Part shown: positions 1 through 37,277 of the stretch, in pieces
Position numbering within the stretch: the stretch's first letter is position 1
How the letters are laid out: every line of letters starts with the position of its first letter
Assembly: GCA_001783715.1 (NCBI GenBank)
Contig: MFNF01000018.1
Coordinates: 1-37,277 of the forward strand
Length of the DNA: 37,277 nucleotides
Direction: 5' to 3'
Source: Candidatus Lambdaproteobacteria bacterium RIFOXYD2_FULL_56_26
Lineage (GTDB): Bacteria > SAR324 > XYD2-FULL-50-16
Notes under the pieces: model-generated
What the model saw: the letters and a program-made list of their open reading frames with translations, nothing else
Database searches by the model: none
What the model was told of the DNA's origin: nothing
Translations under genes and position numbers: made by a program

Positions 1-125
1 TACACGAAAAACGCGAATTCCTTCTTGGCGGCAATTCATATCAGGTGCATTTTTCTTTGGGCCACAATCTCGTGACTACACTATCTAGGGTTCCAACGTT
101 TGAGTATTACCGCTTAAACACAAGT

Positions 126-455
126 TCAGCGAGTTCCCAACGTCCCCAGCCATGCTTTCTTGAGTCCTTCCAAGGGCTCGTCAAACAGGGTGGTGGAGCC
201 GTTGAGGCCGGCCAGATGGGGTTCTTGGGTCACCAAGCCCAGTTTGACGAAAGAGGTGCCTGCAAACAGAGCTTCAAAAGCCTTTTCTTGGGCAGGGCCT
301 ACGGTGACCAAAAGGCGGCTGGCGGACTCGCTAAAAAGCAGCTCCGCCGGGCTGAGGCCAGAAGCGCCCAGAACCGGGGCCAGTTGCAGCTTGGCTCCTA
401 AACCTCCGCCGAAAGCGGATTCGGCCAAGGTAACCGCCAAGCCCCCATTGAAACC
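126..455 (-). pseudogene. purL: purL 3' remnant (phosphoribosylformylglycinamidine synthase II, C-terminal ~105 residues)
   Basis: The reading frame on the minus strand ends at a stop at 126. Its last ~105 codons look like the C-terminal domain of PurL, the ATP-dependent synthase of de novo purine synthesis. The visible pieces are GGLAVTLAESAFGGGLGA, then LLFSESASRLLVTV, then KLGLVTQEPHL. PurL proteins normally read something like AHDLSDGGLAVALAE followed by LFSE.QSR.LV.V here. Directly upstream the resemblance stops: the residues before GGLAV are LLWGFN instead of a HD(V/L)SDG-type stretch. The frame continues to about 695 with low-complexity sequence unlike PurL. The ATP- and FGAR-binding N-terminal two thirds of a ~730-residue enzyme are missing, so this is a broken copy and probably not functional. 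A functional purL should exist elsewhere in the genome. The family assignment is from motif recall; the truncation is seen directly. Confidence 0.6.
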
Positions 456-865
456 CCACAACAGTTTTTTGCCGTTTTCAACGGAATATCTGCCGACCTT
501 CGTATTAGGGGAGACCGTTGCGCAGGTTCGATTCCAGATTCCCTGTTCCAGGACCGATGGTTTTTTCGGGCAAACCGGTCTTGTTCTGCTTTGCCCAGTC
601 CAATTTTCCCCCGGTTTGGGGGGCTTTGCCCGATTTTTGGGCAGACCGCTCTGAAACCAATCCGACTGCCCGTTTGAGGTTATAAACGAACCCATTCAGG
701 TAGAATCCCAGTTCAACCTTGGCCTTGCCCAAGAATAACGAACCACCCCCTTCGGCCTATACTGGGGCTCACCCTCTTCACCCGCTTGAGGCTTGCAGTT
801 TTTTCCGGGTTGGCACACCGGAAATTCAGACCCTAGGGGTAGAGGTGCCGGGCAGGGGTGAGAGG
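456..865. other. non-coding / degenerate stretch
   Basis: Apart from the possible transposase remnant at 640-732, I see no credible gene here. Frames are short and compositionally odd. A small perfect inverted repeat, TGCCC-N7-GGGCA, lies at 627-643. No terminator with a clear U-tract is visible after the gene ending at 866. The first 125 bases of the window also show nothing recognisable. Confidence 0.5.
640..732 (-). pseudogene. possible transposase C-terminal remnant
   Basis: A short minus-strand frame contains KAKVELGFYLNGFVYNLKR followed by AVGLVSERS. The YNLKR motif after a hydrophobic helix resembles the extreme C-terminus of some DDE transposases (IS4/IS1182-like proteins often end with a helix and a YNLKR-type motif). 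The frame has a stop shortly upstream and no catalytic DDE region is visible, so at most it is a fragment. It lies directly upstream of the truncated purL piece on the same strand. That would fit an insertion or deletion event that destroyed purL. The match is short, and chance similarity is possible. Confidence 0.35.
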
Positions 866-1840
866 CTACTTCTGTCCCCAGGTAAACCGTTTGTTGAGCA
901 GGTAATTCCAAAGAGTGGCGATCAGTATCCCCACCAGATCGGCTAGATAGAGGTTGAGCCCCAGTTTGAGGCTCAAAAACAAAGCCAAGGAATAATTGAT
1001 CCCCGCCCCGACGGTGCAGACCAGATGGAATTTGGCCAGCCCCACCAGCCAGCCCCACCGGGTGACCCGGTGCTGGGCAAAGGTCCAGAGGTTGTTCAGC
1101 CAAAAGTTGGTTAAAACCGGCAACTCCAAGGCCCAGGCCAGGGCAGCCGGTTCGGAGAGCCCCGCCCACAAACCCAGGTTCAAGGTCCCCAGGTTGACCA
1201 CTACGCCGCTGGTCCCGACCAAAGAATATTGCAACAAGGAAAAGGGGAAAAATCGGCCCAAGGTGACGTGGTACAGCTCCACCCAATAGTCGTACCCCCG
1301 GTTGGCCCCCCAGGCAGGGGTTGGAAGCCGGTGGACCTGGGAGGTTTTGGTTTTGAGCAGCGGGAAAAGTTGCTGGTTTTCTAGATCCAGTTGGTCCCCC
1401 AGGTGGACCAGTTCTTTGGGGTCGGCCAGGATTCCGGCGTTGGCGGTCAGCTGGAGCCCGGTCAGACGCTGGAGCCAAAGGCCCAGCCTGGAGACCCCTT
1501 GGGCGGGCACAAACAGGTGGGTGCCAGGCTCGGACAGGGAGGACAAAATCTCCCCCCACAGCTCCCGGTCCCCAGGGGGCAGCAACAAGACCCGTTTGCC
1601 TCGGGCGGCATCAATTGCTTTGAGGGTGGCTTCCTTTTCGGTTTTTGCGCCTAAGACCGGTTGGGAGAAAAAACGGGGATGCTGGTCGCTCAAGGACTGG
1701 ATTTCAGGGCTTTGCGGTTCGGTGGAAAACAGCAGCAATTCAAAGTCCGCCAACCGCTCCAGCCGGTCGCAAAGCCCTTGGATTTCGCCGACCTCAAAGG
1801 TTCCCTTGGCCGCAAGGATGACGGTCAGTTCCCTTTGCAT
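866..1840 (-). CDS. GtrA-family membrane protein with degenerate N-terminal glycosyltransferase domain
   Basis: This is a 324-residue protein. The C-terminal ~120 residues have the GtrA fold pattern: four hydrophobic segments starting at LLQYSLVGTSGVVVNLGTLN, an NFWLNNLWTF motif in the middle and an ending NYLLNKRFTW that is characteristic of GtrA. GtrA proteins are thought to flip or shuttle polyprenyl-phosphate sugars across the inner membrane. They are often fused to a DPM1-like GT2 transferase. Here the first ~200 residues begin with a GT2-like strand (LTVILAAKGTFEVGEIQGL), but I cannot find the DAD/DxD nucleotide-sugar motif or the usual DLQHPP segment, so that half is probably not a normal transferase. 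It is the third gene of a minus-strand operon, 3 bp after the GT9 gene, which supports a role in surface glycan assembly. GtrA is confident; the state of the N-terminal domain is inference. Confidence 0.8.
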   Translation of the reverse strand: MQRELTVILAAKGTFEVGEIQGLCDRLERLADFELLLFSTEPQSPEIQSLSDQHPRFFSQPVLGAKTEKEATLKAIDAARGKRVLLLPPGDRELWGEILSSLSEPGTHLFVPAQGVSRLGLWLQRLTGLQLTANAGILADPKELVHLGDQLDLENQQLFPLLKTKTSQVHRLPTPAWGANRGYDYWVELYHVTLGRFFPFSLLQYSLVGTSGVVVNLGTLNLGLWAGLSEPAALAWALELPVLTNFWLNNLWTFAQHRVTRWGWLVGLAKFHLVCTVGAGINYSLALFLSLKLGLNLYLADLVGILIATLWNYLLNKRFTWGQK

Positions 1841-1843
1841 CGG

Positions 1844-3073
1844 TCAGCGGAGCTTGATCCAGTCCGGGGAGCGCAGGGCCGGGGCCAATGCCTCAAACAC
1901 CTGGGCGGGGCGGATCACCTTGAGACATTGGTTGTCGGTGCAGGCGGTCTTGCGATGGTTGAAGGCATTTACGCAAGGGGAGCAGGCCAGCCCGGCGTAA
2001 ATGGGCCGACTGTTGCCCAAGGAGCCGTACAGCTCGGGCGTTTCGGGGCCAAAGATCACAAACACCGGCAGGCCGGTGATCGAAGAGAAGTGCCCCGGCC
2101 CCGAATCGTTGGTCACCATGGCATGGGAAATCCGGTAAAGCTTGGGCATTTCGACCAGTTGGAACATCCCGGCCGAGTTGCCCACCCGTTCGCTTTGCAG
2201 CGCCTCTTTCATTGCTTGCGCCTCCTCCCGTTCCCCCGGAGAGCCGGTCAGCACCACCAGCAGGTCCATAAATTCGGCCAAAAGGAGGGCGATCAGTTCC
2301 CGGTAGTATTCGGGCATCCAGCGCCGTTGGATCAGCAGTTCACTGGCATTGGGGTTGACCAGCAGGACCTTGGACCGGCTCAGGTCCCGGCCCACAAAAA
2401 GCCCCTGGATTTTGGCTTTGACCGGGGCCAATTCTTCCGGGGAAAAACTCACCTGGGTTTGGACCAATTCACTTTCATCGGCCCGACGCTTGGAAAAGGG
2501 CAATTCAAAAACCGGCGAGGCCAGCGCATCCACCATAGCCAGGAAGTTTCTGGCCATGTGTTGGTGCGGGTTGTACCAGACCTTGTGGGTCAACAGGGAA
2601 CCTCGAAACAGCCCTTCCATGTGGTACCCGTAAAAGCCCACTCGGTTGTTGGCCCCGCTGAGCCCGGTCAGGATGGCGGTAAAGCGGCTGAACAGCTCCA
2701 GGTCAATCACTGAATCAATCCCTTGGCGGCGGGTCCAGCGCAAAAAGGCCAGGGTGTCGCAGGCCAAGGCAAAAAGCCCCTGATCCCTAAGGGTGAAGAT
2801 GTTCTCCGGGGGCACGGTTTGGAGCAGTTCCAGGCTGGGCTTGTTTTTTTTAAAGATCACAAAAAAGAGCTCTGCCCCCAACTGCCGTTTGGCCTTGCGC
2901 ATCGCCGGGTCCACGATCAAGGCCGAACCCATCTCCGAAAGCTCCAAAAACAGCACCCGCTTGCCCTCCCCCGGCTTGGGCCGGGGCAAAAAAGGTCGCA
3001 ACAGCAGGGAGAGCAAAAAGGTCAGAGGAACCCCGACAAAAAAATCAATCTTCCTCATTTGGTCAACGTTCAT
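1844..3073 (-). CDS. Glycosyltransferase family 9 (heptosyltransferase-like)
   Basis: A 409-residue protein. It has an N-terminal hydrophobic segment, then two Rossmann-like halves of a GT-B enzyme. The diagnostic ADP-heptose-transferase stretch is VTNDSGPGHFSSITGLPVFV followed by IFGPETPELYG, near residues 320-350. GT9 enzymes transfer heptose or related sugars to the inner core of LPS at the cytoplasmic face. The C-terminus carries a cysteine cluster (CSPCVNAFNHRKTACTDNQC) seen in several GT9 proteins. The ATG at 3073 overlaps the stop of the upstream transferase as ATGA, with a GGGCAGGG ribosome-site-like tract just before it. This makes 3073 a better start than the in-frame start four codons upstream at 3085. 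The sugar and acceptor cannot be read from sequence. Confidence 0.88.
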   Translation of the reverse strand: MNVDQMRKIDFFVGVPLTFLLSLLLRPFLPRPKPGEGKRVLFLELSEMGSALIVDPAMRKAKRQLGAELFFVIFKKNKPSLELLQTVPPENIFTLRDQGLFALACDTLAFLRWTRRQGIDSVIDLELFSRFTAILTGLSGANNRVGFYGYHMEGLFRGSLLTHKVWYNPHQHMARNFLAMVDALASPVFELPFSKRRADESELVQTQVSFSPEELAPVKAKIQGLFVGRDLSRSKVLLVNPNASELLIQRRWMPEYYRELIALLLAEFMDLLVVLTGSPGEREEAQAMKEALQSERVGNSAGMFQLVEMPKLYRISHAMVTNDSGPGHFSSITGLPVFVIFGPETPELYGSLGNSRPIYAGLACSPCVNAFNHRKTACTDNQCLKVIRPAQVFEALAPALRSPDWIKLR

Positions 3074-4572
3074 AGCCCTGCCCAACGGATTTGATAGACT
3101 TGAAACCGCCCTACCTTCCCGGTGGGGATCAATTGGTCTTTGAGGTTGTCCACCCTCCCTTGGGGTTCAAACCACACCAAGGTCCCGAAGCCCGCCTTGT
3201 GGTACCGGTCCAGTTCGGAAGGTGAAAGTTCTCGTGAAAAAGCCACCCCTTTGGAATGTAGGTAATACAAGAAAATAATCTGCCCGTCATCTCCAACCAC
3301 CAGGACTCTCTGTTTATCCGGGATCAAGGCTTCAATCTCCGGGGCTCGGTAAAGCAGTTCCTCGGGCACCTGGAGCCGGTGGTTCCAACGCCCGACTACC
3401 CGGTAAACCATCACTATAGGTATCAGACAAAGGAACAGCAAAACCGCTTTTTTGGCCTTGGGCCGGGCGACCAGAGAGTGGTAGCCGCTTTGGATCAGGT
3501 AAGCGTTAAAAGGCAAAAGGGGGGTCATGTAATATTCCCCGTCCGGGCCAAAGGAAACAAAAAACAGCAGGCCATAAATACAAAAGGACAGCAACCACAA
3601 GGACCAGAAAATCCCGTTGTCTCTGCTCCAAGAGCGCTTTTGGAAGGCAAGATAACCGCCGTACAGCCAAAAGGGCAGGGCGGCCAGATTGATGTGAAAG
3701 CCAAACAGCCAAGTCCCCACCGCTTGGCGCAACACGTCTTGGATCACCGCCCAATCTCGGGGGAAGCTTTTGGTCGTAAGATAGGTCTCCTGGGCTCGCT
3801 CCCAGGGGGCCGCTTCGTAGAGCGCCATTTGGTGCCGATACTGGAGATAAAAGAGCCCCAACATCAAACCGGCGGTGCCCAGGGCCATCAGCCCCAAGGA
3901 GAGGCTGGGCTTTTTGCGAAATGACCGGAGGTACAAAAAAGCCAAGGGCAGCCCAAAGATCAGCCAAGTGGCCTTGAACAACACCGCAAGGCACAGCAGC
4001 AGGCTGCCCGCCAAATACCGTCCATCGAGCTTGGAGGACAAAATCCCCGGCAGCACCAAGGCGACCCCGGCCAGGAAGCAGCCCAACGCCGCCAGATCGG
4101 GCAAGAGGGTGATGGCGTAATAATAAAAGTAGGGAGCGGTGGAAAAAAAGAAGGTGAAGCCCCTCGCCTGGGGCTCGGGGAGGCCGATTTGTCGGGCGAA
4201 CCCGTAGGCCGCCAGGATCACCAACAAGGCCACCGCCAGCTGGACCAGGCGAAGGTTGTAATGGCTGAACCCGGTCAAACGGTAGCTTTGGCCGGTGAGC
4301 CAATACAGCAGGGGGAATTCTTTGTACATCAGCCCCAGGTCCCCCGGTTCAACCCGGATGTCCAGGTGGGGCTCCAGGAAGTCCGCCTGTTCCTCGAAGT
4401 AGTTCCTCGCCTGGGAGGCGGCGGCGACCTGTCTCCAGGTGTGTTGACCGGCCGGAGGCAGGCCCAAAAAGGGGAGGTGGGTGAGGACCTGGAGCAGGCA
4501 CAACAGGCCCAAGAACCGGTTCCGGCTGAGTTTTGGAAGCTTGACCCCAAGGGGAAGGCGGATTTGGTTCAT
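3070..4572 (-). CDS. ArnT/PMT-like polytopic membrane glycosyltransferase
   Basis: A 500-residue, very hydrophobic protein with about ten to twelve membrane segments. After the first membrane span lies GLPPAGQHTWRQVAAASQAR. The HTWRQ motif in the first periplasmic loop is typical of the GT39/GT83 (PMT/ArnT-like) clan, which transfers sugars from polyprenyl phosphate carriers on the periplasmic side. The C-terminal ~100 residues form a soluble domain with VLVVGDDGQIIFLYYLHSKG. It is the first gene of the operon with the GT9 and GtrA genes, and its stop overlaps the GT9 start by 4 bp. A polyprenyl-linked donor fits the GtrA partner. I chose the ATG at 4572; a TTG three codons upstream is also open. 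Neither has a clear Shine-Dalgarno. Donor and acceptor are unknown. Confidence 0.82.
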   Translation of the reverse strand: MNQIRLPLGVKLPKLSRNRFLGLLCLLQVLTHLPFLGLPPAGQHTWRQVAAASQARNYFEEQADFLEPHLDIRVEPGDLGLMYKEFPLLYWLTGQSYRLTGFSHYNLRLVQLAVALLVILAAYGFARQIGLPEPQARGFTFFFSTAPYFYYYAITLLPDLAALGCFLAGVALVLPGILSSKLDGRYLAGSLLLCLAVLFKATWLIFGLPLAFLYLRSFRKKPSLSLGLMALGTAGLMLGLFYLQYRHQMALYEAAPWERAQETYLTTKSFPRDWAVIQDVLRQAVGTWLFGFHINLAALPFWLYGGYLAFQKRSWSRDNGIFWSLWLLSFCIYGLLFFVSFGPDGEYYMTPLLPFNAYLIQSGYHSLVARPKAKKAVLLFLCLIPIVMVYRVVGRWNHRLQVPEELLYRAPEIEALIPDKQRVLVVGDDGQIIFLYYLHSKGVAFSRELSPSELDRYHKAGFGTLVWFEPQGRVDNLKDQLIPTGKVGRFQVYQIRWAGL

Positions 4573-4715
4573 TGCAACCAAGGGGCAACGGCAAAGGCGG
4601 GAGTACTTCCGCCGGTTGTAGTTTGGAGGCCCGGCACCCGCCGAGTGGGGACAAAAACGCCGGAGCCCCGACCTTTTTTTCGCCCCTTGGCGCTAGGGCT
4701 CGCTTTAAAATTCCA

Positions 4716-4724
4716 CTTATACCA
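4716..4724 (-). promoter_or_regulatory. possible extended -10 promoter for the glycan operon
   Basis: On the minus strand this reads TGGTATAAG, which fits an extended -10 element (TGnTATAAT with one mismatch). A TTGACA hexamer lies upstream, but at 23 bp, too far to be a normal -35 partner. The site is ~145 bp upstream of the first glycan gene and downstream of the amtB terminator. Suggestive only. Confidence 0.3.
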
Positions 4725-4822
4725 GTGCTACAACCTTGCCGGGATGTCAAACTTTGGCTAAATCTTCGTTTTGCAGGTCCCGGCTGGAGTGAACCTGAAC
4801 GGAAAGGGGCCGGGGGTGGCGT

Positions 4823-4867
4823 AAAAAAGAGGGGGACCGGCAGGGTGTTGGGTTAAACCCCTGCCGG
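4823..4867 (-). terminator. terminator after amtB
   Basis: On the minus strand a perfect 9-bp stem (CCGGCAGGG / CCCTGCCGG, arms at 4859-4867 and 4837-4845) is followed by TCCCCCTCTTTTTT. The U-tract starts several bases below the stem, so strength is uncertain. The position, 37 bp after the amtB stop, fits the end of the glnN-glnK-amtB unit. Confidence 0.6.
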
Positions 4868-4903
4868 GAAAGCAAACCTCGGGGCCGAAACCCCAGGGTT
4901 GTT

Positions 4904-6187
4904 TTATGACTGGTAGGCAGATTCGCCGTGCAAAGTGGCATCAAGCCCTTGGGTTTCCTCTTCCTCGGTGACCCGCAGGCCCAAGGTCAGGTCGATGGCC
5001 TTGCCCAGCAAGAAGGTAACCACCACCGAATAAACCACCGTCACCCCAATGGCTAGGATCTGCTCGCCCAAGAGGTGCAGGCCGGTTTCCAGGTTGTAAA
5101 AGACCCCATCGGTACCTGCAGGGTTGACCAAGGCGCTGGCAAACAAACCGGTCGCCAGGGCCCCAAAAATCCCGCCAATGCCGTGGACCCCAAAGGCATC
5201 CAAAGAGTCGTCAAAGCCGAACCTGGTTTTGATCCGAACCCCCAGGTAACAGACCAACCCACCGACCAGACCGATCAAAATGGCCGGGCCGGGGCCAACA
5301 AAGCCGGCGGCCGGGGTGATCGCCACCAAACCGGCCAACATGCCCGACAGTGCACCCAAGACCGAAGGTTTTTTGATCAGAATCCACTCGGCCAAGGTCC
5401 AACTGAACAGACCGGCAGCGGCGGACAGGAACGTAGTGACCAGGGCATTGGCCGCCAAACCACCGCTCGAAAGGGCGCTACCGGCGTTAAAGCCGAACCA
5501 GCCGAACCACAAGAGGGCACCGCCGATCAAGGTGAACAGCAAGTTGTGGGGTGGCAAGGACTGTTTGCCGTAGCCTTTTCGCTTCCCCACCATCAAAGCC
5601 AGGACTAGAGCCGAAACCCCGGAACTGATGTGCACCACCGTTCCGCCGGCAAAGTCCAGGCTGCCCCGGGTGAGCAGGAACCCCTGGGGGTGCCAAACCA
5701 TGTGGCAGAGCGGGTCGTACACCAAGGTGCCCCAAGCGAGGATAAAAAGGCAGAAGGAAGAGAATTTGATCCGTTCGACCACCGAACCGCCGATCAAGGC
5801 AGGGGTGATGATGGCAAACATCCCTTGGAACATCATAAACAGGACGTGGGGGATGGTGCCGTTCGCTTCCTGGCCGACACCGTCCAAAAAGAGGTACTCC
5901 AGCCCGCCGACAAAGCCGCCGTGGTCCGAACCCCAAGCGAGGCTGTAGCCCAAGATCGCCCATTGCAGACCCATGAGGCCCATGGCAAACAAGGACTGCA
6001 TGACCACCGAAAGCACGTTCATCGAACGGACCAAGCCGCCGTAAAACAACGCCAATCCGGGGACCATAAACATCACCAAAGCGGTGGAAATCAACATCCA
6101 TGCGGTGTCGGCCTTGTCGATCTCCGCAGCCATCAAGACCCCAGGGGAAGACAGAAGTATCCCGATGAGGAAAGGTAGTTTTGCCAT
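4904..6187 (-). CDS. amtB: Ammonium transporter AmtB
   Basis: A 427-residue Amt/Rh channel of the inner membrane that takes up ammonium/ammonia. An N-terminal signal-like segment ends near MAAEIDKADTAW, followed by eleven expected membrane helices. The pore twin histidines are present: H186 in GGTVVHISSGVSALV and H335 in AFGVHGIGGIFGAL. The loop WFGWFGFNAGSAL, which shapes the recruitment vestibule, is intact. The cytoplasmic tail after the last helix is short. The gene lies 24 bp downstream of glnK on the same strand, the classic arrangement in which GlnK plugs AmtB under nitrogen sufficiency. No strong Shine-Dalgarno precedes the ATG. Length and motifs are normal. Confidence 0.96.
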   Translation of the reverse strand: MAKLPFLIGILLSSPGVLMAAEIDKADTAWMLISTALVMFMVPGLALFYGGLVRSMNVLSVVMQSLFAMGLMGLQWAILGYSLAWGSDHGGFVGGLEYLFLDGVGQEANGTIPHVLFMMFQGMFAIITPALIGGSVVERIKFSSFCLFILAWGTLVYDPLCHMVWHPQGFLLTRGSLDFAGGTVVHISSGVSALVLALMVGKRKGYGKQSLPPHNLLFTLIGGALLWFGWFGFNAGSALSSGGLAANALVTTFLSAAAGLFSWTLAEWILIKKPSVLGALSGMLAGLVAITPAAGFVGPGPAILIGLVGGLVCYLGVRIKTRFGFDDSLDAFGVHGIGGIFGALATGLFASALVNPAGTDGVFYNLETGLHLLGEQILAIGVTVVYSVVVTFLLGKAIDLTLGLRVTEEEETQGLDATLHGESAYQS

Positions 6188-6211
6188 GGTACTTGTCAGA
6201 TTGAGGTTAGG

Positions 6212-6605
<394 letters not shown>

Positions 6606-6625
6606 CGTTTTCCAAGCGCCTTAAA

Positions 6626-8788
<2,163 letters not shown>

Positions 8789-8855
8789 GCGATCTCCTTT
8801 AGATACGTTTGGGTTAGGTTGTTAAGTCCGGGTTTGCTCGGAGTAAGCTACAAGC

Positions 8856-8872
8856 TTCAAAAAGAGTGCCAA
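8856..8872 (-). promoter_or_regulatory. sigma-54 (-24/-12) promoter for glnN
   Basis: On the minus strand the sequence is TTGGCACTCTTTTTGAA. Against the RpoN consensus TTGGCACG-N4-TTGCW, the -24 element TTGGCAC is exact. The TTG of the -12 element is at the right spacing, and the mismatches are T for G after CAC and A for C in TTGC. It would start transcription near 8845, giving a leader of about 55 nt. The location in front of glutamine synthetase fits nitrogen control. Confidence 0.65.
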
Positions 8873-8936
8873 AAAAAATTACCCTGGAAAAGCAGTGTAA
8901 TGGGACTGATTCACTGGGCTGGAAGTGCAAAAAATA

Positions 8937-8971
8937 ACAAAACCGACAAGAGTTAAAAGTGTCAGTTTTGT
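8937..8971. promoter_or_regulatory. 35-bp palindrome in the glnN / ROK kinase divergent region
   Basis: Arms ACAAAACCGACA (8937-8948) and TGTCAGTTTTGT (8960-8971) are inverted repeats matching at 11 of 12 positions, separated by 11 nt. A second, overlapping inverted repeat GAGTTA (8950-8955) / TAACTC (8971-8976) shares the spacer and right arm. The centre is about 110 bp upstream of the expected glnN start site, the usual distance for a sigma-54 enhancer, and about 100 bp upstream of the kinase ATG. The sequence does not match the enterobacterial NtrC consensus. The binding protein is unknown. Confidence 0.55.
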
Positions 8972-9057
8972 AACTCGAACACCAAGCTTGGCGGACCCGC
9001 CCCCAGGCTGTTAGCCTACTTCCAAGGCACCAGCCCAACCACACCACGGAGAGGACC

Positions 9058-9948
9058 ATGAGACGTATCGGCATTGACCTTGGCGGCACCAAAACCGAAC
9101 TCATCTTGACCGAAGAAAACCCCCTGGAGGTGGTTGCCAAAACCAGGGTCCCGACCGGTCAGGAAAATGGATACAACTTTATCGTGGGGCAGATTGCCGG
9201 GCTGGTCAAGGAATTCCTAAAACAATGTCCCAGCCCGCCTTCCATCGGCATCGGCATCCCCGGTACGCTAAACCACAAGACCGGACTGGTCCGCAACGCC
9301 AACACCCAGTGTTTGATCGGTAAGCCCTTCGGCAAAGACCTGGAGGCGGCGATTGGGCTGCCGGTGATGGTGGAAAACGATGCCAATTGTTTTGCCCTCT
9401 CCGAGGCCCTCTTTGGGGCGGGGCAGGGTTATGGCCGGGTCATGGGGATCATTATGGGTACGGGCCTGGGCGGTGGCTTGGTGGAAAACGGGCGGCTTTG
9501 GACCGGTTCGATGGGCATCGCCGGGGAGTTCGGCCATTCCACCATCAACTACAATGGCCCCGCCTGCTGGTGCGGAAACAAGGGCTGCCTGGAGGTTTAC
9601 ATCTCCGGCACGGCGGCGGAAACCTTTTACCGGAACCTGACCGGGACCCATAGGAAGCTGGCTGAGATCTACGAGGACTACTTGGCCCGACGGTCCGAAC
9701 CGGCCCAAAAGACCATCGAGGATCTGCTCTTTCACTTTGGTCTGGGCATGGCCAACCTGATCACCTGCTACGACCCGGACCTGTTGGTCATCGGCGGCGG
9801 GGTTTCCAAGCTGCCGGTCCTCTACGACCTGGGGGTCAAAGCGGTTCAAAGCCATATCTTCAACGACGAACTGACCACCCCGATCGTCCAAAACCGGTTG
9901 GGGGACAGCTCCGGGGTTTACGGGGCGGCACTTTTGGGTGGGACTTGA
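9058..9948 (+). CDS. ROK-family sugar kinase
   Basis: A 296-residue cytoplasmic ATP-dependent sugar kinase. It opens with the phosphate-binding motif IGIDLGGTKTELIL. The catalytic aspartate is in VENDANCFALSEALFGAG, followed by GIIMGTGLGGGLV. The ROK zinc site is seen as GEFGHSTI and then ACWCGNKGCLEVYISG, close to the consensus CxCGxxGCxE. A second glycine-rich segment, LLVIGGGVSKLP, binds adenosine. Length and motifs fit glucokinase, fructokinase or N-acetylhexosamine kinase, which cannot be told apart here. No DNA-binding N-terminus is present, so it is a kinase and not a NagC-type repressor. A GGAGAGG ribosome site precedes the ATG. It is divergent from glnN and shares the palindrome-bearing intergenic region. 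Confidence 0.92.
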   Translation: MRRIGIDLGGTKTELILTEENPLEVVAKTRVPTGQENGYNFIVGQIAGLVKEFLKQCPSPPSIGIGIPGTLNHKTGLVRNANTQCLIGKPFGKDLEAAIGLPVMVENDANCFALSEALFGAGQGYGRVMGIIMGTGLGGGLVENGRLWTGSMGIAGEFGHSTINYNGPACWCGNKGCLEVYISGTAAETFYRNLTGTHRKLAEIYEDYLARRSEPAQKTIEDLLFHFGLGMANLITCYDPDLLVIGGGVSKLPVLYDLGVKAVQSHIFNDELTTPIVQNRLGDSSGVYGAALLGGT

Positions 9949-9972
9949 GCTGCAGGGGCAATCCCACGACTT

Positions 9973-9997
9973 GGAGGAGGTAGGGCCACCTCGCTCC
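9973..9997. other. hairpin downstream of the ROK kinase
   Basis: GGAGGAGGT and ACCTCGCTCC form a 9-bp stem with one bulged G and a 6-nt loop, 24 bp after the kinase stop. There is no U-tract, so it is not a classical terminator. The rest of the 178-bp gap to the next gene shows nothing clear. Confidence 0.35.
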
Positions 9998-10126
9998 TGG
10001 AGCAATCCAACGGGCGAAAGTGTCGTTATTTAAAGAACTTGCTCATTTGCTGCGGTTGGGGTAGCGTTCCTGCGCAAAGTTGGGACTTTCCTGGGGCAGA
10101 AAAATAACCGGACATTTATAAACATC

Positions 10127-12541
10127 ATGAAGTTATTCTCACGGATTTTCCTCACCGGAATCCTGGCCCTGTGGTTGGGTTGGGGACCGAGTTGTCGGGC
10201 CGCAACGGTCTTGTTGGCAGAGAACACCGACCTGGTGGACCTGGGCTGGTCCGCCGAGGTTTGGCCGGACCCGACCGGCCAAGCGACTCTGTCACAGGCC
10301 CAGTCTGAAACCACTCCCTACCGACCCTTGCACCAAAGGTACGTCAACCGGATAGAAGAAGGGGTTTATTGGTACCGGGTTCGGATCCATCGGCAGCCCG
10401 ACGACCTCCGCAGCTGGGTCCTCAAGGTGGGCCTGCTGACCATGCCGACCCAAGTCTATCTGGTCCCCCTGGGCCCTACAGGGGAACCGCAAGCCCCCCA
10501 GGAAGTCCCCCTTTGGCGGCCCGAGCCGAAATACCGGCACTACCAGTTCCAGCTGGACTCGGCCCCGGATTGGTGGCTCTACGTCCGCACCCAGTCGCTC
10601 CACTGGGACATCAACTGGCTGAGGCTTACCACCGGTACAAAACACCTGCAAATCCACTCTTCCGAGCTGGTGTTCCAGTCTTTTTATTATGGTTCCATCC
10701 TGGTGATGGCGGCGTTTAATCTGCTTTTGTTCTTTTCCACCAAAGACCGGATTTATTTGTATTATGTAGCCTCCCTGTTCAGCTACATGGGATTCCAGGC
10801 CTTGGCGATCGATTACCTGCCCTTGGGTTGGGGGGAGTTGGGGGTGGAACGGCTCAATATTTATACCCCTTACGCCTACATTTCGGCAGTACCGGTCTCC
10901 CTGTTTTTTACCCGGCTGACCCAAAAGATGTTGGACTCCAAGGCTCTGATGCCTCGGGTGCACCGGTGGATGAACGGGTTGTTGGTTTATGCGGTCTTGC
11001 TGTTGTTGATTTTTCCCTGGGCCAATGTACAGGTGTTGTTTTTGACTGTCAGCCCGCTGGGCTTTTTGCTGCCGATCTTGAGCCTTTGGGCCGGGGTGAC
11101 CGCATGGCGGCGGGGCCACAGGAGCGCCAAGTTTTATCTGGTCGCCTTCATTTTTTACCAGTTTGGCCTGACCTTGTTCACCTTGGGCTTTTTGGACTTC
11201 CATCCCTTTGGGTTGGACTTTTACCAAGTGTCGGTGAACCTCAAGGTGGCTTCGATGCTGGAGATCGTCCTCTTGGCCTTTGCCTTGGGGGACCGGTACA
11301 ACGGCATCAAGGCCGAAACCATTGCCTCCCAAAAACAGGTGATCGAGCTGGGACACAAGTATGCGCTGGACCTGGAAGCGGAAGTGGCGGAGCGGACTCA
11401 TGATCTGGCCCTGGCCAACCAAACCAAGGACAAGTTCTTTTCGATCATCGCCCACGACCTGCGGGGGCCGGTCGGCAGCCTGTCGGTGATCTTTAACGAG
11501 GTGCTGGGGTCCGGCCAGGACTTGGATACCGAGCTGTTTGAAACGGTCCGAACCAGCATCCGCAACACCCACCAACTGCTTGAAGACCTGCTCAGTTGGG
11601 CCAAAAGCCAGCAACAGGAGATTGAAATCCATCCTCAGGACATTTTGGTGGGGCAGGTAGTGACCCCCTGCCTGGAACTGTTCACCGGCCCGGCCTCGCT
11701 CAAGGGAATTCGGCTGGTCCAGGACGACCCCCTGGACGCAGTGGTTTTTGCCGACCCTTCCCTGATCACCACTGTGGTCCGCAACCTGATCAACAATGCG
11801 ATCAAGTTCACCTTTGAAGACGGAACCATCCACCTGGGGTACCGGGTCCTGGGGGACCGGGTGGAGGTTTATGTGGCCGACAATGGGGTGGGGATGAATG
11901 CGGAGGTGGCCGCAAAGTTGTTTAAGGTGGGGGAAAAGGCCCAGAGTACCCCCGGGACCCGCAGCGAATCCGGCTCGGGGTTGGGGTTGATCCTTTGTGC
12001 CGAGTTCCTGGCCAAAAGCGGCGGGCAAATCGGCGTGGAATCCTCCCCCGGCCAGGGAAGCCGGTTTTGGTTTACCCTGCCCAAAGGCCAAGCCCAACCC
12101 GCCGGTCCCGACCTGGAATCTCCGGCTTGGTTGGCCAAAGTGGCGGGGCTCAAGGTTCTGGTGGTGGAAGACAACCCGCTGCACCAAGAGAGTACCGGCA
12201 AGGTGCTCAAGGACTTGAACGTCCAATTTGAAGTGGCGGACAACGGCCAAACGGCGGTTTGGCGGGCCGTCGCCGCTCCCTTTGATCTGATCCTGATGGA
12301 CATAGACCTGCCCCAGCTCAACGGGCTGGAAGCGACGTGGCAGATCAGAAACCAAGCCAAACCGGCACCTTGGATTCTGGCGCTTTCCTCCTACTCCAAA
12401 ACGGAATTGGCCCGTCTCACCGCCGCAGAACTTTTTGAGGGTTCGCTCAACAAACCTTTGTCCAAAACCCAATTTTTGTCCCTTTTGGTCCCCCTCTTGG
12501 AGCAGCGGGCGGCAAAGGAGGGAGCGGCGGAGAGGGTTTAA
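10127..12541 (+). CDS. 7TMR-DISM hybrid histidine kinase, copy 1
   Basis: An 804-residue inner-membrane hybrid sensor kinase. A signal peptide ends near residue 25 (CRAATVLL). Residues ~40-170 form a periplasmic DISMED2-like beta domain with QRYVNRIEEGVYWYRVRIHR. Seven membrane helices span ~183-390. A coiled coil (~395-430) leads to the phosphoacceptor H443 in FFSIIAHDLRGPVGSLSV. The ATPase has NLINNAIKF (N box), VADNGVGM (G1) and SGSGLGLILCAEF (G2). A C-terminal receiver (~675-795) carries VVEDN, the phosphorylatable D725 in LILMDIDLPQLNGLEA, a serine in ALSSYSK and K in LNKPLSK, so all catalytic residues are present. DISMED2 domains are thought to bind carbohydrates or other ligands. There is no adjacent HPt or output protein. 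It is a tandem paralogue of the next gene. Confidence 0.93.
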   Translation: MKLFSRIFLTGILALWLGWGPSCRAATVLLAENTDLVDLGWSAEVWPDPTGQATLSQAQSETTPYRPLHQRYVNRIEEGVYWYRVRIHRQPDDLRSWVLKVGLLTMPTQVYLVPLGPTGEPQAPQEVPLWRPEPKYRHYQFQLDSAPDWWLYVRTQSLHWDINWLRLTTGTKHLQIHSSELVFQSFYYGSILVMAAFNLLLFFSTKDRIYLYYVASLFSYMGFQALAIDYLPLGWGELGVERLNIYTPYAYISAVPVSLFFTRLTQKMLDSKALMPRVHRWMNGLLVYAVLLLLIFPWANVQVLFLTVSPLGFLLPILSLWAGVTAWRRGHRSAKFYLVAFIFYQFGLTLFTLGFLDFHPFGLDFYQVSVNLKVASMLEIVLLAFALGDRYNGIKAETIASQKQVIELGHKYALDLEAEVAERTHDLALANQTKDKFFSIIAHDLRGPVGSLSVIFNEVLGSGQDLDTELFETVRTSIRNTHQLLEDLLSWAKSQQQEIEIHPQDILVGQVVTPCLELFTGPASLKGIRLVQDDPLDAVVFADPSLITTVVRNLINNAIKFTFEDGTIHLGYRVLGDRVEVYVADNGVGMNAEVAAKLFKVGEKAQSTPGTRSESGSGLGLILCAEFLAKSGGQIGVESSPGQGSRFWFTLPKGQAQPAGPDLESPAWLAKVAGLKVLVVEDNPLHQESTGKVLKDLNVQFEVADNGQTAVWRAVAAPFDLILMDIDLPQLNGLEATWQIRNQAKPAPWILALSSYSKTELARLTAAELFEGSLNKPLSKTQFLSLLVPLLEQRAAKEGAAERV

Positions 12542-12709
12542 GGTTTTTATTTTCGGGGCCAGAACAGTGGGAACCCGGCCAGCCCCATGACCGGGACTCA
12601 TGCGTGGATTCCCGGAGGCACCAAGTTTTTATAGTTCTTGCCGATTGGGTGGGGACTGGCTAATCTATGCAAAGATTCAAATATCACCTGACAACTCTCC
12701 TTACCCAGC

Positions 12710-15088
12710 ATGTTTCTTCGATGGAAGTCCAAGGCCAGCCTTGGACTGTTGGCCTTCTTGTGTTTGGTCCAGGGAGGTTTTGCGGCAACGGTGGAACTGG
12801 GGCCGGCGGTCCAAGAAGTGGCGCTGGGGCCTATGGCCGAAGTTTGGGTGGACGATTCTGGACAGGCAACTTTGGAGCAGGTCCGGGAGGGCCGGGCCGA
12901 CTTTAGGCCGCTCGGGCAAAGGTACGTCAACCGCCAGGATGCTCGGGTTTATTGGTACCGGGTCCGGTTGCACAAAGACCCGGCGGACCTGCGGGACTGG
13001 ATGGTCAAAACCAGTCTGGCCACCAACCCCACCCGGGTTTGGTTGGTTCCGTTGGGCACAAAATCCGAGGCCCCCATTGCCGCACCGCTTTGGCGGTTTG
13101 AATCCCAGTTTTCCCATTTTCTGTTGCGGTTGGACCAAGCCACCGATTGGGAGCTGTACCTACGCACCGAGACGGTGGTTTGGAATCTCAACTGGCTGCA
13201 ACTCTCCTCCCAGCAAAGACAACAAGAGCTGACCATCCGGCAGGCGGTGATCCAGGCGCTTTATTACGGCTCCATGCTGGTGATGTTGGGGTACAATCTG
13301 TTGTTGTTCCTTTCCATCCGGGATCGGCTGTACCTTTATTACGTCTTGGCGCTGGCCACCGCCTTGGTCTTCCACAGCATGGCGGTGGACCTGCTGGCGG
13401 CCTATTGGCTGTCCCCTGAGGCAGGGTACAGCCCGACCTTGTACTCTCGGTTGGGCTTTGCCGCTTCCTTTCCGGCGGTGATTGCTTTTTTGTTGTTCAC
13501 CCAACAAATGTTGGAAACCAAGCGGTTGATGCCCTGGGTCCACCGGTTGATGAATGGCTTGGTCGCCTACTCGGCTTTGGGGCTGCTGGCGTTTCCCTGG
13601 GAAAGCCTGGAATTCCTGAAGCTGGCGGTGAGTGTGCCCGGCTTTTTTATGCCCCTTTTGAGTCTGATTGCCGGGCTGCTGGCCTGGAGGGCCGGGCAAC
13701 CTTCGGCCAAGTATTTTTTGGTCGCCTTTTTGCTCCAACAATCGGCGGTCAGCCTTTTTGCCCTGGGCTTTTGGGGCTATGAGCCCTTGGGGATGGACCT
13801 GTACCAAAACGTAGTGAATACCAAAATCGCTTCGGTTCTGGAGATACTCCTCTTGGCCTTTGCCCTGGGGGACCGGTACAACGGGATCAAGGGAGAGGTG
13901 ATCCGCTCCCAACGGGAGATCATCACCCTAGGGGAGCGGCACGCCCAGGAGCTGGAATTTAAGGTCGAGGAACGGACTCGGGAATTGTCCTTGGCCAACC
14001 AAACCAAGGACAGGTTTTTTTCCATCATCGCCCATGACTTGCGGGGGCCGATCGGCAGCCTGTCGGTGTTTTTTAACGAGATGTTGAAACAGCCCTCGGA
14101 CCTGGACCAGGGCATGTTCAAGGTAGTCAGAAGCACCACCCGTAACACCCACCAACTGCTCGAAGACCTGCTCGGTTGGGCCAGAAGCCAGCGGCAGGAA
14201 ATTGCGCTGGACACCGAACATTTTCCGGTCCGCAAAGTGGTGGAGGTTTGTTTTGAGCTGTTGGCCGGTGCGGCGGCCCAAAAGAACATTCCCCTGGTCG
14301 CCGGTCCGGGGCTGGACCTATACGTGGCTGCGGACCCCTCGATGGTCACCACGGTGGTCCGCAATCTGGTCGGCAACGCCGTCAAGTTTAGCCCCGAAAG
14401 TGGGCAGGTCACCTTGTCGGCCCGGAAAACCGACGACGGTCAAGTGGAAGTCGGCGTGACCGACCACGGCATTGGGGTACCGCCGGGGATATTGGACAAA
14501 CTGTTCAAGGCCGGAGAAAAGATTCATTCCCAACCCGGCACCAATCGGGAGACCGGTTCCGGGTTGGGGTTGGTCTTGTGCGCCGAGTTTGTGGCGAAAA
14601 ATGGAGGGCAAATCGGGGTGCAATCCCAGGTCGGCCAGGGCAGTCGCTTTTGGTTTACCTTACCCCAGGGAACCCCTTCGGAAGTGGTGCCGGACTTGGA
14701 AGACCCCGATTTTTTGGCGCAGGTGGGCGGCCTCAAGGTCCTGGTGGCCGAAGACAACGGGCTGCACCAAGAGACCACCGCCAAGGTGCTGCAAGACCTG
14801 GGGATGGAGTTTCAATTGGCCCAAAACGGGTTGGAGGCGGTGGCAATGGCTGGAGCCGTTCGGTTTAACTTGGTGTTGATGGACATTGACCTGCCGGGGC
14901 TCAACGGCCTGGAGGCGACTAGGCGGATCCGCCAACACCAAAGCCCCGCTCCCTGGGTCTTGGCGCTCTCCGCCTACTCCAAGCCGGAGTTGGACGAACG
15001 GGCCGAAGCGGTCGAGTTTGAGGGCTACATCAACAAGCCGCTGTCAAGGACGGAGCTTTTGGTATTGCTGCGCCCTCTCTTGGCTTAA
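12710..15088 (+). CDS. 7TMR-DISM hybrid histidine kinase, copy 2
   Basis: A 792-residue paralogue of the upstream kinase with the same domain order: signal peptide to about residue 25 (GGFAATVEL), DISMED2-like domain with QRYVNRQDARVYWYRVRLHK, seven membrane helices (~180-390), coiled coil, then HisKA with H442 in FFSIIAHDLRGPIGSLSV. The ATPase shows NLVGNAVKF, VTDHGIGV and GSGLGLVLCAEF. The receiver has VAEDN, D in LVLMDIDLPGLNGLEA, ALSAYSK and INKPLSR. Most divergence from copy 1 is in the periplasmic domain and the loops between helices, suggesting a changed ligand with a kept phosphorelay. It starts 168 bp after copy 1, with no clear promoter or terminator between them. It is convergent with the MCP gene, 18 bp away. 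Confidence 0.93.
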   Translation: MFLRWKSKASLGLLAFLCLVQGGFAATVELGPAVQEVALGPMAEVWVDDSGQATLEQVREGRADFRPLGQRYVNRQDARVYWYRVRLHKDPADLRDWMVKTSLATNPTRVWLVPLGTKSEAPIAAPLWRFESQFSHFLLRLDQATDWELYLRTETVVWNLNWLQLSSQQRQQELTIRQAVIQALYYGSMLVMLGYNLLLFLSIRDRLYLYYVLALATALVFHSMAVDLLAAYWLSPEAGYSPTLYSRLGFAASFPAVIAFLLFTQQMLETKRLMPWVHRLMNGLVAYSALGLLAFPWESLEFLKLAVSVPGFFMPLLSLIAGLLAWRAGQPSAKYFLVAFLLQQSAVSLFALGFWGYEPLGMDLYQNVVNTKIASVLEILLLAFALGDRYNGIKGEVIRSQREIITLGERHAQELEFKVEERTRELSLANQTKDRFFSIIAHDLRGPIGSLSVFFNEMLKQPSDLDQGMFKVVRSTTRNTHQLLEDLLGWARSQRQEIALDTEHFPVRKVVEVCFELLAGAAAQKNIPLVAGPGLDLYVAADPSMVTTVVRNLVGNAVKFSPESGQVTLSARKTDDGQVEVGVTDHGIGVPPGILDKLFKAGEKIHSQPGTNRETGSGLGLVLCAEFVAKNGGQIGVQSQVGQGSRFWFTLPQGTPSEVVPDLEDPDFLAQVGGLKVLVAEDNGLHQETTAKVLQDLGMEFQLAQNGLEAVAMAGAVRFNLVLMDIDLPGLNGLEATRRIRQHQSPAPWVLALSAYSKPELDERAEAVEFEGYINKPLSRTELLVLLRPLLA

Positions 15089-15106
15089 GCCCGGTTCTCC
15101 AAAACC

Positions 15107-17161
15107 TTAGAATTCCGCAAAGTCGTCTCGCAACGGGATTGACTCGCTGGGTTTGATTTTTCTGCGTACCGATGCGGCGGTAGGCTGGGCCGGTTCACGG
15201 GTCAGGTCTTCGGAACGCAACTCCAGCCGGTTGCCCTTGGGCCGAATGGCCGGTGGGGCCTTGGGAGCCGGGGCCTGTTGCCTCTGTGGCTGGGAATGGC
15301 CTTGGGCCTGCAATTTCGCCCCTACTTCCTGGGCTAGGTCGGAGACCAGATCATGCATCATTTTTGCCTGGGCGCTCAACTGTTCGGCTGCCGAAGCGGT
15401 TTCTTCGGCGTTGGCGGCGTTGGACTGGGTGACTTGGTCCATCTGGATCACCGCTTGGCTGACCTGATGGATGCCGTTGGCCTGTTCGATGGAAGCGGTG
15501 GCAATCAGCTGGACCGCCTGGGTGGCTTTTTCGATCTTCTCGGCCTGGACCTGAGCGCTTTGGCTCAGGCTCTCCAGTTCCTCTCCCACCTGGGTGGATC
15601 GGTCCAAGATTTCCTTTAAGACCCGTTCTCCTTGTTTGACCTGGGCAATCCCGACTTCCGCCCGTTTGGCCGATTCTTTGATCAGGTTGGCTACGTCCTT
15701 GGCTGCGGCCTTGGAGGATTCAGCCAGCTTGGACACCTCGTTGGCTACCACCGAGAAGCCCTTGCCCGACTCTCCCGCACGGGCCGCTTCAATGGCGGCG
15801 TTGGTCGCCAACATTTTGGTTTGGTGGGTGATCTCGTTGATTACTTCCATGATGTCGGTGATCCGGCGGCTGGAATCGGCGATTTGGTCCATCGCCTGGT
15901 TGATAGCGGTCATCGCCTGGGCCCCTTGGCCTGCCGCTTTTTTGGCTTGGTCGGCCAACTTGGAGGCGGACTTGGCTCCTTGGGTGGACTGGACCATCAT
16001 CTCCTTGACCTGCTGCATTTGGGCGGCCGTTTCCTTGGCCGCCTCGGAATTTTGTTCGGTCTGGCTGTTCATCTCTTCCATGGAGGCCGAAGTTTGCTCC
16101 AGGCTTGCCGCCTGTTCGGTCGCTCCTTCGGAGAGCTGCTGGCTCCCTCGGGCGATCTCTTCGGACGCAGCCGCCACCTGAGAAGCGGAGCTGTCCAGGT
16201 CGGCGGAAAGCTTGAGCAGCAGGTTGGTCAGGTTGCGGACGAACCAAAGGACAAACACCAGGGAACCGACCAACCCCGTCAGAGCCGCTGTCCACAAGAG
16301 AGTTTTGGAAAGGTTGATCTGGCTGTTGATCGAACCGCTGATCTCTTGGGTTTCCTTGGCTTCAGCTTCGGCCAATTGGCTGGCCAGTCCGGTGATGGTC
16401 AAGGTGGCGGACTCTACGTTGTCCATCTGCTCGCTTAACATCAACTGGGCTTGGGCGAGGCTGTCAAAGCTCTCCCGGTATGCCGAAAGTTCCCTCAGCA
16501 ACTTTGCCTTGTCCCCCACGGAGAGCCTGGAATTCTGGATCTTTTGGCCCAAAATCTGGGCGGCCTCCTGGTGGCCCAAAAGGTACTTTTCCCCATGTCG
16601 GAGCAGAAAGTCCTTTTCGGTGCGCCGCAGTTCCAGGTAGGCGATTTGGATCGTCTCCAGCTCCTGCCTTTTGACCTCCACCTCCAGCTGGTGGATGGAG
16701 GTACGCATCGCTCCCATGAGCCCCAATTCTTCGTTGAGGCCAATTTTTTCCGACAACTGCTGGGTCTTTTTGGCCTCTTCTTGGATGTTCCCGGCCAAGA
16801 GCAGGACCAAGTCGTAGCTCTTGAGGGTTTCCTCGTCGAAGGTCAACTTCTGGATGTCCTTGGCTTCATCCATGGCTTTGCCGATCTGCTCCAAGGCAGA
16901 TTGGACCAAGGCGGCATCGGGAGCCCGGAAGTATTTGTACAAGGCCAGTTCCGCCTCAATGGCGTAAGAGCGAATCTTGAAGACCCGGTGTTCGTGTTGC
17001 ACCTGGGTCAGCAAGTCTCCCCGCAGGGTTTTGTCGATCGAGCCGAATTGGTAGATGCTGTAGCCCGAGAGTATGGCCAGCACTACCAGAGTAAAGCCAA
17101 ACCCGCCGGACAGCTTTTGTCCGATGGTCAGCTTTCTCCAAGAGGATGTATTAAGGTTCAT
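15107..17161 (-). CDS. Methyl-accepting chemotaxis protein with HBM-like sensor and no HAMP
   Basis: A 684-residue transmembrane chemoreceptor. TM1 is at ~20-38 and TM2 near 287-308 ([20 protein letters not shown]). The ~250-residue periplasmic part is all-helical. It contains [19 protein letters not shown], like the helical bimodular (HBM) sensor, which binds small organic acids in known cases. The cytoplasmic tip has [20 protein letters not shown] and then [16 protein letters not shown], the CheA/CheW-contact hairpin. No HAMP linker is visible: TM2 runs directly into the signalling coiled coil ([20 protein letters not shown]). The tail is a Pro/Gln-rich linker ending RDDFAEF, with no NWETF-type CheR tether. 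The upstream region shows no clear sigma-28 site. It is convergent with the hybrid kinases. Confidence 0.93.
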
Positions 17162-17249
17162 GGCAACTTTGTCTCAAAAGGGGCGGTGCATGTAGTGCCC
17201 GAATCACAAAGAAAGGTTGGTCCCAGCTCCGCTGCTGGATATGCGGGTT

Positions 17250-17278
17250 TTGTTCCAAGCTGGACAAGAGCATACAAA
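17250..17278 (+). promoter_or_regulatory. weak sigma-70-like promoter before the TerB-like gene
   Basis: TTGTTC (17250-17255) and TACAAA (17273-17278) are spaced by 17 bp. The -35 overlaps a near-palindrome TTGTTCCA-AGC-TGGACAA (17250-17267). If real, transcription would begin about 17285 and the later ATG at 17318 would be the better start of the gene. Hexamer matches are modest. Confidence 0.25.
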
Positions 17279-17287
17279 TAAGTAAGC

Positions 17288-18124
17288 ATGAGGGGCAAAC
17301 CTAAAATTTGGGTGCCTATGAAACCGATTTGGATGTGGGTCAGTCAGCTTGATTTTGAAGGCCTGGAGGAGCGGCACAAGGCTTGGGTGACCCAAGCGGT
17401 GGCCGGGGCTCTGGTGGCCGACGGAGTGGTGGCCGAAGCTGAAAAGCCGCATTTGGCGGCGCTGTTGGAGATGATCGAGCCCTTCCCGGCGCTCAAACAA
17501 CTGGCTTGGGACATCATCTGGGCCAAAAAGTCGGCCCGGCTCGAAAAGATCGACCTGGACCCCCAAACGGCGGTCAAGGTTTACAAAATCGTGTTGGAAA
17601 TCGCCGCCGCCGACCTTTCCCTGCACCCCCATGAGATTCGGTTTTTGTTGGACCTAAGCGAGAAGTTGAGCCTGCCCAAGGCCCAGGCAAGGCAGCTGCT
17701 CAAGTCCACCTTGCAGGTGATGCGCATCGACTACCTCTTGACCATGAAGAGTATGTTGGGCCCTACCGAACGGGAGTGGCTGGCTACCGCCATTGTCCAG
17801 CTGGTCTGGGCCGACGGAGTGGTGGAGGCCAGGGAAACCCTGTTTTTGAGTCACCTCTTCGACCTCATCTCTGATGAACCGGAGTTGATGAAACAACTGA
17901 GGGAAGCGCCGCAAAGCCTGGACTTGGAAAAATTGGGCAGCCCTCATTTCGGCACCGAGTTTGCCGAAACCATTTTGCGGTACCTGACTGAAATGACCTT
18001 GAGCGACGAGAGGCTGGAGCCCTTTGGCCTGGATGTGGCTCGGGTGGCCGGGAAGAGAATGGGCATCACCCCGGAGCGGGCGGAAGAACTGATTTTGGAA
18101 ACCGGCAAGATCCTAGGTTTCTAG
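17288..18124 (+). CDS. Double TerB-like domain protein
   Basis: A 278-residue soluble, mostly helical protein (268 if it starts at the ATG at 17318; neither start has a good ribosome site). Two similar halves each carry the TerB-type pattern of an acidic ADG(V/x)V.E.E motif between helices: VAGALVADGVVAEAEKPHLA at ~30-50, and IVQLVWADGVVEARETLFLS at ~170-190. Between them lies a further helical segment with AAADLSLHPHEIRFLLDLSE of the same type. TerB-like domains bind metal ions in tellurite-resistance proteins and appear in DjlA-like co-chaperones. Their role in stand-alone proteins is unclear. No membrane segment is seen. Its 3' end overlaps the next, convergent gene by 12 bp. Fold assignment is inference from the repeated motif. 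Confidence 0.75.
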   Translation: MRGKPKIWVPMKPIWMWVSQLDFEGLEERHKAWVTQAVAGALVADGVVAEAEKPHLAALLEMIEPFPALKQLAWDIIWAKKSARLEKIDLDPQTAVKVYKIVLEIAAADLSLHPHEIRFLLDLSEKLSLPKAQARQLLKSTLQVMRIDYLLTMKSMLGPTEREWLATAIVQLVWADGVVEARETLFLSHLFDLISDEPELMKQLREAPQSLDLEKLGSPHFGTEFAETILRYLTEMTLSDERLEPFGLDVARVAGKRMGITPERAEELILETGKILGF

Positions 18125-18481
18125 GGTCCCCTGGACCAAAGCGCCAAAAGGTTGCGGGAATTGGGACTCCCCGAGCAGGGCTAGGCCCTGGGCTTTGGCC
18201 TTGGGGTTGTGGAAGGCCACCAGATTGCGGGAACCCTTTTGGTAGCCCAAGCCGTGGGCTCCTTCGGACCGGCGGTTGGTTTGGTAGAGTTCGTACCCCT
18301 GGCCCCGTCGCCATTCCAAGACCTGCTCGTCAAACAACAGTTGCAGGTGGGTCAGCTGGTCCTCTTCATCAAGCCACAAAAACAAAAAAATCCCCGGGTC
18401 CTCCTCACAAACCAAACTGTGCTTGAACAAGCCCTGCTCCAGCAGGGTGGAACTTTGACTTTTGATCTTGTAGAATCTCAT
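18113..18481 (-). CDS. Small protein of unknown function
   Basis: A 122-residue frame with no family I recognise. It has alternating polar and hydrophobic stretches (GIFLFLWLDEEDQLTHLQLL, then FDEQVLEWRRGQGYELYQTN) that look like a beta-rich small domain, with no signal peptide or membrane helix. Its codon pattern resembles the neighbouring genes, and the opposite-strand frame is less protein-like. The last 12 bp overlap the end of the TerB-like gene tail to tail. The start ATG at 18481 lacks a clear ribosome site. It lies alone on the minus strand between plus-strand genes. Confidence 0.6.
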   Translation of the reverse strand: MRFYKIKSQSSTLLEQGLFKHSLVCEEDPGIFLFLWLDEEDQLTHLQLLFDEQVLEWRRGQGYELYQTNRRSEGAHGLGYQKGSRNLVAFHNPKAKAQGLALLGESQFPQPFGALVQGTLET

Positions 18482-18581
18482 CGGTGAAACCGTATCTTGG
18501 TTGGATCGAAGGCTTGGCTTGTCTTTGTGGTCCCAAGTTGTTACACCTGTTGTGAACCCACATTCCCCTGCAGGGCTAAGG

Positions 18582-19268
18582 ATGGAACGATTTAAGGGGC
18601 TTGACCCGGACCAGGTCGGGCAGTTTTACCAACAGATTACCGACCACGTGCTTTCCGAAGGCGGTGTGGCGGAGCTGAGCTATGCTCCCCAAGAACACCT
18701 GCTCCGGGCGAAGCTATCACACCCCGCTTCCAAAGGGAACAGCGTCGATGACATTGGCCGGATCTTTTGCTTGGCCGCCAAAGAGGTGCTGATCGCCGCC
18801 ACGGGCCAAGAGGTCCAGTATGCCAAAACCATCCAGCAGGTCCCCTCGATCCACCTCAAGCCCGATGTCGGCAGCTTCGTAGAGTTTTCCGGGGACTACA
18901 CCGGCCTTTTGATCACCAACTTTTCGGCCCGTGCTGCCATGGAGGTTTACCGGGGGCAGATGTTGCACATGGGGATGGGGGCAGAGGACTTGGCCCTGGA
19001 GCACACCTCCGACGAGGTGGTGGACACCATTGGGGAGCTGATCAACCAAGTGATCGGCAAGGCCAGGCTGCTGATCGAACAAAAGTATGGCCTTTCCGCC
19101 TACAACAGCCAACCCAAGGCGATTGCCCTGACCGAATCGGTGACCCTTTCGATCGCCACCTTCAAGGACACCCAGTACCAGCTGCGCCGGTTGAGTTTCA
19201 AGATCAACGGTGCTCCGTTCCAGATTGAATTACAGATGGAAAACGTCCAATTCCAACCTGCCCCGTAA
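18582..19268 (+). CDS. DUF3334 / CheX-like protein
   Basis: A 228-residue protein. The segment from ATGQEVQYAKTIQQV through LKPDVGSFVEFSGDYTGLLI, the MLHMGMGAEDLALEHTSDEV block and ELINQVIGKARLLIEQKYGL matches what I know of DUF3334 proteins, a group distantly related to the CheX/CheC chemotaxis phosphatase fold. The acidic DEV...GELINQ segment corresponds to the helix carrying the E..N pair of CheX-type CheY phosphatases; both a Glu and an Asn are visible here. A role in dephosphorylating a CheY-like regulator is plausible but unproven. The ATG at 18582 is chosen because homology-like sequence begins soon after it; an upstream TTG at 18501 adds an unlikely extension. An MCP gene lies nearby. 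Confidence 0.8.
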   Translation: MERFKGLDPDQVGQFYQQITDHVLSEGGVAELSYAPQEHLLRAKLSHPASKGNSVDDIGRIFCLAAKEVLIAATGQEVQYAKTIQQVPSIHLKPDVGSFVEFSGDYTGLLITNFSARAAMEVYRGQMLHMGMGAEDLALEHTSDEVVDTIGELINQVIGKARLLIEQKYGLSAYNSQPKAIALTESVTLSIATFKDTQYQLRRLSFKINGAPFQIELQMENVQFQPAP

Positions 19269-19363
19269 GCCCCCCCATCCGGCCCGGCACCGCCGTCCCC
19301 GACCGCAAGCGCATCCCCCCAGATTTCGGGAGCCAAAGTCCAAGGGATGGCTCCGCTCTTTAC

Positions 19364-19404
19364 AAAGCCTTTTTGGCGGTTTAGTCTCCCCAAACGGCTT
19401 TTTT
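19364..19404 (+). terminator. possible weak terminator after the DUF3334 gene
   Basis: AAAGCC (19364-19369) can pair with GGCTTTTTT (19396-19404), and an inner GTTT/AAAC pair shortens the loop. A run of six T follows the stem. The stem is broken by an unpaired segment, so it is a weak candidate. Nothing else is obvious in the 205-bp gap before the FKBP gene. Confidence 0.3.
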
Positions 19405-19473
19405 GTCCCCTTCGGGGGGCCTCTCGGGCCACCACCCGGTTCTCACCACAACTATTTTGAGCAGGTACAAGCT

Positions 19474-19902
19474 ATGTTGGTAGCCAAGGAAGGGGATAAG
19501 GTCAAGGTTCATTACAAGGGCTTCCTGGAAGACGGGGAACTCTTTGACAGCTCCGAAGGCCAGGAGCCCCTGGAGTTTGTTTTGGGCGAAATGATGGTGA
19601 TCAAGGGCTTTGACCAAGGGGTGATCGGAATGAAGATCGGCCAGTCCAAACGGCTGACCATTCCTCCCCACGAAGCCTACGGCACTAGGAACGAACAGAT
19701 GGTTGGCAAGGTCGAGCGAGCCCAGCTGCCTACCGATGAGGCCCCCGAAATCGGCACCATCTACAACCTCAACACCCCCGAAGGCCCCTTCCCGGTCCGG
19801 GTGATCGAAATGGACGAAACCTCGGTCACCCTAGACGGCAACCACCCTTTGGCCGAACAAACCTTGATCTTCGACATTGAGCTGTTGGGAATCGGCGAAT
19901 AA
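19474..19902 (+). CDS. slyD: FKBP-type peptidyl-prolyl isomerase, SlyD-like
   Basis: A 142-residue cytoplasmic proline isomerase and chaperone. The FKBP core is split as in SlyD: GDKVKVHYKGFLEDGELFDS and FVLGEMMVIKGFDQGVIGMK form the active-site half. An inserted-in-flap domain (~70-125, starting at PPHEAYGTRNEQMVGKVER) follows. The C-terminus returns to the FKBP strand LIFDIELLGIGE. The histidine-rich metal-binding tail of E. coli SlyD is absent, as in many shorter SlyD proteins. The frame is open about 260 bp further upstream, but that part is proline/arginine-rich and non-conserved, so I start at the ATG at 19474, where the domain begins. A strong terminator follows. Confidence 0.9.
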   Translation: MLVAKEGDKVKVHYKGFLEDGELFDSSEGQEPLEFVLGEMMVIKGFDQGVIGMKIGQSKRLTIPPHEAYGTRNEQMVGKVERAQLPTDEAPEIGTIYNLNTPEGPFPVRVIEMDETSVTLDGNHPLAEQTLIFDIELLGIGE

Positions 19903-19960
19903 AGCCCTCCGCTCGTAAGGTCCAACCCGTACGGCTCCAGGCACTCCAGCCCCCAAAAAC

Positions 19961-20001
19961 AAAAAGCCCCGGCGGAACCACTCCACCGGGGCTTTTTTTT
20001 T
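19961..20001. terminator. bidirectional terminator
   Basis: AAAAGCCCCGG (19962-19972) pairs perfectly with CCGGGGCTTTT (19986-19996), with a 13-nt loop. T-runs follow on both strands: TTTTTTTTT on plus, and TTTTTGTTTTT on minus. It lies between the convergent slyD-like gene and the TPR gene and should stop both. Confidence 0.93.
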
Positions 20002-20037
20002 GTCCAATTTTAGGCCCCGCCGCCGGGACCGTCGGGG

Positions 20038-22920
20038 CTATTTCCCGTTCGCATCGGGGGTGCGGTTGAGGTATTGGTCAAAGTTGAGGTCATTGATCAT
20101 CGCTTTACGGGCCTCGATGGCCAAGGGACCCCAGAGTGCGTCCGGCTGGTCTTTGGCTCGCTTTTCCAGGTCCTCAAAGATCTTCAGCGCCTTGTCCTTC
20201 TGGTTGTACCGGATATAGATCTGCCCCTTCTGGTACTGGGCCCAGGGGGTTTTGGCCGAGCTGGGGAAGTATTTGATCGCTTGGTCAAACATGTCCATCG
20301 CTTCGGGCATCTGGTTGAGTTCGTAGTAGAGGTTGCCCAGGATAAAGTTGGTGTCCAAGATATAGGTGGCCACGTCCTTGTCCTGCAAGGGATGCTCATA
20401 GGTGGAAAGAGCGGTCTTGTAGGATTTGATGGCGTTGTCGTACTGGCCGATCCCCTGGTAAACGTTGCCCAAGGCAAACCAGCAGGCCGGGATGATCTCC
20501 CGTTCCAAGGGGTCTTCCGACTCCTGGTAGTCCCGGATGGTTTGGTTGTATATCCGTATCGCCCGGTCCACCCGGTCAAACTTGTGGACCTTGTAATAGG
20601 CATCGCCCAGCGCCTTTTTCACCTCGGGGGTGTAGGTGTGGTTTGGGTATTTGACGATAAAGTCCCCATAGGTTTTTTGTGCTTCATCGGCCATCCCTTT
20701 GGCTTCCAAAATCTGGCCTTTGGAGTACATCACCAGACTGGCCAAGGGATCGTTGGGGTCTTTGAGGATCAGGTCCATGATCTGAAGGCCTTTTTCCTGC
20801 AACCCCAGGCGGTAGTAGGAGTCGGCAATCAAAAACAGCGGTGCCCGCTCCAAGATCGGCTCCACCCGGATCTTGAATTCGTCGTTTTTCCCGAAACAAG
20901 CGCTTTCGGTAGGCCTCAGGTAATACTTACGTTCGTATTGCTCAAAAACCCCCAGTGCGTCCAGGTACCTTGCCCTTTGGTAGTAGTCGGTCACATAGTC
21001 GGTGATGGTGTCCAGGATCCGGTCATGGATGATCCGGTTCTTGACGTACAGGTTCTCGGGGAACTTGGCGCAAAACTCCTCCAACTTGACCACTGCTTCG
21101 GGGTACTTATGGAAGAGCGCCAAGGTCAGGCCACGGCGCAACATCGCCTCTTCCACCTGGTCGCTCAAGGGGTGTTTGGTAATGATAAAGTTGTAGGCCT
21201 CCAAAGCCTCCTGGAAAGGCTTGGGCTCCGGCATTTCGGCTTTGAGGTTGGCAATACGCATCTTGCCAATCAGCAACAACTCTTTGCTGTATTTGACGAT
21301 CGCCTTCTCGTAGGCCCTGATTGCGTCTTCGGGTTTGTCCTCGGCCCGCAGGAAGTCACCGATCCTGATGGCCACCAGATTGGAAAAGGTCTCGTTGGGG
21401 AACAGGTCAATCAACTGTTCGTAGATCGCCCGAGCGGTATGGTAGTCCTGGTTCTCGAAGTAGGCCTCGCCCATGTGGAACATCAGTTCCGCATCCTGCT
21501 TCATGTAGGCTCCGTTGAGGCTCCAGGCCCGGTCGAAGTTCTTTTTGGCATCCTTGTAGTGTTTGAGCTGGAATTCCGCTTCCCCGATCTTGTAGTAGGC
21601 GACCGGAACCTGCGGAGCGGTGGCGTTTTCCCGGATAAACTTGTTGAGGGTCTCGATCGCCTTGTCGTACCGGAACATCCCCAGGTGGATCAGACCTTGG
21701 TTGAACAAACTGTCGGCGGAAAAGGCGGAGTCCGAATAATACTGGAGGATGATCTCAAACTGGGTGTAGGCATCGGAGTAAAGTTTTTTGGTCATATAGA
21801 CCCGGCCCATGTTGTAATAGGCCCTGGGGATGTCTTCGTAGCCCTTTTCCGCCACCAAGGCAGCGTTGACCGCCGCCCGGTATTCCTGGACCACAAATTC
21901 GTGGTCCATCTTGTCCCCTTTGGTGGCCTCCAACTGGTAGTAGGAATCGGCACTCCGAAAGGCGGCCCGGACCCCGACTTCGGTTTGGGGGGCAAAGTTG
22001 TACAGGTTCTTAAAATCCAAACCGGCGGTTTGGAACTTGCCCAACCGAAACTCCCGTTCCGCTTCATCCAGCTTCTTGTTGATGAAGTCTTCCTTGGCCT
22101 TGTCCAGGCCGGTGCGGCCGTCCACCTCCACCTGTTCTTGGGTACTCAAAATCGGCTGTTCGGTGATCTTTTTTTCCTTGTCCTCGGTCAATTCCAAGAT
22201 CACCCGGTCCGGCCGGGTTAGGGTCTTTTTGGCGATTTTGAGCACATAGGTCTTGGGATTGATCACCATCAACAGGTACTTGCCCCGGTTTTCCACCTGG
22301 ATTCCCGCCAACATCTCGGTCGGAGCACCGGGGATGATCAACCCGTCGGTCACCCGAGCCCCGATGACCCGAATCTTGACCTTACTGCCCGGCGTGGTGT
22401 TGTCCCTGATGATGTCGTACTGGGCCGGTTTGTCGAAGGTCAGGATCAAGGTTTCCTTGTCCTTGGCCAACTCTCGCAGCATGTCCACCAGCTCGGCCCC
22501 TTCGTAGGCCTCTTTGGCCTTGACCGGCTTGTCGAACTGGATCTTGATCAGGTGGGAGCCTTTGGGCTGGGGCAGCAGTTTGTAGGTCAGGTCGTCGTAC
22601 TTGGTACGGACCTTGGCCCAATATTCGTCCTGGTCCACTTTTTCAAGTTGCACCCCGGCGATCAGGGGGTTGCGGAAGACCAAAAGATCCCCGATCTCTC
22701 CCAACTTGATGTTGCGGAATTTGATGATAAAGACCTTGGACTTGAGGTTTTCGACCAACTCAAAGTCCGGTGGGTCGAAGGTCTCGAAGGTCAAGACGGT
22801 GCGGTAGTCCCCTTCCTGGGTGGGGGTGATCCGGTCCAAATAGTTGACCTGAGCCCAAGCCCAACGGGGGATTAGCGCAAAAACAAAAAAGAAAAAGAGG
22901 TACGTTACAAGTCTGGACAT
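20038..22920 (-). CDS. Large periplasmic TPR-repeat protein with AMIN-like N-terminus
   Basis: A 960-residue exported protein. The signal peptide MSRLVTYLFFFFVFALIPRW ends near AWAQ. Residues ~30-270 are beta-rich, with alternating segments such as DPPDFELVENLKSKVFIIKF and YDIIRDNTTPGSKVKIRVIG. This is like AMIN-type domains that bind peptidoglycan or envelope partners. From ~300 to ~950 come about fourteen tetratricopeptide-like repeats; clear ones include AYYNMGRVYMTKKLYSDAYT and AYYKIGEAEFQLKHYKDAKK. I start at 22920 because AAGGGCAGG precedes that ATG and the signal peptide begins there; an ATG seven codons upstream lacks a ribosome site. It follows the bactofilin gene by 56 bp and ends at the bidirectional terminator. 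It is probably a scaffold for envelope assembly, division or motility. Confidence 0.82.
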   Translation of the reverse strand: MSRLVTYLFFFFVFALIPRWAWAQVNYLDRITPTQEGDYRTVLTFETFDPPDFELVENLKSKVFIIKFRNIKLGEIGDLLVFRNPLIAGVQLEKVDQDEYWAKVRTKYDDLTYKLLPQPKGSHLIKIQFDKPVKAKEAYEGAELVDMLRELAKDKETLILTFDKPAQYDIIRDNTTPGSKVKIRVIGARVTDGLIIPGAPTEMLAGIQVENRGKYLLMVINPKTYVLKIAKKTLTRPDRVILELTEDKEKKITEQPILSTQEQVEVDGRTGLDKAKEDFINKKLDEAEREFRLGKFQTAGLDFKNLYNFAPQTEVGVRAAFRSADSYYQLEATKGDKMDHEFVVQEYRAAVNAALVAEKGYEDIPRAYYNMGRVYMTKKLYSDAYTQFEIILQYYSDSAFSADSLFNQGLIHLGMFRYDKAIETLNKFIRENATAPQVPVAYYKIGEAEFQLKHYKDAKKNFDRAWSLNGAYMKQDAELMFHMGEAYFENQDYHTARAIYEQLIDLFPNETFSNLVAIRIGDFLRAEDKPEDAIRAYEKAIVKYSKELLLIGKMRIANLKAEMPEPKPFQEALEAYNFIITKHPLSDQVEEAMLRRGLTLALFHKYPEAVVKLEEFCAKFPENLYVKNRIIHDRILDTITDYVTDYYQRARYLDALGVFEQYERKYYLRPTESACFGKNDEFKIRVEPILERAPLFLIADSYYRLGLQEKGLQIMDLILKDPNDPLASLVMYSKGQILEAKGMADEAQKTYGDFIVKYPNHTYTPEVKKALGDAYYKVHKFDRVDRAIRIYNQTIRDYQESEDPLEREIIPACWFALGNVYQGIGQYDNAIKSYKTALSTYEHPLQDKDVATYILDTNFILGNLYYELNQMPEAMDMFDQAIKYFPSSAKTPWAQYQKGQIYIRYNQKDKALKIFEDLEKRAKDQPDALWGPLAIEARKAMINDLNFDQYLNRTPDANGK

Positions 22921-22976
22921 CCTGCCCTTTGATCGGTGCATGGGGCTAGGAAAGCAAAAGTCTTGCCCAAACGGCT

Positions 22977-23444
22977 TTATTGGCCAGGGGCAAGCTCGTA
23001 GATTGATTTCTGCTGGTGAATCGCATAAAAGCCTTCAAGCTTGAAGGCTTGTTTGTCTTCAAAGCTCCAACCTCGGATCATGATACATTCCCCTTGGAAC
23101 AAAGCGCCGTCTTCGATCGAAAAATCGCTGGAATAAACCAACCCTTCGATCCGCCCCGGAGCAAGCAGTTCCAGCCGCTCGACCGCCTTGATGTTGCCGC
23201 ACAGGCTGCCCGAGACGATCACTTCGTCGGCGACAATGTTAGCCTCTACCCTGGCATCGGCGGTGATGATCACCTTCGAGGGCTTGCCGCCCCGACAGAG
23301 GATCTCACCCAAAACCACACCATCGATCCGCAAGGTCCCTTCAAACCGAATCCGGCCCTCAAAATGGCTGCCTGCACCCAAGAGCCCGGAAATGGGGGTC
23401 TCTTTGGTTGGTTGGGGCAGCAGGTTTTTGGGTTTGAGGATCAC
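22977..23444 (-). CDS. Bactofilin (polymer-forming cytoskeletal protein)
   Basis: A 155-residue bactofilin. The central domain is a right-handed beta-helix built from short repeats: SHFEGRIRFEGTLRIDGVVL, then GEILCRGGKPSKVIITADAR, VEANIVADEVIVSGSLCGNI and ERLELLAPGRIEGLVYSSDF. Such proteins polymerise without nucleotides and anchor envelope enzymes at set places, for example stalks, curved walls and chromosome scaffolds. The N-terminus has the usual short disordered tail. The start is GTG at 23444, with GGAG nine bases upstream overlapping the end of the preceding gene. Unlike many bactofilin loci there is no M23 peptidase neighbour; the preceding gene is a membrane coiled-coil protein instead, and the following gene is a TPR protein. 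Confidence 0.92.
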   Translation of the reverse strand: MILKPKNLLPQPTKETPISGLLGAGSHFEGRIRFEGTLRIDGVVLGEILCRGGKPSKVIITADARVEANIVADEVIVSGSLCGNIKAVERLELLAPGRIEGLVYSSDFSIEDGALFQGECIMIRGWSFEDKQAFKLEGFYAIHQQKSIYELAPGQ

Positions 23445-23451
23445 AGGCTGG

Positions 23452-24225
23452 TTACTCCAAGAAGATGGCCTTGCTGAGGCTATGGGAGGTACGGGTCAAC
23501 AGGGTGCCTTTGTAGGAATAAACGAACACCATGGCATCCGTATAGTACTCGTCTGCTTCTTTGAGCGCAAGGCTCATGAGGATCTCACGTTTGGCCCCAC
23601 GGTTTTGGATAAAATACTGTTTCCCCTGCTTAAAGGCAATGGGGAAGCCGTTGTCCCCCAAGGCCCCGCCGGTGACCGATTTGAAACTGGTCGGTTTGGC
23701 ATCCGAATTGATCAGGCTGATGCAGACATAGCCGCCGATCGGTTGGTCCGGGTTGCTCCGGTTGACCAGGGAGACGTTGAGGTGGAGCTGGTCGCCCCGC
23801 ACTTCGGCGTTCAGGTCGGTCACTTCCAGGGCGATCCCTTCTTGCAGCTCTTCTACGCTGAGGCTACCCTTGGCTTCGTCCCACAGGTTCCCGGTGTCCA
23901 AGGTTTTCTGCTCCAGCAGACTGTCCTTGTAGAGTCCCCTGCCGGTGCTTTGTTGGCCCAAGGAAAAATACTTTTGGTCCATCAAGGCCACCTGTTTGGA
24001 CAGCTCGGTCAGCTTGTCCTTGGCTGCGGCCAATTCGTTGCGGACCTTGTGGTTTTGGGTGCGGATGACCAGATAATCCAAGGCGGCAAACAGCAGAAAC
24101 CCCGCCACCACCGCCGCCAAAAAGGCAAACAGGGCCACCTTGCGCTTTTCGATGGTAAAAGAAAGCGGTACTCCGAAGTTGCGCACCACCGTAATGGTGT
24201 AGATCTCTTTTTTGTCCCGATCCAT
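23452..24225 (-). CDS. Single-pass membrane coiled-coil protein next to bactofilin
   Basis: A 257-residue protein. A ~28-residue cytoplasmic tail (MDRDKKEIYTITVVRNFGVP) precedes one membrane helix (KVALFAFLAAVVAGFLLFAA). A periplasmic coiled coil (~55-90, NELAAAKDKLTELSKQVALM) and a beta-rich C-terminal domain (~115-250) containing LHLNVSLVNRSNPDQPIGGY and FVYSYKGTLLTRTSHSL follow. From memory this architecture resembles DUF6776-type proteins that sit next to bactofilin genes in some gammaproteobacteria; I could not check this. There is no LytM catalytic motif. It begins 1 bp after the pheT stop and is followed 7 bp later by bactofilin, so the three are probably translated together. It may tether bactofilin polymers to the inner membrane. 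That role is inference. Confidence 0.78.
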   Translation of the reverse strand: MDRDKKEIYTITVVRNFGVPLSFTIEKRKVALFAFLAAVVAGFLLFAALDYLVIRTQNHKVRNELAAAKDKLTELSKQVALMDQKYFSLGQQSTGRGLYKDSLLEQKTLDTGNLWDEAKGSLSVEELQEGIALEVTDLNAEVRGDQLHLNVSLVNRSNPDQPIGGYVCISLINSDAKPTSFKSVTGGALGDNGFPIAFKQGKQYFIQNRGAKREILMSLALKEADEYYTDAMVFVYSYKGTLLTRTSHSLSKAIFLE

Positions 24226-24226
24226 C

Positions 24227-26635
24227 TTACCTCAGTTGGTACCCTTTTTTGGCCAAGCTTTCGATCAGCTCGGTTTGTAGGTCTTTGGTTTCTTCCGGGG
24301 TCAAGGTCGAGTCCTTGGACCGGAAGGTGACAGTTACCGACAGGCTCTTTTTCTCCCCCAAGGATTCGGCGCAATACACATCCAGGAACCGGACCGACTC
24401 CACTTTGCCAGAAAAGGCCAGAATCTCTCTTTTGAGGGTCAGGTAAGGCAACCGCTGGTCCACCAGGAGCGAGAGGTCCAAAAAGACCGCCGGGAACTTG
24501 GAGGGTGCTTCGTACCGGTATTCTGCCAAAGGAGCGGTAAAAAGGGCATCAAAATCCAGTTCCGCAAAGACCACTTGGTCCTTCAGCTCAAACTGGCGCA
24601 TGGCCGCCGGGGTCAGGGCGAAGATCCGTCCCAAGGCCAAGAACTGCCCTTTTTTGCCTTCCAAGACGATCTCGGCGGCAATCCCCGGATGCATGTAGGG
24701 CTGGGGCGGACTGGAGAGAGGCAAAAATTGCAGCTCTTTGGCCTGGAGGTGGCTCAACAGGGCGATCAAGTCCGCCTTGAGGCGGTAAAAGGCGGCCCCC
24801 AGGTTCTTGGGCTCCAGGGGGGTGGATAAGGCGGTCACCAACCGGTAGGGCTCCACCGGTTCCGTCCCGGTCCCCATGCCATACACCCGGCTGATTTCAA
24901 AGAGCTTGAAGGCGGGGGAAAGCTTCTGGTTCTCATGGACCCGTTGGACCAGATGGGGCAGCAAGCTGGTGCGCATCCGGTCCTGGTGGTCCACCACCGG
25001 ATTGACCAGGACCAGCCGGGGGTCCTGGATCAGCCCAAAGGCGGCCTCGGTTTTTTGGTCGGTCAGGGGGTAGGAATAGATTTCATGGAACCCCAGGGCG
25101 GCCAAAGCTTTTTTGGTGCGGTTTTCCACCTGCCGGTGCCGGTTGAATTTTGGCTGGCTGACCGGGAACAGGGGGGCCTGGGGGGCAATCTTGGAAAGCC
25201 CATAGATCCGGCCCACTTCTTCGGCGATGTCTTCAGGGATGGAGATGTCCTTGGTCCGCCGGTGGCCGGGGACTTCGATCACGATTTGTTGGCCCTGTTC
25301 GGTGACTTCAAATTCCAACCGGTGCAAGATGCCCTTGATCTCTTCGGGACCGATGTCGGTGCCCAAGAGGCCGTTGATAAACTGGTAGCTGGTGTTCACC
25401 TGTACCGCCGGAATCTTGGCCCCCAACAGGTCACACAAACTGCCCTCCAACTTGAGGCCGGGGCAGGTGGCCCGCAACAGTTCCAAGGCTCGCCAAAGGG
25501 CCAGTTCGGTGGTGGCCGGATCCAGAGCTTTTTCAAACCTTTGGCTGGCATCGGTGCGCAGGCCGATTTTGGCGGCAGTTTTGCGGACCGAAACCGGGTT
25601 CCAGTTGGCGGCTTCCAAAAAGCAGCGAGTGGTGCCGGTGCCTTCGATCCCCGAATGCAAACCGCCGATCACCCCGGCCACGACACTAGGGCCGTCGCCG
25701 TCGGCGAGGGTCAGGTCGTCGGGGCTCAGTTCCACTTCCTTGCCGTACAAGGTCAGCACCTTCTCTCCCGGCTTGGCCCGGCGGATCACCAGCCGGTGGC
25801 CGGAGATTTTCTCCCCGTCGAAGGCGTGCATCGGTTGGCCCAGTTCCAACATCACATAGTTGGTCACATCCACCAGATTGTTGATCGGACGCAGCCCCAC
25901 CCGCCGCAGCCGGTAGCGCATTGCCGCCGGGCTCGGCTGGACATGAAGGCCCACGACCATTTGGCCCGAATAACGGGGGACCAGTTCCGGGACCTCGCAG
26001 GTCACGGCGATGGGGCAAGGCCCGGTGCCCAAGGTAGGCTTGAGGGCCGGGTAGGGTTTGAGCGGCTTTTGGTAGATCGCCCCCAATTCTCGGGCAAAAC
26101 CATAGTGGCCCCAAAGGTCGGGCCGGTGGGTGACTGATTTGTTGTCGATCTCCAAAACCCAGTCCACTTGGTCGGGGTACAGTTGGGCCAAAGGAGTGCC
26201 GGGCTGGGTCTCCTGGGGCAGGAGGAACAGCCCTTCATGGTCTTCGGAAAAACCCAGTTCGTCTTCGGCGCACAACATGCCCAGAGATTCGATCCCTCGG
26301 ATCTTCGCTTTTTTGATCACAAAACCCCCAGGCAGCTCCACCCCCAGTCCGGCGTAGGCCACCTTGTCCCCAACGGCAAAGTTGCTCGCTCCGCAGACCA
26401 CTTCAATGGGGCTTGGGGCACCGTAGTCCAGGGTGACCAACCGGAGCTTGTCGGCATCCGGGTGGGGTTTGAAAGTGAGGACCTGGGCGGCGACCACCGA
26501 CTTGAGGTGTTCGCCGATCACCTCGACCCCTTCCACCTCACAAACCGAAAGGGTCAGGGTGCGGGAAAACTCCGCCGGGGTTAGGGTGACGGGCAGTTCC
26601 ACAAACTCTTGCAGCCAATTTCTGGAAATCTTCAT
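24227..26635 (-). CDS. pheT: Phenylalanine-tRNA ligase beta subunit
   Basis: The 802-residue beta chain of the alpha2-beta2 enzyme that charges tRNA-Phe. In order: N-terminal B1 segment (MKISRNWLQEFVELPVTLTP); EMAP-like tRNA-binding domain (~40-150, VLTFKPHPDADKLRLVTLD and GIESLGMLCAEDELGFS); B3/B4 editing domain (~210-385, with NLVDVTNYVMLELGQPMHAF); B5 (~405-475); the catalytic-like core; and the C-terminal FDX-ACB anticodon domain (~708-802, SKFPAVFLDLSLLVDQRLPY). Length is normal (~790-800). It starts 4 bp after the pheS stop. The membrane coiled-coil gene follows after 1 bp, so pheT is in one transcript with the bactofilin group. Confidence 0.97.
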   Translation of the reverse strand: MKISRNWLQEFVELPVTLTPAEFSRTLTLSVCEVEGVEVIGEHLKSVVAAQVLTFKPHPDADKLRLVTLDYGAPSPIEVVCGASNFAVGDKVAYAGLGVELPGGFVIKKAKIRGIESLGMLCAEDELGFSEDHEGLFLLPQETQPGTPLAQLYPDQVDWVLEIDNKSVTHRPDLWGHYGFARELGAIYQKPLKPYPALKPTLGTGPCPIAVTCEVPELVPRYSGQMVVGLHVQPSPAAMRYRLRRVGLRPINNLVDVTNYVMLELGQPMHAFDGEKISGHRLVIRRAKPGEKVLTLYGKEVELSPDDLTLADGDGPSVVAGVIGGLHSGIEGTGTTRCFLEAANWNPVSVRKTAAKIGLRTDASQRFEKALDPATTELALWRALELLRATCPGLKLEGSLCDLLGAKIPAVQVNTSYQFINGLLGTDIGPEEIKGILHRLEFEVTEQGQQIVIEVPGHRRTKDISIPEDIAEEVGRIYGLSKIAPQAPLFPVSQPKFNRHRQVENRTKKALAALGFHEIYSYPLTDQKTEAAFGLIQDPRLVLVNPVVDHQDRMRTSLLPHLVQRVHENQKLSPAFKLFEISRVYGMGTGTEPVEPYRLVTALSTPLEPKNLGAAFYRLKADLIALLSHLQAKELQFLPLSSPPQPYMHPGIAAEIVLEGKKGQFLALGRIFALTPAAMRQFELKDQVVFAELDFDALFTAPLAEYRYEAPSKFPAVFLDLSLLVDQRLPYLTLKREILAFSGKVESVRFLDVYCAESLGEKKSLSVTVTFRSKDSTLTPEETKDLQTELIESLAKKGYQLR

Positions 26636-26639
26636 GGTT

Positions 26640-27686
26640 TTAGTACACTTGGTATTGGCTGGCCGTGGAAAAACGGCGGTTGAAGCTCAGGTCCCCATTG
26701 TGCAGGTGCCGGATGTCGTTGATTTGGTAGCGCTGCATGGCTAGACGGTCGGTGCCCATGCCAAAGGCGAAGCCGGAATAAACGGTTGGGTCGATGCCGC
26801 CCGCCTTGAGGACATTGGGGTGGACCATACCACAACCCAAAAGCTCCACCCAGCCCAATTTCTTGCAGGCCGCACAGCCCTTGCCGCCGCACAGCAGGCA
26901 GGCAATCTCCAGCTCGTAGCCCGGCTCGACAAAAGGGAAGTACCCAGGCCGCAACCGGACCTCCACTTCCTTTTCAAACATCTCCGAAAGCATCACCTTC
27001 ATGGTGTGGATCAGGTGGCCCACGTTGATGCCCTTGTCGATCATCATCCCTTCGATTTGGTGGAAACAGGCCTCGTGGCTGGCATCAAGCCGTTCGCACC
27101 GGAAGACCTTGCCGGTCCCGACCATCCGAATCGGCGGTTTGAGCCGTTCCATGCCCCTGATCTGGATCGGACTGGTTTGGGTCCTTAGCAGCCGCCCCCC
27201 TTGGGTGAAGAAGGTGTCGTGCATGTCCCGGGCCGGGTGGTGTGGGTCGAAGTTGAGGGCCTCGAAGTTGTAGTAGTCGGTCTCCACATGGGGGCCGTCG
27301 AGGATCAAAAAGCCCATGGCCTCAAAGATCTCTTCAAGCCTCTGGTGGACCAGGGTGATCGGGTGCAGGCTGCCTGCTTCCTGGCCCTGTGGGTTCAGGG
27401 TCACGTCAATCCAGCTGGAAGCCAAGGCGGCCTGTTCTTCCTGGGCTACCAGTCTGGCTTCGGCGTTGGCGATTTCTTGGGTCAGGGATTGTTTTAATTC
27501 GTTGATCCCCTTGCCGACCTGGGCCTTTTCTTCGCCGCTTAGGTCTTTGAGGCCCACCAGCAGGGCTTGGATCTCGCCTTTTTTGCCCAGAAACCTGACC
27601 TTGACCGCTTCCAGTTCCTTGGTATGGGTCGCTTGGGACAGGGCCTCCTGGAAGGCTGCGGCAATGGGGGCTAACTTGTCGGTCAT
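26640..27686 (-). CDS. pheS: Phenylalanine-tRNA ligase alpha subunit
   Basis: The 348-residue catalytic alpha chain. The N-terminal coiled coil (~1-100, with VRFLGKKGEIQALLVGLKDL) binds tRNA. Class II motifs follow: the HPITLVHQRLEEIFEAMGF region, motif 2 near TGKVFRCERLDASHEACFHQ, and motif 3 GFAFGMGTDRLAMQRYQIND. The phenylalanine pocket segment GHLIHTMKVMLSEMFEKEVE is also intact. A CLLCGGKGCAACKKLGW insert typical of bacterial PheS is present. The ATG at 27686 fits the family N-terminus (MTDKLAPIAAAF); the frame is open further upstream only through the end of gatA. No clear Shine-Dalgarno is seen, so coupling to gatA, 7 bp upstream, is likely. Confidence 0.97.
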   Translation of the reverse strand: MTDKLAPIAAAFQEALSQATHTKELEAVKVRFLGKKGEIQALLVGLKDLSGEEKAQVGKGINELKQSLTQEIANAEARLVAQEEQAALASSWIDVTLNPQGQEAGSLHPITLVHQRLEEIFEAMGFLILDGPHVETDYYNFEALNFDPHHPARDMHDTFFTQGGRLLRTQTSPIQIRGMERLKPPIRMVGTGKVFRCERLDASHEACFHQIEGMMIDKGINVGHLIHTMKVMLSEMFEKEVEVRLRPGYFPFVEPGYELEIACLLCGGKGCAACKKLGWVELLGCGMVHPNVLKAGGIDPTVYSGFAFGMGTDRLAMQRYQINDIRHLHNGDLSFNRRFSTASQYQVY

Positions 27687-27693
27687 GTTTGGT

Positions 27694-29151
27694 TTATAAG
27701 GCGAGTGGTGGCTTTTGTAGGTCCAATTCTCGCTCAAAGGCATGGGCGAGGCTAAAAAGTTTGGTTTCCCCAAAGTGTTCGCCCAAAAGTTGTAGGCCCA
27801 CCGGCAGTTGCCCGGCAAACCCACCGGGCACCGAGATCCCCGGAATCCCGGCCAAGTTGGCAGGGATGGTGAAGGCATCGGCAAGGTAGTTTTTTAACGG
27901 GTCTCCCGCCCGCTCCCCGATCCCAAAAGCCGGGGTGGGGGAAACCGGGCTGGCGATTGCGTCCACCTGGGCAAAGGCGGCCTTGTACTGGGCCCGGATC
28001 AGGTTTTGGACCTTGAGCGCCTTGAGGTAATAGGCATCGTAGTACCCTGCCGAAAGGGCAAAGGTGCCCAGCAGGATGCGCAACTTGACCTCCGGCCCCA
28101 ATCCTTGGTCCCTGGACTGTTCGTACAGTTCCAGGAGGTTTTTTGCCTCTGCCGAACGTTCGCCGTACCGGACCCCGTCGTACCGGCCCAGGTTGCTGCT
28201 CGCTTCGCAAGGGGCGATTACGTAGTAGGTGGCCACGGCGTGGGCGATGTTGGGCAGACTGACCTCGATGATCTGGGCCCCGGCTTTTTTAAGCAATTCC
28301 AGGTTGGCCTCAAAGACCTTGACCACGGCAGGGTCGGCCACCGAAAGGTCCAGTTCCTTGATCACCCCGATTTTTTTGCCTTTAAGATTCTCGCCCAACC
28401 TAGCGGTAAAGTCGGTGGCCGGTTCCTGGGCGCTGGTGGAATCACGGGGGTCAAACCCGGCAATGGCATTGAGCAGCAGTGCGGCATCGGTCACGTCTTG
28501 GGTCATTGGCCCGGCTTGGTCCAGAGAGCTGGCAAAGGCCACCATGCCCCAACGACTGACCCGTCCATAAGTGGGCTTGATCCCCACGATCCCGGTGAAG
28601 CTGGCCGGTTGGCGGATCGAGCCACCGGTGTCGGTGCCGATCGCAGCCAAGGCTTGGCCCGCCGCCACGGCACTGGCCGAGCCGCCCGAAGAACCGCCGG
28701 GAACCTTGGAGAGGTCCCAGGGGTTTTTGGAGGGGCCAAAGGCAGAATTTTCGGTCCCGCTGCCCATGGCAAATTCGTCCATGTTGGTCTTGCCGACCAG
28801 CCCGTACCCAGCCTCGGCCAGCTTGCCGGTGACCCCGGATTCGTAGGGGGCAACAAAATTTTCCAGGTACTTGGAACCACAGGTGGTTCTGGTGCCGGGG
28901 ACGGCAAAGATGTCCTTGACCGCAATCGGCATCCCTTCCAAGGGCCCCAACTGCGCACCTTGGGCCTGCTTTTGGTCGGCTTGTTTGGCCGCTTCCAAGG
29001 CCCGGTCGGGGTAGGTGGACAAAAAGCTGTGCAGCTGCCCTTCGGTAGCCTGCATTCGGCCTACCACGGCTTGGGCGATTTCCAAGGTGGAAACCTGGCC
29101 TTTTTGCCTTTGTTGGTGGAGGAGGTGGATTGGGGTATGGTAAAGCTTCAT
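27694..29151 (-). CDS. gatA: Glutamyl-tRNA(Gln) amidotransferase subunit A
   Basis: A 485-residue amidase of the GatCAB complex, which releases ammonia from glutamine to convert Glu-tRNA(Gln) or Asp-tRNA(Asn). The Ser-cisSer-Lys triad is visible: Lys in GMPIAVKDIFAVPG, Ser in KVPGGSSGGSASAVAAG and the nucleophile Ser in IGTDTGGSIRQPASF. The start at 29151 gives MKLYHTPIHLLHQQ, as in family members; a GTG 15 codons upstream is open but less likely. Length equals typical GatA. gatC and gatB are not adjacent, unlike in many genomes, and must lie elsewhere. It lies 93 bp after rlmKL and 7 bp before pheS. Confidence 0.95.
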   Translation of the reverse strand: MKLYHTPIHLLHQQRQKGQVSTLEIAQAVVGRMQATEGQLHSFLSTYPDRALEAAKQADQKQAQGAQLGPLEGMPIAVKDIFAVPGTRTTCGSKYLENFVAPYESGVTGKLAEAGYGLVGKTNMDEFAMGSGTENSAFGPSKNPWDLSKVPGGSSGGSASAVAAGQALAAIGTDTGGSIRQPASFTGIVGIKPTYGRVSRWGMVAFASSLDQAGPMTQDVTDAALLLNAIAGFDPRDSTSAQEPATDFTARLGENLKGKKIGVIKELDLSVADPAVVKVFEANLELLKKAGAQIIEVSLPNIAHAVATYYVIAPCEASSNLGRYDGVRYGERSAEAKNLLELYEQSRDQGLGPEVKLRILLGTFALSAGYYDAYYLKALKVQNLIRAQYKAAFAQVDAIASPVSPTPAFGIGERAGDPLKNYLADAFTIPANLAGIPGISVPGGFAGQLPVGLQLLGEHFGETKLFSLAHAFERELDLQKPPLAL

Positions 29152-29244
29152 CAACAAAGGTCCGAAAGGTTGCAAGGCGGTAAAGTTCAGTGCCACTTAT
29201 AGCCCGAATCCCGTTTGCTGGCAAGCCCCATTGGGGGGCCGGGT

Positions 29245-31386
29245 TTAGGTCTTTTGGAACAAAAAGGTCTTGTGGATCTTTGGGTTCCGTTCAAAGTCCT
29301 TGGGCAGCGTCTGGTGGCTGATTTCCTGGATCGCCAGTCCGGTCAGGGCTTCCAGGTCCAGCTTGAAGCCCCGGAAGTTGTTGGAAAACACCAGGGTCCC
29401 ACCGAGGGTCAACCGTTTAACACAAGCCCAAATCAGGCTCACATGGTCCTTTTGCACCTCGAAGAACCCTTCCATCGCCTTGGAGTTGGAAAAGGTCGGC
29501 GGGTCGCAAAAGATCAGGCCATATTTGCCCTGTTCCTTGCCCAGCCAAGCAATTACGTCCGCCTTGATCAGGTGCTGGTTGGGGCCTCCAAAGCCGTTGA
29601 GCTTGAGGTTTTTTTCCGCCCAATCCAGGTAGGTGGTCGAAAGGTCCACGCTGGTGGTGCTTCTGGCCCCTCCCTTGGCGGCATAGACTGAAGCGCTGCC
29701 GGTGTAACAAAAAAGGTTCAGGAAGTCCTGCCCTTTGGCCAAGTCCCTCAGACGGCTTCTGGTGATCCGGTGGTCGAGGAACAGGCCGGTGTCCAGGTAG
29801 CGGTTGAGGTCCACCCAAAAACGCAACCCCCCTTCTTCCACCTCAAAGAGCCGTTCCTCTTCCTCAAACTTTTCGTACTGCCCCTTGCCCTTTTGTTTGC
29901 GCCTTTTTTTCAGGTGCAGGGCCGCTTGGGGGTACCCAAAGTCCTGGTGGAGCCGCAGCAAGATCTCTTCTAGCCGGTGCCTAGTCACCTGCTGGTCCAT
30001 CTCCTCGGGGGCCTCAAATTCGCTGATGTAAAGCTGGTCCTGGTACAGATCGATGGAAACGTTGTATTCGGGTAGGTCTCGGTCGTAGATCCGGTAACAG
30101 GAGATACCCTCTTTTTTTGCCCAAGGGTCTAATTTTTTTAAATTCTTTTTGAGCCGGTTGGAAAAGTCCAAACTGGCCAAATCCGGCTCTCGGTCGGTCA
30201 GGGTCCTTTCCTTCTTGTGCTCCAAGGGCTGCTGGCCTTCGAGCTTAAACCGGAGCAGACGGCACTCGATGCTGCCGTTGTAGAATTTGTGGGTCCGGTG
30301 GGCCAAAAGGCCCATCTCCTTGCCCAGCTCCGGGTTGCCGGTAAAAACCGCCAGCTCGAAGCCTTGGGCCTTCTCGGCCATGATCTTGCCCAGCGCTCGG
30401 TAGGTGGAGCGCAGGGCTTCCTTGTCCCCCAACCGCTCTCCGTAAGGCGGGTTGGTGAGGACCAGCCCCCCTTTGGGCAAAAGACTGGGGTGGATGGAAA
30501 ACTGGTCGAGCCTCCTCCGTTCAAACTGCACCATGCCCGGAAACCCGGCCCGGCCCAGGTTGGCGTAGGCCAGCTCGATGGCCTTGGCATCCTGGTCGAA
30601 GCCGATGATCGTCGGCGGTTCGGAACGTAGCTCCATCGCCTCGGCTTCGGTGCAAAGCTGTTTCCATAGCTCCGGTTGGTGCCTTTTCCAGCCGGTAAAG
30701 CCCCATTTGCGCCGGGACAACCCAGGGGCGACCCGAAGCGCCATTTGTACCGCTTCGATCAACAAGGTCCCGGAACCGCAGAAAGGGTCGAACAGCGAAC
30801 CGCCCGCCTTGGCGATTTCCGGCCAACGGCACCGGTACAGCAGCCCGGAAGCCAAACTTTCCTTGATCGGGGCTACCCCGCCTTGGGCCCGGTAGCCCCG
30901 CATGAACAGCGGAGGGCCGCTCAGGTCCAGGCTCAGAAGCCCCTTGTGCCCTTCCATGAAGACGTGAAACTTGAGGTCCGGGTCTTCGGGGTTGACGTTA
31001 GGCCGTTCGCCGAACCGGTCCTTAAAAAAGTCGCACAAGCCGTCCTTGGCCTTGAGCGCCACATAGTGGCTGTTGGTCAAGGGGCTTTGGTGCAGGTCTG
31101 CGTCAAACACAAAGGTTTGGTCCAGGGACATTTCCTGGTCCCAGTCGTAGCCCCGCAAGGCTTCATAAAGCTCTTCCTCGTCTCGGGCCCGAAACTCCAT
31201 CAGCGGCAAGGTGATCCGGCTGGCCAATCGGGACCACAAAAGGGCCAAATAAGCTTGGTCCATTTCCCCTTGGAAGCGGACCCCCGCCCGGGCCACTCGG
31301 GCGGAATCGATCCCCAGGTCCAGGAGTTCCTGGGTCAGCAGTTCCTCCAGCCCCTTGGGTGCGGCGGCAAAAAATGAATGGCTCAT
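29245..31386 (-). CDS. rlmL: Fused 23S rRNA methyltransferase RlmKL
   Basis: A 713-residue bifunctional enzyme that methylates G2445 (N2, RlmL part) and G2069 (N7, RlmK part) of 23S rRNA in known species. Residues ~40-160 form a THUMP RNA-binding domain. The RlmL methyltransferase has LFDPFCGSGTLLIEAVQMAL (~198-217) and the catalytic NPPYGERLG (312-320). The RlmK half begins near 400 and shows LFCYTGSASVYAAKGGA and FCDPPTFSNSKAMEGFF. Length is close to E. coli RlmL (702). The ATG at 31386 overlaps the stop of the DUF1499 gene as ATGA, which supports this start over the longer open frame reaching 31530. Confidence 0.95.
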   Translation of the reverse strand: MSHSFFAAAPKGLEELLTQELLDLGIDSARVARAGVRFQGEMDQAYLALLWSRLASRITLPLMEFRARDEEELYEALRGYDWDQEMSLDQTFVFDADLHQSPLTNSHYVALKAKDGLCDFFKDRFGERPNVNPEDPDLKFHVFMEGHKGLLSLDLSGPPLFMRGYRAQGGVAPIKESLASGLLYRCRWPEIAKAGGSLFDPFCGSGTLLIEAVQMALRVAPGLSRRKWGFTGWKRHQPELWKQLCTEAEAMELRSEPPTIIGFDQDAKAIELAYANLGRAGFPGMVQFERRRLDQFSIHPSLLPKGGLVLTNPPYGERLGDKEALRSTYRALGKIMAEKAQGFELAVFTGNPELGKEMGLLAHRTHKFYNGSIECRLLRFKLEGQQPLEHKKERTLTDREPDLASLDFSNRLKKNLKKLDPWAKKEGISCYRIYDRDLPEYNVSIDLYQDQLYISEFEAPEEMDQQVTRHRLEEILLRLHQDFGYPQAALHLKKRRKQKGKGQYEKFEEEERLFEVEEGGLRFWVDLNRYLDTGLFLDHRITRSRLRDLAKGQDFLNLFCYTGSASVYAAKGGARSTTSVDLSTTYLDWAEKNLKLNGFGGPNQHLIKADVIAWLGKEQGKYGLIFCDPPTFSNSKAMEGFFEVQKDHVSLIWACVKRLTLGGTLVFSNNFRGFKLDLEALTGLAIQEISHQTLPKDFERNPKIHKTFLFQKT

Positions 31387-31817
31387 GGCGAGAGTAGGGC
31401 TCTTAGGGTTTCGGTGCGCTTTCTGTTGACCCCCAAGTCCCCGTAACCGACCCTGGAGGCGGAACGGAGGTGGAGGATTTGTTGGTCCGGCAGGTACAAA
31501 AATTCCAGGTCGTCCTTGAACCGGAACCAACGGCTGACAAAGACCACATGCAGGTAGTTGGGGCCTTCTGCGGCCAGTTTATGTTCCCCGATCCGCCCCA
31601 AAACCGCCTTGACTGGGGCAAAGCGGTTTTGTTCGGGCAAGGCCAGCTTGAGGGGGGCCACTTGGAACTCGGGCCTGGTCTCAAAGGAACAAACACAGTT
31701 GGGTTTGTTCCCGCACAGGGCCAGACGTTCGCCCACCGGCCCCAATCCCTCGGGTTTGGAGCCGCCGCAGCCGCCCAGCAGGGGGAGGGTTAAAGTCAGC
31801 CAAAGCCCAGCTCGCAT
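31383..31817 (-). CDS. DUF1499 lipoprotein
   Basis: A 144-residue probable lipoprotein. The signal peptide ends with the lipobox LLGGC (Cys17). The DUF1499 pattern follows: LCGNKPNCVCSFETRPEFQV near the start, YLHVVFVSRWFRFKDDLEFL in the middle and the ending SRVGYGDLGVNRKRTETLR. DUF1499 proteins are widespread and their function is not established. Position +2 after the Cys is Gly, so no inner-membrane retention by Asp is expected and outer-membrane location is likely. It is translationally coupled to rlmKL by the ATGA overlap. It is divergent from the pentapeptide-repeat gene. Confidence 0.88.
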   Translation of the reverse strand: MRAGLWLTLTLPLLGGCGGSKPEGLGPVGERLALCGNKPNCVCSFETRPEFQVAPLKLALPEQNRFAPVKAVLGRIGEHKLAAEGPNYLHVVFVSRWFRFKDDLEFLYLPDQQILHLRSASRVGYGDLGVNRKRTETLRALLSP

Positions 31818-31955
31818 GTCGTCCTTGATCTTCGGTTCGGCAAAAAGACACTGTATCTGGGCAAAAGGTTTTGGTGAAGCTCAAACCAGGATTGCCAGTG
31901 GGGGTAACATGGGTTAGGGTCAAAGCCAAACCTTTTTTTACTCCCAAGGCCCGCC

Positions 31956-33770
31956 ATGAATCCTTTGCCCCTCAACGCCCTGTGGGCCCAAACCCAGGCC
32001 CAAGACTGGAGCCGAAAGCACCCCAACGGCACCGACTTTGCCCAACAGGACCGGGACCTTTGGCTGACCCTGCTGACTAGGCTTGATGGGCTCAAGTCCC
32101 TGGACTTTTATTCCTCCTTTGCCCCCGCCTTGGGCGGGCAGGTGGAACCTTTGATCGGCAGGCTGCAACCCTTTTTTGACGCTGCCCTGGCCGGTGAACC
32201 TCTGGCCAATCTTTCCCTGATCTGCCTGTTCCAGGAACAAAGCAAGGCTTCGATGGAACGGCAGTTGGAACGGGCGGGGGTCTTTTTGTTCCGGTTGCTT
32301 TGGGAGCTGCACCAGTCCCTAAAACGTTCCTGGACCCCTTGCGCCGATGCCAGGGGGGCCGAAAGGCTGGTCAATTGGCTCAACTCTTTGGGCCGAAGCG
32401 AAGAGCCGGAGCTGAAGGCCGAGTGCCTGGAAGCCTGGGCGGGGCTGAACCTGGAAGGCCTGAGTCTCTACCACCTCCACCTGGAATCGGTGTCCGCCCA
32501 ACGGTTGAGCGCCCGGTCGGGAACCTGGGGGCAGGTGAGGATCGGGAAATCTGATTTTTTTGGTGCAGACTTTGGGGAGGGCCGCCTGGAGGACTGTCGG
32601 TTTGAAAACAGCTCCTTGGGTGCCGCCAAGTTCCAAAACGCCCAGGCCCGGCTTTGGCTCAAGGGTTGCGACCTGACCCAGGCCTCCTTTGCCGGAGCCT
32701 CGCTGGCCGGGTCTTCCTTTTTGGACTGCAACCTGGACCAGACGGACTGGGGCCTAGCCCAACTGGCCGGGTCCGACTGGACCGGCAGCAAAGGGCAGGG
32801 CACCAATCTGACCAACTGTAGCCTCAAAGAAGCCAAACTGGACCGGCTGGTCCTAACCCAAGGGGCGCTCAACGGGGCCAAGCTCAACCAGGCGGTGGGC
32901 CGCAAGGTGGAACTCTGCCATTCGGACCTGACCGCCGCCTGCCTGGAAGGGGCGATCCTGATCGAAGGAGTCCTCAAGGACAACAACTTCTTTAAGGCTC
33001 AAATGGAAGGGGTGGGCTTTTTCCATTGTGACCTGAGCGAGTCGGACTTTTCCGAAGCCAACCTTGCGGGAGCGGTCTTTTTGCACTGCCAAGCCTTGGG
33101 CGCAAACTTCACTGGGGCCAACCTGAACCAAGCGCTGCTCAAGGCGGCTCGGTTGGCCGGGGCTGACCTGACCCAGGCCCAACTCTCCCAAGCCGACCTG
33201 ACCCAGGCGGACCTGGAGGCAGCCAAGCTTTGCGGGGCCGATCTGGCCGGGGCGACCTTGCAAGGGGCCATTCTCAAGGGGGCGGACCTCAAGGGGGCCA
33301 AGCTTCAGGGGCTGGACCTGACCTTGGGACAGATGGAAGGGGCGGACCTGGAGGGAGCGGATCTGGAAGGGCTGCGGCTCGAAGGGGCCAATCTGCAACG
33401 GGCGAACCTCCGGCAGACCCATTTTGGGGCCTCAACCTACAAGGGGCTGGACCTAGCCGGTGCCGACTTGGCAGAGGCCCAACTTGCGGGAGCCTTGTTG
33501 CAGTCGGTCAACTTTACGGGAGCCTTGCTTGCAGGGGCCAACCTCTCCCAAGCGAGGCTGGAAGGTTGCGCTCTGGAGGGGGTGGACTGGTCGGGAGCGG
33601 ATCTGCAAGGGGCCAACTTGATCCAAAGCCCTATCGACGAAGAGGCCCTGCGGGCCGCCCACAAGGCCGGGGCCAAACTGGAAGGGGCGATGGTGCGCTT
33701 CAAGGACCAGCCCTACAGCTGTAGGGTAGTCCGGGAGGCCTTGGTGTTGGTGCAGATTCCCAAACGGTAA
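31956..33770 (+). CDS. Pentapeptide-repeat protein with helical N-terminal domain
   Basis: A 604-residue protein. Residues 1-165 are helical and have no repeat (with QVEPLIGRLQPFFDAALAGE). From ~180 to ~570 runs a long array of A(D/N)LxG-type five-residue repeats, first degenerate, then very regular (GADLTQAQLSQADLTQADLE, GADLKGAKLQGLDLTLGQ). Such arrays fold into a quadrilateral beta-helix of about four repeats per turn, here around 18-20 turns. Cysteine and phenylalanine are frequent in the first part. A C-terminal ~45 residues (IDEEALRAAHKAGAKLEGAM onward) cap the helix. There is no signal peptide. Related proteins include DNA-gyrase protectors and secretion-system accessory proteins, but nothing here points to either. 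The ATG at 31956 follows an AAGG tract. Confidence 0.85.
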   Translation: MNPLPLNALWAQTQAQDWSRKHPNGTDFAQQDRDLWLTLLTRLDGLKSLDFYSSFAPALGGQVEPLIGRLQPFFDAALAGEPLANLSLICLFQEQSKASMERQLERAGVFLFRLLWELHQSLKRSWTPCADARGAERLVNWLNSLGRSEEPELKAECLEAWAGLNLEGLSLYHLHLESVSAQRLSARSGTWGQVRIGKSDFFGADFGEGRLEDCRFENSSLGAAKFQNAQARLWLKGCDLTQASFAGASLAGSSFLDCNLDQTDWGLAQLAGSDWTGSKGQGTNLTNCSLKEAKLDRLVLTQGALNGAKLNQAVGRKVELCHSDLTAACLEGAILIEGVLKDNNFFKAQMEGVGFFHCDLSESDFSEANLAGAVFLHCQALGANFTGANLNQALLKAARLAGADLTQAQLSQADLTQADLEAAKLCGADLAGATLQGAILKGADLKGAKLQGLDLTLGQMEGADLEGADLEGLRLEGANLQRANLRQTHFGASTYKGLDLAGADLAEAQLAGALLQSVNFTGALLAGANLSQARLEGCALEGVDWSGADLQGANLIQSPIDEEALRAAHKAGAKLEGAMVRFKDQPYSCRVVREALVLVQIPKR

Positions 33771-33776
33771 ATTGGG

Positions 33777-34244
33777 TTAGGCGAGGTCCTTTTGGAACAC
33801 CGCCCGGTCCTTTTCGGTGAAGCCCTTTTTGGGGTAAAACCCCTGTTGGAAGGAGGGACGGTGCCTACCGGCGCACAGGCAGATCCTCCCTGCCCCCCAG
33901 TCCTGGGCCTGGGCTTCGACCTTTTGGAGCAACAGGCTGCCGACCCCTTGGTTCTGGAACAATGGGGCCACAAACAACTCGCTCAAGTACAGTTCCGGTT
34001 GGGGCAAAAAAAAGTAGGGGACCAAGTGCCCATGGGCATAACCGATCACCAGCCCGGTTTCGTTCACCGCCACCTTGCAAAACCGCTCTTCCAGGTTCAA
34101 GGTTTCCCGGAGAAAGCTCCTCACCCGTTCGACCTGTAGATTGGGGTCTTGCCGGTTGAACTCCTCAAACCATCCGACCTCGGACAAGATTCGGGCGATT
34201 GGTTTGGCATCGGCCAAGAGAGCGGTTCTGACGGTAATTTTCAT
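33777..34244 (-). CDS. GNAT-family N-acetyltransferase
   Basis: A 155-residue cytoplasmic acyltransferase. The N-terminus ITVRTALLADAKPIARILSE is the usual beta1-alpha1 of GNAT. The acetyl-CoA-binding motif A is LYLSELFVAPLFQNQGVGSL, close to the Q/R-x-x-G-x-G/A pattern (QNQGVG), followed by LLLQKVEAQAQDWGAGRICL. The C-terminal FYPKKGFTEKDRAVFQKDL is the typical FYxxxGF strand. The substrate cannot be inferred. It is convergent with the pentapeptide gene (6 bp) and divergent from the Cpx-like operon. Confidence 0.9.
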   Translation of the reverse strand: MKITVRTALLADAKPIARILSEVGWFEEFNRQDPNLQVERVRSFLRETLNLEERFCKVAVNETGLVIGYAHGHLVPYFFLPQPELYLSELFVAPLFQNQGVGSLLLQKVEAQAQDWGAGRICLCAGRHRPSFQQGFYPKKGFTEKDRAVFQKDLA

Positions 34245-34280
34245 GTTTAGTTACACTTTGTTGCAAAGCCTTACGGCTTG

Positions 34281-34311
34281 TTGAAGTTTTCTCCTTTAGA
34301 CTGGATATACT
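34281..34311 (+). promoter_or_regulatory. promoter of the Cpx-like operon
   Basis: TATACT (34306-34311) is a good -10 element. TTGAAG (34281-34286) is the best -35, with a 19-bp spacer, slightly long, which is common for regulator-dependent promoters. A small inverted repeat AAGCC-TTAC-GGCTT lies just upstream (34265-34278). Classical CpxR boxes (GTAAA-N5-GTAAA) are not seen. Confidence 0.5.
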
Positions 34312-34319
34312 GAACTCAA

Positions 34320-34340
34320 CCTTTCTGGAAACCTGAAAGG
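34320..34340 (+). promoter_or_regulatory. inverted repeat in the leader of the Cpx-like operon
   Basis: CCTTTCTGG and CCTGAAAGG form 9-bp arms with one mismatch around AAA, immediately downstream of the expected transcription start. It could be an operator or a short leader hairpin. A clear ribosome site AAGGAG (34359-34364) follows it, 5 bases before the ATG. Confidence 0.45.
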
Positions 34341-34369
34341 ATAAAATCAATTTAACCCAAGGAGTAGAG

Positions 34370-34849
34370 ATGTGTAGCAAACGAACCAAAGTAGGCATGT
34401 TGGCAGTGGCGCTTTTTGCCGCCGTTTCTCTGTTGGCCACCGGTGTCGCCTTTGCGGGCTGGTTCAGCAGGACCCCCGAAGAAAGGGCCGCCAAAATGGT
34501 GGAACGGTTGACCGACGATCTGAAGCTCAACTCTGACCAGCAGGCGCTGCTCAAAAAGTCCGTGGAAGAAGTGGCCGCCAAGGCCAAGGAACTTCGCCCC
34601 GACCATGATGCCATGATGACCCTGGCCAAGGACCAGATCCTGGTCGGCAAGATTGACAAGGTTCGGGTCAAGGGCGAGATGACCAAACACCATGCCCAGA
34701 TGGAAGCGGTAATGGACTTTGGGCTGGAAAAGGCCGATGCCTTTCTGGCTGCCTTGAGCCCCGAACAAAGGCAACTCTTGGTCAAACACCTTGAGGACAT
34801 GAAAGGCCACCATGGTGGTTGGTTTGGCCCCGGTCACTGCAACCGATAA
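34370..34849 (+). CDS. Spy/CpxP-like periplasmic stress protein
   Basis: A 159-residue exported helical protein. The signal peptide runs to AFA (about residue 29), and the mature protein begins GWFSRTPEERAAKM. The Spy/CpxP fold is suggested by two helix starts of the LTxxQ type: LKLNSDQQALLKKSVEEVA (~50-68) and LSPEQRQLLVKHLEDMKG near the end, with an amphipathic middle. In CpxP/CnrX-type systems the periplasmic protein binds the sensor kinase and is titrated by misfolded protein or metal. Here it is the first gene of an operon with a regulator 5 bp downstream and a kinase. The C-terminal tail has GHHGGWFGPGHCNR, rich in His and Cys, and could bind metal. The ribosome site is strong. Confidence 0.82.
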   Translation: MCSKRTKVGMLAVALFAAVSLLATGVAFAGWFSRTPEERAAKMVERLTDDLKLNSDQQALLKKSVEEVAAKAKELRPDHDAMMTLAKDQILVGKIDKVRVKGEMTKHHAQMEAVMDFGLEKADAFLAALSPEQRQLLVKHLEDMKGHHGGWFGPGHCNR

Positions 34850-34854
34850 AACCG

Positions 34855-35553
34855 ATGAACCCCAGGCTTTTTATCATCGATGACGATGAAAAGTTGGTCG
34901 AGCTGCTCCAAGAATACTTGAGCGGCTTCGGCTTCGAGGTTGGCCACGCCTTTGACCCGGCCTCCGGGTTGAAGGCGCTGGAGGCCTTCGAGCCCCAGCT
35001 TTTGATCTTGGACGTGATGCTGCCGGGGTTTGACGGCTTTGAGGCGCTCAAACGGCTGCGCAAAACCTCCGACCTGCCGGTGATCATGTTGACCGCCAGG
35101 GGGGAGCTGACCGACAAGGTGGTGGGCTTGGAGATCGGCGCAGACGACTATCTTTCCAAGCCCTTTGAGCCCAGGGAACTGGTCGCCCGGATCCAAACGG
35201 TGCTGCGCCGCTCGGCCCCCAAAAACCACAAGGCCCAGTTGGTCTTCGGTCCTTTGGTGATCGACCTGAAGGCCCACCTGGTTTTTTTGGACAACGTCCA
35301 GGTGGAACTGACCTCCACGGAATTTGAACTCTTGCGGCTCTTGGCCCACAGCCCCGGCCAGGTGTTGAGCCGTGACCAGATCATGGCCGAAGTGGCCGGG
35401 ATCGAGTGGGAGTCCTACAACCGCTCCATCGATGTCTTGGTGAGCCGGTTGCGGCACAAGTTGGGGGACGACCCCAAACGTCCGAGGTTTTTAAAAACCG
35501 TCTGGGGTTCCGGTTATTTGTTTTTGGAAGGTACAGAGGGGAACCATGATTAA
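34855..35553 (+). CDS. OmpR-family response regulator (CpxR-like)
   Basis: A 232-residue DNA-binding regulator. The receiver has the acidic pocket IIDDDEKLVE, phosphoacceptor D53 in LLILDVMLPGFDGFEAL, VIMLTAR with the conserved Thr, and the conserved Lys in ADDYLSKPFEPREL. The C-terminal winged helix (~130-230) contains VELTSTEFELLRLLAHSPGQ and SIDVLVSRLRHKLGDDPKRP, ending with the wing WGSGYLFL. The start at 34855 leaves 5 bp to the upstream gene; an open extension to 34819 only overlaps that gene. It overlaps the kinase gene by 8 bp. Confidence 0.95.
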   Translation: MNPRLFIIDDDEKLVELLQEYLSGFGFEVGHAFDPASGLKALEAFEPQLLILDVMLPGFDGFEALKRLRKTSDLPVIMLTARGELTDKVVGLEIGADDYLSKPFEPRELVARIQTVLRRSAPKNHKAQLVFGPLVIDLKAHLVFLDNVQVELTSTEFELLRLLAHSPGQVLSRDQIMAEVAGIEWESYNRSIDVLVSRLRHKLGDDPKRPRFLKTVWGSGYLFLEGTEGNHD

Positions 35554-36916
35554 GCGGCTCTGGTCGGACCGGTCCTTGTTTTTGAAACTGATCGCCATTT
35601 TGGTGCTGGTTACCTTTGCGGTCAACCTTTCGGTAGTGCTGTTTTTCCACCGCTTTTCCATTGGCCCCCGCAAAGCCTTTGGACGGTATGTCCAAGGCTG
35701 TACCCACTACATCTTAAACGACCTGGGCAACCCTCCGAGCTTGGAGCGGGCCAAAGAATTAGGGGAACAACTGGGTCTTGCCTTTCGGGTTGAGTCTCCA
35801 GACCGGAGCTTTGCCACCGAGGAAGGGCTGGCCAACAGCGAAGCCGTGGAGTTTCATAGCCGCCCCGAGCCTCCCTTACCGCCTCCTCCTGGTTGGACCC
35901 CAAGCGGACCAGGGGAAGAACCGCCGGTTCCGGTCCGTGAGATTCGATTTGGCCATGCAGAGGGGCGGCCCTATATGATGATGGAAGAGGGGACGACTCG
36001 CCTGCTGGTTTCCCCTCAATTCCCGGTGGTGGAAAACGGCAGCGCCGAATGGACGAGGCTGTTTGCCCTGCTGGTGATGATCTCCTCTGCCTTGGTGCTT
36101 GCTTGGGCAGTGCTGCGCAAGATTTTTGCCCCTCTGGCTGGTTTGGATGCCGGGGTGCGGCAAGTGGCAGAAGGGAACCTAGAGGTCAAATTGCCCGAAG
36201 GGGGCAACGATGAACTGGGCCACCTGAGCCGGGCCTTCAACCAGATGACGTTGCGGGTAAGGCAGAATCTGCATTCCAAGGAGCAACTCCTATATAATGT
36301 GAGCCACGAATTGCGAAGCCCCCTTTCGAGGATGAAGCTTTCCCTGGAGTTCCTGCCGGACTCCAAACCCAAGACTGCCCTGGCCGAAGAGGTCCGGGAA
36401 ATGGAAGGGATGATCGACGAACTGTTGGAGTCCGCCCGGCTGGAAAGCACCTACGGGGTTTTGAGCTTGGCTTCCTTGGAGATGGGCTCTTTGCTCCGGG
36501 GGCTTTGTGAACGGGGGCCGGGGGTTTGCACCTTGGTTGCGGAACAGTCGGCCAAGTTCATGGGCGATGCCCACCGTTTGGAACGGCTGTTTGGCAATTT
36601 GTTGCAAAATGCCTTTAAACATTCTCCGGCAGGAGTGGCGGTCGAGGTCAGGGTCGAGACTACCCCCGGTTGGGTGCAGGTCAAGGTGTCCGACCAGGGG
36701 CCAGGGATCCCTCCGGCAGACCTGCCTTTTTTGTTTGAACCCTTTTACCGGGTGGACAAGTCCCGGAGCCTCAAGACCGGGGGCTACGGGTTGGGGCTGT
36801 CCTTGGCCCGGCAGATCGCCTTGGCCCACGGCGGTTCCATCGAGGTGAGCAGCCCCCCCGGCCAAGGGGCCACCTTTGTGGTCAAGCTCCCCACCAGCGG
36901 CCCGCCCAGCCCCTAA
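35546..36916 (+). CDS. CpxA-like sensor histidine kinase
   Basis: A 456-residue inner-membrane kinase. TM1 at ~11-35, periplasmic sensor ~36-168, TM2 ~169-193, HAMP ~190-242 (FAPLAGLDAGVRQVAEGNLE), phosphoacceptor H254 in NVSHELRSPLSRMKLSLE, N box NLLQNAFKHS, G1 SDQGPGIPPADLPFLFEPFY, and G2 KTGGYGLGLSLARQIALAHG. The domain order is that of CpxA/EnvZ. The sensor contains an unusual proline-rich stretch (RPEPPLPPPPGWTPSGPGEE, ~106-125). The gene begins inside the regulator gene (8-bp overlap), so production is coupled. With the Spy/CpxP-like first gene this forms an envelope-stress circuit. A strong terminator follows 23 bp after the stop. Confidence 0.94.
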   Translation: MIKRLWSDRSLFLKLIAILVLVTFAVNLSVVLFFHRFSIGPRKAFGRYVQGCTHYILNDLGNPPSLERAKELGEQLGLAFRVESPDRSFATEEGLANSEAVEFHSRPEPPLPPPPGWTPSGPGEEPPVPVREIRFGHAEGRPYMMMEEGTTRLLVSPQFPVVENGSAEWTRLFALLVMISSALVLAWAVLRKIFAPLAGLDAGVRQVAEGNLEVKLPEGGNDELGHLSRAFNQMTLRVRQNLHSKEQLLYNVSHELRSPLSRMKLSLEFLPDSKPKTALAEEVREMEGMIDELLESARLESTYGVLSLASLEMGSLLRGLCERGPGVCTLVAEQSAKFMGDAHRLERLFGNLLQNAFKHSPAGVAVEVRVETTPGWVQVKVSDQGPGIPPADLPFLFEPFYRVDKSRSLKTGGYGLGLSLARQIALAHGGSIEVSSPPGQGATFVVKLPTSGPPSP

Positions 36917-36939
36917 GAACCTTTTTTTTGGTTCCCCCG

Positions 36940-36981
36940 CCCCCCAAGGCCCCCCTCCAGGAGCCTTGGGGGGTTCTTTTT
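36940..36981 (+). terminator. terminator of the Cpx-like operon
   Basis: CCCCCCAAGGC (36940-36950) and GCCTTGGGGGG (36963-36973) form a perfect 11-bp stem with a 12-nt loop, followed by TTCTTTTTG. This separates the stress operon from the flagellin promoters. Confidence 0.92.
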
Positions 36982-37077
36982 GTCCTCAATTCCCCGATTT
37001 TACTCCTTCCCCCGCCCCGGTTCCCTACCCAAGAACCCTTTGTCCAAAGGGATCGATAGAAAATCTTACTTTCTTTT

Positions 37078-37104
37078 TTAAGTTTTCCCCCCGGCCTCCG
37101 ATAA
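37078..37104 (+). promoter_or_regulatory. distal sigma-28 (FliA) promoter
   Basis: TTAAGTTT, then exactly 11 bases, then TCCGATAA. Against the FliA consensus TAAAGTTT-N11-GCCGATAA there is one mismatch in each element. It lies 77 bp upstream of a second, similar promoter. Confidence 0.65.
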
Positions 37105-37154
37105 GGAAGCAAAGACGGCAAGTTTGGGCCAGAAAATAAAAACCTTTTTTAGGT

Positions 37155-37181
37155 TAAAGTTTTTCCCCCAGGTGCCGTTAA
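37155..37181 (+). promoter_or_regulatory. proximal sigma-28 (FliA) promoter of flagellin
   Basis: TAAAGTTT (exact -35), 11-base spacer, GCCGTTAA (one mismatch to GCCGATAA). Transcription would begin near 37188, giving a ~57-nt leader before the flagellin ATG. Element match, spacing and the gene downstream all agree. Confidence 0.85.
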
Positions 37182-37200
37182 AGAACCAAAAGGAATCCAG

Positions 37201-37238
37201 CTTTCTCCCCGGCAAAGGAGAAGGCGCTGAGTGAGGAG
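37201..37238 (+). promoter_or_regulatory. flagellin leader: hairpin, GGA motifs and ribosome site
   Basis: CTTTCTCC and GGAGAAGG (around 37201-37224) can form a stem. The ribosome site AGGAG is at 37234-37238, 6 bases before the ATG. GGA triplets occur at 37192, 37217 and 37235, the last inside the ribosome site. This spacing would suit CsrA binding, known for flagellin leaders of other bacteria. Confidence 0.45.
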
Positions 37239-37244
37239 AGAGAG

Positions 37245-37277
37245 ATGAGCTTAAAGATCAACCACAACGTCGCCGCA
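37245..37277 (+). CDS. fliC: Flagellin, partial (5' end only)
   Basis: The last 33 bases encode MSLKINHNVAA, the start of the conserved D0 domain of flagellin (many begin M-x-L-x-I-N-x-N). It has an AGGAG ribosome site and sigma-28 promoters in front. The rest of the gene lies beyond the window, so length and type cannot be judged. A minor flagellin paralogue is possible, since only the N-terminus is visible. Confidence 0.85.
   Translation, partial: MSLKINHNVAA

Follow-up and report, generated by a model that had tools for sequence, protein, structure and literature searches.

The best-known partners of bactofilins are M23 peptidases. In the window analysed here, a stretch of 37,277 nucleotides from Candidatus Lambdaproteobacteria bacterium RIFOXYD2_FULL_56_26, a bactofilin gene (BAC) lies between the gene for a single-pass membrane protein with no peptidase domain (TET) and that for a large secreted protein with AMIN-like and TPR regions (TPR), all three downstream of pheST. 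This raises the question of whether the three genes form a unit of their own and what a bactofilin may do in such company. An initial annotation had described them as an extension of the pheST operon and proposed a peptidase-free bactofilin scaffold.

Organization of the locus

The genes and their terminator are as follows.

Ending at 26640, minus strand: pheS (ORF list)
24227–26635, minus strand: pheT, the upstream gene in the same apparent transcription unit; a family-specific neighbour, outside the module
23452–24225, minus strand: TET, single-pass membrane tether of 257 residues (ORF, alignment A1 of 19 orthologues, model)
22977–23444, minus strand: BAC, bactofilin of 155 residues with a GTG start (PF04519; in a clade of its own with the trio bactofilins)
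20038–22941, minus strand: TPR, secreted AMIN-TPR protein of 960–967 residues (ORF, Pfam, start-site reading, model)
19961–19997, minus strand: operon terminator, a 17-pair stem and T tail (sequence-based terminator reading)

The description of three minus-strand genes behind pheT with one strong terminator in common is borne out, coordinates and spacing included. By the ORFs of the window, 1 bp separates pheT from TET and 7 bp separate TET from BAC; the BAC-TPR gap is 35 bp with the first ATG of TPR (22941) and 56 bp with the second (22920). The second has the better ribosome-binding site, with AGGG just upstream, and yields the 960 residues originally given for this protein, which is matched by many TPR families of Pfam. 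No convincing internal promoter was found in the operon, where two promoter-like sites occur against 2.6 expected. Elsewhere in the window, a DUF3334/CheX-like protein is encoded near the operon (18501–19268), and two tandem sensor-kinase-like genes of ~800 residues each occupy 10127–15088, the second converging with a chemoreceptor gene (15107–17161).

Conservation of the gene trio

The search for each gene covered 58 relatives, host included, from the family of the host (f1), families f2 and f3, and the distant family f4 of the same class. The order TET-BAC-TPR is kept in all 10 genomes of f1 and in 9 of the 10 of f4; among the 58 relatives, every TET gene has BAC and TPR behind it. The search for co-occurrence that had been suggested as a check on the trio thus returned the three-gene neighbourhood in 19 genomes of two families. 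TET was not found in f2 or in the 31 f3 genomes, except for two weak partial matches in f3; the TPR gene is separated in f2 and stands alone in f3. The TPR proteins of f1 and f4 share ~27% identity, and in the TPR tree f4 branches with f3, not with f1. On the simplest history, the trio would date back to the origin of the class and have been broken up later in f3 and f2.

The flanks of the trio differ between the two families. All f1 genomes have pheT upstream of TET, which together with the 1 bp gap agrees with an extension of the pheST operon. In f4, however, other genes stand in place of pheST, and TPR is followed by genes for a histidine kinase and a sigma-54 (NtrC-type) regulator. Since f4 carries the trio without pheST, the trio, and not pheST, is the unit, and the operon extension holds for f1 only. 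The linkage of the TET-BAC pair to the AMIN-TPR gene is real and old. Spacing within the trio is uneven in the genomes measured: TET-BAC gaps range from -20 to +40 bp in all except one (94 bp), and BAC-TPR gaps are wider, from 56 to several hundred bp.

The kinase behind the f4 trio is a PAS histidine kinase (loci L037, L039, L041, L043 and L044). When the kinase/regulator pair was tested for flagellar identity, the top family scores were those of AtoS/AtoC, below the cut-off. Relatives of the regulator with 59–73% identity occur in 11 of 11 genomes searched; in f1 they lie near clpS/clpA, the closest adjoining these genes.

The bactofilin and its membrane tether

The identity of BAC as a bactofilin is confirmed by a match to PF04519, the central beta-helix domain of bactofilins, with an E-value of 1.1e-24 (86.9 bits, the cut-off being 27.9). 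The trio members of f1 and f4 form one group in the bactofilin tree (91/88), among which a stray f2 bactofilin falls on a long branch, and the M23-linked and parAB-linked bactofilins form separate clades. Genomes of f1 and f4 carry a second bactofilin gene immediately downstream of parA-parB or parB (L074, about 7594–7990; L080, 4973–5368; L084, 5791–6141), an arrangement reminiscent of Myxococcus BacNOP.

The predicted parts of TET are the following.

24148–24204, minus strand: cytoplasmic beta-hairpin, residues 8–26, in an LmdC-like layout (alignment and model)
23947–24147, minus strand: long helix, residues 27–93, with membrane span and coiled coil (model)
23479–23829, minus strand: periplasmic fibronectin/Ig-like beta-sandwich, residues 133–249 (model, Foldseek)

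The TET model (pLDDT 82.4) has strands at residues 8–13 and 21–26, a helix at 27–93 and a beta-sandwich at 133–249. The hairpin is less confidently modelled than the remainder, its blocks being of low to moderate confidence (55–79); T10, N16 and G18 in this N-terminal part are invariant among the 19 orthologues of alignment A1. Foldseek relates the sandwich to fibronectin/Ig-like domains (GH3 enzymes, FlaF, ApaG). TET has no significant family match in Pfam, M23 included, and M23 domains are absent from the listed Foldseek matches. The earlier picture of a tether with a coiled coil and a beta domain but no LytM motif therefore agrees with the model. Two other assignments were considered: a degenerate LytM domain was rejected in view of the missing family match and the different fold, and the profile of DUF6776 (PF20567) gave no match at the TET locus and none above the cut-off.

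The predicted layout is that of LmdC, the bactofilin partner in the LmdC-BacA pair known from Hyphomonas and Rhodospirillum (PMC10945521): a gene beside a bactofilin gene, a cytoplasmic hairpin, a single membrane helix and a periplasmic coiled coil. In Rhodospirillum LmdC, the hairpin is the bactofilin-binding element, and biolayer interferometry of LmdC with BacA yielded about 15 uM (PMC10945521). TET differs in having a fibronectin-like domain where LmdC has its C-terminal M23 peptidase, and the trio adds a third gene, that of the AMIN-TPR protein. Similar hairpin-helix tails are found on M23 proteins of the class that have no bactofilin neighbour, so the tail is no specific mark of bactofilin binding. 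Bactofilins that work with non-enzymatic membrane proteins are exemplified by Helicobacter CcmA with Csd5 and Csd7 (PMC9507126); that system acts with the hydrolase Csd1 (PMC9507126), and TET is compared with it by analogy.

Family f3 encodes an LmdC-like M23 protein of 417 residues (PF01551), which is complete or almost complete in 29 of the 31 genomes and has a bactofilin gene beside it in 19. This protein was not found in f1 or f4, where M23-domain matches occur only elsewhere in the genome. TET and the LmdC-like protein are thus mutually exclusive, the former in f1 and f4, the latter in f3; the exclusion follows the tree and therefore counts as at most a few events. A swap of the two at one locus was rejected, as their partner bactofilins belong to different lineages. 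No bactofilin was detected in genus g10 of f3, the loci of which (L109–L114) retain the LmdC-like protein. The complementary distribution, together with the non-M23 beta domain, strengthens the idea of a peptidase-free module. There is good support for a bactofilin-tether pair that is conserved and lacks a peptidase.

The AMIN-TPR protein and its likeness to PflA

Two regions make up most of the third protein.

22168–22845, minus strand: two AMIN-like beta-sandwiches, residues 33–137 and 149–258 in first-ATG numbering (model; PF11741)
20071–22110, minus strand: TPR superhelix, residues 278–957 (Pfam, model, fold match)

In the model (pLDDT 85.8), a helix like that of a signal peptide precedes two beta-sandwiches, with a TPR superhelix behind them; the signal peptide is a reading of the N-terminal hydrophobic helix. 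The AMIN-like label given earlier is upheld by PF11741, which matches 14 of 26 orthologue N-termini individually (best 1.2e-4); the N-terminus encoded in the window itself gave no match to this family, and the AMIN region gave none to solved structures among PDB sequences. The protein occurs in 49 of 52 class genomes, and its gene is single-copy in nine genomes checked except one, in which two contigs carry the same locus. In g10 it is present without TET or a detectable bactofilin. Being class-wide even where no bactofilin was found, the protein has a role of its own, and g10 indicates that it does not need the other two. The proposed three-protein set thus stands as a conserved adjacency with a secreted AMIN-TPR protein, but not as an obligate partnership.

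The best PDB fold match of the model is chain K of 9hmf, a Campylobacter flagellar scaffold (E 1.9e-17), a likeness that the initial annotation does not mention. Its lead over unrelated TPR superhelices (5e-15) is modest, and the TM-scores stay at or below about 0.3. To judge from its length, chain K is probably PflA (773 residues fit the mature protein). PflA has an AMIN-like sandwich and 16–17 TPRs, is poorly conserved in sequence and is widespread (PMC12222027, PMC11870540). Like PflA of Campylobacter and Helicobacter, the TPR protein is predicted to have a signal peptide, an N-terminal AMIN-like beta-sandwich and a TPR superhelix; it is single-copy, and the genome encodes a FlgY-like protein. 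It differs in having two beta-sandwiches where PflA has one, and in the distance of its gene from flagellar genes. PflA is usually sought by a gene position within or close to a flagellar cluster (PMC11870540), and in the loci read neither the TPR gene nor the trio was ever seen in such a cluster. Solved PflA is also absent among the 60 listed matches of the whole TPR profile. A true PflA would take the position of a spoke in the motor and bind PflB and FlgY.

Gene content points to a flagellated host with FlgY/MotE: FlhA is found in 51 of 52 class genomes, and a gene for a FlgY-like (MgtE_N-type) E-ring protein adjoins fliJ/fliK in the genomes read (at L131, 8757–9365). FlhA was taken as the flagella marker in place of FliG, which was dropped because the loci read show it as a lone gene at a distance from flagellar genes (L121, 12138–13148; L122, 7189–8202; L123, 7249–8262; L125, 9300–10013). 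Such FliG-like genes are sometimes two per genome, and more FliG_C matches lie in frames of about 600–660 residues. The flagellar clusters examined, those of the fliJ/fliK genomes read, hold no match to the TPR profile, which leaves the AMIN-TPR protein as the best PflA candidate found. TPR superhelices in general look alike, and the match to 9hmf leads those of unrelated ones by little.

Discussion

The reading we prefer, and to which we give about an even chance, is that the trio encodes a non-enzymatic trans-envelope scaffold in which a bactofilin-tether pair serves a PflA-like spoke, most likely with the flagellar motor as client. BAC would polymerise beneath the inner membrane, and TET would dock on the filament through its cytoplasmic hairpin in the fashion of LmdC, cross the membrane once and hold its fibronectin-like domain in the periplasm by means of the coiled coil. 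The TET array may then position or anchor the AMIN-TPR protein, the AMIN domains of which could touch peptidoglycan and the superhelix of which could form the arm of a client machine; that machine would most likely be the motor, with the superhelix as a PflA-type spoke. A joint complex of the three proteins is likely; the flagellar client is plausible, at clearly less than an even chance. In favour of the scaffold are the persistence of the trio in spite of its different flanks and of only ~27% identity between the f1 and f4 TPR proteins, the tight TET-BAC gaps, the common group of the trio bactofilins, the hairpin and long helix of the TET model, the LmdC-like M23 protein in f3 in the absence of TET, the fold match to 9hmf, and the flagellar genes of the class with no TPR-profile match in the clusters examined. 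Against it count the g10 genomes, the loose BAC-TPR gaps, the non-specific hairpin-helix tail, the small lead of 9hmf, the identification of chain K by length and the position of the trio outside flagellar clusters.

A stricter version, which we consider rather unlikely, would make the BAC filament and TET the inner-membrane scaffold of the flagellar motor that holds PflA-type spokes, in a role like that of the FcpM-FcpN-FcpO cage. FcpN and FcpO are single-pass membrane proteins of an inner-membrane scaffold, FcpO touches the AMIN domain of PflA, and FcpMNO are found only in Campylobacterota (PMC11870540). The likeness in single-pass proteins of an inner-membrane scaffold is an analogy only, as the cytoplasmic partner here is a bactofilin and the periplasmic domain of the tether is fibronectin-like.

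The strongest alternative, though still on the unlikely side, is a cell-shape scaffold of the BacA-LmdC or CcmA-Csd7 type that places wall synthesis without a hydrolase of its own, and that the TPR protein joins as an adaptor in contact with peptidoglycan, with no flagellar link. Where modules of a bactofilin and a membrane partner have been studied, they act on cell shape (PMC10945521, PMC9507126), AMIN domains are able to bind peptidoglycan (PMC11870540), and f3 employs an LmdC-like M23 protein beside a bactofilin; yet no cell-wall gene was recognised in the listed trio neighbourhoods, read mostly by eye, and the structure that best matches the TPR protein in fold is a flagellar scaffold. 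It is improbable that TET and BAC are a functional pair and the TPR protein an independent passenger on the same transcript: the tight TET-BAC and loose BAC-TPR gaps would fit, as would the solitary TPR gene of f3 and the separated one of f2, but adjacency persists in 19 genomes over a deep split with both outer flanks changed. A functional tie of the trio to pheST through translation-coupled expression, suggested by the 1 bp gap and the constant pheT of f1, is very improbable given the f4 trio without pheST.

In conclusion, this lineage pairs a bactofilin with a partner made of hairpin, helix, coiled coil and a non-catalytic domain, and so separates a scaffolding role from a hydrolase role. 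The link between bactofilins and motility has so far come from BacE/BacF of Bacillus subtilis (PMC4627819). The PflA-like candidate would offer a concrete connection, open to testing, between bactofilins and the scaffolds of flagellar motors.
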